DNA of 64,000 bases, from NCBI RefSeq assembly GCF_021341665.1, contig NZ_JAJTTH010000001.1, positions 186,001 through 250,000 on the forward strand. Reading direction: 5' to 3'. Position 1 is the first letter of the stretch. Every line of letters starts with the position of its first letter. Shown piece by piece: positions 1 to 64,000 of this stretch. The position numbers and the translations under genes are program-made. This stretch comes from Pseudomonas sp. Au-Pse12. Lineage in GTDB: Bacteria > Pseudomonadota > Gammaproteobacteria > Pseudomonadales > Pseudomonadaceae. The notes beneath the pieces were generated by a model. The model was not told where the DNA came from. It saw only the letters and a program-made list of their open reading frames with translations, and ran no database searches.

Positions 1-424
1 GGGCTTCAACCTGTTCGAGGGCGGGCAACTGGCGGCGACCTTGCAGCGTATCCAGGGCTTGGCGCCGCAGGCGCGCGACGCGGCGCAGAACGTTGCCGCG
101 CTGGTCCGGGCCAGCGCCCTGGATGTGGCCGGGCGCCAGCCCTATCAGTTGCTGGCGGTGGAAATCGACGGCCTGCGCGACGGGCGTGAACAGCATGACT
201 GCGCCTGGCTGCGGGCGGCGGACGGTTCTCGCCTGACCGGCAGCGTCGCGGCGTTTTGCGCGCTGCACTGGGCGCAACTGCCCGAGGGGCTGCACTACGC
301 GGCCCAGGTGCTGGACGCGGCGGCGTGCCTGGAACAGCTGCAGCGCTGGCTGCCGGAAACTCGGGTGCAGTTGCCCGGTTGCACCGGCGTGGCGCTGGCC
401 GAGGCCGAGGAGGGCGTGCTGTGA
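1..424 (+). CDS. pchK: PchK-like thiazolinyl imide reductase, C-terminal part
   Basis: Open from the first base (frame beginning at base 2) to a TGA at 422-424, so only about 140 C-terminal residues are present. The translation (GFNLFEGGQLAATLQRIQG... HYAAQVLDAAACLEQL...) is compatible with the C-terminus of the Irp3/PchG/PchK reductases, which reduce a thiazoline ring during pyochelin-type siderophore assembly in the cytoplasm. The call rests mainly on order: the next three genes are pchC, pchB and pchA, and the enantio-pyochelin operon of P. protegens has the order pchDHIEFKCBA. The stop codon overlaps the GTG start of pchC, which indicates translational coupling. The N-terminal NAD(P)-binding half lies outside the window. 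Confidence 0.75.
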   Translation, partial: GFNLFEGGQLAATLQRIQGLAPQARDAAQNVAALVRASALDVAGRQPYQLLAVEIDGLRDGREQHDCAWLRAADGSRLTGSVAAFCALHWAQLPEGLHYAAQVLDAAACLEQLQRWLPETRVQLPGCTGVALAEAEEGVL

Positions 425-1200
425 GAAAGGCTCCCAGTGCCTGGCTGCGGCGTTACCCGCAGCCACAACCGCCGCGTTGCCGTCTGGTGTGCCTGCCGCA
501 TGCCGGTGGCAGCGCGAGCTTTTTCAATGGCTGGCGCAACTCGTTGCCGGCGGATGTCGAGCTGATCAGCGTGCAGTACCCGGGGCGCGAAGAGCGCCTG
601 GGCGAACACTGGCCCGGCAGCCTGGAATGGATGGCGGGCAACATCACCCGGGCCTTGTCGGACCTGGTGGACCGGCCCCTGGTGCTGTTCGGCCACAGCC
701 TGGGCGCGGCCCTGGCCTATGAGGTGGCGGCGCGCCTGCAACAGCAGGGTTCGGCGCCGCAGCGGCTGATCGTCTCCGCGCACCCGGCGCCCCATCGCCA
801 GCGCGGCGGCGAACTGCACCTGGGCCCGGACGAGGACCTGCTGGCGGATGTCCGGCGCTTGTCGGACGGTGCGCCATCGCCGCTGGACGACCCGGCGCTG
901 CGCGAGCTGTACCTGCCGGCGCTGCGCAACGATTACCGGCTGATCGAGAGTTACCGCGGTGCCATCGGCCGCACCCTGGACCTGCCCCTGAGCGTGTGCC
1001 TGGGCACCCGGGACACCGAGGTGGACCAGGACGAAGCCTATGCCTGGGCCGAGGTCAGCGCCCAGGTCACCGATTTCCAGGCCTTCCCCGGTGGGCACTT
1101 CTACCTGCGCGAGCAACAGGCCGAGCTGCTGCGCCACCTGACCCGGCTGCTGGCGGGCCATGGCGAGCAGCCGTGGCAGTGCTGGCCTTCGACCCCATGA
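421..1200 (+). CDS. pchC: PchC type II thioesterase
   Basis: This is a 259-residue alpha/beta-hydrolase thioesterase of the GrsT/PchC type, which removes wrongly loaded or stalled acyl groups from siderophore NRPS carrier domains. The nucleophile elbow GHSLG (Ser about residue 93), the early LPHAGGSASFF motif and the C-terminal PGGHFYL histidine are all visible. The GTG start at 421 overlaps the pchK stop; the longer in-frame extension upstream is low-complexity shadow of pchK. Its TGA (1198-1200) overlaps an ATG at 1197, so the operon is tightly packed. It is expected to be iron-repressed with the rest of the operon, although that promoter lies outside the window. Confidence 0.9.
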   Translation: MRKAPSAWLRRYPQPQPPRCRLVCLPHAGGSASFFNGWRNSLPADVELISVQYPGREERLGEHWPGSLEWMAGNITRALSDLVDRPLVLFGHSLGAALAYEVAARLQQQGSAPQRLIVSAHPAPHRQRGGELHLGPDEDLLADVRRLSDGAPSPLDDPALRELYLPALRNDYRLIESYRGAIGRTLDLPLSVCLGTRDTEVDQDEAYAWAEVSAQVTDFQAFPGGHFYLREQQAELLRHLTRLLAGHGEQPWQCWPSTP

Positions 1201-1223
1201 ACCTTTCTTTGGTAGACCTCGAC

Positions 1224-1547
1224 ATGAAGACCCCCGAGCAGTGCAGCGGCCTGGACGATGTCCGCTGCGGTATCGACGCCATGGACCGGCAGATCATCCA
1301 GGCCCTGGGCCGGCGCCTGGCCTACGTCAAGGCGGCGGCGCAGTTCAAGCCGACCGAGGACAGCATCGCCGCCCCGGAACGGGTCGCGGCGATGCTCCCG
1401 CAACGCCGGCAATGGGCCGAAGAGGCGGGCCTGGACCCGATGTTCGTGGTGCCGCTGTTGGCCCAGATCATCCACTGGAACATTGCCCAGCAAGTGCGCC
1501 ACTGGCGCCGCCAGCACGGGCTGGATCAAGGAGCTCAAGATGAATGA
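1224..1547 (+). CDS. pchB: PchB isochorismate pyruvate lyase
   Basis: A 107-residue AroQ-fold chorismate-mutase-like enzyme that splits isochorismate into salicylate and pyruvate, the second step of salicylate supply for (enantio-)pyochelin. The residues known from P. aeruginosa PchB fall at matching positions when numbered from this ATG: Arg14, Arg31, Lys42 and Gln90. That numbering is the main reason for choosing 1224 over the in-frame ATG at 1197, which overlaps the pchC stop and would add MNLSLVDLD. The 3' end overlaps pchA: the pchA ATG (1540) lies before the pchB TGA (1545-1547). Confidence 0.95.
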   Translation: MKTPEQCSGLDDVRCGIDAMDRQIIQALGRRLAYVKAAAQFKPTEDSIAAPERVAAMLPQRRQWAEEAGLDPMFVVPLLAQIIHWNIAQQVRHWRRQHGLDQGAQDE

Positions 1548-2973
1548 ATCGTGCCTGTCCGGGCTGACCCGGGCTCTGCGCAAGGGCGAATCCCTGGCCC
1601 GGCATCGGGGCCGCGCGGTGCTGGTGGTGTACAGCCTGGCCGCCGAGCGCCTGGAACCGCTGCGGCTGTTTGCCGCCAACCGCCAGGTGTTCGGCCAGAG
1701 CCTGTTCTGGTCCAGCGACCAAGGCGCCCTGGCCCTGGCCGGGTTCGGCTGTACCGAGGAAATCAGCCCGCCGGCCGCCGAGCGTTTCAGCGCCAGCACC
1801 CAGGCCTGGCGCCAGCTGCTGGCGCAGGCCCATCAGGTCGGGCCCAAGCGGGCCTGCCTGTGCGGCGGTTTCGCCTTCGACCCCCAGGGCCCGCGCAGTG
1901 CCCAGTGGCAGTCGTTTGCCACCACGTCCCTGGTACTGCCGCGGATTCTGCTGCTGCGCGAAGGCGAGCAACAGCACTGGCTGTTCAGCCTGTGGGTCGA
2001 GCCCGGTGCCGATGTGGCCCATTGCGCCAGTGCCCTGGAAGCCGAATGGAGCCTGTTGCAGGCGCGCTATCACCACGCCCCGGCGGCGCAGCTGCCCGCC
2101 GGGATCCAGGCCGAGGCAGCCCCCCTGGCCGCCGAGCGCTGGCAGGACTGCGTGGCCCGGGCGATTGCGCGAATCCAGGAGGGTGAACTGAGCAAAGTGG
2201 TGCTGGCCCGGGAAGCCTGCCTGCAGGCGACCGGCAACATCCCCTGCGGCCCCTTGCTGGAGAACCTCCGGCAGGCCTATCCCCAGGCCTTCCTGTTCGC
2301 CTTCAGCCGTGGCGACAGCTGCTTCCTCGGGGCCACGCCGGAGCGTCTGGTGCGCTTGGCCCGCGGCACCCTCAACACCGTGGCCCTGGCCGGCACCTGC
2401 GCCCGCGGCGCGCACGAACAGCAGGACGCGGAACTGGGCCAGGCCCTGATGGACAGCGCCAAGGACCGCCACGAACACGCCCTGGTGGTGCAGACCCTGC
2501 GCGAGTCGCTGCAACCCTACTGCGCCATGCTGGAAATTCCGCCGCAGCCGCAGCTGCACCGCCTGGCTCACGTCCAGCACCTGCTGACCCCGGTGCTGGG
2601 CCGCCTGCGGCCCCAGGTCGACCTGCTGCAACTGGTGCAGGCCCTGCACCCGACCCCGGCGGTGGGCGGTTTGCCGCGGGACAAGGCGCTGGGCTACATC
2701 CGCGAGCACGAGCAACTGGACCGTGGCTGGTACGCCGCCCCGGTGGGCTGGCTGAACGCCGAGGGCGATGGCGAGTTTGCCGTGGCCCTGCGTTCGGCCC
2801 TGATTCGCGGCAACCAGGCGCACCTGTTCGCCGGCTGCGGCATCGTCGGCGAGTCGGACCCACAGAGCGAGTACCAGGAAACCTGCCTGAAGCTGCGCAC
2901 CATTAGCGAGGCGCTGCGCCCGCCAGCGGCCTCGCCGAGCGTGGCCGTGAACGGCGGACAGAGCGCCTTGTAG
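1540..2973 (+). CDS. pchA: PchA isochorismate synthase
   Basis: A 477-residue member of the chorismate-utilising MST family, converting chorismate to isochorismate for PchB. Family signatures include EGELSKVVLAREA, FLGATPERLVRL, TPAVGGLPRDKA and the C-terminal Mg-binding region GESDPQSEYQETCLKLRTI. The start at 1540 overlaps pchB by 8 nt; in-frame sequence upstream is shadow of pchB. It is the last gene of the operon. Its TAG stop (2971-2973) is formed by the first bases of a REP palindrome (GTAGCCGCTGCC...), so the REP begins inside the coding sequence. Confidence 0.95.
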   Translation: MNESCLSGLTRALRKGESLARHRGRAVLVVYSLAAERLEPLRLFAANRQVFGQSLFWSSDQGALALAGFGCTEEISPPAAERFSASTQAWRQLLAQAHQVGPKRACLCGGFAFDPQGPRSAQWQSFATTSLVLPRILLLREGEQQHWLFSLWVEPGADVAHCASALEAEWSLLQARYHHAPAAQLPAGIQAEAAPLAAERWQDCVARAIARIQEGELSKVVLAREACLQATGNIPCGPLLENLRQAYPQAFLFAFSRGDSCFLGATPERLVRLARGTLNTVALAGTCARGAHEQQDAELGQALMDSAKDRHEHALVVQTLRESLQPYCAMLEIPPQPQLHRLAHVQHLLTPVLGRLRPQVDLLQLVQALHPTPAVGGLPRDKALGYIREHEQLDRGWYAAPVGWLNAEGDGEFAVALRSALIRGNQAHLFAGCGIVGESDPQSEYQETCLKLRTISEALRPPAASPSVAVNGGQSAL

Positions 2974-3073
2974 CCGCTGCCGAAGGCTGCGAACGAGCCG
3001 CAGGTGTGCAGCGATCCAGAGGGCGCCGAGGCCCCTTCGGTGCCGTGCGCAGCCTGCGGCGACGGCGGCAGGG
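2970..3073. repeat. REP/REPIN element, GTAGCCGCTGCCG family
   Basis: Bases 2970-2994 (GTAGCCGCTGCCGAAGG...) are the exact reverse complement of 9960-9984 and differ at one base from 32148-32172, so this is a dispersed repeat. A degenerate inverted partner (GCGCAGCCTGCGGCGACGG) lies near 3048-3073, which gives a REPIN-like doublet. Its left end supplies the pchA stop codon, and it may also help end pch transcription. Confidence 0.8.
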
Positions 3074-3165
3074 AGCGGTTTCGGGCGAAGACTATGTGAT
3101 TGGAAAAACGCCGGCGTGGTCGTATCTTTGCGCCTCCCTTCATTCGACCACCCTGGCGAGCCCCC

Positions 3166-3636
3166 ATGAAATCCGACGCGTTGACTGACACCTTGCTCAA
3201 GCTCGAAAACGCGTTCAACGACTCGGGCGAGGACGCTGTGCGGCGCATCGACGCCTGCATCGCCGAGGTGGCCCAGTTGGCCGATCCGGCCAGCATCGGC
3301 CCGCTGTTGTCATTGCTGGACGACGAGGCCGAATACGACGTTGTGATGTACTCGCTGATCCACGCCGCAGAGCATTTCGATGATCCGGTGTACGTGCCGG
3401 CGTTGCTGGCAGCGCTTCCCGGCTTGCTGGAAAACAGCCCGAGGTGGGCGCAGATTCTCTTCACCCGGGTGCTCAACAGTGAGCCCGCGCGGCTGGAGAT
3501 GGTCCGTGCCTTGCGCGAGGCCGCAGCGGGGGTCAAGGCTGCGGCGCTGGAGTTGGCCAATTCGATCAATCAGCAGTCTCCGGCATTCCTGGCCAAGACG
3601 ATGGTCATCCTGGTGGCGGCTCAGCCGGCTGCGTGA
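3166..3636 (+). CDS. HEAT-like / Imm30-type small protein
   Basis: A 156-residue, mostly helical, acidic protein with no signal peptide. The pattern (PASIGPLLSLLDDEAEYDVVMYSLIHAAEHFDDPVYVPALLAALPGLLENSPRW) resembles short HEAT-like repeats and the Imm30-type immunity proteins that occur near polymorphic toxins. No toxin gene is visible next to it, so an immunity role is only a family-based suggestion. ATG 3166 is used because it follows a plausible leader; the upstream extension has no such context. It stands alone between the REPIN after pchA and a convergent hydrolase gene. Confidence 0.6.
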   Translation: MKSDALTDTLLKLENAFNDSGEDAVRRIDACIAEVAQLADPASIGPLLSLLDDEAEYDVVMYSLIHAAEHFDDPVYVPALLAALPGLLENSPRWAQILFTRVLNSEPARLEMVRALREAAAGVKAAALELANSINQQSPAFLAKTMVILVAAQPAA

Positions 3637-3672
3637 GTCAGCTTCTGCACAAGCCTGCTTTTATGCGCTGGG

Positions 3673-4614
3673 TCAGCCGGTAGGAACGGCGCTGGCCGTC
3701 GGGCCGGCGATGCTGGAGGCCGGCTTGGCCCGCAGCAGGGCGTTGATGGCCTGGCCGTAGCCCTTGCCCGCCAGACTCATGCTGTTGTTGTGGGTGCCGC
3801 CGGGCACCAGCAGCAGTGTTTTCGGTTCCAGCGCGACCTTGAACAGTTCCTTGCTCAGGCGCGGCGGTACGTAGTCGTCTTTCAGACCGTGCACCACCAG
3901 CAGTGGCATGCCGATGTCGCGGATCTTGTCGACGGAGTCGAACTTCTGCGACAGCACCCAGCGCACTGGCAGCGAGGTCTTGGTCACCGCCGCGGCGGCA
4001 TCGGCCAGGGTGGTGAAGGTGGATTCGACGATCAGCCCGCGGGCGGCAATCGGCGTTTTCTCGGCGGCGGCCGTGCGCCCCAGTTCGGCGGCCAGGTCGA
4101 TGGCCACGGCGCCGCCCAGGGAGTGGCCGTAGATCAGGCGTTTGCTGGCGTTGGGCTGCAGCACCTCGAGCCGTTCCCAGGCGATGCGCGCGTCTTCATA
4201 CACGCTGCTTTCCGAGGGCAGGTCGCCGTGGCTCTGGCCGAAGCCGCGGTAGTCGATGGCCAGCACCGAGTAGCCCAGGGCGTGCAGTTGCTCGATGCGA
4301 AACAGCTGGCCGGTAAGGTTCCAGCGCACCCCGTGCAGGTAGAGGATCGCCGGGGCGTCGGCGCGCGTGGCCGGCCACCACCAGGCGTGGAGGTTCTGCC
4401 CGGCCTTGAAGCTTTTCGGCTTGAGTTCCAGTTCCTGCACCGTGCTCGGCAGGCCGCGATACCAGCCGGCGGTGCCCGGCTCGATGCGAAACACCAGCTG
4501 GCGTTCCTGGTGTTCGAGCACCGCGCAGCTCACCGGCAGGCCGCCGACCAGCGCGGCCAGGCACAGCAGGGAAAACCAGCGACGGCGCAGGCGCTGGGAC
4601 AGGGTTGGGGACAT
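3673..4614 (-). CDS. Alpha/beta hydrolase, probable envelope-anchored
   Basis: A 313-residue serine hydrolase. An N-terminal basic stretch (RLRRRWFSLL) is followed by a hydrophobic segment and a possible lipobox (LPVSC), suggesting export and lipid anchoring. The core shows the oxyanion region YLHGVRWN, the nucleophile elbow GHSLGGAVA, the acid strand LLVVHGLKDDYVP and the catalytic His in PGGTHNNS. This is the family of BAAT/YqkD/FrsA-like hydrolases of unknown substrate. The start at 4614 (MSPTLSQ) was chosen because it places the signal segment at the N-terminus; an in-frame ATG at 4713 would add 33 residues without signal character. Confidence 0.8.
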   Translation of the reverse strand: MSPTLSQRLRRRWFSLLCLAALVGGLPVSCAVLEHQERQLVFRIEPGTAGWYRGLPSTVQELELKPKSFKAGQNLHAWWWPATRADAPAILYLHGVRWNLTGQLFRIEQLHALGYSVLAIDYRGFGQSHGDLPSESSVYEDARIAWERLEVLQPNASKRLIYGHSLGGAVAIDLAAELGRTAAAEKTPIAARGLIVESTFTTLADAAAAVTKTSLPVRWVLSQKFDSVDKIRDIGMPLLVVHGLKDDYVPPRLSKELFKVALEPKTLLLVPGGTHNNSMSLAGKGYGQAINALLRAKPASSIAGPTASAVPTG

Positions 4615-4782
4615 GGAAGGCTTCACCACGGAACAGTCGACAGGGCGTTTTAGCAGATGTGTCGGGATGGCTGTAGCACTTTCGGCGCAGCGGTCTGCGG
4701 CAAGGGTTAGCAAATGCTACGCAGCACCGCGGCCAGCGCCGTGACCGCCCGCTGCGGGGCGGGCCACGACGTGGGCGGGGCG

Positions 4783-7197
4783 CTAGAAGTTCCAGCGGGT
4801 GCTGACCATCAGGTTCCGCGGGTCGCCGTAGTACGACGAGTTGTAGAAACCGATGTTGGTGAAGTACTTCTTGTCGAACAGGTTATTGACGTTGAGGGTG
4901 GCCGAGACGTTCTCGCTGATCTGGTAGCGGGCCATCAGGTCCACCAGCCAGTAAGGGTCCTGGGCGAATTTTTCCTCGGTCTTCTTGACCCGGTTGTTCA
5001 GCACTTGCCAGCCTTCACCCTGCCAGCGCGCGCCGCCGCCCAGCGTCAGTTTGTCCAGGCTGCCGCCGAGCTTGTAGCTGGTGTAGAAGCTCAGTTGGTC
5101 CTCGGGCTCCCAGGTCGAGACCTTTTGCCCGTTCTGATCACGACTGACCTTGTGGGTGTAGCCGGCCTGCAACTGCCAGCCGGGAGCGAGCTCTCCGGAG
5201 ATTTCCGCTTCAACGCCCTTGGTCTTGGAGGTAATGCCTTTGTAGGCGTAGCCAATTTCCGGGTTGGTCGGGTTGCCGTTGTAGAAGTGGTTCGCTTCAG
5301 CGCGGTTCTCTTCATGAACCTCGAAATAGGCCAGGCTGGAGTTCAGCCGACCGTCGAAAAATTCGCCCTTGAGGCCGATTTCATAGTTGGTGCCTTCATT
5401 CGGCTCAAGCATCTTGTTGCTGCTATCGCGGTATGCGGTCTGCGGCAGATAGATTGCGGTATAGCTGGCATAGGCCGAGAAGTGATCGTTGAGGTCGTAG
5501 ATCAGGCCGGCGTAGGGGATGACTTTTCCAGTGTCCTTGGTGTCACTGGTGCCCGTGACTTGGTAGTTGGCAATCCGCGTTCCCAGCAGCAACGACAGGT
5601 CGTCAGCCAGGCTGAAGCGGCCGGTGATGTAGGTGCCGGTCTGCCGGGTGATTTCATCGTTGTTGTAGCCGGCCTCGCCCCAGTCCGGCTCCCGGCTATC
5701 GCCGTCCCACTGATACAGCTCGTAGCTGTTGTCGAAGTAGGTGGGGTTGAAATAGTCCTTGCCCTGCCAGCGCGAGCGGGAGGCATTCATTCCGAGCACG
5801 ATCTGGTGTTCGCGGCCCAGGAGGTCGAATGGGCCGCTGACGTAGGCGTCCAGGGTATCGCTGGTAGTGTTTCCGGTGAATTTGTTGGCGTAGATCGAAC
5901 CGGTGGTCGTGGTCTCGGGGTTTATCGAGCCCAGGGGGGCGTTGTAGCCATTGAGTTGGTGATTGAGCTGTCCCTTGGCGATCCAGCCATTGTCGAAACT
6001 GTGTTCCAGGGTGGCGAACAGAGTACGGGTGTACTGTTCCCAACGGCTCCATCTGGCCCCGTTGTTGTAGGCGCGCGGCAGGTCCAGGGGGTTGCCGGAC
6101 GAGTCGTAGATCGGGCGGCTGCCGGACCAGCCCGAGCCCTTGGGGTCGTTGTTCTGGTAGTCGGCGCCCACACTGAGCAGGGTGTCGGGCGACAGGTCGA
6201 ATTCCAGGATGCCGTAATAGACCCCGGTCTTGCGCTGGTAATGTTCCATGAACGAGTGTTTGTCCTGATAAGCCGCAACGGCGCGGCCACGCACGTTGCC
6301 GGTTTCGCTCAGGGGGCCGCTGAGGTCTATTTCCGAGCGGTAGTTATCCCAGGAACCGGCACCCAGATCGATATGCCCCTTGAACTGCGTCGTCGGTTTC
6401 TTGCGAATCAGGTTGATGGTGCCGCCCGGGCCGCCGGCCCCGGTCAGCAGGCCGGTGGCGCCCTTGAGCACCTCGACACGGTCATAGATGGCCATATCGG
6501 TGAGGGTCTGCCCGGCCGAGTAGGCGGCGTTGCGTGTGGTGGGAATGCCGTCGTACTGGAAGTTCTGGATGGAGAAACCGCGAGAGTAGTAGTTGGTTCG
6601 CTCACTGTCGTAGGTCGATACGGTAATGCCGGGTGTGTGGCGCATGACGTCGTCGATGGCGTTCAGGCCGAAGTCGTCCATCACCTGGCGGGTCACCACC
6701 GAGATCGACTGCGGGGTTTCCCGCGGGGTCAGCACCAGCCGGGTGGCGGTGGCGATGGTGCCCGGGGTATAGGAACCGCTGCCTTCGGTAACGCTGCCCA
6801 ACTGGTTGGCGCTGACCGTGGTCGCCCCCAGTTCGAGCCGTTCGCCGCTGCTGGCCTGGACCACCCGATAGCCCGCGCCCTCGGCCACGGCGTGCAAGCC
6901 CAGAGGGTTGAGCAGGCGCTGCAGGCCTTCATCCACGCTGAAGCGGCCATTGAGGCCGGTGCTGCGCTTGCCGGCGCTGAGGCTGGCATCGACGGCGACC
7001 ATGGCCCCGGATTGCTGGCCGAAGGCGCCCAGCACCTGGTCCAGGTTGCCCGGGGCGATGGCGTAGTCGCGCTGCTGGCGGTCAGTGGCTGCGGCGCCGG
7101 GTTCGGCGGCCAGCAGCGGCAGGCTGGTGCTGGCAATGGACAGGCCGATGAACACCGGGCGCAAGGCCGCGGCAAGGGGCGTAAGGCGAATGTGCAT
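4783..7197 (-). CDS. TonB-dependent siderophore receptor with STN signalling domain
   Basis: An 804-residue outer-membrane receptor. The order is signal peptide (about 1-31, ending LLAA), STN/secretin-TonB domain (DYAIAPGNLDQVLGAFGQQSG onward, about 43-115), plug (TATRLVLTPRETPQSISVVTRQ; EVLKGATGLLTGAGGPGGTINL, about 150-290) and beta-barrel ending in the aromatic STRWNF. The STN domain marks it as a transducing receptor of the FpvA/FecA/FoxA type, which contacts a FecR-like anti-sigma factor; those partners are the next two genes upstream. The ligand cannot be told from sequence. Proximity to the pch genes does not make it the enantio-pyochelin receptor, because that import is regulated by PchR rather than by surface signalling. 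Confidence 0.93.
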   Translation of the reverse strand: MHIRLTPLAAALRPVFIGLSIASTSLPLLAAEPGAAATDRQQRDYAIAPGNLDQVLGAFGQQSGAMVAVDASLSAGKRSTGLNGRFSVDEGLQRLLNPLGLHAVAEGAGYRVVQASSGERLELGATTVSANQLGSVTEGSGSYTPGTIATATRLVLTPRETPQSISVVTRQVMDDFGLNAIDDVMRHTPGITVSTYDSERTNYYSRGFSIQNFQYDGIPTTRNAAYSAGQTLTDMAIYDRVEVLKGATGLLTGAGGPGGTINLIRKKPTTQFKGHIDLGAGSWDNYRSEIDLSGPLSETGNVRGRAVAAYQDKHSFMEHYQRKTGVYYGILEFDLSPDTLLSVGADYQNNDPKGSGWSGSRPIYDSSGNPLDLPRAYNNGARWSRWEQYTRTLFATLEHSFDNGWIAKGQLNHQLNGYNAPLGSINPETTTTGSIYANKFTGNTTSDTLDAYVSGPFDLLGREHQIVLGMNASRSRWQGKDYFNPTYFDNSYELYQWDGDSREPDWGEAGYNNDEITRQTGTYITGRFSLADDLSLLLGTRIANYQVTGTSDTKDTGKVIPYAGLIYDLNDHFSAYASYTAIYLPQTAYRDSSNKMLEPNEGTNYEIGLKGEFFDGRLNSSLAYFEVHEENRAEANHFYNGNPTNPEIGYAYKGITSKTKGVEAEISGELAPGWQLQAGYTHKVSRDQNGQKVSTWEPEDQLSFYTSYKLGGSLDKLTLGGGARWQGEGWQVLNNRVKKTEEKFAQDPYWLVDLMARYQISENVSATLNVNNLFDKKYFTNIGFYNSSYYGDPRNLMVSTRWNF

Positions 7198-7313
7198 AAG
7201 GGAAATCCGTGGGTTGAGAAGGGTTGGCGCTGAGCTGTTTTCCAGCTTCTTCCCTGGTCTTGATGCACGAGATTGAAAAAACTGCCGCCGCGTCGGAAAA
7301 AAAACGGAAAAAA

Positions 7314-8297
7314 TCAGCTGGCCTCCACGGTGGCCCAGTAACCCATCACCCGCCGGATGCGAATCGGCAGGGTCTTGGCCAGCAGGTCGAGGCTGGCGTC
7401 CGGCTGGTCCAGGGAGAACGAGCCGGAGACGCGCAACCCGGCGACCTCGGCGGCGCAGCGCAGGAGGCCCGGGCGATAGCGGTCGAGCTCGGCGATCACC
7501 TCGCCCAGGGGCTGGCGCTCGGCGATCAGCAGGCCCTGGGTCCAGGCGCTGGCGGTGGCAGGCACCGTGGTCAGGGCGCCGATCCGCTGCTGGCTGATTT
7601 CCACTTGCTGGCCCGCGCCCAGGCTCAGCGCGGGGTGCTGGGCGTTACTGAGCGAGCCGCTGCCGGCGAGCACCTGCGCCCGGGTGCCGTGGCTGCCCGG
7701 CCAGCCGACGCTGAGGATCAGTTGCGACTGGGGCGCCAGCAGTATCCACGCATCGGCGGTGACGATCCGCAGCGGCGCGGCGTTGCCCAGGGTCAACAGC
7801 AGGCGGCCAGTGTTGAGCCGCAGTTGCAGGCCCAGGGGGCTGTGCTGCTGATCGAGGCTGGTGCGGGTGTCCAGTTGCAGGCTGGCGCCCGTGGCCAGTT
7901 GCAGTTGGCGGCGCTCGCCGGTGCTGGTGTGGTAGTCGCTGAACAGCTGCGGCAACAGCAGCCGTTCACGCACGCTCCAGCTGCTGGCGGCCACCACGCC
8001 GAGGCCGACGATGCCCTTGAGCAGGGTGCGCCGCCCGGGGTGGCTGCGGGCCTGCAGCAGCTGCCGGGCACGGGGCGCGGGCAGGCTGCGGGTGCTGTCG
8101 CGCAGGTCCTGGCCGATGCCGACCAGGCGTTGCCAGGCCAGTTCGTGCTGCCGCTCGGCCCGGCGCCAGGCCAGGCAGGCGGCCTGCTGCTCGGGGCTGC
8201 TGATGCCCGATTGCAGCAACACCAGCCACTCCAGGGCCTGGTCCAGGACCCGCTGTTCCACGGCGCCCTGATCGTCCACCGGCTGGAAGGCGTTCAT
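7314..8297 (-). CDS. FecR-family anti-sigma factor
   Basis: A 327-residue protein. The N-terminal cytoplasmic DUF4880 part (QALEWLVLLQSGISSPEQQAACLAWRRAERQHELAWQR) is typical of FecR-like proteins, then comes one membrane segment with a preceding Arg pair (RRTLLKGIVGLGVVAASSW, about 90-108), then a periplasmic FecR domain (TSTGERRQLQLATGASLQLDTRTSL) and a C-terminal STN-like part. It would hold the sigma factor next door until the ligand-loaded receptor signals. The ATG at 8297 overlaps the sigma gene TGA (8294-8296), so the two are coupled. The receptor gene starts 117 nt downstream, so the set is sigma-antisigma-receptor. Confidence 0.92.
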   Translation of the reverse strand: MNAFQPVDDQGAVEQRVLDQALEWLVLLQSGISSPEQQAACLAWRRAERQHELAWQRLVGIGQDLRDSTRSLPAPRARQLLQARSHPGRRTLLKGIVGLGVVAASSWSVRERLLLPQLFSDYHTSTGERRQLQLATGASLQLDTRTSLDQQHSPLGLQLRLNTGRLLLTLGNAAPLRIVTADAWILLAPQSQLILSVGWPGSHGTRAQVLAGSGSLSNAQHPALSLGAGQQVEISQQRIGALTTVPATASAWTQGLLIAERQPLGEVIAELDRYRPGLLRCAAEVAGLRVSGSFSLDQPDASLDLLAKTLPIRIRRVMGYWATVEAS

Positions 8298-8803
8298 CCC
8301 TGGTACACCGCCGCGTAGCAATGGCGGTAGGCCTTGAGCATGGCTTTCTGCACCACGTTGACCGAGAGCTGCAGGCGCTCGGCAATCTGCGGGTAGGTCA
8401 GGCCTTCGAGCTGGGACAGCAAGAACACTTCGCGTACCCGGGCGCCCAGGCCATCCAGTACCTGGCCCACGGCGTCCAGGGCTTCGAGCACCAGCAGGCG
8501 GGTTTCCGGCGAAGGCTGGTGCTGTGGCTCCAGCTGCGCCAGGGATTCCAGGTAGGCGCGTTCCAGGGCCTGACGGCGGAAATACTGGCCGCACAGGCGG
8601 CTGGCCACGGTATTGAGGTAGGCCCGGGGTTCACGCAACAGCGGCAGTTGCTCGCTGCGCAGAATGCGCAGGAAGGTGTCTTGCGCCAGGTCCAGGGCCT
8701 GGTCCTGGTTGCCGAGCTTGCGCCGCAGCAACTGCACCACCCAGTTGTGATGCTGGACGTAGAGCTCGCCCACGGCGTGCTGTAGCGAAGAATTGGGCAC
8801 CAT
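8294..8803 (-). CDS. ECF sigma factor, FecI/iron-starvation type
   Basis: A 169-residue sigma-70 family protein. Region 2 is seen in LYVQHHNWVVQLLRRKLGNQDQALDLAQDTFLRIL and region 4 in EVFLLSQLEGLTYPQIAERLQLSVNVVQKAMLKAYRHC. It is expected to direct RNA polymerase to the receptor gene at 7197 when the receptor binds its siderophore. A Fur-box-like palindrome lies 45-60 nt upstream (8849-8863), consistent with iron repression. The ATG at 8803 is the natural start; nothing before it resembles the family. Confidence 0.93.
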   Translation of the reverse strand: MVPNSSLQHAVGELYVQHHNWVVQLLRRKLGNQDQALDLAQDTFLRILRSEQLPLLREPRAYLNTVASRLCGQYFRRQALERAYLESLAQLEPQHQPSPETRLLVLEALDAVGQVLDGLGARVREVFLLSQLEGLTYPQIAERLQLSVNVVQKAMLKAYRHCYAAVYQG

Positions 8804-8848
8804 CGATAGGGGTTCCGGGACCGAGGCGGGCGAAAAGGGCGTTTATGG

Positions 8849-8863
8849 TAATGCTTCTCATTA
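8849..8863 (-). promoter_or_regulatory. Candidate Fur box
   Basis: TAATG-cttct-CATTA is a perfect 5-bp inverted repeat resembling the core of the Fur consensus (GATAATGATAATCATTATC). It lies upstream of the ECF sigma gene, which belongs to a class normally repressed by Fur. It has not been scored against a matrix. Confidence 0.55.
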
Positions 8864-8928
8864 GTGCGTGCTCGAGTTTTTATCGCTGCCGACCAAGGCC
8901 TGAGTACATCGGGCTTGTCGGCTATATG

Positions 8929-8943
8929 GTTGTAAGCTACAAC
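8929..8943. promoter_or_regulatory. Palindrome, probable operator of the MarR-GNAT gene
   Basis: GTTGTA-agc-TACAAC is a perfect 6-bp inverted repeat with a 3-nt centre, 29 nt before the ATG of the MarR-GNAT regulator. Its size and position fit a MarR-dimer autoregulatory operator. It sits in the divergent space between the sigma factor gene and this regulator. Confidence 0.6.
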
Positions 8944-8971
8944 TAAAAAGCCCACGAACGAGGTCACGCAC

Positions 8972-9931
8972 ATGTCGAGCCCATCCGCAGGTTTCATCCC
9001 TCAATTGCGCCAGGCTTCCCGGCAGATGGTTCGCGAGCTGGGCTTCATGCACAGCACCCTGGCCGCCACCGACTACCCGCCCTCGGCGGTGCACGCGCTG
9101 CTGGAAATCGGCCAGGGCAATGCCTTGACCGCCAGTGATCTGGTGACGCTGCTGGGCCTGGAGAAATCCAGCGTCAGCCGTCTGGTGCGCAAGCTGGTGG
9201 AGGCGGGCGAGATTGGCGAACAGGCCGATGCGCAGGATGCCCGCTCGAAGCGGCTGCACCTCACCGCCCAGGGACGCCAGACCCTGGACGGCATCGACCG
9301 TTTTGCCCAGGCCCAGGTGGCCGCCGCCCTGGCGCACCTGAGCGCGGACCAGCAGCTTTGCGCCTCGACAGGCATCGCCGACTACGCCCGGGCATTGCGT
9401 GCGGTGCGCCTGGGCGAGGCGCCCGAGCCGCCCGAGTGCTGGTCCATCGCCCGTGGCTACCGGCCGGGGGTGATTGGCCGCATTGCCGAAATGCATGCCT
9501 GCTACTACGCCGCCCGGGCCGGTTTCGGTCAGCCCTTCGAAAGCCTGGTGGCGGCGGACATGGCCGAGCTGATGGGGCGTTTGCACAACCCGCGCAACCA
9601 GGTCTGGGTGGCGCTGCGGGGCGAGCGGATCGTCGGGTCCATCGCCATTGATGGGGAAGGCGAGGGCGGCGAGGCGATCCTGCGTTGCTTCATCCTCGAC
9701 GATGCCGCGCGCGGTCGAGGGCTGGGCCGGCGGCTGCTGGTCGAAGCCCTGGCGTTCTGTGACCAGTGGGGCTTTGCGGCCACCCGTTTGTGGACCTTCA
9801 AGGGCCTGGACGCGGCGCGCACGCTGTATGAGCAACACGGCTTCGTACTGACGCAGGAGCAGGTCGGCGAGCAGTGGGGCGCGACGGTGACCGAGCAGTG
9901 TTTTGTGCGGGCCGGCGTGGGCGCGCGTTGA
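8972..9931 (+). CDS. MarR-GNAT fusion regulator/acetyltransferase
   Basis: A 319-residue two-domain protein. The N-terminal ~145 residues are a MarR winged helix (VHALLEIGQGNALTASDLVTLLGLEKSSVSRLVRKLVEAGEI, then a DARSKRLHLTAQG wing). The C-terminal ~150 residues are a GNAT acetyltransferase (ERIVGSIAIDGEG; FILDDAARGRGLGRRLLVEAL acetyl-CoA loop; GLDAARTLYEQHGF). Such fusions are a recognised bacterial family; target and substrate are unknown. A GAGG Shine-Dalgarno precedes ATG 8972. The MDR oxidoreductase downstream may be a target. Confidence 0.9.
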   Translation: MSSPSAGFIPQLRQASRQMVRELGFMHSTLAATDYPPSAVHALLEIGQGNALTASDLVTLLGLEKSSVSRLVRKLVEAGEIGEQADAQDARSKRLHLTAQGRQTLDGIDRFAQAQVAAALAHLSADQQLCASTGIADYARALRAVRLGEAPEPPECWSIARGYRPGVIGRIAEMHACYYAARAGFGQPFESLVAADMAELMGRLHNPRNQVWVALRGERIVGSIAIDGEGEGGEAILRCFILDDAARGRGLGRRLLVEALAFCDQWGFAATRLWTFKGLDAARTLYEQHGFVLTQEQVGEQWGATVTEQCFVRAGVGAR

Positions 9932-9959
9932 CCAGGGCGAGCCGCCGTCCCTGGGGGCC

Positions 9960-9984
9960 GTTCGCAGCCTTCGGCAGCGGCTAC
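9960..9984 (-). repeat. REP copy, exact inverse of 2970-2994
   Basis: The reverse complement of 9960-9984 (GTAGCCGCTGCCGAAGG...) is identical over 25 bases to the REP at the pchA stop. It is a single copy between the MarR-GNAT gene and the oxidoreductase gene. Confidence 0.85.
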
Positions 9985-10049
9985 AGATCGCCGGTATTGG
10001 TGGTAGGGTTAGCCCCCTGGACAATTATCGATCTGTGGAGACCCATCCC

Positions 10050-11057
10050 ATGCAAGCCATCAAGCTCAGCCTGCCGGCATCCCTGGACAACCTGAAAACC
10101 GTGGAGCTGGCCGATCCCGGCCAACCCGGCGCCGGGCAGATCCGCGTGCGCCTGCATGCCTGTTCCCTGAATTTCCACGATTACGCCGTGGTCACCGGCG
10201 CGCTGCCCACCGCCGATGGGCGGATTCCCATGGCCGACGGCGCCGGGGTGGTGGAAGCGGTGGGCGAGGGCGTCAGCGAGTTCAAGGTCGGCGATGCGGT
10301 GGTGTCTTGCTTCTTCCCGCATTGGCACGATGGCGGCCCGGCGATTGCCGATTTCAGCACCACCCCGGGCGATGGCGTCGACGGTTACGCCCGTGAAGTG
10401 GTGATCCAGCCCAGCCACTGGTTCACCCACGCGCCCCAAGGCTACAGCCACGCCGAAGCCGCGACCCTGACCACCGCCGGCCTCACCGCCTGGCGCGCGC
10501 TGGTGGTCGATGGCGCGCTCAAGACCGGGGAAACCGTGCTGGTGCTGGGCACGGGCGGGGTGTCGATCTTCGCCCTGCAACTGGCCAAGGCCATGGGCGC
10601 GACAGTGATTGCCACTTCGTCCTCGGACGCCAAGCTGGCCAGGGTGCGTGAACTGGGAGCCGACCACACCATCAACTACCGCACCCAGCCTGAGTGGGGC
10701 AACGAAGTGCTCAAGCTGACCGGCGGGCGCGGCGTCGATCACGTGGTGGAAGTCGGTGGCCCGGGCACCTTGCCGCAGTCCATCACGGCCTGCCGCATTG
10801 GCGGGCATATCGCCCTGATCGGCGTGCTCACCGGCTGGGCCGGCCCGGTGCCGACGGCGGCGCTGATGGCCAAGCAACAACGCCTGCAAGGCCTGATCGT
10901 CGGCAGTCGCCAACAACAGATCGAGATGGTCCGCGGCCTGGAAGCCACCGGCATCAAGCCGGTGATCGACAGCACCTTCCCCCTGGCAGAGATCGCCAAG
11001 GCCTTCGCCCATGAAGCCTCGGGGGCGCACCTGGGGAAAATCTGCCTGACGTTCTGA
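10050..11057 (+). CDS. Zinc-independent MDR oxidoreductase (quinone oxidoreductase-like)
   Basis: A 335-residue medium-chain dehydrogenase/reductase with an N-terminal GroES-like fold (LHACSLNFHDYAVVTGALP) and a Rossmann NAD(P) site (VLVLGTGGVSIFALQLAKAMG, about residues 165-185) followed by TSSSDAKLARVRELGADHTINY. It lacks the cysteine cluster of the structural zinc site, so it is more like quinone or enone reductases than like classical alcohol dehydrogenases. The substrate is unknown. ATG 10050 was preferred to upstream in-frame codons that run through the REP copy. The MarR-GNAT gene upstream is the only regulatory neighbour. Confidence 0.85.
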   Translation: MQAIKLSLPASLDNLKTVELADPGQPGAGQIRVRLHACSLNFHDYAVVTGALPTADGRIPMADGAGVVEAVGEGVSEFKVGDAVVSCFFPHWHDGGPAIADFSTTPGDGVDGYAREVVIQPSHWFTHAPQGYSHAEAATLTTAGLTAWRALVVDGALKTGETVLVLGTGGVSIFALQLAKAMGATVIATSSSDAKLARVRELGADHTINYRTQPEWGNEVLKLTGGRGVDHVVEVGGPGTLPQSITACRIGGHIALIGVLTGWAGPVPTAALMAKQQRLQGLIVGSRQQQIEMVRGLEATGIKPVIDSTFPLAEIAKAFAHEASGAHLGKICLTF

Positions 11058-11139
11058 GGCGCGGATCGCGGCAACGCCCGGGTTGGACCGGAGGTTGCCG
11101 CAGCGAAGGTCTGGCGCGAGCCCGCCTTGGCGCCTCGGC

Positions 11140-12351
11140 TCAATGTGCCGGTTTGAGTTGGGCAGTAGCGTCGGCGCGGGCGATGACGCTGAGGATCGAC
11201 AGGGCGGCGATGACCAGGCCCGGGGAGGTGGCCAGCAGGACCCCGGCGGTGCCGGCGCCGGCGGCGAGGATCTGCCCGGCGGCCAGGGGCCCGGCCACCG
11301 AGCCCAGGCGGCCGATGGCCACGGCAGCGCCCACGCCGGTGGCACGCACCGCGGTCGGGTAGGAGGGCGGTGCCAGCGCGTAGAGCACCAATTGTGCGGC
11401 CATCACGAACAGCCCCGCGGCAAACCCGGCCATGGCCATTGGCACAATGCCCACCGACAGCCCGACCCCGGCCAGCGCCGCCAGCAACCCGGCGTACACG
11501 AACAGCACCACCCTGAGCCCGTTGCAGCGGTCCAGCAGCAGGCCGCCGAGCAGCGAACCGAGGGCGCCGCCGATGTTGAACAGCATCTGCACCATCCCCG
11601 CCTGGGGTTTGCTGAAGCCCTGTTCGAGCAGCAGCGACGGCAGCCAGTTGAGCAGCATGTACATCACGGTCAGGGTGAAGAAGTAGCTGAGCCACAGGGC
11701 CAGCGTGGTGCGCGCGCGACCTTCGCCGAACAGCGCCTGGGCGGTCGAGGCACGGCTGCTGCCGGCGCTGGCGGTGTGTTGGCGAAAGGCAGTGGATTCG
11801 GGCAGCAACCCGGCCATCAGCGGCACCACCAGCAGCGGCGCCAGGCCACCGATGATGAAGGTGGTCTGCCAATGTTCACTGGAGAACATCGCCACCACCG
11901 CCGCCAGCGCGCCGCCCAGGGGCACGCCGCAGTACATGACGCTGATGGCCGTTCCCCGGCGGCGTTCGCTGACCGCTTCGGCGCACAGGGCGATCAGGTT
12001 GGGCAGCGCCGCGCCGAGGCCGAGGCCGGTCATGAAGCGCACCAGCAGCAAGCTCGAATAACTCTCGACGTAGGCCGTGCACAGCGAGAACAGGCCGAAC
12101 AGCAGCACCGCGCCGACCAGGATCTTCTTGCGCCCGATACGGTCGGCGACCCAGCCGCCGAAGAAGGCCCCGGGCAGCAGGCCGATGATTCCGGCGCTGA
12201 ACACCCAGCCCATCATCTTCGGGTCCAGGCCGAAGCTCTGGCGCAATCCGGCGGCGGCGGTGCCGGCCGCCTGCAGATCGAACCCCTCGATCAGCGCAAC
12301 GATAAAGCACAAAGCGATGGTCAGCGTCGAACGACGCGATGGACTGTCCAT
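11140..12351 (-). CDS. AAHS-family MFS aromatic acid transporter
   Basis: A 403-residue transporter with 12 predicted membrane segments and the aromatic acid:H+ symporter signatures: the TM1 acidic motif ALIEGFDLQAAG, the loop 2-3 motif GGWVADRIGRKK, and RFMTGLGLGAALPN. It resembles MhpT/PcaK-type carriers of hydroxyphenylpropionate or hydroxycinnamate/benzoate. It is divergent from an OprD porin and close to the ferulate genes, so hydroxycinnamate uptake is likely. The ATG at 12351 follows a GAGG ribosome site; an in-frame TTG at 12357 is less likely. The leader carries an A-rich Hfq/Crc-type motif. Confidence 0.88.
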   Translation of the reverse strand: MDSPSRRSTLTIALCFIVALIEGFDLQAAGTAAAGLRQSFGLDPKMMGWVFSAGIIGLLPGAFFGGWVADRIGRKKILVGAVLLFGLFSLCTAYVESYSSLLLVRFMTGLGLGAALPNLIALCAEAVSERRRGTAISVMYCGVPLGGALAAVVAMFSSEHWQTTFIIGGLAPLLVVPLMAGLLPESTAFRQHTASAGSSRASTAQALFGEGRARTTLALWLSYFFTLTVMYMLLNWLPSLLLEQGFSKPQAGMVQMLFNIGGALGSLLGGLLLDRCNGLRVVLFVYAGLLAALAGVGLSVGIVPMAMAGFAAGLFVMAAQLVLYALAPPSYPTAVRATGVGAAVAIGRLGSVAGPLAAGQILAAGAGTAGVLLATSPGLVIAALSILSVIARADATAQLKPAH

Positions 12352-12363
12352 GGGCAAACCTCA

Positions 12364-12378
12364 TTGTTGTTTTTGTTG
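12364..12378 (-). promoter_or_regulatory. A-rich Hfq/Crc-type leader motif (transporter)
   Basis: On the minus strand this reads CAACAAAAACAACAA and abuts the GAGG ribosome-binding region of the AAHS transporter. It contains the AANAANAA 'catabolite activity' pattern recognised by Hfq with Crc in Pseudomonas. The same string recurs before other catabolic genes in the window. Confidence 0.7.
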
Positions 12379-12654
12379 TGGTGGCCAGCCGGACGCCGGG
12401 CCTGAATGCGCCGGCGTTGGTGGCTGGCGATTAAGATAACAAAGATAACTAAAAAATGAACAGTGCCTTAATTTCGCCCTATAAAATCTAATAAATACAT
12501 ATAAATCAGTAAGTTAATCTATAGATCAAGATTCAACTAAAAAATAGATAACATTATTAATGTTCGATTATCGGTCATTTACAGTTGACGTAAGGCTTTG
12601 GCTGTTTCCATTCTCTGTCCGCGACGTCGGCTGCCAGGCCCTCGCTCGCCCCCT
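12379..12654. promoter_or_regulatory. AT-rich divergent promoter region of transporter and porin
   Basis: About 275 bases with no gene and much lower GC than its surroundings. It holds a direct repeat AAGATAAC (12433-12440 and 12442-12449), several candidate -10 hexamers (TATAAA-like near 12480), and a PcaR-like site at 12562-12576. It must contain the back-to-back promoters of the AAHS transporter and the OprD gene; the start points cannot be fixed by eye. Confidence 0.6.
12562..12576. promoter_or_regulatory. PcaR/IclR-type operator candidate 1
   Basis: GTTCGATTATCGGTC closely matches the published P. putida PcaR site as remembered (GTTCGATAATCGCAC). Related 15-mers occur before the vanK-like gene and vanA, so all three sit in promoter regions of aromatic uptake or catabolism genes. 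Confidence 0.5.
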
Positions 12655-12671
12655 AAAACAACAACAAAAAA
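12655..12671 (+). promoter_or_regulatory. A-rich Hfq/Crc-type leader motif (oprD)
   Basis: AAAACAACAACAAAAAA lies 13 nt before the OprD start codon and contains overlapping AANAANAA units. It is placed to compete with ribosome binding, as in known Crc/Hfq targets. Confidence 0.7.
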
Positions 12672-12683
12672 TGGACATCGGAC

Positions 12684-14003
12684 ATGCCAAATCTCCCCAC
12701 CAACGCCGTTGCTGCGTCAGCTTCCTGTGTGCCCAGTCTCCCCGCGCAGCTGGCTCTGGCCTTGCTGGGCTTGAGCCTGTTGCCCGGCCCAGTCTGGGCG
12801 GCGGGTTTTATCGACGACAGCCACGGCACCCTGACCCTGCGCAATTACTACCTGGATCGCGACTACAAGGACGATGGGGCGAAGACCGCCGCGCGGGAAT
12901 GGGCGCAGGGTTTCATCATGAACATGGAGTCGGGGTTCACCGAGGGCAGCGTCGGCTTCGGCCTGGATGTGCGCGGGCTGCTGGGGGTCAAGCTCGATTC
13001 ATCGCCGGACCGCAGCGGCACCGAACTGCTGCCGGTGTCGGCCAACGACAAGCGCGCCGCCGATGAATACTCGCGGCTGGCGCCCACCGCCAAACTGCGC
13101 TTTGCCCAGACCACGGTGAAGACCGGCGATGTCTCGATCTTCCTGCCGTTCGCCTTTGCCAGCCCATCGCGCCTACTGCCGCAGACCTTTCGCGGCACCA
13201 CCCTGAGCTCCAGGGACATCGACGGCCTGACCCTCAACACCGGCTACATCGACCGCATCAACAAGCGCGACTCCACCGACTACCAGGCCATGACCATTGC
13301 CTCGCCCAACCGGCGTTTCAATGCCACGGCCAGTACCTCGCACCTGGCGTACCTGGGGGGCGACTACCAGGTCAACAAGGACCTCAGCCTGCGCGCCTAT
13401 CACGCGCAGGTGGCCGACCTCTACCAGCAGGACACCCTGGCCCTGCTGCACAACCTATCCCTGGGCGATGGCGTGCTGAGCAGCGACCTGCGCAGTTTTT
13501 TCAGCCGGGAAGACGGCAGCGCCAAGGCCGGCCGGGTCGACAACCGCAACCTCTCGGCGCTGTTTGGCTACAAGTTCGGTGGGCACCGGGTGAGCCTGGG
13601 CTACATGCATTCCAGCGGCGCCACGGCCACGCCCTACATCTCCGGCACCGAGTTGATGGGCATGAGCGAGCTGACCATGAGTTCGGACTTTCTCAACGCC
13701 AAGGAGCGCACCTGGCAAGCCATCTACGACTATGACTTTGCCGCCTCCGGCCTGCCCGGGCTCAAGAGTCGGCTGCGTTACGTGCGCGGCGACCATATCG
13801 AGCTGGCGGCCTTCAATGCCAGCGACCGCAAGGAGCGCGAGTTCCAGATGGAGTTGGGGTACGTGCTGCAGAGCGGCCCGTTGAAGAACCTCGGGCTGGT
13901 GGCGCGCAAGTCGATCTATCGCAATGATTTCCCGGCGGGCGCGGCGTTCCGCGATGAAAACCAGACCCGCTTCCTGGTGCTCTACACCTTGCCGATCTGG
14001 TAA
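12684..14003 (+). CDS. OprD-family outer-membrane porin
   Basis: A 439-residue porin with a signal peptide (LALALLGLSLLPGPVWA, cleavage near residue 39). The mature protein begins with typical OprD strands (GTLTLRNYYLDRDYKDD... EWAQGFIMNMESGFTEGSVGFGLDVRGLLGVKLD) and ends with aromatic residues. This subfamily imports small aromatic or carboxylic acids. It is divergent from an AAHS transporter, so the two probably serve the same hydroxycinnamate-type substrate across both membranes. ATG 12684 gives the signal peptide; the ATG at 12671 is in another frame. An A-rich Hfq/Crc motif precedes it. Confidence 0.9.
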   Translation: MPNLPTNAVAASASCVPSLPAQLALALLGLSLLPGPVWAAGFIDDSHGTLTLRNYYLDRDYKDDGAKTAAREWAQGFIMNMESGFTEGSVGFGLDVRGLLGVKLDSSPDRSGTELLPVSANDKRAADEYSRLAPTAKLRFAQTTVKTGDVSIFLPFAFASPSRLLPQTFRGTTLSSRDIDGLTLNTGYIDRINKRDSTDYQAMTIASPNRRFNATASTSHLAYLGGDYQVNKDLSLRAYHAQVADLYQQDTLALLHNLSLGDGVLSSDLRSFFSREDGSAKAGRVDNRNLSALFGYKFGGHRVSLGYMHSSGATATPYISGTELMGMSELTMSSDFLNAKERTWQAIYDYDFAASGLPGLKSRLRYVRGDHIELAAFNASDRKEREFQMELGYVLQSGPLKNLGLVARKSIYRNDFPAGAAFRDENQTRFLVLYTLPIW

Positions 14004-14030
14004 GCCCGCAAGCACCTTGCTGCCTCAGCG

Positions 14031-14051
14031 TGCCGGCCCTGCGCCGGCACC
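14031..14051. terminator. Hairpin between convergent oprD and marR
   Basis: GTGCCGG-ccctgcg-CCGGCAC forms a 7-bp GC-rich stem in the short gap between two convergent genes. There is no long T-run, so a bidirectional terminator is likely but not certain. Confidence 0.5.
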
Positions 14052-14057
14052 TTGGCT

Positions 14058-14546
14058 TCAGTCCTGGTAAACCTTTTTCAGCAGGCGCAGCAGCTCTTCG
14101 CGCTCCCCGGCGCTCAAGGCCGAGGTGGCGTCGACGTCGCTTTGCGCGGCGATCTGCTTGAGCTCCTTGAGCAGGGTTTCGCCGGTCTTGCTGAGGAAGA
14201 TCCCGTAGGAGCGCTTGTCCGGCTTGCAGCGCACCCGCACCGCCAGCGCGCGGCTTTCCAGTTTGTTGAGCAGGGGCACCACTTGCGGCGGCTCGATGGC
14301 CAGGGCGCGGGCCAGGTCGGCCTGCATCAGCCCCGGGTTGCTGTCGATGATCGCCAGGGCCGAGAACTGCGCGGGCCGCAGGTCGTGGGCCGAGAGCCGG
14401 CCGATCAGGTTCTGGAACAGCTTGAGCTGGGCGCGACGCATGGCGTAGCCAATCAGTTCGTCCAGTGCCGAATCCAGCGGCGCCTGTACCTCGGCGTTGG
14501 CGGGTGGGGCCTCGCGCGGGTCGGCGAGGGGAGCGGGCTTGGCCAT
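14058..14546 (-). CDS. MarR-family regulator of the ferulate genes
   Basis: A 162-residue MarR regulator with winged-helix core (LRPAQFSALAIIDSNPGLMQADLARALAIEPPQVVPLLNKLESRALAVRVRCKPDKRSYGIFLSKTG). It is divergent from ech, the arrangement seen for FerR/FerC-type repressors that release DNA on binding hydroxycinnamoyl-CoA. A TAGTTA/TAACTA inverted repeat overlaps the ech promoter in the shared gap and is the likely operator. The effector is inferred from context, not from the sequence itself. Confidence 0.85.
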   Translation of the reverse strand: MAKPAPLADPREAPPANAEVQAPLDSALDELIGYAMRRAQLKLFQNLIGRLSAHDLRPAQFSALAIIDSNPGLMQADLARALAIEPPQVVPLLNKLESRALAVRVRCKPDKRSYGIFLSKTGETLLKELKQIAAQSDVDATSALSAGEREELLRLLKKVYQD

Positions 14547-14681
14547 GACAAAAACATCCTGGGTCGGTTAACAAGGCTATCCAGTTTGCCGGGGTCGGCT
14601 GCTGATAGCTACGTTTGCCTGTGTTGGCAGGCATTGCAGGCGGATTTTATCCAGGGCAGGAAAAATGGTTAATCACATTAA

Positions 14682-14717
14682 TAGTTAATTGACATAACTA
14701 ATTTGGAGGTTTAATTT
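14682..14717 (+). promoter_or_regulatory. ech promoter with overlapping inverted repeat
   Basis: A consensus -35 TTGACA (14689-14694) and a -10-like TAATTT (14712-14717) are 17 bp apart. The inverted repeat TAGTTA (14682-14687)/TAACTA (14695-14700) embraces the -35 element. A MarR dimer bound there would block polymerase, which fits control by the divergent MarR gene. Confidence 0.65.
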
Positions 14718-14753
14718 CGACCCATCTTCAAGCCAGAACAAGAGAGCATCGCC

Positions 14754-15584
14754 ATGAGCAACTACGAAGGTCGCTGGACAACGGTCAAGGTCGAAATCGA
14801 GGAGGGCATTGCCTGGGTCATCCTCAACCGCCCGGAAAAGCGCAACGCCATGAGCCCGACCCTGAACCGGGAAATGATCGATGTGCTGGAAACCCTGGAG
14901 CAGGACCCGGCCGCCGGCGTTTTGGTGCTGACTGGCGCCGGTGAAGCCTGGACCGCCGGCATGGACCTCAAGGAGTACTTTCGCGAGGTGGATGCCGGCC
15001 CGGAAATCCTCCAGGAAAAAATCCGCCGCGAAGCCTCCCAGTGGCAGTGGAAACTGTTGCGCATGTACGCCAAGCCGACCATCGCCATGGTCAACGGCTG
15101 GTGCTTCGGTGGCGGCTTCAGCCCGCTGGTGGCCTGCGACCTGGCGATCTGCGCCGACGAAGCGACCTTCGGCCTCTCGGAAATCAACTGGGGCATCCCG
15201 CCGGGCAACCTGGTGAGCAAGGCCATGGCCGACACCGTCGGTCACCGCCAGTCGCTGTACTACATCATGACCGGCAAGACCTTTGGCGGGCAGAAAGCCG
15301 CCGAGATGGGCCTGGTCAATGAAAGCGTGCCCCTGGCGCAACTGCGTGAAGTCACCATCGAGCTGGCGCGCAATCTGCTGGAGAAGAACCCGGTGGTGCT
15401 GCGTGCCGCCAAGCATGGCTTCAAGCGTTGCCGCGAGCTGACCTGGGAGCAGAACGAAGACTACCTGTACGCCAAGCTCGATCAGTCGCGCCTGCTGGAC
15501 ACCGAAGGCGGTCGTGAGCAGGGCATGAAGCAGTTTCTTGACGACAAGAGCATCAAGCCCGGCCTGCAGGCGTATAAACGCTGA
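14754..15584 (+). CDS. ech: Feruloyl-CoA hydratase-lyase (Ech/HCHL)
   Basis: A 276-residue crotonase-fold enzyme that hydrates feruloyl- or p-coumaroyl-CoA and cleaves it to vanillin or 4-hydroxybenzaldehyde plus acetyl-CoA. Sequence blocks typical of HCHL are RPEKRNAMSPTLNREM, GAGEAWTAGMDLKEYFREVD, NGWCFGGGFSPLVACDLAICADEATFGLSEINWGIPPG and the C-terminal YLYAKLDQ. The active-site Glu of SEINWGIPPG is present. It is the first gene of ech-vdh-fcs-aat-acd. Start ATG 14754 follows GAGAG. A hairpin separates it from vdh. Confidence 0.95.
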   Translation: MSNYEGRWTTVKVEIEEGIAWVILNRPEKRNAMSPTLNREMIDVLETLEQDPAAGVLVLTGAGEAWTAGMDLKEYFREVDAGPEILQEKIRREASQWQWKLLRMYAKPTIAMVNGWCFGGGFSPLVACDLAICADEATFGLSEINWGIPPGNLVSKAMADTVGHRQSLYYIMTGKTFGGQKAAEMGLVNESVPLAQLREVTIELARNLLEKNPVVLRAAKHGFKRCRELTWEQNEDYLYAKLDQSRLLDTEGGREQGMKQFLDDKSIKPGLQAYKR

Positions 15585-15593
15585 GCCCGGCCG

Positions 15594-15623
15594 GCGAACG
15601 GCGGGCGCATCCCGCTGTTCGCC
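15594..15623 (+). other. Strong RNA hairpin between ech and vdh
   Basis: GGCGAAC-GCGGG-cgcat-CCCGC-t-GTTCGCC forms a 12-bp stem with one bulge, 10 nt after the ech stop. It lacks a T-run, so it may stabilise or process ech mRNA, or lower read-through into vdh, instead of ending transcription. Confidence 0.6.
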
Positions 15624-15689
15624 ATGCCCCTGACGTTACCGTTACACCGCTGCGCTGCATTCCCGACAAAGACAACAAGAGGAATCACC

Positions 15690-17138
15690 ATGCTGGACGT
15701 GCCCCTGCTGATCGGTGGCCAGTCGCGCCCCGCCGGCGACGGTCGAACCTTCGAACGCCGCAACCCGGTGACCGGCGCTGTGGTATCGCGCGTGGCCGCC
15801 GCGACCCTGGAAGATGCCGACGCCGCCGTGGCCGCGGCCCAGGCCGCATTCCCCGCCTGGGCGGCCCTGGCCCCCAACGAACGCCGCAGCCGCCTGCTCA
15901 GGGCCGCTGAGCAATTGCAGGCCCGCAGCGACGAATTCATTGCCGCCGCCGGCGAGACCGGGGCCATGGCCAACTGGTACGCCTTCAACGTGCGCCTGGC
16001 GGCCAACATGCTGCGTGAAGCGGCATCGATGACCACCCAGATCAACGGCGAAGTCATTCCCTCGGATGTTCCCGGCAGTTTCGCCATGGCCCTGCGCCAA
16101 CCCTGTGGCGTGGTGCTGGGCGTCGCCCCGTGGAACGCCCCGGTGATTCTCGCCACCCGGGCCATCGCCATGCCCCTGGCCTGTGGCAACAGTGTGGTGC
16201 TCAAGGCTTCAGAGCTGAGCCCGGCGGTGCATCGCCTGATCGGCCAGGTGCTGCAGGACGCCGGCCTGGGCGATGGCGTGGTCAACGTCATCAGCAATGC
16301 CCCGGCCGATGCCGCGGCGATTGTCGAGCGGCTGATCGCCAACCCGGCGGTGCGTCGGGTCAACTTCACCGGTTCGACCCATGTCGGGCGGATTGTCGGC
16401 GAGCTTGCGGCGCGTCACCTCAAGCCGGCCCTGCTGGAGCTGGGCGGCAAGGCGCCGTTGCTGGTGCTGGACGACGCCGACCTGGACGCGGCCGTCGCGG
16501 CCGCAGCGTTTGGCGCCTACTTCAACCAGGGGCAGATCTGCATGTCCACCGAGCGCCTGATCGTCGATGCCAAGGTGGCCGATGCCTTCGTCGCCAAGCT
16601 GGCGGCCAAGGTCGAGAGCCTGCGCGCCGGCGACCCGGCGGCCACGGATTCGGTGCTCGGCTCGCTGGTGGATGCCAGCGCTGGCACGCGCATCCGGGCG
16701 CTGATCGACGATGCCCTGGAGCAGGGCGCGCGGCTGGTGGTCGGCGGGCAACTGGACGGCAGCATTCTGCAGCCGACCCTGCTCGACGGCGTCACCGCAT
16801 CGATGCGCCTGTACCGCGAGGAGTCCTTCGGACCGGTGGCGGTGCTGCTGCGCGGCAGCGGCGATGAAGAGTTGCTGCGCCTGGCCAACGATTCCGAGTT
16901 CGGCCTGTCGGCGGCGATTTTCAGCCGCGACACCAGGCGGGCCCTGGCCCTGGCGCAACGGGTCGAGTCGGGTATCTGCCACATCAACGGGCCCACCGTG
17001 CACGACGAGGCGCAGATGCCGTTTGGCGGCGTCAAGTCCAGCGGCTACGGCAGTTTTGGCGGCAAGGCCTCGATCGAACACTTCACCCAATTGCGCTGGG
17101 TCACCTTGCAGAACGGCCCGCGGCACTACCCGATCTGA
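15690..17138 (+). CDS. vdh: Vanillin dehydrogenase
   Basis: A 482-residue NAD(P)+ aldehyde dehydrogenase that oxidises vanillin (or 4-hydroxybenzaldehyde) to vanillate. ALDH landmarks are GVAPWNAPVILATRAIA, the nucleotide-binding FTGSTHVGR, the general base region LLELGGKAPL (Glu), the catalytic Cys in FNQGQICMSTERLIVD, and EESFGPVAVL. The QICMS context is typical of Vdh-type enzymes. ATG 15690 follows AAGAGG, and an ACAACAA stretch just before it may be a weaker Hfq/Crc site. It lies between ech and fcs. Confidence 0.93.
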   Translation: MLDVPLLIGGQSRPAGDGRTFERRNPVTGAVVSRVAAATLEDADAAVAAAQAAFPAWAALAPNERRSRLLRAAEQLQARSDEFIAAAGETGAMANWYAFNVRLAANMLREAASMTTQINGEVIPSDVPGSFAMALRQPCGVVLGVAPWNAPVILATRAIAMPLACGNSVVLKASELSPAVHRLIGQVLQDAGLGDGVVNVISNAPADAAAIVERLIANPAVRRVNFTGSTHVGRIVGELAARHLKPALLELGGKAPLLVLDDADLDAAVAAAAFGAYFNQGQICMSTERLIVDAKVADAFVAKLAAKVESLRAGDPAATDSVLGSLVDASAGTRIRALIDDALEQGARLVVGGQLDGSILQPTLLDGVTASMRLYREESFGPVAVLLRGSGDEELLRLANDSEFGLSAAIFSRDTRRALALAQRVESGICHINGPTVHDEAQMPFGGVKSSGYGSFGGKASIEHFTQLRWVTLQNGPRHYPI

Positions 17139-17161
17139 TCCGTCGCCACGGGCGCGGTGCC

Positions 17162-17245
17162 CTCAGAACCTGTTTACGTTCTAGCGAGCAACGCTTTTTA
17201 ACGCCGCATGAGCCAAGCGCAGCAGATCGCAAGCAGGTTCTTGAG
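17162..17245. repeat. Possible small inverted-repeat element between vdh and fcs
   Basis: The ends CTCAGAACCTG (17162-17172) and CAGGTTCTTGAG (17234-17245) are near-perfect inverted repeats enclosing about 60 bases. No gene is visible inside. This may be a miniature mobile or REP-like element; a second copy was not found in the window. Confidence 0.35.
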
Positions 17246-17364
17246 CACGCGGCCCGTGTGCAGGCAGGGCATAACAATTACAAGGCCGCAGCCACCGGCT
17301 GCCACGCTTGCCAGCTGTCGCCCTGCGTGCGCGGCGCAGGCGTGCCTTGATGGAGGACATGTAC

Positions 17365-19248
17365 GTGAGTTGCCAATTCAAAGCGCCATCCCCACCCGTG
17401 GCCGAGCCGCCGCGTTACCGCCAGGTGTCCATCGGCCGGCCGGCGGTTGCCGTCAGTGAAGAGCAGGGCGTGTTGCACATGCGCTCCCTGGAACCCCTGG
17501 CTCCCTTGCCGCAGCGCTTGCTCGATCGCCTGTTGCACTGGGCCCGGGTGCGTCCCGAGCAGACCTTCATTGCTGCCCGCGAGGCCGGCGGCGATTGGCG
17601 CCGGGTCAGCTATGGGCAGATGCTCGACAGCGTGCGCGCCATCGCCCAGGGCCTGCTTCATTACGGCCTGTCGGCCGACAAGCCGCTGGCGCTGCTCTCG
17701 GGCAATGACATCGAACACCTGCAACTGGCCCTGGGCGCGATGTACGCCGGGATTCCCTATTGCCCGGTGTCGCCGGCCTATTCGCTGCTGTCCCAGGACT
17801 TTGCCAAGCTGCGCCACGTCTGTGACCTGTTGCAGCCGGGGCTGGTGTTTGTCAGCGATGCCGCCGCCTACCAACGGGCCATCGACGCGGTGCTGCCGCC
17901 CGAGACGCCGCTGATCTGCGTGCGTGGCCAGGTACCGGGGCGGCGCCAGGCGAGCTTCGCCAGCCTGCTGGCCGAGCCCGGTGGGGCCGAGGCCGATGCG
18001 GCCTTTGCCGCCACCGGCCCGGACAGCATCGCCAAGTTTCTCTTCACCTCGGGCTCGACCAAGCTGCCCAAGGCGGTGATCACCACCCAGCGCATGCTCT
18101 GCGCCAACCAGCAGATGCTGTTGCAGACCTTCCCGGTGTTCGGCGAAGAGCCGCCGGTGCTGGTGGACTGGCTGCCCTGGAACCACACCTTCGGTGGCAG
18201 CCATAACGTCGGCATCGTGCTCTACAACGGCGGCAGTTTTTATTTGGACGATGGCAAGCCCACGGCCCAGGGTTTCGCCGAAACCTTGCGCAACCTCAAG
18301 GACGTTTCCCCCACCGCCTACCTGACCGTGCCCAAGGGCTGGGAGGAACTGGTCAACGCCCTGGAGCAGGACGCCGAACTGCGCGAGTGTTTTTTCAAGC
18401 GCATGAGCCTGTTCTTCTTCGCCGCCGCCGGGCTTTCGCAAAGTGTCTGGGACCGACTCGACCGGGTCGCCGAGCAGCATTGCGGCGAACGCATCAGCAT
18501 GATGGCCGGGCTCGGCATGACCGAGGCCGCGCCGTCTTGCACCTTCACCACCGGGCCGCTGTCGATGGCCGGTTACATCGGCCTGCCGGCGCCGGGTTGC
18601 GAAGTGCGCCTGGTGCCGGTGGACGGCAAGCTCGAAGGGCGTTTTCGCGGGCCGCACATCATGCCCGGCTACTGGCGCGCGGCGCAGCAGACTGCCGAGG
18701 TGTTCGACGCCCAGGGCTTCTACTGCTCGGGGGATGCGCTCAAGCTCGCCGACCCCCAGGACCCGCAACTGGGGCTGATGTTCGACGGGCGCATTGCCGA
18801 GGATTTCAAGTTGTCGTCCGGGGTCTTTGTCAGCGTCGGCCCGCTGCGCAATCGCGCGGTACTGGAAGGCTCGCCCTATGTCCAGGACCTGGTGGTGGCC
18901 GCCCCCGACCGCGAGTGCCTGGGGGCCCTGGTGTTCCCGCGCCTGTATGAATGCCGGCGGCTGGCGGCGCTGGGCGCCGAGGCCAGCGATGCCCAGGTGC
19001 TGGCCAGCGCGCCGGTGCGCCAGTGGTTCGGCGACTGGTTGCAGCGCCTGAACCGCGAGGCCAGCGGCAACGCCAGCCGCCTGGAGTGGATTGCCCTGCA
19101 GGTGGAGCCGGCGTCCATCGACCGCGGGGAAATCACCGACAAGGGCTCGATCAACCAGCGCGCGGTGTTGCAGTGGCGCGCCGAGCAGGTCGAGGACCTG
19201 TATCGCGGCCGCGAGCCGTCGATCCTGCGCGCCGAGCCCAAGCCATGA
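17365..19248 (+). CDS. fcs: Feruloyl-CoA synthetase
   Basis: A 627-residue ANL-superfamily acyl-CoA ligase that activates ferulate, caffeate or p-coumarate with ATP and CoA, the first step of the pathway. Motifs are KFLFTSGSTKLPKAVITTQRM (P-loop), DWLPWNHTFGGSHNVG, GLGMTEAAPSC, and the hinge region FDGRIAEDFKLSSG. A strong GGAGG (17352-17356) sits 8 nt before GTG 17365, which is the preferred start; ATG 17350 or 17359 would be too close to or inside that site. The TGA overlaps the thiolase ATG. Confidence 0.93.
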   Translation: MSCQFKAPSPPVAEPPRYRQVSIGRPAVAVSEEQGVLHMRSLEPLAPLPQRLLDRLLHWARVRPEQTFIAAREAGGDWRRVSYGQMLDSVRAIAQGLLHYGLSADKPLALLSGNDIEHLQLALGAMYAGIPYCPVSPAYSLLSQDFAKLRHVCDLLQPGLVFVSDAAAYQRAIDAVLPPETPLICVRGQVPGRRQASFASLLAEPGGAEADAAFAATGPDSIAKFLFTSGSTKLPKAVITTQRMLCANQQMLLQTFPVFGEEPPVLVDWLPWNHTFGGSHNVGIVLYNGGSFYLDDGKPTAQGFAETLRNLKDVSPTAYLTVPKGWEELVNALEQDAELRECFFKRMSLFFFAAAGLSQSVWDRLDRVAEQHCGERISMMAGLGMTEAAPSCTFTTGPLSMAGYIGLPAPGCEVRLVPVDGKLEGRFRGPHIMPGYWRAAQQTAEVFDAQGFYCSGDALKLADPQDPQLGLMFDGRIAEDFKLSSGVFVSVGPLRNRAVLEGSPYVQDLVVAAPDRECLGALVFPRLYECRRLAALGAEASDAQVLASAPVRQWFGDWLQRLNREASGNASRLEWIALQVEPASIDRGEITDKGSINQRAVLQWRAEQVEDLYRGREPSILRAEPKP

Positions 19249-20486
19249 ACGGCGCCGGGCAGTACAGCGAGTTTGCCGATGTGGCGATCCTTGAGGCGCT
19301 GCGCACGCCCTGGGTCGACCTTGGCGGGCACCTGGCCGAGATCTCGCCGATCGATCTGGGGATCAAGGTCGGCCGCGAGGTACTGCTGCGCGCCGGCATC
19401 GATGCCCGGGCGGTGGACAGCGTGCTGGCCGGCTCCATGGCCCAGGCCAGTTTCGACGCCTACCTGCTGCCCCGGCACATCGGCCTGTACAGCGGCGTCG
19501 GGCAAGCGGTGCCGGCGCTGGGGGTGCAGCGCATCTGCGCCACCGGTTTCGAGCTGCTGCGCCAGGCGGCTGAGCAGCTGCGGGGCGAGGTGCAACTGGC
19601 GTTGTGCGTGGCCAGTGAGTCGATGTCGCGCAACCCGATTGCCGCCTACACCCATCGCGGCGGCTTCCGCCTGGGGGCGGCGGTGCAGTTCAAGGACTTT
19701 TTATGGGAGGCGCTGTACGACCCGGCGCCGGGGCTGGACATGATCGACACCGCCGACAACCTGGCGCGGCGTTATGGCCTGACCCGCGAAGCCGTGGACG
19801 GCTACGCCTGCGCCAGCCATCAGCGGGCCCTGGCGGCGCAGCAGGCGGGCTGGTTCGCGCCGGAAATCGTCGCCGTGAGCCACCAGACCTTCGAACTCGA
19901 CGGCTATCAAGCGCGCGGCATTCGCCTGCCACGGGGTGTCGAGACGGTCAGCCAGGACAGCCATCCGCGCCCCAGTGAGCTTTCTGCCCTGGCGCGGTTG
20001 CGGACGATCCACGAGGGTGGGGTGCAGACCGCCGGCAACAGTTGCGCGGTGGTCGATGGCGCGGCGGCGGCCCTGGTCGGGCGGGCATCGGCCTGCACTG
20101 CTGCGCCCCTGGCGCTGTTGCGGGCCAGCGCGGTGGTTGGGGTGGCGCCGGAGTGCATGGGCATCGGCCCGGCTCCGGCAATCCGCATGCTCTTGCAACG
20201 CAGCGGCCTGAGCCTGGAACAGGTGGGCCGCATTGAAATCAACGAGGCTCAGGCAGCCCAGGTGCTGGCCGTGGCCCGGGAGCTGGAGCTGGACAGTGAC
20301 CGCCTGAATGCCCGGGGCGGCTCCCTGGCCCTGGGGCACCCCCTGGCCGCCAGCGGCCTGCGCCTGGTGCTGACCCTGGCCCGGCAACTGCGCGAGCACA
20401 ACCTGCGCTACGGAATCGCCGCCGCCTGCGTGGGAGGCGGCCAGGGCATGGCGCTGCTGATCGAAAACCCGGCCTGGCGCGGCTGA
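19245..20486 (+). CDS. aat: Acetyl-CoA acetyltransferase / beta-ketothiolase (aat)
   Basis: A 413-residue thiolase. The acyl-accepting Cys is in VQRICATGFELL, the catalytic His in GGSLALGHPLAASGLRLVL, and the second Cys in AAACVGGGQGMALLIE. It is translationally coupled to fcs (ATGA overlap). The order fcs-aat-acd beside ech and vdh matches the ferulate locus of Pseudomonas sp. HR199, where aat and acd were proposed for an alternative beta-oxidative route but are not essential. The true substrate here is not shown by sequence. Confidence 0.9.
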   Translation: MNGAGQYSEFADVAILEALRTPWVDLGGHLAEISPIDLGIKVGREVLLRAGIDARAVDSVLAGSMAQASFDAYLLPRHIGLYSGVGQAVPALGVQRICATGFELLRQAAEQLRGEVQLALCVASESMSRNPIAAYTHRGGFRLGAAVQFKDFLWEALYDPAPGLDMIDTADNLARRYGLTREAVDGYACASHQRALAAQQAGWFAPEIVAVSHQTFELDGYQARGIRLPRGVETVSQDSHPRPSELSALARLRTIHEGGVQTAGNSCAVVDGAAAALVGRASACTAAPLALLRASAVVGVAPECMGIGPAPAIRMLLQRSGLSLEQVGRIEINEAQAAQVLAVARELELDSDRLNARGGSLALGHPLAASGLRLVLTLARQLREHNLRYGIAAACVGGGQGMALLIENPAWRG

Positions 20487-20545
20487 GCCCGACCGGCCCG
20501 CCGCCCCTGGCGGGTCATTCTATTTCTACTCGATGAGGTGTCCCC

Positions 20546-22300
20546 ATGTGGAGCTACCAGGCGCCGCTGCGCGATATGCAATTTGTCCTTGAGCACTGGC
20601 TGGAGGCCCCCGAGGCGTGGCGTCGGAGCGCGGCGTTCGACGCGCTGGACCTGCCCCTGGCGCTGCAGGTGCTGGAGCAGGCCGGGCGTTTCAGCCAGGA
20701 GGTGCTGGCGCCGCTGAACGCCAGCGGCGATCGCCAGGGCTGCCGGTGGGCGGACGGGCAGGTCAGCACCCCGCAGGGGTTTGCCGAGGCCTACCGGGCC
20801 TATGTCGAGGGCGGCTGGCCGGCCCTGGCTTGCGCCGAAGCCCTGGGTGGCCAGGGCCTGCCGCAACTGCTGGACGCGGCGCTGCAAGAGATGCTCTACG
20901 CCAGCAACCACGCCTGGGCCATGTACACCGGCATCGCCCACGGCGCCTACCTGTGCCTCAAGACCCACGGCGCGCCCTGGCTCCAGGAGCGTTACCTGCC
21001 CGCGATCATCAGTGGCGAGAGCCTGCCCACCATGTGCCTGACCGAGCCCCAGGCCGGCAGTGACGTCGGCCTGCTGCGCTGTCGCGCCGAGCCCCAGGCC
21101 GACGGCAGCTATCGCCTCAGCGGCAGCAAGCTGTTCATTTCCGGCGGCGAGCATGACCTCACCGACAACATCCTGCACCTGGTGCTGGCCCGGCTGCCGG
21201 GCGCGCCCGAGGGCAGCCGCGGGATCTCGCTGTTCCTGGTGCCCAAGCGTCTGGAACAGGGCCAGGGTAACGGCGTGCGCTGCGACGGCATCGAACACAA
21301 GATGGGGATCAAGGGCAGCGCCACCTGTTCCCTGGTGTTCGAGGCGGCCCAGGGCTGGTTGGTGGGCGAGGCCCATCGCGGCCTGGCGGCGATGTTCGTG
21401 ATGATGAATTCGGCGCGCCTGCACGTGGGCCTGCAAGGCCTGGGGCATGTCGAAGCGGCGTGGCAGAACGCCCGTGACTACGCCAGCGAACGCCAGCAGA
21501 TGCGTGCGCCATTGCGCCCCGCCGGGGTCGCTGCCCAGGCCGCCGACCCGATTCGCTACCACCCGGCCATGCGCCGCGTGCTGCTGGAATTACGCGCCAC
21601 CAGCGAAGGCCTGCGCGCCATCGGTTACTGGGCCGCGCACCTGCTGGATCAGGCCGAGCATCACCCTGAGCCCGAGGTCCGGCGCCAGGCCGATCAGTTG
21701 GCGCAGCTGCTGACGCCGATCATCAAGGCCTTCTTTACCGAGCAGGGCTTTCGTCAGGCCAGTAACGCCTTGCAGGTCTTCGGCGGCTACGGCTACGTCG
21801 CCGAGTTCGCCATCGAGCAGACCCTGCGCGACAGCCGCATCGCCATGATCTACGAAGGCAGCAACGAGATTCAGGCCAACGACCTGCTGTTGCGCAAGGT
21901 GCTGGGGGATGGCGGGCAGGGCTTCGCGCTGTTGCTTGAGCAATTGCGCGATGAGGCCGGGCACAGCGCCCAGGCGCCCGAGTGCGCGGGGTTCGCCCGG
22001 TCGTTGGCGGATCTGGCCGAGGCGTTGCAGGCACTGGTGGCCGAGGTGCAGCAGTGCGCGCTGGAGGATGCCGAGTACCCGTATCGCGCGGCCGGGGATT
22101 TTCTGGCGTTGTGTGGCCTGAGCCTGCTGGCACTGGCCTGGGCCCGAGCGGCACGGGTGTCGCGCAGGCTGCCCGAGGGCGATCCGCTGCGTGGGGCCAA
22201 GCTTGAGACGGCGGGGTTCTTTTTCAGCTACCTGTTGCCCCAGGTCGAACAGCGGATGACGGCGGTGCGCAACGCCAGGGCAGCGTTAGCCTTTATCTGA
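20546..22300 (+). CDS. acd: Acyl-CoA dehydrogenase (acd)
   Basis: A 584-residue flavin enzyme of the long ACAD subgroup with an extra C-terminal domain. Signatures are MCLTEPQAGSDVGLLRCRAEPQADGSYRLSGSK (substrate/FAD contact), HKMGIKGSATCSLVF, NALQVFGGYGYVAEFAIEQTLRDSRIAMIYEGSNEIQANDL, with the probable catalytic Glu in IYEGSNEIQ. It is the last gene of the ferulate cluster, 59 nt after aat, with a CCCGCC/GGCGGG hairpin (20497-20514) between. It would desaturate an aryl-propanoyl-CoA, for example dihydroferuloyl-CoA; this substrate is inferred. Confidence 0.9.
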   Translation: MWSYQAPLRDMQFVLEHWLEAPEAWRRSAAFDALDLPLALQVLEQAGRFSQEVLAPLNASGDRQGCRWADGQVSTPQGFAEAYRAYVEGGWPALACAEALGGQGLPQLLDAALQEMLYASNHAWAMYTGIAHGAYLCLKTHGAPWLQERYLPAIISGESLPTMCLTEPQAGSDVGLLRCRAEPQADGSYRLSGSKLFISGGEHDLTDNILHLVLARLPGAPEGSRGISLFLVPKRLEQGQGNGVRCDGIEHKMGIKGSATCSLVFEAAQGWLVGEAHRGLAAMFVMMNSARLHVGLQGLGHVEAAWQNARDYASERQQMRAPLRPAGVAAQAADPIRYHPAMRRVLLELRATSEGLRAIGYWAAHLLDQAEHHPEPEVRRQADQLAQLLTPIIKAFFTEQGFRQASNALQVFGGYGYVAEFAIEQTLRDSRIAMIYEGSNEIQANDLLLRKVLGDGGQGFALLLEQLRDEAGHSAQAPECAGFARSLADLAEALQALVAEVQQCALEDAEYPYRAAGDFLALCGLSLLALAWARAARVSRRLPEGDPLRGAKLETAGFFFSYLLPQVEQRMTAVRNARAALAFI

Positions 22301-22313
22301 GGTGAAGCAGGCT

Positions 22314-22325
22314 ATTGGATCCAAT
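22314..22325. promoter_or_regulatory. VanR operator-like palindrome ATTGGATCCAAT
   Basis: A perfect 12-bp palindrome, identical to the VanR operator described in Caulobacter as I recall it. It lies 13 nt after acd and about 290 nt before the vanK-like promoter site. It may be an auxiliary operator or loop partner. Confidence 0.55.
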
Positions 22326-22343
22326 TAAGAGGGGCCAAGCCTT

Positions 22344-22475
22344 GTGGCGAGGGAGCTTGCTCCCGCTGGGGTGCGCAGCGCCCCCATCGCCTGGACTCCG
22401 AGCGTTTCCAGGCCTCCCGCACCCGCAGGCTTTGCGATGGCTGCGCCATCGAACGGGAGCAAGCTCCCTCGCCAC
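22344..22475. repeat. REPIN (two inverted REPs)
   Basis: GTGGCGAGGGAGCTTGCTCC (22344 onward) and its reverse complement at 22454-22475 bracket about 85 bases. The 22-mer core is a common REP type of P. fluorescens-group genomes. Between the arms is a second short inverted repeat (GATGGctgcgCCATC). It separates acd from the vanK-like promoter. Confidence 0.85.
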
Positions 22476-22485
22476 ATGCTTGGTT

Positions 22486-22500
22486 GACCGATAATCGCCC
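22486..22500. promoter_or_regulatory. PcaR/IclR-type operator candidate 2
   Basis: GACCGATAATCGCCC shares the CGATAATCG core and flank with the sites at 12562 and 35248. It lies just outside the REPIN, about 110 nt upstream of the vanK-like promoter. Confidence 0.45.
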
Positions 22501-22610
22501 GCTAATCCCGGCGCTTTGTCGGGCACCTAAGCGTTTGATCCTTATGGAAATTGACCCTGTCCATGGCTGGCCAAGGCGTTTTTGAGCAGCCTTTTCAGCT
22601 CGGTTTTCTC

Positions 22611-22639
22611 TTGTCAATGGATCCATTAAGCGCTTTATT
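22611..22639 (+). promoter_or_regulatory. vanK-like promoter with VanR operator in the spacer
   Basis: TTGTCA (22611-22616) and TTTATT (22634-22639) are 17 bp apart. The 12-bp palindrome AATGGATCCATT (22616-22627) fills the spacer, the position expected for a repressor site. This is the main evidence that the transporter downstream belongs to the VanR regulon. Confidence 0.65.
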
Positions 22640-22681
22640 GGCGGCCTGGCGATGGCAGGAGCCCTCCTGACCGTCCGCAAT

Positions 22682-22695
22682 AAAAACAACAAAAA
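22682..22695 (+). promoter_or_regulatory. A-rich Hfq/Crc-type leader motif (vanK-like)
   Basis: AAAAACAACAAAAA lies 10 nt before the small ORF at 22706 and runs into its AAGGG ribosome site. It has the same AANAANAA character as the motifs at the oprD and vanA leaders. Confidence 0.7.
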
Positions 22696-22705
22696 GGGTT
22701 TCGTC

Positions 22706-22822
22706 ATGAATGTCTTATCGACGGCGTGCGGCCGCCTGGCTGGCGCGCGCTGGCTGTCTGTGTGCACAGGTTCACTGGGTGTTGCGCTTCGGCTCGTGGC
22801 CGAACGGCAGGTGCGCCCATGA
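22706..22822 (+). CDS. Small leader ORF coupled to vanK-like transporter
   Basis: A 38-codon frame (MNVLSTACGRLAGARWLSV...) has its own AAGGG site 7 nt upstream and ends in a TGA that overlaps the transporter ATG (ATGA, 22819-22822). The A-rich Hfq/Crc motif sits at its ribosome site, not at that of the transporter. It may be a coupling peptide that passes repression on to the transporter. No homologue is recognised; it could also be untranslated leader. Confidence 0.4.
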   Translation: MNVLSTACGRLAGARWLSVCTGSLGVALRLVAERQVRP

Positions 22823-24144
22823 ACCGCGATCTCAAGCAACGGCTCGATCAGGGCCCGATGGGCTCGTTCCAGTGCCTGGCGATCGGCATCTGCATTGTCC
22901 TCAACATGATCGACGGCTTCGATGTGCTGGTGATGGCCTTCACCGCCGCTTCGGTGTCCGCCGAGTGGCAACTCAATGGCGCGCAGATCGGCCTGCTGCT
23001 CAGTGCCGGGTTGTTCGGCATGGCCGCCGGTTCGCTGTTTATCGCACCCTGGGCCGACCGCTTCGGGCGCCGGCCGCTGATTCTGGGGTGCCTGTTGCTG
23101 TCCGGTGTCGGCATGCTGCTTTCGGCCACCAGCCAGAGCCCGTTGCAGCTGGCGCTGTTGCGCGGCCTGACCGGGCTGGGCATCGGCGGCATCCTGGCCA
23201 GCAGCAATGTGATCGCCGCCGAATACGCCAGCCGCCGCTGGCGGGGTCTGGCGGTGAGCCTGCAATCCACCGGCTATGCCCTGGGGGCGACCCTGGGCGG
23301 CTTGCTGGCGGTGTGGCTGCTGAGCCATTGGGGCTGGCGCTCGGTGTTTGTGTTTGGCGGCATCGTCACTTTGCTGGTGATCCCCCTGGTGCTGCTCTGG
23401 CTCCCCGAATCCCTGGACTTTCTCCTGGCCCGGCGCCCGGCCGACGGCCTGGCGCGAATCAATCGTCTGGCGCGGCGCCTGGGGTACCCGGAACTGGCGC
23501 GAATGCCGGCTGCGATGGTGCGCGAGGAGGGCGCTGCCACGGGGTTTGGCCAGCTGTTCGCCGGGCCGATGCGGCGCACCACGCTGCTGATCTGGCTGCT
23601 GTTTTTCCTGGTGATGTTCGGTTTCTACTTCGTCATGAGCTGGACCCCGAAACTGCTGGTGGCCGCCGGGCTCTCGGCGCAGCAGGGGATTACCGGTGGG
23701 GTGTTGCTGAGTGTCGGCGGGATCTTCGGTGCGGCGCTGATCGGCGGCCTGTCCTCGCGCTGGCCGCTGACCCGGGTGCTGTCGCTGTTCATGCTGGTCA
23801 CCGCCGGGCTCTTGGTGCTGTTTGTCGGCAGTGCCTCGTCGATTGCCGCGGCCCTGGGCCTGGGGCTGCTGATCGGGCTGTTCGCCAACGGCTGCGTGGC
23901 CGGGCTGTATGCCTTGTCGCCGGTGGTCTACGACGCTTCGGTGCGGGCTACCGGGGTGGGCTGGGGGATTGGCATCGGTCGCATCGGCGCGATTGTCTCG
24001 CCGACGGTGGCCGGGGTGCTGCTGGATGCCGGCTGGCAGCCGCTGCACCTGTACGGGGTGTTTGCCGTGGTCTTCGTGCTGGCGGCGGGTTGCCTGTTGC
24101 TGCTGCGCCCGGCGCCGCCGCAAGCGCAAGCGGCCCTGGCCTAG
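22819..24144 (+). CDS. AAHS-family transporter, probably vanillate (VanK-like)
   Basis: A 441-residue 12-TM major facilitator with AAHS marks: TM1 NMIDGFDVLVMAF, the loop motif APWADRFGRRPL, and RGLTGLGIGGILASSN. Its promoter carries a VanR-type palindrome, the strongest evidence for a vanillate/protocatechuate uptake role. ATG 22819 overlaps the stop of a 38-codon leader ORF; upstream in-frame residues look like that ORF in another frame. It is convergent with the LysR gene at 24178. Confidence 0.87.
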   Translation: MNRDLKQRLDQGPMGSFQCLAIGICIVLNMIDGFDVLVMAFTAASVSAEWQLNGAQIGLLLSAGLFGMAAGSLFIAPWADRFGRRPLILGCLLLSGVGMLLSATSQSPLQLALLRGLTGLGIGGILASSNVIAAEYASRRWRGLAVSLQSTGYALGATLGGLLAVWLLSHWGWRSVFVFGGIVTLLVIPLVLLWLPESLDFLLARRPADGLARINRLARRLGYPELARMPAAMVREEGAATGFGQLFAGPMRRTTLLIWLLFFLVMFGFYFVMSWTPKLLVAAGLSAQQGITGGVLLSVGGIFGAALIGGLSSRWPLTRVLSLFMLVTAGLLVLFVGSASSIAAALGLGLLIGLFANGCVAGLYALSPVVYDASVRATGVGWGIGIGRIGAIVSPTVAGVLLDAGWQPLHLYGVFAVVFVLAAGCLLLLRPAPPQAQAALA

Positions 24145-24177
24145 CACGCGGAACCGGATGCGGCGGCAGGCGACGGT

Positions 24178-25074
24178 TCAGGACTGGCCGTCGATGATCG
24201 CCGCGGCCACGGTCTGGCGGAACCAGCTCAGGGCGGCGGAGCTGTCGCTGTTGGGGTGCCAGTGCAGGGACACGTCGAACTCCCCCACCGGGAACGGCAG
24301 TTCCAGTTGCCGCAGGCCGCCCTCAAGGGTGAACAGGCGGGCGATCTGCGCCGGCAGCACGGCCAGCAGATCGGTGCCGGGCAGGACCTTGGGCAGGACC
24401 GAAAAGTGCGGCACGTGCAGGCTGATACGGCGCTTGGCGTCCATCTGCTTGAGCACGTCCTCGACGCTGCCGTGGCCGGTGGTGCGGGTCACGGCAATGT
24501 GCCGCTCGGCGAGGAACTGCTCCAGGCTGAGCTGGGTGCCGATGCGCGGGTGGCGGTCGCTGAGCAGGCACACGTAGCGCTCGCGGATCAGCACCTGGCT
24601 GCGGGTGCCGGTCAGGGGCTTGCGGCAGATCAGCGCGTCGACCTTGGCGCTGCCGAGCCATTCGCCGGCCTGGTCCACTTGCAACGGCAGGACCTCGACT
24701 TCGGCCTCCGGCGCTTGCTGGTTCAGGCGCGCCAGGATCAGCGGCAGGAAGCCCATTTCACCGAGGTCGGAGAGGGCGATGCGAAAGCGGCGCTCGGTGG
24801 TCGCCGGGTCGAAGCGCCGGGTGCTGTGCACGGTGTTCTCGATCTGCGTCAGGGATTGGCGAAGGGTCGGGTACAGCTCATCGGCCAGTTGGCTGGGCTG
24901 GATGCCGTCGCGGGTGCGGCTGAACAGGCCGTCGTCGAACAGCTCGCGCAGCCGTGCCAGGCCGTAGCTGACCGAGGGCTGGGTGACGAATAGGCGCTCG
25001 GCGGCCAGGGTCACGCTGCGGGCTTCATAGAGGGTGACGAAGGTGCGGATCAGGTTCAGATCGATGTGGCTCAT
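24178..25074 (-). CDS. LysR-type regulator of the benzoylformate operon
   Basis: A 298-residue LTTR. The N-terminal HTH is seen in DLNLIRTFVTLYEARSVTLAAERLFVTQPSVSYGLARLRELFDD, and a co-inducer domain follows (RRFRIALSDLGEMGFLPLILARL...). It is divergent from the benzoylformate decarboxylase gene with a 116-nt AT-rich gap, the standard layout for an activator of the neighbouring operon. The inducer is presumably mandelate, benzoylformate or a related aromatic keto acid; this is inferred from context only. Confidence 0.88.
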   Translation of the reverse strand: MSHIDLNLIRTFVTLYEARSVTLAAERLFVTQPSVSYGLARLRELFDDGLFSRTRDGIQPSQLADELYPTLRQSLTQIENTVHSTRRFDPATTERRFRIALSDLGEMGFLPLILARLNQQAPEAEVEVLPLQVDQAGEWLGSAKVDALICRKPLTGTRSQVLIRERYVCLLSDRHPRIGTQLSLEQFLAERHIAVTRTTGHGSVEDVLKQMDAKRRISLHVPHFSVLPKVLPGTDLLAVLPAQIARLFTLEGGLRQLELPFPVGEFDVSLHWHPNSDSSAALSWFRQTVAAAIIDGQS

Positions 25075-26777
<1,703 letters not shown>

Positions 26778-26790
26778 GGACTGTCTTGTC

Positions 26791-26809
26791 GCCGGGCCAA
26801 CGGCCCGGC
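26791..26809 (+). terminator. Hairpin between mdlC and transporter
   Basis: GCCGGGCC-aac-GGCCCGGC is an 8-bp GC stem just after mdlC with no T-run. It is more likely an mRNA stability or partial-termination element within the operon than a full terminator. Confidence 0.45.
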
Positions 26810-26839
26810 CGTGCCAGCCGCAGCTTGCGGACTCACCAG

Positions 26840-26850
26840 AAGAATAAAAA
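26840..26850 (+). promoter_or_regulatory. A-rich Hfq/Crc-type motif before transporter
   Basis: AAGAATAAAAA contains AANAANAA and is fused to the AGAGG ribosome site of the transporter at 26860. Confidence 0.55.
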
Positions 26851-26859
26851 GAGGTGGTT

Positions 26860-28251
26860 ATGAACACGACTACGGTCACTGCAGCGATAGACGATGCGCC
26901 CCAGCCGGCGCGTTCCGCTTCCTCCCATGCCGACATCGGCACCTTGCTCGACCACGGCCCCTTCACCGGCATGCAGAAGCTGGTGGTGCTGCTGGCGGCG
27001 CTGTCCATCGTCATGGACGGCTTCGACGGCCAACTGATCGGTTTTGCCATTCCGCTGATGATCAAGGAGTGGGGCATCACCCGCGAGGCGTTCGCCCCGG
27101 CGGTGGCGGCCGGGCTGATCGGCATGGGCATCGGCAGCGCCTGTGCCGGGCTGTTCGCCGACCGTTTCGGCCGGCGCATGGCGATCATCACCAGCGTGTT
27201 CGTGTTTGGCATGGCCACCTGCGCCATTGGCCTGGCGCCCAACGCGCTGGCGGTGGCGGTCTTGCGTTTCATCGCCGGGCTGGGCATCGGTGGCGCGCTG
27301 CCCAGCGCGACCACGGTGACGGCTGAGTTCACCCCGGCGCGGCGGCGCACCCTGGCGGTGACCGCCACTATTGTCTGCGTGCCCCTGGGCGGCATGCTGG
27401 CGGGGTTGTTCGCTTCCCACGTCCTGCCGTTGTATGGCTGGCGCACCTTGTTTTTTGTGGGGGGCAGCCTGCCCATCGTGCTGGGCTTCGTGTTGCTCGC
27501 GACGCTGCCGGAGTCACCGCGCTTTCTGGTGCGCCGGCCGCAGCGCTGGGGTGAGTTGAGTGCCCTGCTGGGGCGCATGGGCCGGCCGATGTCCGCGGGG
27601 GTGGTCTATACCGATGCCCTGGAGCAGAAGAGCGAGAAGCAGGGCGGTTTCCGCAGCCTGTTCGCCCTGGGTTATGGGCGCGACACCCTGGCCCTCTGGG
27701 TGGCCTTCTTCATGTGCCTGACGGCGGTCTACAGCGCCTTCAGCTGGCTGCCGACCATGCTCCTGTCCGAAGGCCTGGAGCTGTCGGTGGCCGGTTCCGG
27801 GTTGACTGCCTACAACCTCGGCGGGGTCATCGGCGCGCTGGTCTGCGCGGTGGCCATCACCCGCTGGGGCTCGTTCTGGCCGCTGCTGATCTGCTGTGCC
27901 GGCGGCGCGGCCAGCGCCTTTGCGTTGCAGGGGGTGGATATCCATCAGCACACCGGTTTGCTGATCTTCGGCTTCGGCGTGCACGGCCTGTTCGTCAACG
28001 CGGTGCAGTCCACCATGTACGCGCTGTGCGCCTTCATCTACCCCACTGGCGTGCGCGCCACCGGCACCGCCTCGGCCCTGGCCTTCGGGCGCCTGGGGGC
28101 GATCCTCAGTGCCTTCGCCGGGGCCCTGGTGATCACCCGGGGTGGCGCCCAGGGCTACCTGACGCTGCTGGGCGCGGTGATGCTCATGGCGCTGATCGCG
28201 CTGCTGATCGTGCGCCGGCACATTCCCCGGCGCCTGCCGGGCCAGCCATGA
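26860..28251 (+). CDS. AAHS-family transporter of the benzoylformate operon
   Basis: A 463-residue MFS carrier with a ~45-residue cytoplasmic N-terminus, the TM1 acid motif IVMDGFDGQLIGFAIP, the loop motif AGLFADRFGRRMAI, and RFIAGLGIGGALPSA. It resembles PcaK/BenK-type symporters and is expected to take up mandelate, benzoylformate or a related aromatic acid. ATG 26860 has an AGAGG site 5 nt upstream; GTG 26854 would lie too close. The TGA overlaps an ATG at 28248 that is not the preferred start of the next gene. Confidence 0.88.
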   Translation: MNTTTVTAAIDDAPQPARSASSHADIGTLLDHGPFTGMQKLVVLLAALSIVMDGFDGQLIGFAIPLMIKEWGITREAFAPAVAAGLIGMGIGSACAGLFADRFGRRMAIITSVFVFGMATCAIGLAPNALAVAVLRFIAGLGIGGALPSATTVTAEFTPARRRTLAVTATIVCVPLGGMLAGLFASHVLPLYGWRTLFFVGGSLPIVLGFVLLATLPESPRFLVRRPQRWGELSALLGRMGRPMSAGVVYTDALEQKSEKQGGFRSLFALGYGRDTLALWVAFFMCLTAVYSAFSWLPTMLLSEGLELSVAGSGLTAYNLGGVIGALVCAVAITRWGSFWPLLICCAGGAASAFALQGVDIHQHTGLLIFGFGVHGLFVNAVQSTMYALCAFIYPTGVRATGTASALAFGRLGAILSAFAGALVITRGGAQGYLTLLGAVMLMALIALLIVRRHIPRRLPGQP

Positions 28252-28289
28252 ACACGGTCCTTGAAAGGCTCATTCCAACAGGAGGTTCG

Positions 28290-29213
28290 ATGAACATCAC
28301 CATTCTCGGCGCGGGCGCCATGGGTTCGCTGTTTGGCGGCCTGCTGGCCGAAAGCGGGCAGCAGGTGACGCTGCTGGACATCAACGACGCGCACCTTGCA
28401 GCCATCCAGCGCGACGGCCTGTTGCTGGTCACCGACCACGGCGAGCGGCGCATCCGGGGCCTGAACGCCTGCCGCCCGGAACAGGCCAGCGGGCACCCGG
28501 ACCTGTTGCTGGTCTTCACCAAGACCCTGCACACCGACAGCGCCTTGCGCAGTGTTGCCGGGCATATCGCTGGGCACACCCGGGTGCTGACCCTGCAGAA
28601 CGGCCTGGGCAATGCCGAAGCCGTGTCGCGGCATGTGGCCGCGCAGCAGGTGCTGATCGGCATGACCAACTGGCCCGCCGACCTGCTCGGGCCGGGCCGG
28701 GTGCAGTCCCACGGCCAGGGCGTGGTCCGGGTGCTGGCCCTCGACGAGGGTGAGCGCCAGGCCAGCGCTGAAGTGGCGGCGGTACTGGACGCGGCCGGGC
28801 TGAACTGCGCGGTGGACCCGGAGGTCTGGACGTCGATCTGGGAGAAGGTCGCCTTCAACGCGGCGCTGAACAGCCTGTGCGCGGCCACCGGCTGCACCGT
28901 CGGCCAGTTGGACGCGGCGCCGGAAGGCGTGGCGCTGGCCCGGGCCATCGTCATGGAAGTGGTGGCCGTGGCCCGCTCCCAGGGGATAGTGCTGGATGCC
29001 CAGCGCTGCCTGGACAGCGTGGCCTTTGCCATGGCCAACCACCGCACGCACAAGCCCTCGATGCTGCAGGACGTGCTGGCCGGACGGCCCACGGAAATCG
29101 GCGCGATCAACGGCCAGGTGCTGGCCCGGGCGCGGCAGGCGGGGGTGGTGGTGCCCCACACCGAAACCCTGCTCGGCCTGCTGCGGCTGATCGAGCAACG
29201 CGCAGCCTTGTAG
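28290..29213 (+). CDS. Ketopantoate reductase-family oxidoreductase
   Basis: A 307-residue ApbA/PanE-fold protein: N-terminal Rossmann [21 protein letters not shown], the [10 protein letters not shown] strand, LQNGLGNAE, and a helical C-terminal domain with the family Lys/Asn/Ser region [24 protein letters not shown] and [21 protein letters not shown]. Housekeeping PanE makes pantoate, but here the gene is inside a benzoylformate operon. D-mandelate dehydrogenases of Enterococcus belong to this family, so NAD+-linked D-mandelate oxidation is plausible. The GGAGG site fits ATG 28290. The TAG stop lies in REP-like sequence GTAGGAGCCGGC. Confidence 0.85.
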
Positions 29214-29242
29214 GAGCCGGCGCCTGTATCCACCGGCTTCTG
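29210..29242. repeat. REP-like remnant overlapping a stop codon
   Basis: GTAGGAGCCGGCGCCTG with a downstream CCACCGGCTTCTG resembles the start of the common Pseudomonas GTAGGAGCCGGC repeat. Its TAG is the stop codon of the ketopantoate-reductase-family gene. Confidence 0.45.
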
Positions 29243-29287
29243 TGTGACTCATCGGTTTATGAATGCTGTTCCTTGAGGAGATTTTTC

Positions 29288-30763
29288 ATGAGTGAATCCA
29301 ACGCGGTCTATCGCGATCTGCATCTGCAACCGATCGCCGGGCAGTGGCGCGCCGGTGCCGCTGGCAAGACCCTGGCGGTGACCAACCCCTACGATGGCGC
29401 ATTGTTGCTGGAAGTGGCCCAGGCCAACCGCAGCGACCTGGATGCGGCCTACGCCAAGGCCGCCCAGGTGCAGTCGGAATGGGCGGCCCTGGGCCCGTCG
29501 CAGCGCGCGGCGGTGCTGCACCGGGCGGTGGCGATCTTCGACCGGCGCCAGGAGGAAATCGTCGACTGGATCATCCGCGAATCCGGCAGCACGCGGATCA
29601 AGGCCCTGGCCGAGTGGGGCGCGGCGCGGGCCATTACCCTGGAGTCGGCGTCGTTCCCGGCGCGGGTCCACGGGCGGATTGTCGAGTCCGATGTGCCGGG
29701 CAAGGAAAGCCGGGTCTACCGCAGCGCCCTGGGGGTGGTGGGGGTGATCAGCCCGTGGAACTTCCCGCTGCACCTGACCCAGCGTTCCATCGCCCCGGCC
29801 CTGGCCCTGGGCAACGCGGTGGTGGTCAAGCCGGCCAGCGATACCCCGGTGTGCGGCGGCCTGCTGCTGGCCAGGATCTTCGAGGAAGCGGGGTTGCCCG
29901 CCGGGGTGTTCAGCGTGCTGGTGGGGGCCGGCAGCGAGATTGGCGATGCCTTCGTCGAACACCCGGTGCCGGCGCTGATCACCTTCACCGGCTCGACCCC
30001 GGTGGGGCGCGGTATCGGCCGCATCGCCAGTGGCGGCGAGCATCTCAAGCACGTGGCCCTGGAGCTGGGGGGCAACAGCCCGTTCGTGGTGCTCGATGAC
30101 GCCGACCTGGATCAGGCGGTGAACGCCGCGGTGTTCGGCAAGTTCCTGCACCAGGGGCAGATCTGCATGGCGATCAACCGGATCATCGTCGATGAGCGGC
30201 TCTACGAGGCCTTTGCCCAGCGCTTCGTGGCGCGGGTCAAGCAGCTCAAGGTGGGGGACCCGCAATCGCTGGAGACCGTGATCGGCCCGGTGATCAACGC
30301 CCGCCAGTTGCAGGGCCTGCAGGACAAGATTGCCCTGGCCCGCGAGCAGGGCGCCGAGCCGCTGTACGAGGGCGGGGTAAACGGCAACTTGCTGGCGCCC
30401 CATGTGTATGGCGAGGTGCGGGCCGACATGGACCTGGCCCGCCATGAAATCTTCGGCCCGCTGGTGGGGCTGCTGCGCGCCCGGGACGAAGCCCACGCCC
30501 TGGAGTTGGCCAATGCCAGCGAGTTCGGCCTGTCCAGCGCGGTGTTCACCCGCAGCCTGGAGCGCGGGGTGAACTTCGCCCGCCAGGTGCGCGCGGGCAT
30601 GACCCACATCAACGATGTGCCGGTGAACGATGAGGCCAACGCGCCTTTTGGTGGCGAGAAGAACTCCGGGCTGGGGCGCTTCAACGGCGACTGGGCGATC
30701 GACGAATTCACCCGTGACCACTGGATCAGCGTGCAACACCGGCCGCGTCAGTATCCCTTCTGA
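29288..30763 (+). CDS. Benzaldehyde dehydrogenase (NAD+), XylC/AreC-like
   Basis: A 491-residue aldehyde dehydrogenase: [35 protein letters not shown], the nucleotide site FTGSTPVGR, the Glu base in [14 protein letters not shown], the catalytic Cys in [17 protein letters not shown], and [11 protein letters not shown]. The sequence type is that of XylC/AreC benzaldehyde dehydrogenases. Being last in the benzoylformate operon it would oxidise the benzaldehyde formed by MdlC to benzoate. ATG 29288 has a GAGGAG site. A vanillin dehydrogenase activity cannot be excluded, since vdh enzymes are similar. Confidence 0.88.
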
Positions 30764-30782
30764 CGGGCTGACCTGAACAACC

Positions 30783-30806
30783 CCCGGCCGCCCTGGCCGG
30801 GTTTTT
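30783..30806 (+). terminator. Rho-independent terminator after the benzoylformate operon
   Basis: CCCGGCC-gccct-GGCCGGG followed by TTTTT is a textbook terminator 20 nt after the aldehyde dehydrogenase stop. The porin downstream therefore needs its own promoter or read-through. Confidence 0.9.
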
Positions 30807-30869
30807 GAGCACCCGTGAATGGACGGGCCGTCACGGGCCTGTCGGGGCACGGCTGCGCCCATGAAAAAC

Positions 30870-30884
30870 GGAGAACAATAATAA
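30870..30884 (+). promoter_or_regulatory. GGAG site followed by AANAANAA before the second oprD
   Basis: GGAG (30870-30873) is followed by AACAATAATAA running into the ATG at 30884. The A-rich run between ribosome site and start codon fits a Hfq/Crc target. Confidence 0.55.
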
Positions 30885-32140
30885 TGAACACCCGTCATCC
30901 GATGCAGTGCCGCTCCCTGATAGGGGCTTGCTTGTCCGTGGGCCTGTGCGTGCCCGCCTGGGCCGCCGACGACAGCGGTTTTTTCGAGGGGAGCAAGACC
31001 GACCTGCTACTGCGCAACTACTACTTCAATCGGGATTTTCGCGACCATGACGCACCCAAGGGGCAGATCGAGGAATGGGCCCAGGGCTTCATCCTCAAGT
31101 TCAGCTCCGGCTACACCCCGGGCACCGTGGGTGTTGGCCTGGATGCCATCGGCCTGTTCGGCCTCAAGCTCGACAGCAGCCGCCGGGTCAGCGGTTCGGA
31201 GTTGCTGCCGGTGCACGACGACGGCCGCGCGGCGGACAATTTCGGCCGCGCCGGGGCAGCGTTGAAGGCGCGGATTTCCGCCACCGAGTTCAAGCTCGGC
31301 GAGCTGTTGCCGGACGTGCCGCTGCTGCGCTATGACGATGGCCGCCTGCTGCCGCAGACCTTTCGCGGGGCCATGCTGGTGTCCCGCGAGATCGACGGCC
31401 TGGGCCTGCAGGCTGGGCAGTACCGGGCGGTGAGCCTGCGCAACTCGTCGGACATGCAGGACCTTTCGGCCTGGGCCGCGCCGGGGGTGAAGTCCGATGG
31501 CTTCAACTACGTGGGTGCCGACTACCGCTTCAACCAGCAGCGCACCCTGTTCGGCGCCTGGCATTCGCAACTGCAGGACATCTACCGCCAGAGCTATTTC
31601 AACCTGCAGCACAAACAGCCGCTGGGCGACTGGGTGCTGGGGGGCAACCTGGGCTACTTCATCGACCGCGACGATGGCAGCGCGCGCATCGGCCGGGTCG
31701 ACAGCCACACCGCCTATGGTCTGTTTTCCGCCGCGCGGGCCGGGCACACGCTGTACCTGGGGTTGCAGAAGGTCAGCGGCGACAGCCCCTGGATGTCGGT
31801 CTACGGCAGCAGTGGCCGGACCCTGGGCAACGACATGTTCAACGGCAACTTCACAAACGCTGGCGAGCGTTCCTGGCAGGTGCGCTACGACTATGACTTC
31901 GCCGCTTCCGGGGTTCCCGGGCTGCTGGCCATGGTGCGTTACGGGCGTGGCGACAACGCCACCACCAAGGCTGGCAAGGACGGCCATGAGTGGGAGCGCG
32001 ATACGGAGATCGGCTACACCCTGCAGAGTGGCAGCCTGAAGAACCTCAGCCTGCGGCTGAACAACGCCACCAACCGGCGCAGCTTCAACAGCGACTTCGA
32101 CCAGACCCGGCTGATCGTCAGTTACCCGTTGTCACTCTGA
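30884..32140 (+). CDS. OprD-family outer-membrane porin, second copy
   Basis: A 418-residue porin with signal peptide (LIGACLSVGLCVPAWA, cleavage about residue 27), then OprD strands RNYYFNRDFRDHD, EWAQGFILKFSSGYTPGTVGVGLDAIGLFGLKLDSS and LLPQTFRGAMLVSREIDGLGLQAGQYR. It is clearly paralogous to the porin at 12684. A terminator separates it from the benzoylformate operon and vanR follows, so it may serve aromatic acids of either route. The start at 30884 gives a proper signal peptide. Confidence 0.9.
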   Translation: MNTRHPMQCRSLIGACLSVGLCVPAWAADDSGFFEGSKTDLLLRNYYFNRDFRDHDAPKGQIEEWAQGFILKFSSGYTPGTVGVGLDAIGLFGLKLDSSRRVSGSELLPVHDDGRAADNFGRAGAALKARISATEFKLGELLPDVPLLRYDDGRLLPQTFRGAMLVSREIDGLGLQAGQYRAVSLRNSSDMQDLSAWAAPGVKSDGFNYVGADYRFNQQRTLFGAWHSQLQDIYRQSYFNLQHKQPLGDWVLGGNLGYFIDRDDGSARIGRVDSHTAYGLFSAARAGHTLYLGLQKVSGDSPWMSVYGSSGRTLGNDMFNGNFTNAGERSWQVRYDYDFAASGVPGLLAMVRYGRGDNATTKAGKDGHEWERDTEIGYTLQSGSLKNLSLRLNNATNRRSFNSDFDQTRLIVSYPLSL

Positions 32141-32147
32141 AAACCCT

Positions 32148-32294
32148 GTAGCCGCTGCCGCAGGCTGCGAACGCTCTGGGCGGCACTCCGCTGCAGGAGA
32201 CCCGGAGGTTTCGAAGGCGCTGCAGGTTCGGCGGGAGATCGCCAGGCAAGGTCCTGCGGACCTTTGCGCAGCTTCGCGGGCTCAGCAGCGGCTA
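32148..32294. repeat. REPIN, GTAGCCGCTGCCG family
   Basis: GTAGCCGCTGCCGCAGGCTG starts at 32148, one base different from the copies at 2970 and 9960. An inverted, degenerate partner (GCAGCTTCGCGGG...CAGCAGCGGCTAC) ends near 32294. The doublet fills the gap between the second oprD and vanR. Confidence 0.8.
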
Positions 32295-32371
32295 CAGGTA
32301 TTGTCGGGGGGGGCGTGTTGTGGCGGGCCTTGCGTTACTATGGCCGCCCACCTTTTCAGGAAGCTGCCCGG

Positions 32372-33085
32372 ATGAGCAAACCCGGTCAAACGGTGCTGGT
32401 CGCGCTGCGCAAGATGATCGCCTCGGGCGAGCTGGCGGCAGGCGAGCGCTTGATGGAAGTGCCCACCGCCGAGCGGTTCGGGGTGTCACGCATGCCGGTG
32501 CGCATGGCCTTTCGCACCCTGGAGCAGGAAGGCCTGCTGGTGCGTTTTGGCGGTCGCGGGTTTCAGGTGCGCTCGGTCAGCGCCGAGGACATTGCCGGGG
32601 CGGTGGAAGTGCGCGGGGTGCTGGAAGGCCTGGCGGCGCGCCAGACCGCCGAACGCGGGCTGTCGGCCGAAGGCCGGGCGATTCTCGAACGTTGCCTGGT
32701 CGAGGGCGATGCGCTGTTCGACAAGGGTTACGTCAACGAAGAAGACCTGGAGGCCTATCACGACCTCAACATGCGGTTTCACCAGGTGATCGTGGCGGGC
32801 AGCGGCAACCCGGCGATCGCCGATGCCCTGGCGCGCAACGATCATCTGCCGTTCGCCTCGGTCACCGCCCTGGCGGTGGACCGCCAGGACATGGCCCGGG
32901 AATACCGGCGCTTCAACTACGCCCACATGCAGCATCATTCGGTGTTCGATGCCCTGGTCAACCGCCAGGGCGCGCGGGCCGAAGCGCTGATGCGCGAGCA
33001 TGCCAACGCCACCTTGCGCTACGCCGAGATCTTCGGGTCGGCGCTGGCCGACGAGCGCATGAAGCTGATCCTGCCTTCGCCGTGA
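32372..33085 (+). CDS. vanR: VanR, GntR/FCD-family repressor of vanillate genes
   Basis: A 237-residue GntR regulator: winged helix (TVLVALRKMIASGELAAGERLMEVPTAERFGVSRMPVRMAFRTLEQEGLLVRFGGRGFQV) and an all-helical FCD ligand domain (AVEVRGVLEGLAARQTAERG; HDLNMRFHQVIV; HSVFDALVNRQGARAEALMREH) with metal-site-type histidines. VanR represses vanAB and is released by vanillate. The gene is convergent with vanB (4-nt gap), and five GGATCC-centred palindromes in this window are its probable sites. ATG 32372 follows AGGAAG. Confidence 0.9.
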   Translation: MSKPGQTVLVALRKMIASGELAAGERLMEVPTAERFGVSRMPVRMAFRTLEQEGLLVRFGGRGFQVRSVSAEDIAGAVEVRGVLEGLAARQTAERGLSAEGRAILERCLVEGDALFDKGYVNEEDLEAYHDLNMRFHQVIVAGSGNPAIADALARNDHLPFASVTALAVDRQDMAREYRRFNYAHMQHHSVFDALVNRQGARAEALMREHANATLRYAEIFGSALADERMKLILPSP

Positions 33086-33089
33086 GGCG

Positions 33090-34040
33090 CTAGAGGTCCA
33101 GCACCAGCAATGGGGTCTTGGCGCGGGAACAGCAGGGCGTGAACTGATCGTTGCACGCCTGTTCTTCCTCGGTGAGGAACAGGTCGCGATGCTCCGGCAC
33201 GCCCTCCAGCACCCGGGTCAGGCAGGTGCCGCAGATCCCTTGCTCGCAGGAAATCGCCACTTCGATGCCCTGGTCCTGCAGCACCTGGACCACGCTGCGA
33301 TCGGCCGGCACCTGGAACACCTGGCCGCTGCTGGCCAGCTTGACCGCGAAGCTGCCGTCGCTGCCGTGGTCCACGGGCGCGGCGCTGAAATATTCGCGGT
33401 GCAGGCATTGCTCCTTCCAGCCCAGGGCCCTGGCGCTGTCCAGCACGTGTTGCATGAACCCGCCGGGGCCGCAGACATACAGGTGCAGATCATCCTGCGG
33501 CGCGGCCAGGGCGTGCGCGATATCCAGGGCCGTCTCGGGCTGTTCGTCGAAATGCAGGCTGACCCGCTCGGCGAAAGGCGATTGCCGCAGGCGCGGGACA
33601 AAGGCCGCGCGCTCGGCTGAACGGGCGCAGTAGTGCAGCTGGAAATCCGCGTCGCCGTGGGCCAGGTGCTCGGCCATGCTGAGGATCGGGGTAATGCCGA
33701 TGCCGCCGGCGAACAGCAGGCTGCGCCGCGCGCCGGGGGCCAGGGCAAACAGGTTGCGCGGCTGGCTGATGCGCAGGCGCGCGCCCACTTCCAGCTGTTG
33801 GTGCAAGCTGCTTGAGCCGCCTCGCGAGGCGGGGTCCTTGAGCACCCCGATCACGTAGCGGTGGCGTTCTTCGGGGTGGTTGCACAGTGAATATTGGCGC
33901 ACCAGGCCGTTGGCCAGATGCACGTCGATATGGGCGCCGGCGCTGAAGGCGGGCAGGGGGCTTGCGTCGGCCGCGGCCAGTTCGAAGCTGCAGATGTCCT
34001 GGGCTTCGTTGTGGCGCGCGACCACCAGTACGTCGATCAT
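33090..34040 (-). CDS. vanB: Vanillate O-demethylase reductase subunit
   Basis: A 316-residue class IA reductase that passes electrons from NADH to VanA. Domains in order are an FMN-binding ferredoxin-reductase barrel ([11 protein letters not shown]), the NAD site ([19 protein letters not shown]), and a C-terminal plant-type 2Fe-2S ferredoxin with [14 protein letters not shown] and the last Cys in FTPCCSRAK. It lies 58 nt downstream of vanA on the same strand, so vanA-vanB form an operon. It is convergent with vanR. Confidence 0.94.
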
Positions 34041-34098
34041 TGTCGGTCCTCGCCAGTGGCCGCATCCGGGCCCGCTGGCTGTCGGGGGGGAGGAGGGC

Positions 34099-35157
34099 TT
34101 AACGGCTTGCCGCGATCAGTGCTTCCCGGGGCTCGCGTTCCTGGGCGATCAGGCGTTCCAGCACCCGTCGCGACTGCACGCCGCCGGCGTCGATGTTCAG
34201 CTTGAGCAAGCTGCGCTGGGGCTGGGCGAGCAGGTTCTGCTGCTGGCGTTCGAGCATCTCCAGGTCTTCGCTGAAGATCTTGCCCTGGCCTTCGCGGATG
34301 CTCGCGGTGAGGGCCTGGTCCTGGGGGTTGAAGTTGCGTGCCATGCCCCAGAAGTACCAGATCGAGGTGTCGCTTTCCGGGGTGATGAAATCCACCACGA
34401 TGCTCGACGCCTTGAATGCCGCGGGGGCGTCGTAGCCACCGTGGCCGGCGTGGGCCACGCCGACTTCGATCAGCACATGGCTGGGCGGGCTGAAGCGGCA
34501 GATCTGCCAGCGGTCCACCGGCACGTCGTCGGCCAGTTGGTTGCCGCGCAGGGCCATGCGCCAGAACGGCGGCGGCATGACGTTGTGCATGTGCCGGGCG
34601 GTGACCACTTGATCGCCGTTCACCGTGGTCTGTGGCGGTGCCTCGTCGATCTCCTTCTGGCCGATGCTGGAGGCGTGGACGTAGGTTTCGTGGGTCAGGT
34701 CCATCAGGTTGTCGATCATCAGGCGGTAGTCGCACTGGATGTGGAACAACCCGCCGCCGTAGGCCCACTGTTCGTTGTCGGCCCATTCCAGGTGATGGAT
34801 CAGCGCCGGGTCGGCCAGGGGCTGGTCGCCGGGCCAGACCCAGATGAAACCGTAGCGCTCGACCGCGGCGAAGGTCTTGTTGCAGGGGAAGCCGCGTACC
34901 CGTTGGCCGGGCATGTCCACGGTCTTGCCGTCGCAGCCCATCACCAGGCCGTGGTAGCCGCACACCAGGTTGCCGTTCTCGACATAACCCAGCGACAGCG
35001 GGGCGCCGCGATGGGGGCAGAAATCCTCGACGGCGGCTACCCGGCCTTCATGGGCACGGTAGAACACCATTCGTTCGCCGCAGATCTGCCGGCCCAGGGG
35101 CTTGCCCTGCAATTCATCGGGGGTGCAGGCAACGTACCAGGCATTCTTGGGGTACAT
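34099..35157 (-). CDS. vanA: Vanillate O-demethylase oxygenase subunit
   Basis: A 352-residue Rieske non-heme iron oxygenase converting vanillate to protocatechuate and formaldehyde. The Rieske ligands are Cys47, His49, Cys66 and His69 ([14 protein letters not shown]). The mononuclear iron region is [13 protein letters not shown] (His156, His161). The ATG at 35157 lies after GGAGAG. Its leader contains AAAAACAACAAA and a 20-bp VanR-type palindrome overlapping the -10. Vanillin from ech and vdh feeds this enzyme. Confidence 0.95.
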
Positions 35158-35173
35158 GACGTCTCTCCAGGCG

Positions 35174-35185
35174 TTTGTTGTTTTT
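35174..35185 (-). promoter_or_regulatory. A-rich Hfq/Crc-type leader motif (vanA)
   Basis: The minus strand reads AAAAACAACAAA, between the VanR operator and the ribosome site of vanA. It is nearly identical to the motifs at 12364, 12655 and 22682. Confidence 0.7.
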
Positions 35186-35228
35186 ATTTAATGGATCCAT
35201 TAAATGGTTGGCGCTCTAGGAGTGTCAA
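35186..35228 (-). promoter_or_regulatory. vanAB promoter with 20-bp VanR operator
   Basis: On the minus strand TTGACA (35228-35223) and TTTAAT (35204-35199) are 18 bp apart. The perfect palindrome ATTTAATGGATCCATTAAAT (35186-35205) covers the -10 element, so a bound repressor would exclude polymerase. The centre matches the known VanR half-site GGATCC. Confidence 0.8.
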
Positions 35229-35247
35229 ACAAATACACGGATTTTCT

Positions 35248-35262
35248 GTTCGATAATCGGCT
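35248..35262. promoter_or_regulatory. PcaR/IclR-type operator candidate 3
   Basis: GTTCGATAATCGGCT differs at three 3' positions from the PcaR 15-mer as remembered (GTTCGATAATCGCAC). It lies 20 nt upstream of the vanAB -35 element, where an IclR-type activator or co-repressor could act. Confidence 0.55.
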
Positions 35263-35285
35263 GTTTTTTTGAGGTTTAAAGGATT

Positions 35286-35317
35286 ATGGATCCATTGGTG
35301 GGGTTTTATGGATCCAT
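35286..35317. promoter_or_regulatory. Two further VanR-type palindromes
   Basis: ATGGATCCAT occurs at 35286-35295 and 35308-35317, with centres 22 bp (two helical turns) apart on the same face. They lie about 130 nt upstream of the vanA start and just beyond the 3' end of the patB-like gene. Confidence 0.65.
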
Positions 35318-35421
35318 TGAAGCGGTGCCAGAGCGCAGGTTGCGCAAGGGCAGGGGAGGCCGCGGCGCCAGGAGCGGGAGCCTGGCGGCGGCGGTGGCGG
35401 GGTGGGCGCGTGCCGGGGCGA

Positions 35422-36570
35422 TCAGCGCCGTTGCAGGCTGTCCTGCAGGCGCTGGATGCCTTCTTCGAGCATGGCTCGCGGGCAGCCGAAGTTCAGGCGC
35501 ACGAATTGCCCGCAGTCGTCGCCGAACTCCAGCCCGGCGCTGAGGCCGACCTTGGCTTCCTTGAGGAAGAAGGCGTAGGGGTCGGCAAGGCCCAGGGCGC
35601 TGCAATCGAGCCAGGCCAGATACGTGCCCTGGGGCGCGTGCATGCGGATGCCCGGCAGGCGGGTCTGCACCGCGTGCAGCAGGTAGTCGCGGTTGGCTTG
35701 CAGGTAGCCGAGCAGCGCTTGCAGCCAGGGGCCACCGTGGGTCAGGGCGGCCAGGGTCGCCTCCAGGCCCAGGGGGCTGACGCTGTCCACCATGCCAGCG
35801 CGGGCGTTGTTGAAGGCCAGGCGGGTGGCCGGGTCCTGGACGATGGCGAAGCAGGTCTTCATTCCGGCGATGTTGTAGGCCTTGCTGGCCGACATCAGGG
35901 TGATGGTGCGGCGGGCGATTTCCGGGCTCAGGGACGCGGTGGGAATGTGCCGGCGGCCGTCGAAGCACAGTTCGGCATGGATCTCGTCGGAGATGATCAG
36001 CGCTCCCTGTTCCAGGCAGGCATTGGCCACCGCCAGCAGTTCTTCCCGGGGGAAGACCTTGCCCAGCGGGTTGTGCGGGTTGCTCAGGAGCATCGCCCCG
36101 GCGCCTTGCAGGGCCTGGCGCAGTGCATCCATGGGCGTGTCGTAGGTGCCCTGGGCGCTGAGCTGGAACGGCACTTCGACCTTGTCCAGGCCCCAGTTGC
36201 CCGGGGCCAGGCGCAGCGGGCGATAGTTGGGGGTCTGCAGCACCACCGATTGCCCGGGTTTGACGAAGGCGTGCAGGGCCATGTTGAAGCCGGGCTCGAC
36301 CCCGGGGAGGAAGATCAGTTCGTCGGGCTGCACGCGCCAGGCGTACTTGTTCCAGAGGTCGGCGACCACCGCTTCGCGCAACTCGTCGCGGGCCACGCTG
36401 TAACCCAGCAGCGGGTGCTCCAGGCGCTGGCGCAAGGCCTGGAGAATGTCATCGGCCACGGCGAAATCCATGTCGGCCACCCACATCGGCAGGACATCCT
36501 CGGGGTAGCGGCTCCATTTGGTGCTGCCAGTGCCATGACGGGGGTGCAGGGTATCGAAATCGAAGCTCAT
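35422..36570 (-). CDS. PatB/MalY-family PLP C-S lyase or aminotransferase
   Basis: A 382-residue fold-type I PLP enzyme. MalY/PatB marks are HGTGSTKWSRYP, LPMWVADMDFAVADDI, NPHNPLGKVF, ISDEIHAELCFDG and the PLP-Lys motif SASKAYNIAGMKTC. The family carries cystathionine beta-lyase or cysteine desulfhydrase activity. It runs toward vanA on the same strand but is 265 nt away with VanR sites between, so co-transcription is doubtful. It is divergent from the metallolyase/AEC pair across an AT-rich gap, and the three may form one system. Confidence 0.85.
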   Translation of the reverse strand: MSFDFDTLHPRHGTGSTKWSRYPEDVLPMWVADMDFAVADDILQALRQRLEHPLLGYSVARDELREAVVADLWNKYAWRVQPDELIFLPGVEPGFNMALHAFVKPGQSVVLQTPNYRPLRLAPGNWGLDKVEVPFQLSAQGTYDTPMDALRQALQGAGAMLLSNPHNPLGKVFPREELLAVANACLEQGALIISDEIHAELCFDGRRHIPTASLSPEIARRTITLMSASKAYNIAGMKTCFAIVQDPATRLAFNNARAGMVDSVSPLGLEATLAALTHGGPWLQALLGYLQANRDYLLHAVQTRLPGIRMHAPQGTYLAWLDCSALGLADPYAFFLKEAKVGLSAGLEFGDDCGQFVRLNFGCPRAMLEEGIQRLQDSLQRR

Positions 36571-36943
36571 GAACGGATCTCGTCGGGTCGCTTGGGGAAG
36601 GAGATGATTCTAGCCTTCCCGGGCAGGGTCTGGCAGGCCGATGTGCAGGGGCTGCGCAGCATGACGCCGCGAGTTGGCTGGCGGAACAAACCGATTTTTT
36701 AAGGCGGGTCGTGAGGGGTTGAAGCGATTGTTTATTGAATGCCCATGGCTGCTTTGCATTTAAATCCAATAGCGCTCTGCAAATAAAAGCGGATGTTTTT
36801 TGTCGTTATTTACTGTTTGGGCTTTTAAGAATTGTCTTAGGTATTGTTTTTTTGCCGTTGTTATATCGTGTGTTGCTTGCGGCCTTTATTTTGCAGTTGA
36901 GGTTGAATGGAAATTAAGTAACACGTTCGCAAGGAGCACGAAA
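36571..36943. other. AT-rich intergenic leader
   Basis: About 370 bases, the right-hand 230 strikingly AT-rich with T-tracts and no convincing gene. It contains an imperfect promoter-like stretch (TTGTTT, TTAAAT) and ends with AAGGAG before ATG 36944. The base composition differs from everything around it, suggesting either a regulatory leader or acquired DNA. Confidence 0.5.
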
Positions 36944-38191
36944 ATGATGGCTGAAAACGGAATTCGTTATCGTGATTATTCGGTTCCGCATCTGGTGGAT
37001 GAAACGCTTAGAGAAGGCATTGAACGGACGGTCTTTCCGATCAGCGTCGAGGCCAAGGTTGGCATCCTGAAGTCCATGGCGGCCGCCGGCCTAAGGGATT
37101 TCGTGGTCGGCTGCGGCCCCGAGGAGCCGCTGGTCTGGGACCGTTTGCAGCAGGCGCGGGAGGCCGGCGAATTACCGGCCGATACCCGTGCCACCTTCAT
37201 CATTCTGCTCAACTGCTGGGAAACCGCATTCGCCTACTTCAAGGCCCGGGAGGGGCACGCGCAGTGGATTGCCGAGACCGTATTCAGCTTCGGCATGATC
37301 ACCTATCGGCAGAAGGCGGGGGAGTTCGAACGGGCTGTCGAGGCCTTTCGCAGCATCGGTGCGGTCAGGTTCAAGGCCAGCGTGCTCAACAACTTCCGCT
37401 CCGGCGTGTCCGAGCAGCGCTACACGGAAATCTGTCGGCAGATCGACTGGGCGGCCAGCCTGGGCATCGAGGTCATCAGAATCAACGACTCGGTGGGCTC
37501 GCTGCAGCCGCATGTCACCCAGTGGTTGTGTTCCAAGTTGGTAAAGGATTACCCCCAACTTGTCTTTTGCTTGCACGCGCACAACGACAACGGGCTGGCA
37601 CTTGCCAATACCATGCAGGCCATTCACTCGGGATTTCAGATGGTCGAAGGGGCGCTGGCCGGTTTTGGCAACCGCTCCGGTATTGCCCCGTTGGAACAAG
37701 TGGTCAAGTTATGTCAGCTCAATAATATAAAACTCGGTTCCCAGGAACTCGATCTACAAGGCCTGGTACAGGCCGCCCATCATTGCGAAGAGGCGTTTCT
37801 ACAATTGCCCAGTGTCTATCGTCCGGTGAGTGGAAAGTTTGAAATGCTTTCCAACTATGGCGTCCTGAATATCCCGGACTTTCTTGAAACCAATGATGAG
37901 AAGGGTTATTTCGTCAACTATGTCGGCCTGCACCCGCAGACGATCCGTCAGGCGCTGGAAAATCATTCGTCGGCCGGGCTGGATGTCGACGCGCTTTCGG
38001 ACAGCGACCTGTGGCCCATCGTCGACAGCCTGAAAAGCGAGATGCAGACCTCCATCCCCTATATCGAGTCGCAATACCGGCAGATGATGGGCGGGGTGAT
38101 GGATTTCTATCGCGCTTCCACCTATACCCCGCGCCAGTTGGCGGTGTATGCCGAACAGCGCATTGTTCGCCGGCGTGCAGCCCATGGATAA
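36944..38191 (+). CDS. DRE-TIM metallolyase (isopropylmalate/homocitrate synthase-like)
   Basis: A 415-residue HMGL-like enzyme. The N-terminal metal/substrate motif is DETLREGIERTVFP, and the second metal motif CLHAHNDNGLALANTMQAI supplies two His. It lacks the C-terminal LeuA regulatory domain, which places it nearer to homocitrate synthase- or aldolase-like members than to housekeeping IPMS. The substrate is unknown; an acyl-CoA/2-oxoacid condensation or retro-aldol is expected. The AAGGAG site is 7 nt before ATG 36944. It overlaps the AEC transporter gene by 8 nt. Confidence 0.8.
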   Translation: MMAENGIRYRDYSVPHLVDETLREGIERTVFPISVEAKVGILKSMAAAGLRDFVVGCGPEEPLVWDRLQQAREAGELPADTRATFIILLNCWETAFAYFKAREGHAQWIAETVFSFGMITYRQKAGEFERAVEAFRSIGAVRFKASVLNNFRSGVSEQRYTEICRQIDWAASLGIEVIRINDSVGSLQPHVTQWLCSKLVKDYPQLVFCLHAHNDNGLALANTMQAIHSGFQMVEGALAGFGNRSGIAPLEQVVKLCQLNNIKLGSQELDLQGLVQAAHHCEEAFLQLPSVYRPVSGKFEMLSNYGVLNIPDFLETNDEKGYFVNYVGLHPQTIRQALENHSSAGLDVDALSDSDLWPIVDSLKSEMQTSIPYIESQYRQMMGGVMDFYRASTYTPRQLAVYAEQRIVRRRAAHG

Positions 38192-39131
38192 GGTCTTTAC
38201 CGTGGTCATGCCGCTGTTTGCCATGATCTTCGCCGGCTACTGGATCGTACGGATCGGGGTGATTGGCAAGGACACGGTGAAGGGGCTGGTCGGGGTGGTG
38301 TTCTGGCTGTTCCTGCCGTGTTTCATCTTCATCAAGACCCTGGGCACCCGCGAGCACGGTGAGCTGGACTGGGACCTGCTGAGCGCCTACTACCTGGCGT
38401 GCCTGGTGACCTTCATGCTCGCCGCGCTGGGTGGCCGCCTGATCTGGGGCGGCAATGCCAGGGTCGCGGGGTTGCGGGGCCTGTCCTCGGTCTCGGGGGT
38501 GGTGGGCTACATGGGCTTGCCGCTGATGGTCATGGCCTTTGGCGATGCGGCGGCCCTGCCGACCCTGATGATCACCATGGCCGACAACCTGGTGATTCTG
38601 GCGGGTGGTGCGTTGATCATGGAGCTCACCGCGCGCCAGGAAGGAGAGGCCAGGCCGGCGCTGGGTCGAGTATTGCTCAGCACCAGCCGGTCGATCGTCA
38701 GCAACCCGCTGATTCTGGCGGTGGCATTGGCGGCGGTGTTCATCCTGCTGGAGTGGCAACTGCCCAGCCCGTTGCAGATCTTTGCCACGCAGATGACCAA
38801 CGCTACCGGACCCTTGGCCCTGGTGGCGCTGGGGGCTGCCTTCGCGGTGCACAAGGGGCAGAACCTGATCAAGGGCGACTCCCTGGCCCTGGCGCTGCTG
38901 AAGGTGGTGGTGTTGCCACTGCTGGTCTTCGTTTCGGCCCGTTATGTGTTCGGCCTCAGCGACTTCCTGATCAAGATCGCGGTGATCATGGCGGCGCTGC
39001 CCGTGGCGGTGAACGTGTTCATCCTGGCCTCGCGCTACAAGACTTACGAGGCCGAGGTTTCCAGCAGCATGCTGCTTTCGGCGGTACTGGGGATCGGGGT
39101 GATCTCGGGGCTGCTGGTGGTGCTGGACTGA
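38184..39131 (+). CDS. AEC (auxin efflux carrier-like) transporter
   Basis: A 315-residue membrane protein with about ten hydrophobic segments and the AEC features VFWLFLPCFIFIKTL, SSVSGVVGYMGLPLMVMAFGD and AALPVAVNVFILASRYKTYEAEVSSSMLLSAVLGI. The family moves malonate, malate or other small acids, or exports products. It is translationally coupled to the metallolyase (start inside its last codons), so it probably carries the substrate or product of that enzyme. Confidence 0.87.
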   Translation: MDKVFTVVMPLFAMIFAGYWIVRIGVIGKDTVKGLVGVVFWLFLPCFIFIKTLGTREHGELDWDLLSAYYLACLVTFMLAALGGRLIWGGNARVAGLRGLSSVSGVVGYMGLPLMVMAFGDAAALPTLMITMADNLVILAGGALIMELTARQEGEARPALGRVLLSTSRSIVSNPLILAVALAAVFILLEWQLPSPLQIFATQMTNATGPLALVALGAAFAVHKGQNLIKGDSLALALLKVVVLPLLVFVSARYVFGLSDFLIKIAVIMAALPVAVNVFILASRYKTYEAEVSSSMLLSAVLGIGVISGLLVVLD

Positions 39132-39144
39132 CACCCTGATAGGC

Positions 39145-39185
39145 CAAGGCACCCTGCAGGCGTGATGCGTCTGCAGGGTGCCTTG
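39145..39185. terminator. 15-bp perfect hairpin after the AEC gene
   Basis: CAAGGCACCCTGCAG and CTGCAGGGTGCCTTG flank an 11-nt loop. The perfect stem right after the metallolyase/AEC pair is terminator-like, though no T-run follows. Confidence 0.7.
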
Positions 39186-39189
39186 CGTT

Positions 39190-39671
39190 ATGCCAACCAA
39201 CCCTGGGTTTCTGGCCGTTGCTGCGTCGTGACTGATCCTGCCTGAATTAAGGCTGCCATCGAGGCAGCTTTTCCCTTGTCTGTGCCTCACAAAATCCTCG
39301 TTTCGCAATGCCCAGGGTTATGGAAACAATGAACCCCTGCATCCGCCTGCCCGACTGCCGAGGGCGCTCCTGCGATGCACTGCCGATCGATTTGTTCTTC
39401 CTACAAAAATAACAGGGAGCAAGCGATGAACTGCCATTCGCGCATGACCACGGCCGGTAATCCCGGACGGGTCGCAAACACAGCAAACGAACAGGGCCGC
39501 AGAGCCCGCAGCACGGCTGACCCGGCCTGGCATTGCATGCCCCGACGGTTCTTTCAGCGCTGACCAAGACTCGTAGTGCCTGGTGCTGTACCGCCCGTTG
39601 CATACGGTCGCTTCCAGGCTCTTGTTGTGCGGGTTCGTACGGGCGAGCCGGCTTTCTTGAGGATGGGTTTC
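39190..39671. other. Intergenic region without a convincing gene
   Basis: About 480 bases. A 46-codon frame at 39426 (MNCHSRMTTAGNP...) has a GGGAG site 6-10 nt upstream but low-quality composition and no recognisable domain; it is more likely leader than gene. The promoter of the binding-protein gene at 39672 should lie here. Confidence 0.4.
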
Positions 39672-40712
39672 ATGTCCAACACTTTGCGTTGCGGCGTTGC
39701 GTTGTCGTGGGTCTTGCTGTGCACCGGGGCTTACGCCCAACCGCAGAACCTCACGGTCATTTCCTTTGGTGGGGCCACCAAACAGGCTCAGGAGCAAGCC
39801 TACTTCCAGCCGTTCAACAAGAGCGGGGCGGCCCGGGTGGTCGCCGGCGAATACAACGGCGAGCTGTCGAAGATCAAGGCCATGGTCGATGTCGGCAAGA
39901 CCAGCTGGGATGTGGTCGAAGTGGAGAGCCCGGAGCTGTTGCGTGGTTGTGACGAGGGGTTGTTCGAACCCCTGGACCTGGCGCGTTTCGGGGATCCGGC
40001 GCAATACGTGCCGGGCACCTTGAGCGAGTGCGGGGTCGCCACTTATGTGTGGTCGATGGTCATGGCCTTTGCCCCGCAGAAACTGGCCAAGGCTCCGCAA
40101 TCCTGGGCGGATTTCTGGAACCTCAAGGACTTCCCCGGCAAGCGCGGTTTGCGCAAGAGTGCCAAGTACACCCTGGAGATCGCTCTGCTGGCGGACGGTG
40201 TTGCGCCAGGCCAGCTGTATCAGGTGCTCAATACCCCTGAAGGCGTGACCCGGGCCTTTGCCAAGCTCGATCAGATCAAGCCCTACATCCAGTGGTGGGA
40301 AGCCGGAGCCCAGCCGGCGCAATGGCTGGTGGCGGGCGACGTGGCGATGAGCGCCGCCTACAACGGGCGCATTGCCATGGCCCAGAAGGAGGGCATGCAG
40401 TTGAGCATCCTCTGGCCGCAAAGCCTGTACGACCCGGAGTACTGGGCGGTGGTCAAGGGCTCGCCGAACAAGGCCCTGGCCGAGGACTTCATTCTGTTCG
40501 CCAGCCAGCCCCAGGCGCAGAAGGTGTTCTCCGAGAACATTCCCTACGGACCTGTACACCGTCAGGCATTGCCGTTGTTGCCTGAAACGGTGCAGCAGCA
40601 ATTGCCGACCTATGAGGCCAACCTGAAAGGCGCGCGAGCGGTGGATGCGGCCTTCTGGGTCGACCATGGCGAGGAGTTGGAACAGCGTTTCAACGCCTGG
40701 GCCGCCCGCTGA
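39672..40712 (+). CDS. Periplasmic polyamine-type binding protein (PotD-like)
   Basis: A 346-residue ABC-type solute-binding protein with a signal peptide (LSWVLLCTGAYAQ, cleavage near residue 20). The bilobal cluster D features are LTVISFGGATKQAQEQAYFQPFNK, DVVEVESPELLRGCDEGL, and PYIQWWEAGAQPAQWLVAGDVAMSAAYNGRI. The family binds putrescine, spermidine or related cations. No ABC permease or ATPase genes are adjacent. GAGG 9-12 nt before ATG 39672 fixes the start; ATG 39663 is possible. It may act with the aminotransferase group that follows. Confidence 0.82.
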   Translation: MSNTLRCGVALSWVLLCTGAYAQPQNLTVISFGGATKQAQEQAYFQPFNKSGAARVVAGEYNGELSKIKAMVDVGKTSWDVVEVESPELLRGCDEGLFEPLDLARFGDPAQYVPGTLSECGVATYVWSMVMAFAPQKLAKAPQSWADFWNLKDFPGKRGLRKSAKYTLEIALLADGVAPGQLYQVLNTPEGVTRAFAKLDQIKPYIQWWEAGAQPAQWLVAGDVAMSAAYNGRIAMAQKEGMQLSILWPQSLYDPEYWAVVKGSPNKALAEDFILFASQPQAQKVFSENIPYGPVHRQALPLLPETVQQQLPTYEANLKGARAVDAAFWVDHGEELEQRFNAWAAR

Positions 40713-40728
40713 CCGGAAACGCCTGCCC

Positions 40729-40827
40729 GTAGGAGCGAGCTTGCTCTCGATGGCTGTCAACGAAAACGCCGTGTTCACTGGGTGAACGCGGCGTTGTTGG
40801 GTGCATCGCGAGCAAGCTCGCTGCTAC
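40729..40827. repeat. REPIN, GTAGGAGCGAGC family
   Basis: GTAGGAGCGAGCTTGCTC at 40729 and its inverted partner CATCGCGAGCAAGCTCGCTG (40804 onward) bracket a central hairpin AACGCCGtGTTCAC-tgg-GTGAACgCGGCGTT. The right REP supplies the stop codon (TAG, minus strand 40826-40824) of the LuxR gene. It lies between convergent genes and may terminate both. Confidence 0.85.
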
Positions 40828-41705
40828 AGCGGCCCGGTATTGGTCGGCGGGGGCTGGGTCAGCCAGTCAATGAACAGTGCGAACAGCTCCGCCTGGGAGT
40901 TGATGGCCAGCTTGGTGTAGAGGTTCTTGCGGTGCATGCGCACGGTTTCCGGGGAGATCTCCAGCACCTTGGCCGTGGATTTCACCGAGTGCCCGCGCAG
41001 GATCAGGTGGGCGATTTCACGCTCGCGCACGGTCAGCAGCGGCTGGCCAAAGCTCATGAAGGCGGCTTCGATCTGCTGGTTGACGTTGGCCGGCGTCGGG
41101 ACGGGCGGTGGGTCCTGGCGGGCTTGACGCAACAGCAGCTGCAGACCACCCGTGCCGAAACGGCGGATCAATTCACGCACCAGGGGTTCTACCGCGCGCA
41201 GCAGCGCCAGAGGTTCGCTGGCGAAACGCTCACCGCTCAGGCCCTGGAACATGCACAGGGAAATCTTGCTCTGCGGGTCGAGGTCGACGATGTAGTAACT
41301 GTCTTCGGCGCCCCCGGTCTTCAGGTAGTAGGTCTTGTAGTACTCACTGCTGAAAAAGTCGTCCGGGGCAATTTCCGACAGGTGATAGAAACCTTCGGCC
41401 AGGCCGTTTTCCACCGCCAGGCAGAACGGGTCCAGCAGATAGCCCCGGGAAAAGTAACGGTTGATGATTTCGTCGCGGTAGGCGCCGACGATGCCTCGCT
41501 CGTGCAGCAATTGCGGCGGCAGGCCCTTGCGCTCCAGGCTGATCATCATCGACTCGATGGGCGTCAGGGCGTGCAGCGCCGCCGCCAGATGCTGCAGGAA
41601 GGTGCCGTCGTCGACGGCGTTGAAAGCCTTGGCCAGGCCAGCGTGCCAACCCTGCAGGGCAGGGAGGTCGAGGACCGCGGCGGGGGTGTTTGCAGGTGCG
41701 CTCAT
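40824..41705 (-). CDS. LuxR-type transcriptional regulator
   Basis: A 293-residue protein. The C-terminal HTH is typical LuxR/FixJ (LTVREREIAHLILRGHSVKSTAKVLEISPETVRMHRKNLYTKLAINSQAELFALFI); the N-terminal ~200 residues lack the conserved acyl-homoserine-lactone pocket pattern, so this is a LuxR solo sensing another ligand. It is downstream of an aminotransferase gene on the same strand. The start may be ATG 41783 instead, which overlaps the aminotransferase stop (ATGA) and adds 26 residues. The stop codon is part of a REP. Confidence 0.85.
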   Translation of the reverse strand: MSAPANTPAAVLDLPALQGWHAGLAKAFNAVDDGTFLQHLAAALHALTPIESMMISLERKGLPPQLLHERGIVGAYRDEIINRYFSRGYLLDPFCLAVENGLAEGFYHLSEIAPDDFFSSEYYKTYYLKTGGAEDSYYIVDLDPQSKISLCMFQGLSGERFASEPLALLRAVEPLVRELIRRFGTGGLQLLLRQARQDPPPVPTPANVNQQIEAAFMSFGQPLLTVREREIAHLILRGHSVKSTAKVLEISPETVRMHRKNLYTKLAINSQAELFALFIDWLTQPPPTNTGPL

Positions 41706-41779
41706 GCCCGGCAGTCTAACGGCCGGGCGCAGGCCGGGTAAGACCCCGGCCCGATATTCCTGCTGCCACTGGCCCGGGT

Positions 41780-43198
41780 TCATTGGCCCAGGTACTGGCC
41801 GTTATGGCGCAGTTCGGCGGCGGTTTCTAGGATGCATTCGCGCAAGGTCGCGACGATTTCGTCGATCTGCTGTCGAGTGATGATCAGCGGCGGCGACATG
41901 ACGTTGAGATGGCCGATGGGGCGCACCAGCAAGCCTTTGGCCTGGGCCCGCAGATGGATGCGCTCGGCAATGTTCAGGGCCTCCGGCAGCAGGGCCTTGG
42001 TGCGCTTGTCGGCGACGAATTCGACGCAGGCCATCAGCCGCTTGCAGCGCACGCTGCCCACCAGCGGCAGTTCGGCCAGGCTGTGCAGGCGCTGCTCCAT
42101 ATACACCCCCACATCCTCGACATGCGCCAGCAGGTTTTCCCGCTCGATGATCTCGATGTTCTTCAAGGCCGCGATGCAGCTCACCGGATGCCCGCTGTAG
42201 GTGAACCCGTGGGTGAAGCAGCGGCCCTTGCCCGGCTCGCCGATCACCTGCCAGATACGTTCGGAGAAAATGCACGCCCCCAGCGGCAGGTAACCCGAGG
42301 TCAGGCCCTTGGCCGTGGTGATGATGTCCGGCTGCATGCCGAACACTTCCGTGGAGGCGAAGAAGGCGCCCAGGCGGCCGAATGACGTGACCACCTCATC
42401 GGCCACATACAGCAGGTCGTAGCGCTGGCAGATTTCCCACATGCGCCGGTGATAGCCCTCGGGAGGAATGATCACCCCGCCGGAGCCCATGATCGGCTCG
42501 GCGAAGAACGCCGCAACCTTGTCCGGGCCGATGGTCAGGATCTTGTCTTCGAATTCCGCCACCAGGAACTCGAGGAAATCCGCTTCGCTCATGCCGGCGG
42601 GGGCCCGGTAGTAGTTGGGGCAGGAGACGTGATGAAACAGGTCGCTCATGAAGTCGAATTCAGGCGCGCGGTCCGCGGCCTTGTTACCGATGGACATGGT
42701 CAGAAAGGTTGAGCCGTGGTACGCGTTGTGCCGCGAGATCACGTGCTTCTTCTCATGCTTGCCGCGACTGTTCTGATAGAACTGCACCAGGCGGTAGGCG
42801 GTGTCCACCGCGGTGGAGCCCCCGGTGGTCAGGAACACGTGGTCGAGATCGCCTGGGGCCAGGCTGGCGAGTTTTTCGCAGAGTTCGATGGCGCTGACGT
42901 TGGCCATGTCGCAAAACGGATTGGAGTAGGCCAGTTGCCGCACCTGGTTGGCGATGGCCTCGGCCATTTCCTCGCGGCCCAGGCCGATATTGGTGCACCA
43001 CATGCCGCCCACTGCGTCCAGGTAACGGGTGCCGGCGGTGTCATAGATGTAGGCGCCGTCACCGGCAGCGATATTCAACGAACCCTGTTCGCGGTGTTCA
43101 TCGAACATGTGGAAGCCGTGCATGTAGTGCGCCTTGTCGGCAGCCACCAGTTTCGAATCGTCGAATTGCTCGAAGAAGGCTTCGGGTTGGATAGCCAT
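41780..43198 (-). CDS. Class III (omega) aminotransferase
   Basis: A 472-residue PLP enzyme: GMWCTNIGLGREEMAEAI, FLTTGGSTAVDTAYRLVQFY, HNAYHGST, EPIMGSGGVIIPPEGY, the PLP-Lys in ITTAKGLTSGYLPLGA, and THGFTYSGHPVSCIAAL. It resembles putrescine/polyamine-pyruvate or DABA-type transaminases (SpuC/DoeD group). With a PotF-like binding protein upstream on the same strand, an amine substrate is likely. ATG 43198 has GAGGTGAAG before it. Confidence 0.87.
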   Translation of the reverse strand: MAIQPEAFFEQFDDSKLVAADKAHYMHGFHMFDEHREQGSLNIAAGDGAYIYDTAGTRYLDAVGGMWCTNIGLGREEMAEAIANQVRQLAYSNPFCDMANVSAIELCEKLASLAPGDLDHVFLTTGGSTAVDTAYRLVQFYQNSRGKHEKKHVISRHNAYHGSTFLTMSIGNKAADRAPEFDFMSDLFHHVSCPNYYRAPAGMSEADFLEFLVAEFEDKILTIGPDKVAAFFAEPIMGSGGVIIPPEGYHRRMWEICQRYDLLYVADEVVTSFGRLGAFFASTEVFGMQPDIITTAKGLTSGYLPLGACIFSERIWQVIGEPGKGRCFTHGFTYSGHPVSCIAALKNIEIIERENLLAHVEDVGVYMEQRLHSLAELPLVGSVRCKRLMACVEFVADKRTKALLPEALNIAERIHLRAQAKGLLVRPIGHLNVMSPPLIITRQQIDEIVATLRECILETAAELRHNGQYLGQ

Positions 43199-43256
43199 GG
43201 GCTTCACCTCGGGTAGCAGCATTGGGTGGAAAGTCTGTGGGGCACGGGCGGGCGGA

Positions 43257-44357
43257 TCACTTGCCGATCTTCACCATGTTCCAGGTCCGGGTAATCAGCC
43301 GGGTGCTGGCGGGTGTCTGGATCGTCTGGGTGAACAGCCGTGCGCGGGTCTGGGCATCGGGGTAGATCGCCGGGTTGTCGCGCACCTCGGCGCGCAGCAG
43401 CGACGTGGATTTGAGGTTGGCGTTGGCGTAGCGGATGTAGTCGCTGACTTCAGCCATCACCTGGGGCTGCAACAGGTACTCGATAAAGGCATGGGCGTTG
43501 GCCACGTTCGGCGCATCGGCGGGTATATAGAAGTCATCGAACCAGATCAGCGAGCCTTCCTTGGGAATGAAATAGTCGAGCTTGACCGGTGCCCCGGCCT
43601 CATTGGCCCGGGCCTGGGCCGTGGCGTAGTCACCGGACCAGGTGGCGCTGAGGCACAGGTCGCCATTGGCCAGGCCATTGAGGTAGCTGGTGGAGTCGAA
43701 CTTGCGGAGATAGGGGCGCACCGCCATCAAGGTGTCTTGAGCCGCCTTCAGATCCTCGGGCGCGGCGCTGTTGGGGTTGCGCCCCAGGTACGCCAGCACC
43801 AGCGGCAGGATGTCGGTTGGCGAGTCCTGCAGCGTCACCCCACAGTCGACGAAACGCGACACCACCTTGGGGTCGAAGAGCATCGCCAGGGAACCGATGG
43901 GCGCGTCCGGCATGCGCTCGCGGACCTTGTCGACGTTATAGGTCACGCCGTTGCTGCCCCAGGTATAGGGCGCCGAATACCGCACGCCCGGGTCGTAGCC
44001 CTCCAGGCTCTTGAGCACCTGCGGGTCGAGGTTCTGCCAACTGGGCAGCCACGCCTTGTTCAACGGCTGGAACACCCGCGCCTTGATCAGCGGCGGCACC
44101 AGGGCGGCATTGAGTACCACCAGATCGTAGCCGGAACGCCCGGGGAGCAGCTTGCCCTGGACGGTTTCGTAGGAGTCGAACGTGTCGTAGATCACCTTGA
44201 TCCCGGTGGCCTTCTCGAACCCGGCGAGCGTGTTTTCGCCGATATAGTCCGACCAGTTGTACAGCCGCAGGGTCTTGTCCCCTGGCTCCACGGCCTGTGC
44301 CCACGCCGCCGTCAGTGCCAGAACCACGCCAAACATCGCAGGGAAAGCTGTACGCAT
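43257..44357 (-). CDS. Periplasmic polyamine-binding protein (PotF/SpuD-like)
   Basis: A 366-residue solute-binding protein with signal peptide (VLALTAAWAQA, cleavage about 22). PotF marks are LRLYNWSDYIGENTLAGFEKATGIKVIYDTFDSYETVQGKLL and IWFDDFYIPADAPN. It is first in the potF-like/aminotransferase/luxR operon. No transporter subunits adjoin, so it must share an ABC transporter encoded elsewhere or act in sensing. Confidence 0.9.
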   Translation of the reverse strand: MRTAFPAMFGVVLALTAAWAQAVEPGDKTLRLYNWSDYIGENTLAGFEKATGIKVIYDTFDSYETVQGKLLPGRSGYDLVVLNAALVPPLIKARVFQPLNKAWLPSWQNLDPQVLKSLEGYDPGVRYSAPYTWGSNGVTYNVDKVRERMPDAPIGSLAMLFDPKVVSRFVDCGVTLQDSPTDILPLVLAYLGRNPNSAAPEDLKAAQDTLMAVRPYLRKFDSTSYLNGLANGDLCLSATWSGDYATAQARANEAGAPVKLDYFIPKEGSLIWFDDFYIPADAPNVANAHAFIEYLLQPQVMAEVSDYIRYANANLKSTSLLRAEVRDNPAIYPDAQTRARLFTQTIQTPASTRLITRTWNMVKIGK

Positions 44358-44443
44358 ACTTCAATTCCGCCTTGAACGTGATGGAAGGAGCCCGGGTCGA
44401 GCCGTTGGGGCTACTGTCCGCGAGGGGCCGGGTACACGCCATA

Positions 44444-44455
44444 ACCCGATCGGGT
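44444..44455. promoter_or_regulatory. Perfect palindrome ACCCGATCGGGT upstream of the potF-like operon
   Basis: A 12-bp perfect palindrome about 85 nt before the potF-like start codon. It is a candidate operator for the LuxR solo at the end of this operon; no other regulator gene is close. Confidence 0.45.
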
Positions 44456-44762
44456 AGGTGGGCGAAGCGAGAAGGGGGCAGCTATCGGCAAGCGTTTGTG
44501 TAATCATCCCGCCTCGTTGACGAGCGCAAGACTGTTTACCCGCTGGATTTGCTCATCCTGGAAACCTGTAGAAACAGCCCGGAAGAAAAAATCTCGAATA
44601 GGAGTTGCCAGGAATGGAAAACACGTCCATAATTGCGACCATTCCTCAGCGAGGAAACGGAAAAACTCTTTAAAAATCAAAGAGTTACGAGATGAAGTTG
44701 ATCTCGTTAGCCGTTCCAGTTTGTACGTGTTCAGTGTTGTATTTCAGGCATTGGACATTTGG
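44456..44762. other. Intergenic region before tRNA-Cys
   Basis: About 300 bases, with no gene that I can support. It must contain the tRNA promoter; no clear consensus pair is seen. It marks the change from core genes to the accessory segment. Confidence 0.4.
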
Positions 44763-44836
44763 GGCCGAGTAGCAAAATGGTTATGCAGCGGATTGCAAAT
44801 CCGCCTACGCCGGTTCGATTCCGACCTCGGCCTCCA
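44763..44836 (+). tRNA. tRNA-Cys (GCA)
   Basis: A complete cloverleaf of 74 nt including encoded CCA: acceptor GGCCGAG/CTCGGCC, anticodon arm GCGGA-TTGCAAA-TCCGC with anticodon GCA, T-arm GGTTCGATTCC, discriminator T and 3' CCA. It is followed by a strong terminator and then by a decayed integrase on the opposite strand, the classic layout of an element integrated at a tRNA gene. Confidence 0.96.
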
Positions 44837-44842
44837 CCCTTG

Positions 44843-44876
44843 AAAACCCCGTAGATTAACGTCTACGGGGTTTTTT
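44843..44876 (+). terminator. Rho-independent terminator of tRNA-Cys
   Basis: CCCCGTAGA-ttaacg-TCTACGGGG followed by TTTTTT, with flanking AAAA also able to pair. Confidence 0.95.
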
Positions 44877-44935
44877 GTTGCCTGGGATTTGCCAGGTGTT
44901 CCGCAACTTTTGGAATGTGTTCCGCAACCCCCTCC

Positions 44936-45426
44936 TTATTTCGTGGGTTTTACGATCTCTCCGACACGTCGGTAGACCTTCTTGGTGATCTCCTCGGAAG
45001 AGTGGCCGAGCAGTCTGCTGGCATGCTCCAGGGCTATCTCGCTCGCGGCTATTGGTCGTATGTCACGAAACTGAAATTGCCGGATGCTCGTTACCAGAGC
45101 GTTATCGCCATCGGCAGCTGCCTTGATAGCGGCCTTTTCCCGGGCCTCATCCCACCGATTGCGCAGCATCTGCTAGCTCATGCGCAAGCCTGAGGTGTTG
45201 GTGATCAGTACCGAGGTCTTGATGCGATTCATGGCGTGTCGTTCCTTTAGTTTCTCTAGGAAGACCGCCAGGTCTGATTGTTTGCCAGCGTCCTTCAGAA
45301 GAATTCGCAAGCGTTTCTCGGTCTTGCCCTGGCCAATCCGCAGAAGCCTTCGCTCATATCTGTGGTCGCAGTCTTCAGCACATCCGCGGGTCGCTGCCCG
45401 GTGAGGTACGCAAGATCCGTGGCGTC
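44936..45426 (-). pseudogene. Tyrosine recombinase (integrase), C-terminal remnant
   Basis: Reading the minus strand, homologous pieces lie in order: DATDLAYLTGQRPADVLKT (from about 45426), then after a frameshift near 45350 RIGQGKTEKRLRILLKDAG, then after an in-frame TAG (45173-45175) MLRNRWDEAREKAAIK and the catalytic end QFQFRDIRPIAASE...HASRLLGHSSEEITKKVYRR. The R, H and Tyr of the active site are recognisable, but the N-terminal half is missing. The stop probably replaced a Tyr codon. It sits 100 nt from tRNA-Cys and faces it, so it probably integrated the element there. Confidence 0.85.
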
Positions 45427-45427
45427 T

Positions 45428-46073
45428 CTGGGCGCCAAGCTGCAACGAACCTTGCGCGGCATCACCGCCGCGCAGTCTGTTGTCGGCGAAGTGGCGGCCA
45501 AGTACAGCCAGGCCGTGTCGGCGGCGGGGCAGATCCAGCAGCGGCTCGGTACGTTGCAGGAGCAGACCGCCAAGGCCGGACAGGTCAGCCCGTCCCTGGG
45601 CAACATCCTTCCTACCGGTTCATTCGGCGGCCTGGGTACTCTGGTCGCCGAGGCGGTAAAGCCATTCCCGCACCTGCTGATCATTCAGCCGTTCCGGGCT
45701 ACCGGTGCAGCCTTTTACTTCAACCTCGACACCGCAGCCTTTGAAGAGCTGCGCCGTCAGACCGGGTTTCGCTGAGCAGGCCAGGAACGCCTGACCCGCA
45801 GCAGGCGGTGGGGCAGGGTGACGACAAGATCGCCCTCAAGGGCGCGGTGTTTCCTGGGTTCAAGGGGGGCTGGGTCAGTTGCAAAAACTGCGCAGCATCG
45901 GTCGACGCCTGCAGCCGCTGAGTCTGACCACGGGCTACGGCGAAGTGTTGGGCACTTGGTGCCTGACCAGCCTTGAGGAAGAGCAGAGCCATCTGCTGGC
46001 CGGTGGCATTCCGCGTATGCAGGGCTTCTCAATGGAGTTCGTGAGCTATGGCGACGACATGCAGAACGTCTGA
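45428..46073 (+). pseudogene. P2-like tail protein gpU, decayed, with upstream tail-gene fragment
   Basis: The first part (GAKLQRTLRGITAAQSVV... VSPSLGNILPTGSFGG) looks like the end of a tail gene such as a tape measure. It continues into a gpU-like protein (PFRATGAAFYFNLDTAAFEELRRQTGFR), is stopped by TGA at 45773-45775 where a Trp is expected, and then resumes in other frames: GDDKIALKGAVFPGFKGG and LRSIGRRLQPLSLTTGYGEV...EEQSHLLAGGIPRMQGFSMEFVSYGDDMQNV (to 46073). That is one nonsense and two frameshift changes. Confidence 0.75.
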
Positions 46074-46254
46074 CGGGGATCTGCTCGACACCTTGTGTCA
46101 CCAGTATTACGGGCACCTGAATGGCAGTGTCGAAGCGGTGCTGGATGCAAACCAGGGGCTGGCCGATGAGTCCCAGCCGTTCCGGGTTGGGGTGCTGATC
46201 GTGCTGCCGGAGTTGCCTAGCGTGCCTGATGTTGTGGTGAAGTTATGGGATTAA
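46048..46254 (+). CDS. P2-like tail protein gpX (LysM-type)
   Basis: A 68-residue protein. RTSDGDLLDTLCHQYYGHLNGSVEAVLDANQGLADESQPFRVGVLIVLPEL is typical of phage tail protein X, a small LysM-like peptidoglycan-binding protein of contractile tails and R-type tailocins. The start ATG 46048 overlaps the end of gpU in another frame, as in P2. The frame is intact, but its tail partners are decayed, so it is unlikely to act in an assembled tail. Confidence 0.8.
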   Translation: MATTCRTSDGDLLDTLCHQYYGHLNGSVEAVLDANQGLADESQPFRVGVLIVLPELPSVPDVVVKLWD

Positions 46255-46311
46255 AGGTAGCAGTTTGGTAGCATTCGGATAGTAATTTCTACAATGCTAG
46301 GGACTTGGCTT

Positions 46312-46974
46312 ATGAACAAGAAAAAAGTTATAGGGTTTTTAGTTGGTATGGGAATGCTGGGATGCGCGCTGAGTGCTTCTGCTAGTGATAACCTTTTTAA
46401 GTCCTATGCCTATGAATCTCCTATTTCCGCTTATCCGAAGTCAAAGGGTTATTATGACTGCTCTGAAGAGATCGGCGGGAAGGCATTGTGCCTAGATGAT
46501 GTGGATTTTCTTGGTCATAAATTTGATGCAGTACTGGTTTTTTCTAATTCAAAATTGATCATGATGTCGTTGAATAGTGCCTATGATCAGAATCTTTACG
46601 CAACTGTAGTAGGCTCTCTTAGTAAAACGTTCACTCTAGCCGGTCTTGCTAACGGTCAGACTGAGCTAGACTTGGTCCAGCTCGCTTCTAAGGCCTCTAG
46701 CCCTGAGGAGTTTAACTTTAAACTTACCAACTATGAGTCTGCAGCAATCAATAGTGGTAACTTGGTTTACACGTTCATTGAAGGAGTCGATTTGAATAAA
46801 AGATTCGCTAGTATTGCCAGCCTTCTGGATGCATCCGCTGACAATATTCGAATTGCTGAGGTCGAGCTTACTGGAGAGGGAGCCGACTCTAGTTTGATAA
46901 TTAGCTTCAGCTTCCCCAATCTTGAGGCGAAGAAAGTTACAGCCGCAGCCCAAAAGCCTGTCGAATCCTTTTAA
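46312..46974 (+). CDS. Exported protein of unknown function, moron copy 1
   Basis: A 220-residue protein with a signal peptide (KKKVIGFLVGMGMLGCALSASA, cleavage before SDNLF). The mature protein has two Cys pairs-like positions (YYDCSEEIGG, ALCLDDVDFLGHKF) and no domain I recognise. It has low GC, its own leader and terminator, and lies between gpX and gpD, where lysogenic conversion genes (morons) sit in P2-like phages. A same-length paralogue lies at 55254. An ATG upstream at 46294 is possible but the signal peptide favours 46312. Confidence 0.8.
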   Translation: MNKKKVIGFLVGMGMLGCALSASASDNLFKSYAYESPISAYPKSKGYYDCSEEIGGKALCLDDVDFLGHKFDAVLVFSNSKLIMMSLNSAYDQNLYATVVGSLSKTFTLAGLANGQTELDLVQLASKASSPEEFNFKLTNYESAAINSGNLVYTFIEGVDLNKRFASIASLLDASADNIRIAEVELTGEGADSSLIISFSFPNLEAKKVTAAAQKPVESF

Positions 46975-46994
46975 GGCATAAAGTATGTGGCAGA

Positions 46995-47018
46995 GCCCCG
47001 CATAAACGGGGCTTTTTT
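46995..47018 (+). terminator. Terminator of moron copy 1
   Basis: GCCCCG-cataaa-CGGGGC followed by TTTTTT, 20 nt after the stop codon. A degraded equivalent follows the second copy (55936-55954). Confidence 0.9.
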
Positions 47019-47044
47019 GTTTCTGAGGTATTTAAAAGAGCCCC

Positions 47045-47659
47045 ATGTTCCGAATCATTGCGGACGGTAAGAACATCACCGCACTGATCAATGACCGGCT
47101 GTTGACCCTGCGCACCTCGGACAAGCCCGGCATGGAGTCGGACGAGTTTGAGCTACGCATCGACGACCGCGACGGAGCGGTGGCACTGCCCAGCCTTGGC
47201 GCCAATATCGAGATATTCATGGGCTACGCCGGCCAGTCACTGAGCCGCCTAGGTCGCTACATGGTGGACGAGGTGGTGGTAACGGGGCCGTCTGACTCTA
47301 TCGAGATCCGGGGCAAGGCCAGCGACATGCGCGGCAGTGGCAAGACCACCCGCAGCGGGAGCTGGGAAAACGTCCCGCTGCAGCAGATCGTGCGCGATGT
47401 GGCGACCCGCAACGGCTGGCAGCCGGTGTGCCCGGTGACTACCAAGGTGCCCCGGGTCGACCAGCTCAATGAATCCGACTTCAACTTCATCACACGTCTG
47501 GCCAAGCAGTATGACTGCACGGCCAAGCTGCTGGTGCTGCCCCGGCAGGCCGGGCAGAGCGCCAGTGGCAAGAACCTTGGCACCGTCACCATCACCCGCA
47601 GCGACGTGAGCCGCTACACAATCATCATTCCTGCCTTGATCACAGCAAGCCTTACTTGA
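47045..47659 (+). CDS. Phage late control protein gpD (baseplate hub), truncated
   Basis: A 204-residue remnant of a ~330-residue hub protein: FRIIADGKNITALINDRLLTLRTSDKPGMESDEFELRIDDRDG and NESDFNFITRLAKQYDCTAKLL are typical. Homology ends at SDVSRYT (about 47620), after which a short unrelated tail leads to a stop. Just beyond, another frame (SKPYLTVDQAKIRHAFEVALA, 47644-47709) looks like the end of a different gene, so a deletion joined two genes. The protein is likely non-functional. Confidence 0.75.
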   Translation: MFRIIADGKNITALINDRLLTLRTSDKPGMESDEFELRIDDRDGAVALPSLGANIEIFMGYAGQSLSRLGRYMVDEVVVTGPSDSIEIRGKASDMRGSGKTTRSGSWENVPLQQIVRDVATRNGWQPVCPVTTKVPRVDQLNESDFNFITRLAKQYDCTAKLLVLPRQAGQSASGKNLGTVTITRSDVSRYTIIIPALITASLT

Positions 47660-47915
47660 CAGTCGACCAAGCGAAAATTCGACACGCATTTGAGGTTGCG
47701 CTGGCATAGAGACATCATTACTGTTTGGTGGTACAGCTTTGCACAGCAATCGTTTGACAACTGCTCCCAACGCTAGCTGTCAAGCTTCTGTGCTGATAAA
47801 GCAGGGAAGTACTGCACCATGTCATCCAGATGCACCGTAAGCCCAGCCCCCGCGCCGGGCTGAGGTCGCAGAGGGACGACCGTGTTGGCGTCCTCACAAT
47901 CAACGGAATGACGAA

Positions 47916-48575
47916 ATGACGATGAACGCCTACAAAATCATGAGAAAGCGGTACTACGCGCAAGGGTCTACAGTTTTGACGAAGAATGCGCAGTACGGCA
48001 ATCGTATACGCAGGTCTACAGCGTCATTGGCTCTTGCGGAGGCAGCCATTGATGTCTGCAGCGACACCGACGCTACGTTCGAACAGATAATCAATCTGCT
48101 ACAAAATCTACAAATGACACGAGGAGGTTTCCACCTGCCCCCTAGTGTCAGAGCGCATCATGCTGAACGGCTGGAACCTCTCTCTATTGAGGCACCATCG
48201 ATTCTGGCAGGTGACTTTGGAGCAACGTTCTGGGAGTCACTGTATGAGCGTGTCCGGCGTGATGAAAAACCATCTTGCCCTTCTAGGATGGACTCTTACT
48301 TCGCTTGCCGAGATTCAGAGTCACTAGGACGCTACAAGGCCAAACACTGGCTGAACAAAATGGATGACAAGCTGGCCTGCGAGATTACGATTTCAGACTG
48401 CCCTGTTGTATTTGAGGCAGACATGGTGGTTCTGGACGAAATTGATGGAACCATGACGTTTGCCTCGGCAACTCCCCAAATACTTCGCTATTGGAATCAG
48501 GAATTCACAAAGCGGCCCATTGTTGAAGCTCTGTTACAGGGTTGCGTAGTGCTTGGTGCCGAGGTGGAGATCTAG
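47916..48575 (+). CDS. DUF2441-like protein
   Basis: A 219-residue soluble protein. The segment SYFACRDSESLGRYKAKHWLNKMDDKLACEITISDCPVVFEADMVVLDEID followed by RYWNQ resembles the DUF2441 family, whose members have been linked to ADP-ribosyl-like folds; I recall this link only weakly. It stands in the decayed phage region with its own leader. A toxin or effector role is possible but unsupported by neighbours. ATG 47916 or 47922 may be the start. Confidence 0.55.
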   Translation: MTMNAYKIMRKRYYAQGSTVLTKNAQYGNRIRRSTASLALAEAAIDVCSDTDATFEQIINLLQNLQMTRGGFHLPPSVRAHHAERLEPLSIEAPSILAGDFGATFWESLYERVRRDEKPSCPSRMDSYFACRDSESLGRYKAKHWLNKMDDKLACEITISDCPVVFEADMVVLDEIDGTMTFASATPQILRYWNQEFTKRPIVEALLQGCVVLGAEVEI

Positions 48576-48674
48576 CGTTGAATTGATGCTTCTCAGATGC
48601 ACCCAAACCCCGGCCAAAAAATACAGAGATCCGCTGATTTGGCGCCCAGGATCGAGCAGAAAACAGGTGGGTAA

Positions 48675-49058
48675 ATGTTAACTATAGATCATGTCAAAAG
48701 CCTTATTGATAGACATCAAAAAAAAGCGGCAGCGCATATTGAGCTTCTAAAAGCTAAAAAAGATGGTGGGGTGAGTGTTTGTCTTCGGGAAGAGGGTGTT
48801 GCGGTGTACTGGTCTCATCCAGAGGTTTCGTATTTATCTTTAAATACTCTTGATTATATTAATTATTATAAAGAGTTTGTGCGGGTTCCAGGTTTTATTG
48901 ATGAGTTAGACAAGATTAAAAGTGCGGCTCCAGAAAAATTGGAGGAATTATACTTCGGGAGCTTATCTCGTGAATGGAGAATTCAAGGTGTTGTACGTTC
49001 GGGAATTTCGAAAGATGAGGCATCTGAGGAGTTTCTAGATCGAGTTTTTAAGTTGTAA
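48675..49058 (+). CDS. Hypothetical protein, low GC
   Basis: A 127-residue soluble protein (MLTIDHVKSLIDRHQKKAAAHIELLKAKKDGG...), with GC much lower than the genome, suggesting transfer. There is no signal peptide or membrane segment and no family I recognise. Its size and composition resemble immunity-type proteins found in toxin remnants. Confidence 0.55.
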   Translation: MLTIDHVKSLIDRHQKKAAAHIELLKAKKDGGVSVCLREEGVAVYWSHPEVSYLSLNTLDYINYYKEFVRVPGFIDELDKIKSAAPEKLEELYFGSLSREWRIQGVVRSGISKDEASEEFLDRVFKL

Positions 49059-49230
49059 TCTCCGAACCATGCACAGCGCATGGTCGACAACTGGCGTGGG
49101 AATCGTGACCTCATTTGTTGGTCGCATTTGAGCATAACGGCACGTTTTATTGTTTCGATACCAGCAAGCCGATGCTGGAGCACCAGGGCGACAAGATATA
49201 CCCTTTATAAAGGTCTCAGTGCATTCACGT
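49059..49230. other. Broken coding remnants
   Basis: Short frames read as pieces of a lost gene: TTGVGIVTSFVGRI to a stop near 49130, and EHNGTFYCFDTSKPMLEHQGDKIYPL to a TAA at about 49208. Neither has a start or a ribosome site. They suggest deletions in the accessory segment. Confidence 0.35.
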
Positions 49231-49353
49231 ATGAACTGGACAGACAAGCCAGTTGAGGCTGTGGAAAGTGAAATCATGGCTGATTGGCTCCACGCTCAGG
49301 CAATCAACTGGCTTGCCAAAGCACAAATGGCACGCGAAAGCGGCACAGTGTAG
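49231..49353 (+). CDS. Small ORF directly upstream of HNH gene
   Basis: A 40-codon frame (MNWTDKPVEAVESEIMADWLHAQAINW...) ends 6 nt before the HNH start and its last bases form the TAGGA ribosome site of that gene. It is either a small coupled protein or the end of a deleted gene. Confidence 0.35.
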   Translation: MNWTDKPVEAVESEIMADWLHAQAINWLAKAQMARESGTV

Positions 49354-49359
49354 GAACCC

Positions 49360-50079
49360 ATGGCTAACACTCTTACCACCGCTCATATTCAGGGCGCTTA
49401 TCGTATCGCTAGCCAAGTGATGGACCATGGTCTTTCGTTGAAACAAGGCGTTGCCCAGCTCGTTACCGAAGGTGTAGGGGCCACCTATGCCCAGGATCTT
49501 ATTAACGTATACCGGTCCATGCGACTGGGCCGCTGTTATCACCGCACTATCAATGTCGAGGCGACTGATTATTTTCTGCGGCAGTTATTTGAAGATGGGG
49601 GGGCGGCGTATCTTTCGCCAGCTATCAACGCTACCCATCAGCACATCGATTATTACGAAAAACACCAGAAGCTGACGCTTCACCGCAAACGCAAGGTGGT
49701 GGCAGACCTTGAACATCTGCTGGGCGGATCGGTCATGTCGCACTTGGCAGCATTTGAGGAACTGGTACAAGCTGCCCTCGTGGATAGTTCGGACGCACGT
49801 AAAGCTCGGTTGGCGGCTAGGGCGCATCTGAAACCTGAGAGAGTTGTCCTGACATCAACGATGTTTGTCCGTAACCCTGATGTCGTTGCTGAAGCGCTCC
49901 ATCGTGCCGCCGGCGTTTGCGAGGTATGTGTTCAACCCGCGCCCTTTACCAGGAAGTCAAACGGCACGCCTTATTTGGAGGTCCACCACAAAATCCGTCT
50001 GGCCGATGGCGGCCTTGATACCTTGGAAAATGCTGTCGCCTTGTGCCCCAACTGCCACAGGGCATCTCATTATGGATAG
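49360..50079 (+). CDS. HNH endonuclease (McrA-like C-terminus)
   Basis: A 239-residue protein. The C-terminal HNH nuclease with zinc knuckles is clear: CEVCVQPAPF...PYLEVHHKIRLADGGLDTLENAVALCPNCHRASHYG. The N-terminal 170 residues are helical and contain no domain I know, perhaps a DNA- or modification-recognition part, as in McrA-type restriction enzymes. It is an orphan, with no methylase or immunity gene recognised beside it, although a small acidic protein follows 60 nt downstream. Confidence 0.82.
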   Translation: MANTLTTAHIQGAYRIASQVMDHGLSLKQGVAQLVTEGVGATYAQDLINVYRSMRLGRCYHRTINVEATDYFLRQLFEDGGAAYLSPAINATHQHIDYYEKHQKLTLHRKRKVVADLEHLLGGSVMSHLAAFEELVQAALVDSSDARKARLAARAHLKPERVVLTSTMFVRNPDVVAEALHRAAGVCEVCVQPAPFTRKSNGTPYLEVHHKIRLADGGLDTLENAVALCPNCHRASHYG

Positions 50080-50138
50080 CCAACTGTTCCAGGAAACTGC
50101 CTAGGAACACCGTTTGATCTACTCAAGGAAAACGAGCC

Positions 50139-50459
50139 ATGAAAAGTCTAACCAGATCAGAGTTAATCGAGTTAGTGCTTGCCGAAATGGATCGTGTCTG
50201 GGGGGCGAAGGGTTTCGGCGGTGAGTTTGAAGCCTATGCGTGGTTGAAAGCGCACTTTGGGATATCGGAAGAGGAAGACGCGCAGTGGCAGGACGTACTT
50301 TCGGATTGGGCCGGCACGTTTGACGAAGATACGGCGGATTTGGAAGAGAACGAAAGAGAACGGGTGAAAGCGTTTCTCCAAGACGACTCCACCGTCACTG
50401 CTTTTTTGGAAACGCTGCTCCATCGCTACAAAAGCACTGATACGACATACCCTCGCTAA
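50139..50459 (+). CDS. Small acidic protein downstream of HNH
   Basis: A 106-residue, very acidic soluble protein (ISEEEDAQWQDVLSDWAGTFDEDTADLEENERE). Small acidic proteins next to nucleases are often inhibitors or immunity proteins, but no immunity family is recognised. An AAGGA site precedes ATG 50139. Confidence 0.5.
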   Translation: MKSLTRSELIELVLAEMDRVWGAKGFGGEFEAYAWLKAHFGISEEEDAQWQDVLSDWAGTFDEDTADLEENERERVKAFLQDDSTVTAFLETLLHRYKSTDTTYPR

Positions 50460-50704
50460 GTTGATTGAAAAATCCGCTGCACCCTCAAGCCCACCAATGT
50501 GCGTGCGTGTCTTTTTCATGGAGGTAGTTGAGTAGTGGCTAGAAATGATCCGCTTCTGGGCTGGTAAGCAGATAACTAAGTGAAGCTAATCATCACAGAT
50601 GTCAATGACCCGCAGATGGTCGCGCCCTGCACATCGTACAGCTCGGGCACCGTCGATGTTGGTTAGAATGGCGTGTTGAAGTCTATTGCTTGTAAGGGAA
50701 CCCA
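50460..50704. other. Intergenic region with a gene fragment
   Basis: A GTG-initiated frame at 50580 (MKLIITDVNDPQMVAPCTSYSSG...) ends after 29 codons and looks like the beginning of a lost protein. No other gene is seen. Confidence 0.3.
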
Positions 50705-51064
50705 ATGAGCACTGAAAAGCCAGAGCTTTTGTTCATCCTTCAAAGGTTTCTAGATAATGTTTATGAGAGGGCTTCGAAAAGCCAGAGTGTTTTACTTAAA
50801 AGAAATCATGGTCACTACACTTACGCGAATGAAATCCTCTTCGTCTACGTGACGATCTTCCCTAAAGAGGTTGAGCTTGTTTTTGAGAGCAAGCAGGTAG
50901 GTGACGGGGTTTTTAGTATTGCTCTGGATATGTGCATGTCCAGCGGAGAAGTACTGGCTGGCGACCTGCTGTCTCTGAATGGGCGTTGCGAGGAGATCGG
51001 CGCGGCATTGGCCTCGCAAGAAGACGGGGTGTTGGCCCTGTTGTTAAAGTGCTTGGGCAACTGA
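50705..51064 (+). CDS. Hypothetical protein
   Basis: A 119-residue soluble protein (MSTEKPELLFILQRFLDNVYERASKSQSVLLKRNHGHYTYANEILFVYVTIFPKEVELVFESKQ...). GGGAA lies near ATG 50705. It has no recognised family. The same frame stays open after the TGA (51062-51064) to 51376, but without a start or known domain, so a longer ancestral gene cannot be excluded. Confidence 0.5.
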   Translation: MSTEKPELLFILQRFLDNVYERASKSQSVLLKRNHGHYTYANEILFVYVTIFPKEVELVFESKQVGDGVFSIALDMCMSSGEVLAGDLLSLNGRCEEIGAALASQEDGVLALLLKCLGN

Positions 51065-51541
51065 GTCTTTTTTCAAGCGCGTGAACCGCAGGTATTCCGG
51101 TTTGCTGGTTCGTGGGCCCCGAGTTTATGCAGTGAGCGCGCCTGGCCGAAGGCTGTCGCTCCCAACCCACAGAGAACAACACGCCAAACTCTTGAAACCA
51201 CCCCAAAAGCGGGTTCGGGTAAATCTTCTAAAGCACTAAAACGGTTACACCCAGTCATGCCAGGACATCCACGTACATTTGATGGAGCCGCTCGCGGCGA
51301 ACCTCTGGGTCGGATCAAGGGGCAGAACGATACAGCGCTGAGCATTCTGAATGGAGTCGGCTTCATCGACGCTTGAGCGCTTGACGGGTTCGGGTTCGGG
51401 TTCGGCAAGACGATGGTTTCGTCGAAATCTCGGGGATCTTCGCTATTACTCGCGGTATATCTTAAAATGCCCGGTTGCCGAAGAACCGTCATGACTTTAG
51501 CCATGAAGGGCTTCCATCCTTGACATAGAAGTGTGGTTTAG
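51065..51541. other. Region without a supported gene; GGGTTC microrepeat
   Basis: About 475 bases. The plus frame following the previous stop is open to 51376 and ends ...ALSILNGVGFIDA; an overlapping minus frame is also open. Neither has family support. Three tandem GGGTTC units lie at 51386-51403. Decayed DNA is the most likely reading. Confidence 0.35.
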
Positions 51542-52453
51542 ATGAACAAGCCTTTCATTACGCTGTGCCCTGAAATAACTCGGGCGCACGCGTTGACGTT
51601 GATGGATTGGTTGGAAGATGAGCGCGTGACCTGCTACCTGAGCGATTCGCGTCATGTCTCACGCTCCATTGAGCAAGCCATTGATCGGACTCAGTTGCCG
51701 ATCCTGACCCATCTATTCAATCAGGGTGGCCGATTTTTCATGGCCTATGACCGGCACGATGTCCCGGTGGGCTTTGTCCGTCTAATCAAGACCGGTTCAA
51801 ATTGCGAGATAGTCCTGGCCATTGGAGACAGCGACAAATGGGGCCGAAGCCTTGGCGTCCGTACGATTCGCGAAGGCATGAAGCTGGCGTTCCTCGACAT
51901 GCAGGCCGAGAAGCTCATCGCCAAGATTCACCCGGATAACTCGCGCTCGCTGAAAGCCTTTCTGCGTAGCGGCTTCATGCTTGAGAGCGAAACGCCGGCA
52001 TTGAAGTCATTGTCGATGACGGCGGGGCGCTATCTTCAGTTCTTGCGCGAAGGAGCTGGTGGCGACTCCACGAGGATCTATATCACCGAAATCGACAAGG
52101 CCAAGCTCGAAAGTCTAATCGCGTTCGAGCAAGGCCCGGCGATTGTTGAACTCGAACATGAGCTTGAGCGAGCCATTGTCGTCAAGCCGCAGCAGGTGGC
52201 GTGCAATGTCATCACGATGAACTCTAGGGCGTTGCTGCAACTGGACGACGAAGAGTTCGAAGCGGCCTTGGTCTACCCCGAAGACGCGGACAGCAGCGCA
52301 GGAAAGTATTCCGTGTATTCCGATCTAGGTGCCGCCATCCTTGGCTATCAGGAGGGGGACGCCATCGACTGGCGAATTTCTGATCGGACCCGCCGGATTG
52401 AGATCAGGAAAGTGCTTTACCAGCCGGAGGCTGCGGGCGACTTCCACCTGTAA
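51542..52453 (+). CDS. GNAT acetyltransferase fused to a Rnk/GreA-type C-terminal domain
   Basis: A 303-residue fusion. Residues ~1-170 are GNAT-like (MDWLEDERVTCYLSD; IVLAIGDSDKWGRSLGVRTIREGM acetyl-CoA region; NSRSLKAFLRSGFML). Residues ~178-303 match the Rnk regulator of nucleoside diphosphate kinase/GreA-GreB C-terminal fold (RIYITEIDKAKLESLI; NVITMNSRALLQLDDEEFEAALVYPEDADSSAGKYSVYSDLGAAILGYQEGDAIDW; VLYQPEAAGDFHL). Rnk-like domains bind RNA polymerase, so the acetyltransferase may be guided to polymerase. No partner genes adjoin. Confidence 0.8.
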   Translation: MNKPFITLCPEITRAHALTLMDWLEDERVTCYLSDSRHVSRSIEQAIDRTQLPILTHLFNQGGRFFMAYDRHDVPVGFVRLIKTGSNCEIVLAIGDSDKWGRSLGVRTIREGMKLAFLDMQAEKLIAKIHPDNSRSLKAFLRSGFMLESETPALKSLSMTAGRYLQFLREGAGGDSTRIYITEIDKAKLESLIAFEQGPAIVELEHELERAIVVKPQQVACNVITMNSRALLQLDDEEFEAALVYPEDADSSAGKYSVYSDLGAAILGYQEGDAIDWRISDRTRRIEIRKVLYQPEAAGDFHL

Positions 52454-52661
52454 TTGCGCCTTTTGCTCGATGTTCGTCCATCGGGCACGAGGATTCCCCA
52501 AAGGACGATGCCTCGCTTTCCGTGCCTGAGTGACCTGTTGCATGGCCAAGGGTAGGAGCGGAGCCAGTTGCGAAAAGCAGGAGGCGGTAGGACAGACCTA
52601 GCCGGCTCCTGCGTTCGTTTTAATTCTCTAAATCTAAAACCCTGAGCCACGGACGACGACT

Positions 52662-53111
52662 ATGCAGATACGCAAGATGACTCATGAGGACCTGCCAAGC
52701 GCCAGTGCCCTGTGCCTGGAGGCGTTCATGCTGGCGGTTGCGCCCGCGCTGTCAGCGCAGGGCGTAGAAACTTTTACAAAGGTAGCCGCACAGGAAGCGT
52801 TTGCCGAACGAATGGCACATGACAACCTGATGCTGATTTGTGTCGCAGAGGGAACCCTGGTCGGGCTGATCGAGCTAAAGGAAGGACGCCATGTGGCAAT
52901 GCTGTTCGTTGCGCCGACCTGGCAGCGCCGCGGCGTTGGCAAGCGCTTGCTGAGTGCGGCCCTGGAGCAGGCCAGGGCCGATGTGGTAACAGTCAGAGCG
53001 TCGCTGTCTTCAGTGCCAGCTTACGAACGTTACGGTTTTGCGTTGGCGGGGGAAGTGGGCGAGTTTGCCGGGCTGACCTATCAGCCGATGGAGAAGCGCC
53101 TGACCATTTGA
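52662..53111 (+). CDS. GNAT-family N-acetyltransferase
   Basis: A 149-residue single-domain GNAT: MQIRKMTHEDLPSASALCLEAF, LVGLIELKEGRHVAMLFVAPTWQRRGVGKRLLSAAL (acetyl-CoA loop RRGVGK), and VRASLSSVPAYERYGFAL. It resembles small acetyltransferases of unknown substrate. It is independent of the fusion upstream (208-nt gap). Confidence 0.87.
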   Translation: MQIRKMTHEDLPSASALCLEAFMLAVAPALSAQGVETFTKVAAQEAFAERMAHDNLMLICVAEGTLVGLIELKEGRHVAMLFVAPTWQRRGVGKRLLSAALEQARADVVTVRASLSSVPAYERYGFALAGEVGEFAGLTYQPMEKRLTI

Positions 53112-53247
53112 AGGGCCGCTTTCTCTCTGTTTGATTTTTGCGACGGCAACCACGTGCATCACTTTCTGAAGCGCTTGGGCAGGTTGCCCGCTCTTGCCGT
53201 CGATCGGTTCAATCCACAGGCAAAGCGGGCATTCGCAGCTATATCCG

Positions 53248-54441
53248 CTATCGGCCGTCATAACTCGGGAGTTCGATGGCGTCAGCTTTTGGCGAGAGGA
53301 TCTTTCCGAATAAGCTCTTGAGCCCCGGCGCGCAGGCCATCCGCAACACCCAGTGGCCGAGGGCGATGCCCAGCCGTGAGTGGGGTGAGGCCAGCCTGGG
53401 CGCGAACGTGGGGATGCTTTGCGCCTGAGCGATGTAAGGGCGCATCCGCTTCTCGTAGGCGGCGAACGCCTGGGCATGATCGGCCTGGCGGCTCAGTTCG
53501 CCGGCCAGCACATAAGCCCCGCACAGCCCCAGGCTGGTGCCCATGCCACTGATGGGCGATGCACAATAGGCGGCGTCACCCACCAGCGCGATGCGTCCCT
53601 TGGACCAACGGGGCATCTTGACCTGACCCACCGCGTCCAGATAGAGGTCGGTTGTGCTTTCCAGCGCAGCGAGCACGCGGGGCGTTTCCCATCCAGCGTC
53701 GGCAAATATGTGCTTGAGCAACGATATTTGCTGGTCCTGTGTGAGTTTTTCGTAGCCGCTCGGTGTTTGCTGAAAAGACAAGAAAGCACGCGTGGTGCCC
53801 AGGTTGTCCGGGCGTAGACAGACACAGCGACCGCCGGGAATGTTGTGCCAACGCATGATCTGGCCATCGCTTGGCTGTCGAGGCACGGTGAAGTAGGCGG
53901 TGTAGAGGTCGAGAGGGCGGCGCTGGACTTCGTTGCCAAATACCTGATTGCGTGTCGTTGAGCCTATCCCTTCGGCGACGATCACCAGGTCGTAGACCTG
54001 TGCTTCTCCCTGCTCGAAACGCACATGCACCTGATCGCCTTGGTCGTCCAGGGTTTCAATGCTGTCGCCGAATCGGTACCTGACCCGATCCTGGCTGTGC
54101 TGGATCAATAGCTTGGCAAGTTCGCCACGCAGGATTTCCAGTTCAGCTATGGGCCCGTCACCGTTGAACGCATTTACACCAATGAACGCTTTGGTGCGGT
54201 TGTCTTTATCGACAAAGGCGATGCCCTGTTCGTGGGTCGTGTTCGCCCGGATCTGTTCTTCCAACCCCATGCGCTGGACGACGACGCGGCCGGCGCCACG
54301 AACATCGATTGTCTGTCCTCCATCGCGAAACGCCGAAGCCCTTTCGACCACGGTGACTTCCATGCCATACCGGGACAGCCAATAAGCCAGCGCCGGCCCG
54401 GCGATGCTTGCTCCACTTACAAGAATCCTTTGTGGTTTCAT
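53248..54441 (-). CDS. FAD-dependent monooxygenase (TetX/PHBH-like)
   Basis: A 397-residue group A flavoprotein hydroxylase: ILVSGASIAGPALAYWLSRYGMEVTVVERA (dinucleotide site), the DLVIVAEGIGSTTR motif, and GRIALVGDAAYCASPISGMGTSLGLCGAYVLAGEL (second FAD motif). The substrate may be a drug or an aromatic. It is co-transcribed with a MarR gene (ATG 54441 overlaps its TGA), a layout typical of inducible detoxification. Modelled on TetX-type enzymes, antibiotic inactivation is possible but unproven. Confidence 0.88.
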   Translation of the reverse strand: MKPQRILVSGASIAGPALAYWLSRYGMEVTVVERASAFRDGGQTIDVRGAGRVVVQRMGLEEQIRANTTHEQGIAFVDKDNRTKAFIGVNAFNGDGPIAELEILRGELAKLLIQHSQDRVRYRFGDSIETLDDQGDQVHVRFEQGEAQVYDLVIVAEGIGSTTRNQVFGNEVQRRPLDLYTAYFTVPRQPSDGQIMRWHNIPGGRCVCLRPDNLGTTRAFLSFQQTPSGYEKLTQDQQISLLKHIFADAGWETPRVLAALESTTDLYLDAVGQVKMPRWSKGRIALVGDAAYCASPISGMGTSLGLCGAYVLAGELSRQADHAQAFAAYEKRMRPYIAQAQSIPTFAPRLASPHSRLGIALGHWVLRMACAPGLKSLFGKILSPKADAIELPSYDGR

Positions 54442-54959
54442 CACGCGTCCTGATTTTCAAGCATGGGGTCGGTGCTGCCTGGCAAGGTGCTGCGGTAGAC
54501 CTCGATCACCTGCCCGAGAAATGCCTCGACCACCGCGCGATCCTGTCCGTCGAGTGCACCTAGCACAGTGCCCAGGCCATTGAGCATTGGCGCGATATGC
54601 CGATAAGCCTCCGCCGCCGAAGCGGGTACAGGGCATACCAGTACCCGGCGCTTGTCATTGAGCTGGCGCTGACGAACCACATGCCCGGCGCGTTCCAGCC
54701 GATCGATGACCTGGGTAATGCCCGCGGTAGTCACTGAAAGACGCGCTGCGAGCTCGGTCGGCGGCAGTGGCCCATCAGTGATCAGGTGTTCCAGTGCGGC
54801 CATGTCCGTCTGGTTGATGCCCAGGGCCGCGCTCAGATTGCTGGCAGCTTTACGCGTCAGGATGGCAATTTGTTGCAACTGCTGGCCGACGGCATCACTG
54901 GCAATCTGCAGGCGGCGTGGATCCTCGGCTGGATCGGAGGGGAGCGATGGCGATTTCAT
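54441..54959 (-). CDS. MarR-family regulator
   Basis: A 172-residue winged-helix repressor: AALGINQTDMAALEHLITDGPLPPTELAARLSVTTAGITQVIDRLERAGHVVRQRQLNDKRRVLVCPV. It precedes and overlaps the FAD-monooxygenase gene. A perfect inverted repeat at 55018-55036 is the likely operator. ATG 55016 would give a longer protein whose start lies at the operator edge; 54959 was chosen because homology starts after it, but both are possible. Confidence 0.85.
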   Translation of the reverse strand: MKSPSLPSDPAEDPRRLQIASDAVGQQLQQIAILTRKAASNLSAALGINQTDMAALEHLITDGPLPPTELAARLSVTTAGITQVIDRLERAGHVVRQRQLNDKRRVLVCPVPASAAEAYRHIAPMLNGLGTVLGALDGQDRAVVEAFLGQVIEVYRSTLPGSTDPMLENQDA

Positions 54960-55017
54960 GCGTAGGGCCTGTCCAGGATTCAAGGCTGATCGTGATGGAG
55001 GCGGTGAAACTAACATA

Positions 55018-55036
55018 TAGCTAACTTGCTTAGCTA
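55018..55036. promoter_or_regulatory. Operator-like palindrome before MarR/FMO operon
   Basis: TAGCTAA-cttgc-TTAGCTA is a perfect 7-bp inverted repeat directly upstream of the MarR gene, as expected for MarR autoregulation. Confidence 0.75.
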
Positions 55037-55253
55037 GTTTTCTGAGTGGCGGATGAAAGGCCGCAACTGCTGCCGACGGGAGTCCATGGTTTATGCGAGG
55101 AGGCGACTCGCAAATAAGGCTGCCCCCGGATCTATCAACTCGACATGCTCGACTTCAACTTCATCAGCCCATGCGGCCGTTCGGCGGTGTGATTGGCGGA
55201 ACCAGTTTGATAGCATCCGGCCATCTGTTCTCACACTGCTAGGGATGTGGCTG

Positions 55254-55916
55254 ATGCATAAGAAGAAAATTGTTGGGCTAGTGTTGGGGCTGGGGCTGTT
55301 TGGAGGTGCGTTCAGTGCTTCTGCAAGCGATAACCTCTTCAAGTCGTATGCCTATGAGTCTCCTGTTTCTGCTTACAAGAAGTTGAAGGGCTACTACGAT
55401 TGCTCTGAAGAGGTGGGTGGAACGGCGTTGTGCCTGGACGACGTTGATTTTCTTGGCCACAAGTTCACCGCCGCACTGATTTTTTCCAACTCGAAACTGA
55501 TCATGGTGTCTTTGATTTCTCCCTTCGATCAGAGCCTTTACGCGACCACCATCGGTTCTATCGGCAAGACGTTCAGCCTGTCAGCGCTTACGGACGGCAA
55601 GTCTCAACTGGACATGGTCCAGCTGGCAGCCAAGTCGTCGAGCCGTGAGGAGTTCGCTTCCAAGGTTTCGAACTATGAGTCAGCGGCCTTGAACGGCGGA
55701 AACCTGGTTTATACGTTCCTTGAGGGCGTTGATAGAAACAAGAAATTCACCAGCCTCACCAGCCTTCTAGAGGCCTCTCCTGAGAATATTCGAGTGGCAG
55801 AGGTGGTACTGGCTGGTGAGGGTGCTGAGTCGGGTCTGGTGATCCGTTTCAGTTTTCCAAAGCTTGAGGCCAAGAAAGTTGCGGCGGCAGCCAAGAAACC
55901 TGTCGAATCCTTCTAA
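55254..55916 (+). CDS. Exported protein of unknown function, moron copy 2
   Basis: A 220-residue paralogue of the protein at 46312, identical in length, with signal peptide (KKIVGLVLGLGLFGGAFSASA) and shared blocks DNLFKSYAYESP, LCLDDVDFLGHKF, FSNSKLIM and KKPVESF. Leader sequence (tttgATAGCATcCGG...CTAGGGAtgTGGCT) and downstream sequence are also related to those of copy 1. It has higher GC than copy 1, so the pair has diverged. No tail genes remain beside it except a gpD-start fragment. Confidence 0.8.
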   Translation: MHKKKIVGLVLGLGLFGGAFSASASDNLFKSYAYESPVSAYKKLKGYYDCSEEVGGTALCLDDVDFLGHKFTAALIFSNSKLIMVSLISPFDQSLYATTIGSIGKTFSLSALTDGKSQLDMVQLAAKSSSREEFASKVSNYESAALNGGNLVYTFLEGVDRNKKFTSLTSLLEASPENIRVAEVVLAGEGAESGLVIRFSFPKLEAKKVAAAAKKPVESF

Positions 55917-55978
55917 GGTCGCCCATACAAGACAAGGCCCTGCATCAGCGGGGCTTTGTCGTTTCTGGGGCATTGGGG

Positions 55979-56046
55979 CTGAGTTTCGGATTGTTGCGGG
56001 CGGCAAGAGCGCCGCAGGCAGGTACGAGGCCGAGGGTACTGGATAG
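55979..56046 (+). pseudogene. gpD start fragment behind moron copy 2
   Basis: The frame EFRIVAGGKSAAGRYEAEGTG aligns with the gpD start at 47045 (MFRIIADGKNITA) at both protein and DNA level, then stops. It shows that copy 2 was also once followed by a baseplate hub gene. Confidence 0.55.
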
Positions 56047-56144
56047 CGGAATCGAATTGGCTGTTGAACGCTTGCAATGCCCTTGAGTTGAAGTGCTGGC
56101 ATTGCTGGATGCATTGCGCTTCGGTTGTGGGCATGGAGACGGCA

Positions 56145-56339
56145 TCAATGAAGGGTCACAACCCTGCGACTTTCACCGATTCTGATCCGATCCAGCGCAC
56201 GGTTCAGTGCATCCAGGGCATTCAACAACGCTTGTGCTTCAGCCTCCCGGCCATCCCCCCAAAGCCGCTCAGCCATTTTGTTGAGGGCCTGGATGGATCG
56301 CTCGATATCAGCAGCGGTCGCGGGTTGTTTCTTTGGCAT
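56145..56339 (-). CDS. Small conserved-looking helical protein
   Basis: A 64-residue helical protein (MPKKQPATAADIERSIQALNKMAERLWGDGREAEAQALLNALDALNRALDRIR). The longer frame from 56438 has a poor N-terminus, so ATG 56339 is preferred. No family is assigned. It marks the return to core sequence after the phage remnant. Confidence 0.5.
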   Translation of the reverse strand: MPKKQPATAADIERSIQALNKMAERLWGDGREAEAQALLNALDALNRALDRIRIGESRRVVTLH

Positions 56340-56662
56340 TCGACACTTCCGTGGGGCTTGAGCATTGGCGCGAGCGCATTGTTCAGAAGAATACAGGCTC
56401 AGGGGCGGGGTGGATCTCGGCAGCTGTTCAGTGCTCATCCGCAGGCTTGTGCCGATGGCAGCAGGTGCACCTGCTGTTGCCGTTGATGGCGACGCATTAT
56501 AGGCGCCGATGGCTCTGTCTCAAACCTCTGAGCTGCTCCCCAGCGCCTTCGGCAAGCGGCTTGGATGTTTCCGTAGCCGCCATGAGCGAGCGATGAATGA
56601 TTTTTCTTGCTCGATACATATGGGTTTCCGTATATTCGATTTCCCATATGTAAGGAGCGGCC
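56340..56662. promoter_or_regulatory. Intergenic region with ars promoter
   Basis: The left 250 bases hold no supported gene. The right end holds the arsR leader with the inverted repeat TACATATGGG (56615-56624)/CCCATATGTA (56643-56652) and candidate -10 TATATTC between. Confidence 0.6.
56615..56652. promoter_or_regulatory. ArsR operator-like inverted repeat
   Basis: TACATATGGG and CCCATATGTA are 10-bp inverted arms 18 bp apart, ending 10 nt before arsR. The ArsR class binds imperfect dyads of this kind (ATA-N-TAT containing). Confidence 0.7.
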
Positions 56663-57010
56663 ATGATCACGCCTCCCGAACTCTTCAAAAGCCTGGCCGA
56701 TGAAACCCGCGCCCGCGCCACCTTGCTGATTGCCGATCAGGGTGAGCTGTGTGTCTGTGAGCTGATGTGTGCGCTCGATGACAGCCAGCCGAAAGTCAGC
56801 CGGCACCTGGCGCAATTGCGCAGCAGTGGTTTGTTGCTCGATCGCCGCCAGGGCCAGTGGGTGTACTACCGCCTCAACCCCGACCTGCCGGATTGGGTTC
56901 AGCAGGTCTTGCAAGTGACCTTCAAGGCCAACGCCGGTTGGCTCAGGGACAACGCCACCCGCCTGCACAACATGGATGGCCGCCCCGTTCGCGAAGCCGC
57001 CTGCTGCTGA
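56663..57010 (+). CDS. arsR: ArsR metalloid-sensing repressor
   Basis: A 115-residue winged-helix repressor: LFKSLADETRARATLLIADQGELCVCELMCALDDSQPKVSRHLAQLRSSGLLLDRRQGQWVYYRLNPDLP. ELCVCEL carries the As(III)-binding cysteine pair in helix alpha3. It represses its own operon (arsR, arsB remnant, arsC, arsH) and releases DNA with arsenite or antimonite. Confidence 0.94.
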   Translation: MITPPELFKSLADETRARATLLIADQGELCVCELMCALDDSQPKVSRHLAQLRSSGLLLDRRQGQWVYYRLNPDLPDWVQQVLQVTFKANAGWLRDNATRLHNMDGRPVREAACC

Positions 57011-57030
57011 GCTCGGTCGAGAGAGCATTC

Positions 57031-57111
57031 ATGTTGCTTGCGATTGCTGGTGTCGTCTTCAGCCTCATTCCACTCATTTGGCAACCCAGGGCCTTGTGCC
57101 GGAGCCTCTAA
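57031..57111 (+). pseudogene. arsB: arsB remnant (N-terminal stub)
   Basis: ATG TTG CTT GCG gives MLLAIAGVVFSLIPLIWQPRALCRSL and then a stop. This matches the extreme N-terminus of ArsB pumps (MLLA...LVIWQP+GLGIG). The remaining ~400 codons are missing and arsC follows within 30 nt, so an internal deletion removed the arsenite efflux pump. Confidence 0.75.
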
Positions 57112-57139
57112 CGTCCGCCCAAAGCGGCAGGAGCATTGC

Positions 57140-57610
57140 ATGCGAGTCCTGTTCATGTGCACGGCCAACAGTTGCCGCAGCATTCTTTCTGAAGCCATGT
57201 TCAACCACCTGGCACCCCGGGGTTTCGAGGCGCTGAGCGCTGGAAGTTTCCCCAGCGGCCAGGTGTTGCCCCGCAGCCTGCGCACCTTGCAGCAGGCCGG
57301 CATCCCGATCGACGGCCTGTACAGCAAAGGCAATGACGCCTTCAAGGACAGCCCGCCGGATATCGTCATCACCGTTTGCGACAAGGCGGCCGGCGAAAGC
57401 TGCCCGGTGTATTTCGGCGCGGCGCTGAAGGCGCATTGGGGGCTGCAGGACCCGTCCGACATGCACGGTGAAGAGGCGCTGATCGATGCGGCTTTTCGCG
57501 CCACGCTGGCGCACATAGAGCAACGCTGCAAAGCCTTCCTCGCGTTGCCCTTCAATCGTCTCAGCCGTGAAGAGCTGAAAGCCGAGCTCGATCGGATCGG
57601 CGCCCTTTAA
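57140..57610 (+). CDS. arsC: Arsenate reductase ArsC, LMW-phosphatase type
   Basis: A 156-residue enzyme of the thioredoxin/glutathione-coupled class. The P-loop is MCTANSCRSILSEA (catalytic Cys about residue 7); CDKAAGESCPVYFG carries the further redox cysteines, and DPSDMHG the general acid region. It reduces arsenate to arsenite, which then needs an exporter; arsB upstream is broken. GGAG precedes ATG 57140. Confidence 0.92.
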   Translation: MRVLFMCTANSCRSILSEAMFNHLAPRGFEALSAGSFPSGQVLPRSLRTLQQAGIPIDGLYSKGNDAFKDSPPDIVITVCDKAAGESCPVYFGAALKAHWGLQDPSDMHGEEALIDAAFRATLAHIEQRCKAFLALPFNRLSREELKAELDRIGAL

Positions 57611-57619
57611 GGAGTACTT

Positions 57620-58318
57620 ATGTCAGAGCATCTGCCTCATCTGGATTTGAATCTTTTCGACGGCGCGCCAACCGCGATACCGGGCGATCACCCGCCGCGC
57701 ATCCTGTTGCTTTACGGGTCGACCCGCGAGCGTTCCTTCAGTCGTCTGCTGGTCGAGGAGGCCGCGCGCCTGCTTGAGCACTTCGGCGCGCAAACGCGGA
57801 TCTTCAATCCGTCCGGCTTGCCGTTGCCCGACGATGCCCCGGTCGACCATCCCAAGGTGCAGGAACTGCGCGACCTGGTGCTGTGGTCGGAGGGGCAGGT
57901 CTGGTGTTCGCCAGAGCGCCACGGGGCGATGTCGGCGGTGTTCAAATCGCAGATCGATTGGGTGCCATTGGAGCTTGGCGCGGTGCGCCCGACTCAAGGA
58001 AAGACCCTTGCGGTGATGCAGGTCTGCGGTGGCTCCCAATCGTTCAACGTGGTCAATCAACTGCGCGTGCTTGGGCGCTGGATGCGCATGTTCACCATCC
58101 CCAACCAGTCCTCGGTGCCCAAGGCGTACATGGAATTCGACGAAGCCGGGCGGATGAAGTCGTCGCCGTTCTACGACCGGGTTGTCGATGTCATGGAAGA
58201 GCTGGTGAAGTTCACCGTGCTGCTGCGTGATCGTCAGGCGTTTCTGCTCGATCGCTATTCCGAACGCAAGGAAACGGCCGAGCAACTGATGGCTCGGGTA
58301 AACCAGCGGTCAATCTGA
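57620..58318 (+). CDS. arsH: ArsH NADPH-dependent FMN oxidoreductase
   Basis: A 232-residue flavodoxin-like enzyme: [26 protein letters not shown] (FMN phosphate loop), [32 protein letters not shown], and [28 protein letters not shown]. ArsH oxidises trivalent organoarsenicals. It is 9 nt after arsC (GGAGTACTT spacer). The cassette thus keeps sensing, reduction and organoarsenical detoxification but not efflux. Confidence 0.93.
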
Positions 58319-58476
58319 GGCGGGGCAGAAACCCGGCCCTGGACTCGCTCATGCCAGGCTTCTGGAGGCAGCCAGTCACATCGGCGTTGGGCGAGTGGGC
58401 TGGTCATGCGGCTGACGAGCAGGGCCGCTGGAGGGGAGGGCAGCCTTGCCGTGGTGGCTATGGATGCGCTACTGGA
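58319..58476. other. Intergenic sequence
   Basis: No gene or clear structure is seen in these ~160 bases between arsH and the convergent DUF2986 gene. Confidence 0.4.
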
Positions 58477-58638
58477 TCAGTTCTCGGCAGCGATGACAGG
58501 CTCTTGAGCGGCTTCAGTCGCGAGCTTCAACCGGTCGGCCTTGCTGATGTAGGTCGACTTCTTTTTCGGTGCCAGTTTGGCGCTGGCCTTCTTGGCGTTG
58601 GCCTTTAGCAGTTGGTTTATTTTCTTGCGGCGATTCAT
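58477..58638 (-). CDS. DUF2986 small basic protein
   Basis: A 53-residue Lys-rich protein: MNRRKKINQLLKANAKKASAKLAPKKKSTYISKADRLKL is the DUF2986 pattern, widespread in gammaproteobacteria and of unknown function. ATG 58638 is preferred over an upstream in-frame start because the family begins MNRRKKIN. Confidence 0.8.
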   Translation of the reverse strand: MNRRKKINQLLKANAKKASAKLAPKKKSTYISKADRLKLATEAAQEPVIAAEN

Positions 58639-59054
58639 CGTTGTTACTCGGCGGGTAAGTTGCCGAATGATATCAGCTAAGGGGATTGGCCCGTTCACCT
58701 GTGCCGAGCACCGGTTGCACGGAATCGGCTGTCGACCCGGATCAGGCCATCACTGCTTGTCCTTGGAAGTCATCGAGCCGCGTCCGGTTTTCCGGCAATG
58801 GATAACCTGAAGAATGTGGGGATTTTCAGCGCGGGCTTTTAGCTTCGGTCCGCGGTGTTGTAGCGGGTGCTTGATCAGGGTGGCGTGACAATATGCCGCA
58901 CTGGCGCAATTGCAGGCTTTGGTCTTTGCTGTTTCGGGCCCGGCGGCGGGAGTGCTGGCTGAGCTTGCAGCGCGCCGTGCCATGGGTGTGCATCCGCCCC
59001 CTGAGACAGGGGAACGCGCGGATCGTGATCATTGTCTCGACCAAGGAGGTCAGG
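58639..59054. other. Intergenic region before secreted peptides
   Basis: About 415 bases with no gene I can support. Frames of about 70 codons occur on both strands but lack family resemblance and start signals. It ends with an AGGAGG site (59045-59049) for the first peptide. Confidence 0.4.
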
Positions 59055-59195
59055 TTGAAAAGAAAAATGCTGGCGGCTTCGTTGCTGCTGTGGATGTTCT
59101 CGCTGACAGCGCAGGCGGACTGCGCGGTGCTCGGCCCAGGGGAAGATCCGTGTGCCGGTCCGGTGCTCGGCCCTACGGTCTGCGAATGCCCTTGA
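59055..59195 (+). CDS. Small cysteine-rich secreted peptide 1
   Basis: A 46-residue precursor starting at TTG 59055, 5-8 nt after AGGAGG (a TTG start; the next ATG is at 59067). The signal peptide (MLAASLLLWMFSLTAQA) is followed by a 25-residue mature peptide DCAVLGPGEDPCAGPVLG + PTVCECP with four Cys and repeated GP turns. A tandem paralogue follows. No family is known to me. Size, cysteines and export suggest a disulfide-bonded envelope or secreted peptide. Confidence 0.65.
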   Translation: MKRKMLAASLLLWMFSLTAQADCAVLGPGEDPCAGPVLGPTVCECP

Positions 59196-59204
59196 TGACT
59201 GTCC

Positions 59205-59222
59205 GTGCCCTTGCCAGGGCAC
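59205..59222 (+). other. Hairpin between the two peptide genes
   Basis: GTGCCCT-tgcc-AGGGCAC, a 7-bp stem in the gap between the tandem peptide genes; no T-run. Confidence 0.5.
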
Positions 59223-59256
59223 AGGGACTATTGGATGACTGACCAGGAGGTCGCAC

Positions 59257-59394
59257 ATGAAGAAAGTGTTGTTGGCGGTATTGCTGCTGTGGGGGTTCTC
59301 CCTGACTGCCCAGGCCTCGTGCCCGGTGTTCGGCCCATCCAAGGATCCGTGCAGCGGTCCGGTATTCGGTCCATCGACCTGCGAATGCCCTTGA
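59257..59394 (+). CDS. Small cysteine-rich secreted peptide 2
   Basis: A 45-residue paralogue of peptide 1: MKKVLLAVLLLWGFSLTAQA signal, mature SCPVFGPSKDPCSGPVFG + PSTCECP. The four Cys, the C-V-x-G-P...DPC-x-GPV-x-GP frame and the CECP end are conserved, while the first residues and loops differ. AGGAGG precedes ATG 59257. Conservation of Cys and Gly-Pro positions between copies implies selection on the peptide. Confidence 0.7.
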   Translation: MKKVLLAVLLLWGFSLTAQASCPVFGPSKDPCSGPVFGPSTCECP

Positions 59395-59482
59395 GATAGC
59401 GGCTATGGCAGGCCCGGCTCAGATCGGGGCTGCCTGCACTGCTGGCAGATCGACCCGTGCCGAAGCGCCTCCTGCACGGGTT

Positions 59483-59956
59483 TCACAGATGGGCAATCAA
59501 GTGCTGGTGATATCCGCTTTCATCAGTCGGGGCCGGGTATCGGCTTTCATCGATCAGCGAGCGCAACTGCTGCGAGTGGCTGGACTGCCTGAAGGCGACC
59601 TGGCATTCGGCAGCGTCAAAGAACCCTCGCAGAAATGGCAGGGCCAGGGGCAGCAGCGCAGGCTCTATCTTCAACGAGAGGCTGACGATATCCAGTTGGT
59701 CGGTGGGGTCTCTGTACAGGTCGATGACCAGCAGGCTCTGACTTCCAGTGCTCGGATAGACATGCACATCACCCGCACCGACCGGGGTGTCATCGAAATA
59801 GGTGGTGTATAGCCGGGGAATGTCGAGGGCGATGCCCAGTGTGCTCAATGCTGCTGCCAGGTCGGCGTTGGGCAGGTGCTGGTCTTCGGCGCAGGTGACG
59901 AAGTCGGGCATTGAGACGCAGATGTCGAACTCATTGGCGCAGATGATGGGTGTCAC
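59483..59956 (-). CDS. Hypothetical protein, GTG start
   Basis: A 157-residue soluble protein (VTPIICANEFDICVSMPDFVTCAEDQHLPNADLAAALSTLGIALDIPRLYTTYFDDTPVGAGDVHVYPS...). GTG 59956 follows AGGAACG; the frame continues upstream to 60160 but that part looks random. No family is recognised. Convergent with the peptide genes. Confidence 0.6.
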   Translation of the reverse strand: MTPIICANEFDICVSMPDFVTCAEDQHLPNADLAAALSTLGIALDIPRLYTTYFDDTPVGAGDVHVYPSTGSQSLLVIDLYRDPTDQLDIVSLSLKIEPALLPLALPFLRGFFDAAECQVAFRQSSHSQQLRSLIDESRYPAPTDESGYHQHLIAHL

Positions 59957-60185
59957 TGGAAAGCGTTCCTGGCGGTGGCGGGCGGCTAGCCTAACACCTG
60001 GGCATGCGGTCTTTGCAAACGCCGCCAATGCGCAGCCGATCGATCGGCCGAAGCCGCTCAAGGTGTGGCGCGCATCCAGGGTTGTCCTGTAGTTTTCACC
60101 AGGGCCGGCGATAGCCTGCAGCGAAGCTGGCCAGGCGCGGACGTTGGGAGTCTTGCGCAACTCAATCCAAGGACAGTAGCCCTAG

Positions 60186-61154
60186 ATGACTCAGTTAATT
60201 GATATCAAATCCATCGTTGCAGCGGCGCAACGGATAGATGGATCGGTAACTCGCACGCCAACGGTCAACAGTTCAGTGCTTAGCGACAAGGCTCAGCGGC
60301 CGGTCTTTCTCAAGCTTGAAAACATGCAGGTCGGGGGCTCGTTCAAGGCTCGTGGCGTGCTCAACAAGTTTTCGGCGTTTGCCGAGAACCTCGGCAGCAG
60401 CCATTTCGTTGCGGTCAGCGGCGGCAACTTCGGGATCGCCATTGGCGAGGCGGCCAAGCGCTTCGGCGCCAAGGTCACGGTCATCATGCCCGAGAGCGCG
60501 CCGTCATCATCGGTCGAGCGAATTCGCGCCAGTGGCAGTTCGGTGATTATCGAAAAGGACGTGCATGGCGCATTTGCCCGGGCCAAGGCGCTTGAGGAAG
60601 AGGGCTATGTGGTGATCGACGATTGCGCCGACACGTTGATCGCCGAGGGGCATGGAACCCTGGCTCTTGAGTTCATTGCCGACTGCCCGTCCCTGACCGA
60701 CGTATTCGTCGCGGTGGGCGGCGGGGCGATGCTGGCAGGAGTGGCCACGGTGTTGAAGGCGATCAAGCCCGGGATCCGTGTCTGGGGCGTCGAGACCGCG
60801 GGTGCCAGCTCCATGCATCAGGCGTTGCAGGCAGGCAAGCCAGTGGACGTTGACATCAGTTCTGTCGTCTCGACCCTGGGCGTTCCCATCATCGATGAGC
60901 TGATGTTTGCCCACGCTCGCCACTATCTGGAAGGCATGGTTGTGGTTTCTGACCATGACGCGATCAAGGGCATGGTTTGCTTCGCCCAGGACGCCAGGCA
61001 ATGGGTCGAACTGGCTTGCGGAGCGCTGGTTCCGGCCATGCTGGCCACCGCGCCGACGCTGCCTGAGGACGCGGTCATCGGTCTGGTGGTCTGTGGCGGC
61101 AACATATCCCTTCAAGACATGACGAAGTGGGCTGCCTACGCGGGAATATCCTGA
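60186..61154 (+). CDS. Threonine/serine dehydratase-like PLP enzyme
   Basis: A 322-residue fold-type II PLP enzyme: KLENMQVGGSFKARGVLNKF (PLP Lys), SGGNFGIAIGEAAKRFGAKVTVIMPE, VAVGGGAMLAGVATVLKAI (phosphate-binding glycine loop). It lacks the C-terminal ACT regulatory domain of IlvA, so it is a catabolic-type dehydratase or a serine racemase-like enzyme. The catalytic loop reads SGGNFG where most have SxGNH. A strong hairpin follows (61162-61196). Confidence 0.85.
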   Translation: MTQLIDIKSIVAAAQRIDGSVTRTPTVNSSVLSDKAQRPVFLKLENMQVGGSFKARGVLNKFSAFAENLGSSHFVAVSGGNFGIAIGEAAKRFGAKVTVIMPESAPSSSVERIRASGSSVIIEKDVHGAFARAKALEEEGYVVIDDCADTLIAEGHGTLALEFIADCPSLTDVFVAVGGGAMLAGVATVLKAIKPGIRVWGVETAGASSMHQALQAGKPVDVDISSVVSTLGVPIIDELMFAHARHYLEGMVVVSDHDAIKGMVCFAQDARQWVELACGALVPAMLATAPTLPEDAVIGLVVCGGNISLQDMTKWAAYAGIS

Positions 61155-61161
61155 GCCTCAT

Positions 61162-61196
61162 CGGGCGGGGCGGGCTTTAGTGGCTTGCCCCGCCCG
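61162..61196. terminator. GC-rich hairpin after the PLP dehydratase
   Basis: CGGGCGGGGC (61162-61171) and GCCCCGCCCG (61187-61196) form a 10-bp stem with a 15-nt loop, between convergent genes. No T-run is seen. Confidence 0.6.
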
Positions 61197-61271
61197 CGAT
61201 GCCCGGCGCCGAAGTGATGGCCAGGCGGCCAGCCCTTGGCGCTGAGCATCAATCGGCAGGCCGGGCGGGTG

Positions 61272-61913
61272 TTACTTCACGTCGCCGTTGTAGAAGACCT
61301 GCTGCACGCCTTCTTTCTTGACGATCAGCTTGTTGCCATCGGCCAGGCTCTCGACCAGTTCCGAGCAGTCGTTGATTTCCATCTTGCCGGTCACCGATTC
61401 CGAAGCACTGTCAAAGGTGAAGGCGTAGGTGGTGGCGGGGCAGCTCGCGCCACCTTCCCCGGTGGAGACCACCAGCAGGTATTTGTTGCCGAAGGCGTAG
61501 GCCTTTTCGACGGCGACGTATCCAGTGAGATCCGGGTCTTCAACCACGTAGTCCATGAGGTTGACGACACCGGCGCGAGACACATAGTTGATCGCCGAAC
61601 CGCCCATTTCGCGAGGGCTGGTGGTGAATACGCCACCGATATCGTCGCCACTGATCAGCAGCGGTACGTAGCTGACCCGTGGCGCTTCGGGGGCCGGCTG
61701 TGCCGCGACGCTCGGAGCAGGGCGCTCGCCGAGGGCCGGAGCGGCTTGTGGGGATACACACTTGCCGGACTCGCAGATCCGCTCGCCCTTGCAATCGGTG
61801 TCCTTGAAACATTGAGCGGCGGCGCCAGCCTGGCCGGCCGCAACCGGCTCGGGTTTCTTGTCGCATCCTGCCAGGAGCAATGCGGCAAGTGAGACGGCAT
61901 AAACAAGCTTCAT
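61272..61913 (-). CDS. Lipoprotein of unknown function
   Basis: A 213-residue precursor with a signal and lipobox (YAVSLAALLLAGCDKKPE; Cys17). It carries a short Cys-rich motif (CFKDTDCKGERICESGKCV, four Cys) like those in some peptidoglycan-associated or EGF-like modules, a Pro/Ala linker, and a C-terminal domain of unknown fold with two further Cys. Function unknown. Confidence 0.75.
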   Translation of the reverse strand: MKLVYAVSLAALLLAGCDKKPEPVAAGQAGAAAQCFKDTDCKGERICESGKCVSPQAAPALGERPAPSVAAQPAPEAPRVSYVPLLISGDDIGGVFTTSPREMGGSAINYVSRAGVVNLMDYVVEDPDLTGYVAVEKAYAFGNKYLLVVSTGEGGASCPATTYAFTFDSASESVTGKMEINDCSELVESLADGNKLIVKKEGVQQVFYNGDVK

Positions 61914-62016
61914 GTTGATCTGTCCTTAGTCATGGGGGAGGGCGGCGGGCAATGTAAAGGGTTTGCGCTGGCGTTGCCAGAAAATCGCCGCGTCTCGATT
62001 CCCTGTCAGGAGTGAA

Positions 62017-62262
62017 TCAGCAAAGGCTGTCGGTGGCACTGAGCATGGGCAGCGCTGGCAGGCTCATGTCGCGAATGGCGGCTTCGAGCTTGTCCTGATA
62101 GAGGCTCAGAATGGAGTAGTCGAGTTTCTGGGTGATGTTCGCGCCGCCTGCGCAATTTTGCAGAAGCTCTTCCAGGGCGCCGGCCACCAGGTCCGCGGTG
62201 ACTTGCAGGACATTCAAGCCAAACGGGCTATCGACAATGACCAGACTCGTTAAATCGTACAT
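62017..62262 (-). CDS. Hypothetical protein
   Basis: An 81-residue protein (MYDLTSLVIVDSPFGLNVLQVTADLVAGALEELLQNCAGGANITQKLDYSILSLYQDK). Helical, no signal; family not recognised. The leader contains a small palindrome ATGGCT-atg-AGCCAT at 62294-62308. Confidence 0.5.
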   Translation of the reverse strand: MYDLTSLVIVDSPFGLNVLQVTADLVAGALEELLQNCAGGANITQKLDYSILSLYQDKLEAAIRDMSLPALPMLSATDSLC

Positions 62263-62324
62263 ACAACCTCTGCGGTCACTGTGATGAACAATAATGGCTA
62301 TGAGCCATCACTATTTTAACTAAA

Positions 62325-62370
62325 CCGCCGCCGGGCTGTCACTGGGCGAGCGCGGAGGCGGCGGGTTTTT
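62325..62370 (+). terminator. Terminator-like hairpin upstream of 62446 gene
   Basis: CCGCCGCC (62325-62332) and GGCGGCGG (62357-62364) with G and TTTTT immediately after. Plus-strand polarity with no plus-strand gene upstream suggests either an attenuator in the leader of the 62446 gene or a stop for antisense read-through. Confidence 0.55.
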
Positions 62371-62445
62371 GTGCGGTGAATTTCCTGCACCCGGAGGCCA
62401 CTGTGTGTACCATTCGGGCCCGCGTAACAATCAGGTTCGATCTGC

Positions 62446-62949
62446 ATGCTGATACTGACAAAGGGCAACCACCAGGGCCTGAGGATAGGGCCGCGCTGGC
62501 CGTCCTTAAGGGTCATGGTGGACCACCGGGCCTTTGCACAACTGCTTGAGGTTCAGTCCAGGCTGCCGTGCTCTGTGCAACTGCTGGTGACCCGTGGTTA
62601 CGAGCACAAAAGCAGCTACCTGGGCGCTTTCAGGAGCCTGTCGCGCTGGCTGGGCATCCGCCTGTTCTGCCGGTGTTATCCGCAACGCAAGCAGGAACTT
62701 GAGGACATCTTCGGCTCCAACGGCCACGATGTGGATGGCACTCATGTCGATGTGTCGATCGTCCTCGACGGCAAGCGCTTGCGTTTCCTGCCTTTGGGCG
62801 TCTTCACCTCGCCGGCGCGCCAGAACCGGCGCCAGGCGCGTTACGCGGCGGTGGTTGATGAAGTCAAGGAAACCCTGAGGCAATGTGGCTTCGAGAGCCA
62901 CCGCAACCCTACGGAAAGCCTGCAGATCCATTGCGACTACAAGGCGTGA
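62446..62949 (+). CDS. Hypothetical protein
   Basis: A 167-residue basic protein with several Arg-rich stretches (SRWLGIRLFCRCYPQRKQELEDIFG; SPARQNRRQARY). No signal peptide, no family recognised. It has an upstream terminator-like hairpin and lies 69 nt before a YceK-type lipoprotein. Confidence 0.6.
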   Translation: MLILTKGNHQGLRIGPRWPSLRVMVDHRAFAQLLEVQSRLPCSVQLLVTRGYEHKSSYLGAFRSLSRWLGIRLFCRCYPQRKQELEDIFGSNGHDVDGTHVDVSIVLDGKRLRFLPLGVFTSPARQNRRQARYAAVVDEVKETLRQCGFESHRNPTESLQIHCDYKA

Positions 62950-63018
62950 GCGAGTTCAGTACCGCGTCGGCCATGCAGCGCCCAGGGCGCTTGCCGATGC
63001 CAGTGATAAGGATGTTAC

Positions 63019-63252
63019 GTGTTGCGAAGTCTGTTGTTGCTGGCGCTGGCCCTGGGGCTGAATGGGTGCACGGCATTGATGACCCGAACCACTCCCTACA
63101 CCTGCCCCTATATCGGTGTGCGCATGGACTGGGCCCTGGCGAAGGAAAACAACGGGGTGCTCTGGCCATTGCTGGCGCTGGACGCACCGTTTTCCGGCGT
63201 GGTGGATACGCTGATGTTTCCCTTTGAATATGAGCACAGCTGCACGCTTTGA
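63019..63252 (+). CDS. YceK/YidQ-family lipoprotein
   Basis: A 77-residue precursor with lipobox (LALALGLNGC) and the YceK pattern YIGVRMDWALA...LALDAPFSGVVDTLMFPFE. GTG 63019 with an AAGGA site upstream is the only start giving the signal peptide. Function unknown; family members are outer-membrane lipoproteins. Confidence 0.75.
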   Translation: MLRSLLLLALALGLNGCTALMTRTTPYTCPYIGVRMDWALAKENNGVLWPLLALDAPFSGVVDTLMFPFEYEHSCTL

Positions 63253-63378
63253 TTCATGAAGGCTGAGATGCAGGCGTTCATGGATAGCCGCTGGCGCTGG
63301 GTGAAAGAGCTTCCCCGCTGATCTGGGGGAATGCCGTCTACAGTGGAGTGTGACAGAGGCCTTCTTAAGAGCATCGAT

Positions 63379-63846
63379 ATGTACAAGTCCAATTGGTGGG
63401 TGACCACTCTTGCCTGTCTTTTCCTGATCGCGGTTTCTCCTCTGGTCTTGGCCGACCCGGGCGGTGGCAAGGGTCAGGGCCATTCCAGGTCTGACTCCGC
63501 GGATGATCACGGGCAGGGCAACCAGAACGGACACGGCAAAGGTAAAAAATCGGCTTCCGAGGAGTGGAAGCACGGCCCCAGCATCGATCGTGGCGGTGTT
63601 GTGGGCATTCTCGGTGGGCATCGCGAGTATTGGAGTCCGGGGCCGGCATTGCCTCCCGGCATCCAGAAGAATCTGGCCCGCGGCAAGCCTCTTCCTCCGG
63701 GAATCGCCAAGAAACTCGACAGTCGGCTGCTCGGCCAATTGCCTCGCTATGACGGTTACGAATGGCGGCAGGCCGGAACTGACCTGATCCTGGTGGCCAT
63801 TGCCAGCGGGATCATCTACGAAGTGCTGAATGACGTCTTGAACTGA
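63379..63846 (+). CDS. CigR/RcnB-like exported protein
   Basis: A 155-residue protein with signal peptide (TTLACLFLIAVSPLVLA), a low-complexity Gly/His/Ser/Asp segment (GGGKGQGHSRSDSADDHGQGNQNGHGKGKK) and a C-terminal RcnB-like domain (ALPPGIQKNLARGKPLPPGIAKKLD...YEWRQAGTDLILVAIASGIIYEVLNDVL). CigR-family proteins are anti-virulence regulators in Salmonella; here the role is unknown. The start at 63379 (MYKSNWW) gives the signal; an upstream ATG at 63331 does not. Confidence 0.8.
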   Translation: MYKSNWWVTTLACLFLIAVSPLVLADPGGGKGQGHSRSDSADDHGQGNQNGHGKGKKSASEEWKHGPSIDRGGVVGILGGHREYWSPGPALPPGIQKNLARGKPLPPGIAKKLDSRLLGQLPRYDGYEWRQAGTDLILVAIASGIIYEVLNDVLN

Positions 63847-63856
63847 TAGGGCCTGC

Positions 63857-63888
63857 CGAGGTTGCAGCCCATTACGGCTGCAACCTCG
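63857..63888. terminator. Perfect 13-bp hairpin between convergent genes
   Basis: CGAGGTTGCAGCC-cattac-GGCTGCAACCTCG, 11 nt after the CigR-like gene and 25 nt from the end of the synthase gene. Probably a bidirectional terminator. Confidence 0.75.
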
Positions 63889-63912
63889 ATACAGGTCCCG
63901 TCGGTTGGACGA

Positions 63913-64000
63913 TTAATCCCAGCGCTTGAACAGCACGCTGGCATTGACCCCACCAAAACCGAAGCCGTTGGACAGGGCATATTGCATGGCAACCTGGCGT
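63913..64000 (-). CDS. Beta-ketoacyl-ACP synthase, C-terminal end
   Basis: Reading leftward, 28 codons give RQVAMQYALSNGFGFGGVNASVLFKRWD and TAA (63913-63915). NGFGFGGVNAS is the conserved C-terminal Phe/Gly loop of FabB/FabF condensing enzymes. The rest, including the Cys-His-His active site, lies beyond the window, so the subclass cannot be given. Confidence 0.85.
   Translation of the reverse strand, partial: RQVAMQYALSNGFGFGGVNASVLFKRWD

Follow-up and report, generated by a model that had tools for sequence, protein, structure and literature searches.

The closest described relatives of the two peptide genes reported here are the proteins of the PA0050 family, which is defined by the NCBIfam model NF047882 ('PA0050 family protein'; 45 positions, curated cut-off 45 bits) and is already known and named, with a record that gives no function. 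PA0050 itself, a numbered gene of P. aeruginosa, is presumed to belong to the family from its NCBIfam name. Its locus tag in PA14 is presumably PA14_00630; neither this tag nor 'PA0050 family' nor NF047882 was found in the main texts of the literature, and the same main texts (as distinct from supplements) gave no function for the family and no match to the peptide strings. What is published is expression: in the lists of the top 20 genes induced in meropenem-treated biofilms, PA0050 appears at log2 1.60 (single-species) and 1.82 (dual-species) together with hcp1, clpV1 and vgrG1, and the type VI genes are, according to the discussion in that report, perhaps switched on by lysis (PMC9993114). 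In the gene list given for a mexT deletion, PA0050 is up by 1.2 log2, alongside pqs, phenazine and many other genes (PMC12607905). A second point of reference is found among the exported factors under Gac/Rsm control, such as H1 type VI secretion (H1-T6SS) of P. aeruginosa, with which PA0050 is co-listed and which is described as a Gac/Rsm target de-repressed on lysis of kin cells (PMC4348357). The sites at which such control is exerted are described as GGA in a hairpin loop, with the SELEX consensus RUACARGGAUGU for CsrA/RsmA (PMC7652899); ANGGA in a loop or in unstructured RNA is given as an alternative form of the site, and RsmN bound a 5-nt loop at 526 nM, a 4-nt loop being weakly bound by RsmN or RsmA (PMC3791407).

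The window, by which we mean the whole stretch of 64,000 nucleotides from Pseudomonas sp. Au-Pse12 that was analysed, carries two members of this family in tandem. The initial annotation had proposed tandem genes for 25-residue, cysteine-rich and apparently exported peptides, and both open reading frames, here called pepA and pepB, are present (Table 1). The pepA precursor consists of the signal part LKRKMLAASLLLWMFSLTAQA and the mature part DCAVLGPGEDPCAGPVLGPTVCECP, that of pepB of MKKVLLAVLLLWGFSLTAQA and SCPVFGPSKDPCSGPVFGPSTCECP; each runs from a lysine-bearing start through a hydrophobic stretch to an A-Q-A end and a remainder of 25 residues. The signal-peptide-like front and the equal mature length are thus as proposed, given cleavage after AQA, a site placed by eye on which the length of 25 in both depends. 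The four cysteines and the CECP end are likewise found in both mature parts, with the spacing C-x9-C-x9-C-x-C and two V-x-G-P units. The claimed GPVxGP-type repeats stand in part: there is an internal repeat of two units, and the unit is V-[FLI]-G-P, the flanking residues differing between the copies. The pattern TGYGMRTGYCCNTGA, taken from the two 3' ends, has only those two sites in the window vs 0.00 expected. A lipobox has the form [LVI][ASTVI][GAS]C; judged by eye it is not present at the first cysteine, where pepA and pepB read Q-A-S-C and Q-A-D-C, and one relative (the L057/L075 sequence) reads L-A-A-C there.

Table 1. Positions of the peptide genes, candidate control elements and upstream ars genes in the window.
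Feature	Position	Strand	Description
ArsR	56663-57010		
ArsC-like	57140-57610		low-molecular-weight phosphatase-fold protein
ArsH	57620-58318		
Conserved upstream block	58902..58932	+	TGGCGCAAT-N9-TGGTCTTTGCTGT
Candidate Rsm site on pepA ribosome-binding site	59039..59051	+	GACC-AAGGA-GGTC
pepA	59055..59195	+	46-aa precursor, TTG start; NF047882 95.8 bits; purifying selection
pepA predicted signal peptide	59055-59117		
pepA mature part	59118-59192		25 aa
Stable predicted hairpin between pepA and pepB	59201..59228	+	without T run
Candidate Rsm site on pepB ribosome-binding site	59241..59252	+	GACC-AGGA-GGTC
pepB	59257..59394	+	45-aa precursor, ATG start; NF047882 97.9 bits; purifying selection
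pepB predicted signal peptide	59257-59316		
pepB mature part	59317-59391		25 aa

pepA and pepB are real genes and paralogous members of the PA0050 family. The initial annotation held the family to be unfamiliar and its members too short for most automatic annotation, which is not the case: the curated model matches both peptides (E 1.2e-27 for pepA and 2.5e-28 for pepB) over positions 1-45 and 2-45 at roughly twice its cut-off, all 25 aligned members match it as well, and no measured feature sets pepA or pepB apart from the family. Other collections returned little. No Pfam family matched the three peptides tried, and no family of the PADLOC anti-phage defence proteins matched the nine members scanned; PHROGs gave no match below E 0.2 and PDB sequences none below E 0.43, and the NCBIfam entry hit_Bd0108 weakly matched 2 of the 25 members (best E 0.013). 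What we describe here in addition, as read from the sequence, is the tandem A/B arrangement, the matching of the V-x-G-P units and the Rsm-like leaders; that the neighbours of the pair change between loci is a new observation for the family.

Selection acts strongly on the peptide, as the initial annotation had supposed, and the mature part is more tightly constrained than the signal part. The four cysteines, both V.GP units, D30, P31 and the A-x-A before the first cysteine do not vary among the 25 aligned members. In the mature region pN/pS is 0.15 for pepB (23 sequences) and 0.21 for pepA (15 rows, two of which stand for a single gene owing to a nested alternative start), and dN/dS is about 0.09 and 0.11, respectively, compared with 0.20 and 0.30 in the signal part; reading the same DNA out of frame gives a pN/pS of 1.79-3.61. 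The pair is also kept under selection in related species, an absence of conservation having been named beforehand as one refuting outcome.

The two V-x-G-P units are matched to each other. The residue between V and GP is identical in both units in 41 of 41 distinct genes (the nested pepA start being left out): F/F in 23 pepB genes, L/L in 14 pepA genes, and L/L, L/L, F/F and I/I in four genes of a third type (type C) that include one from Burkholderia; independent switches of the matched residue are few, about three by inspection. Gene conversion was considered as the cause and rejected, as similarity at the synonymous third positions of V, G and P is no higher inside a gene than across genes (0.429 v 0.436, p 0.60, for pepA; 0.348 v 0.404, p 0.90, for pepB). 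The two matched residues may instead be in contact, either with one another or with a common partner, as would be the case in a two-fold pseudo-symmetric loop. The AlphaFold2 model is poor (pLDDT 62.8, pTM 0.28).

The leaders of both genes carry candidate Rsm sites over their ribosome-binding sites (Table 1). We scored leaders against the ten-letter Rsm motif W-C-A-N-G-G-A-N-G-W: 30 of 38 leader rows reach 9 or 10 of 10 and 33 of 38 reach at least 8, and among distinct leaders 25 of 33 reach at least 9. Four further leaders score 7, 8, 9 and 0, the one at 9 belonging to a gene that had been counted from another start. Type C leaders score 5-6 of 10 at the Shine-Dalgarno (SD) sequence, which is no fit, and the Burkholderia leader has no GGA within its last 24 bases. 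The comparison with control gene starts was made for peptide leaders with GGAG[GA], which leaves out type C: 14 of 19 distinct peptide leaders score at least 9, compared with 4 of 44 control gene starts, and the motif together with a 3-bp hairpin is found in 13 of 19 compared with 3 of 44. A strong SD by itself resembles an Rsm site; against controls with the same strong SD (GGAGGT, n=4), and with related rows counted as independent, the motif alone is found in 14 of 18 vs 1 of 4 (p = 0.077) and motif plus hairpin in 13 of 18 vs 0 of 4 (p = 0.017).

Covariation in the candidate stems differs between the two genes. Over 13 distinct pepA leaders, which include the L090/L097 leader and the L049 row (compensatory change; frameshifted-looking copy), 94.2% of the cells of the four-pair stem are paired, slid versions of the stem reach at most 46.2%, and three pairs show covariation, with four cells changed on both sides; this covariation score was reached by 0 of 500 shuffles, which ignore relatedness. 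Over 17 distinct pepB leaders 80.9% of the cells are paired, with no compensatory change. The pepB candidate hairpin is present in both the minimum-energy and the centroid fold of the window's leader; for pepA, the window's own leader lacks the hairpin in its minimum-energy fold, and two of three further pepA leaders, one of them L049, have it in theirs. The genome itself holds two CsrA-family genes and an RsmY RNA (125.5 bits). Taken as sequence evidence, these data moderately support a model in which RsmA/RsmE would repress translation at the ribosome-binding sites, the case being stronger for pepA than for pepB. The weak binding of a 4-nt-loop hairpin by RsmN or RsmA (PMC3791407) counts against it.

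Two further elements may contribute to control. The TGGTCTT core of the upstream block is kept in 10 of the 13 pepA upstream regions that were aligned; the block itself, allowing up to three mismatches, is found nowhere else in the 6.98-Mb genome and may serve as the pair's promoter. A sigma-54 promoter was rejected for this block, the spacing being unfit by eye. The hairpin between the genes possibly tunes pepB, or sets the pepA:pepB ratio.

The family is patchily distributed. With pepB as query (E <= 1e-4) it is matched in 19 of 398 genomes of the genus, the window's own genome counted, and the 19 loci comprise 12 with an intact pair, five with pepB alone and two with a single type C gene. 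Of the five loci with pepB alone, three show remains resembling pepA next to it: L047 and L052 have C-terminal pepA-like stretches of 12 and 19 aa, and L049 has a longer pepA copy that is one base shorter in the alignment and looks frameshifted. Named carriers (17 loci) include P. soli, P. protegens, P. sichuanensis, P. fuscovaginae, P. entomophila, P. cichorii, P. capsici, P. mosselii, P. piscis and P. chlororaphis; strains FD6 and 14B2 of P. protegens are among them. At least 7 of 298 genomes in a sample of the taxonomic family lie above the model cut-off, all of them in the window's genus, and no family match was found in the 25 genomes tried from the genus to which G490 belongs, presumed to be that of P. 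aeruginosa. Four surveys, which scored at most 19-24 first-look candidates per genome and whose negatives are soft, gave borderline matches in 2/293, 6/369, 1/299 and 1/298 genomes (19.0-22.3 bits, frames of 84-299 aa), which we take as chance; of 95 genomes searched, 12 matched at E <= 0.1, but only G000 and G018 clearly so, and the rest (E 7.9e-4 to 0.09) are likewise taken as chance.

Outside the genus, a relative in Burkholderia stagnalis, on a 3.17-Mb replicon, has VIGP units and four cysteines and scores 76.5 bits against NF047882. About 500 bases of B. stagnalis (L079:3895-4408) align at 72-75% identity with three Pseudomonas type C loci, and the aligned block continues beyond the peptide gene as far as the region in which L057 has its next called gene; an alignment of this extent speaks for a transfer between Burkholderia and Pseudomonas. 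Carriage as mobile-element cargo was considered and rejected: 50,697 phage records gave no match, viral contigs gave none that could be confirmed, and among 72,556 plasmid records the single match was to the 3.17-Mb replicon of Burkholderia.

The neighbours of the pair vary from locus to locus, and no enzyme, transporter or immunity gene was recognised as accompanying it within the compared loci. A threonine-dehydratase-like gene lies near the pair, on a side common to three of the 18 other loci. Adjoining pepB on the minus strand (59483-60160) is a 225-aa open reading frame that neither Pfam nor NCBIfam matches; it is retained in L042 and L043, and L044 has fragments of it. Farther upstream in the window, at 44763-53111, a tRNA-Cys precedes a region whose G+C is lower (0.49-0.52 at 46-52 kb) and which holds a phage tail hub GPD-like frame (47045-47659) and an HNH endonuclease frame (49360-50079); this is possibly an island or prophage remnant. 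At 51542-52453 a GNAT acetyltransferase domain shares a single frame with an Rnk N-terminus and a GreA/GreB C-terminal domain, which appears to be an unusual arrangement.

As an explanation of the pair we tentatively favour, while rating it somewhat below an even chance, exported disulfide-bonded peptides under Gac/Rsm control that act outside the cytoplasm in competition or defence. The identity of the genes is firm and the regulation moderately supported; the action is what we infer. Sec would export the precursors, with cleavage following A-Q-A; once in the oxidising periplasm, their four cysteines would pair into two disulfides, and these would close a small two-fold pseudo-symmetric loop made of two V-x-G-P turns. 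RsmA/RsmE bound at the ribosome-binding sites would silence the message, chiefly that of pepA, and GacS/GacA, acting through RsmY/Z, would release it at high cell density or after lysis of kin cells; these two steps have moderate support. The product may be a self-sufficient exported factor of competition and danger response, a stand-alone role being suggested because the neighbours change while 12 of the 19 loci keep an intact pair. In the weakest step of the scheme, the peptides might protect the producer's own envelope or neutralise something there, which we consider likelier than killing others because no immunity gene travels with the pair. The likeness to H1 type VI secretion, which we count in favour of this reading, lies in the Rsm-like ribosome-binding sites and in the co-listing of PA0050; the difference is that pepA and pepB encode Sec-type precursors of about 45 residues, which are not type VI components, and that the Rsm sites here are candidates.

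Three other functions could be assigned to such peptides, and each of them is without the partners that it would lead one to expect. It is unlikely that the pair is a secreted two-component bacteriocin whose peptides jointly damage competing cells. Two adjacent small exported peptides do recall the two-peptide bacteriocins and class II microcins, the paralogues are in tandem with cysteine-rich mature parts, and the induced-gene lists show PA0050 rising with type VI genes (PMC9993114). However, the A-Q-A end is of the signal-peptidase type and not a GG leader, no conserved immunity or transport candidate (ABC export gene included) lies beside the pair, 25 of 26 distinct mature strings are neutral to acidic, with a net charge of 0 or below, and pepB persists in the five of 19 loci in which pepA is absent or decayed. 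The antimicrobial role suggested in the initial annotation thus finds no specific support.

An extracellular signal, or a host-directed peptide of plant- and soil-associated pseudomonads, is distinctly unlikely: the carriers P. protegens, P. fuscovaginae, P. cichorii, P. entomophila and P. chlororaphis and the common core of the two paralogues would suit it, but no linked receptor gene was seen in the compared loci, there is no known route across the outer membrane, and occurrence in 19 of 398 genomes is patchy.

We regard as improbable a periplasmic metal binder that uses the four cysteines and the terminal C-x-C to chelate copper, zinc or arsenic, a role that the initial annotation had also raised. 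Beyond the number of cysteines and the C-x-C end, it is the window's own surroundings that suggest it, with ArsR, ArsC-like and ArsH genes 0.7-2.4 kb upstream of the pair; these stand in a row (56663-58318) that has no space for an ArsB/Acr3 pump between ArsR and ArsC. Yet a minus-strand DUF2986 gene separates the ars genes from the pair, and a search of the other 18 loci, each of 14 kb, found ars genes in none, so that the arsenic link was dropped and nothing but the cysteines themselves speaks for metal. Cysteines in the periplasm, moreover, tend toward oxidation. Finally, a conserved RNA or chance frames whose peptides are not made, as short frames in GC-rich DNA with conserved leaders might suggest, are hardly credible in view of the in-frame dN/dS of about 0.1 (against the out-of-frame ratios above), the good SD sequences and the curated family model.

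Returning to exported, Gac/Rsm-controlled peptides as the favoured explanation, its extension to the whole PA0050 family is more doubtful: the family would be an unrecognised class of exported disulfide mini-peptides under Gac/Rsm control, made without immunity gene or partner and serving in antagonism and danger response, in which the V-x-G-P turns must match, two versions are encoded per message, and the gene is occasionally passed to Burkholderia.

For a named family without a function, our analysis offers a testable idea, namely control by Gac/Rsm and action outside the cytoplasm, and it pinpoints the features under selection, the matched twin V-x-G-P units and the four cysteines. If the idea is true, small exported peptides would join type VI secretion and antibiotics in the danger response of pseudomonads.
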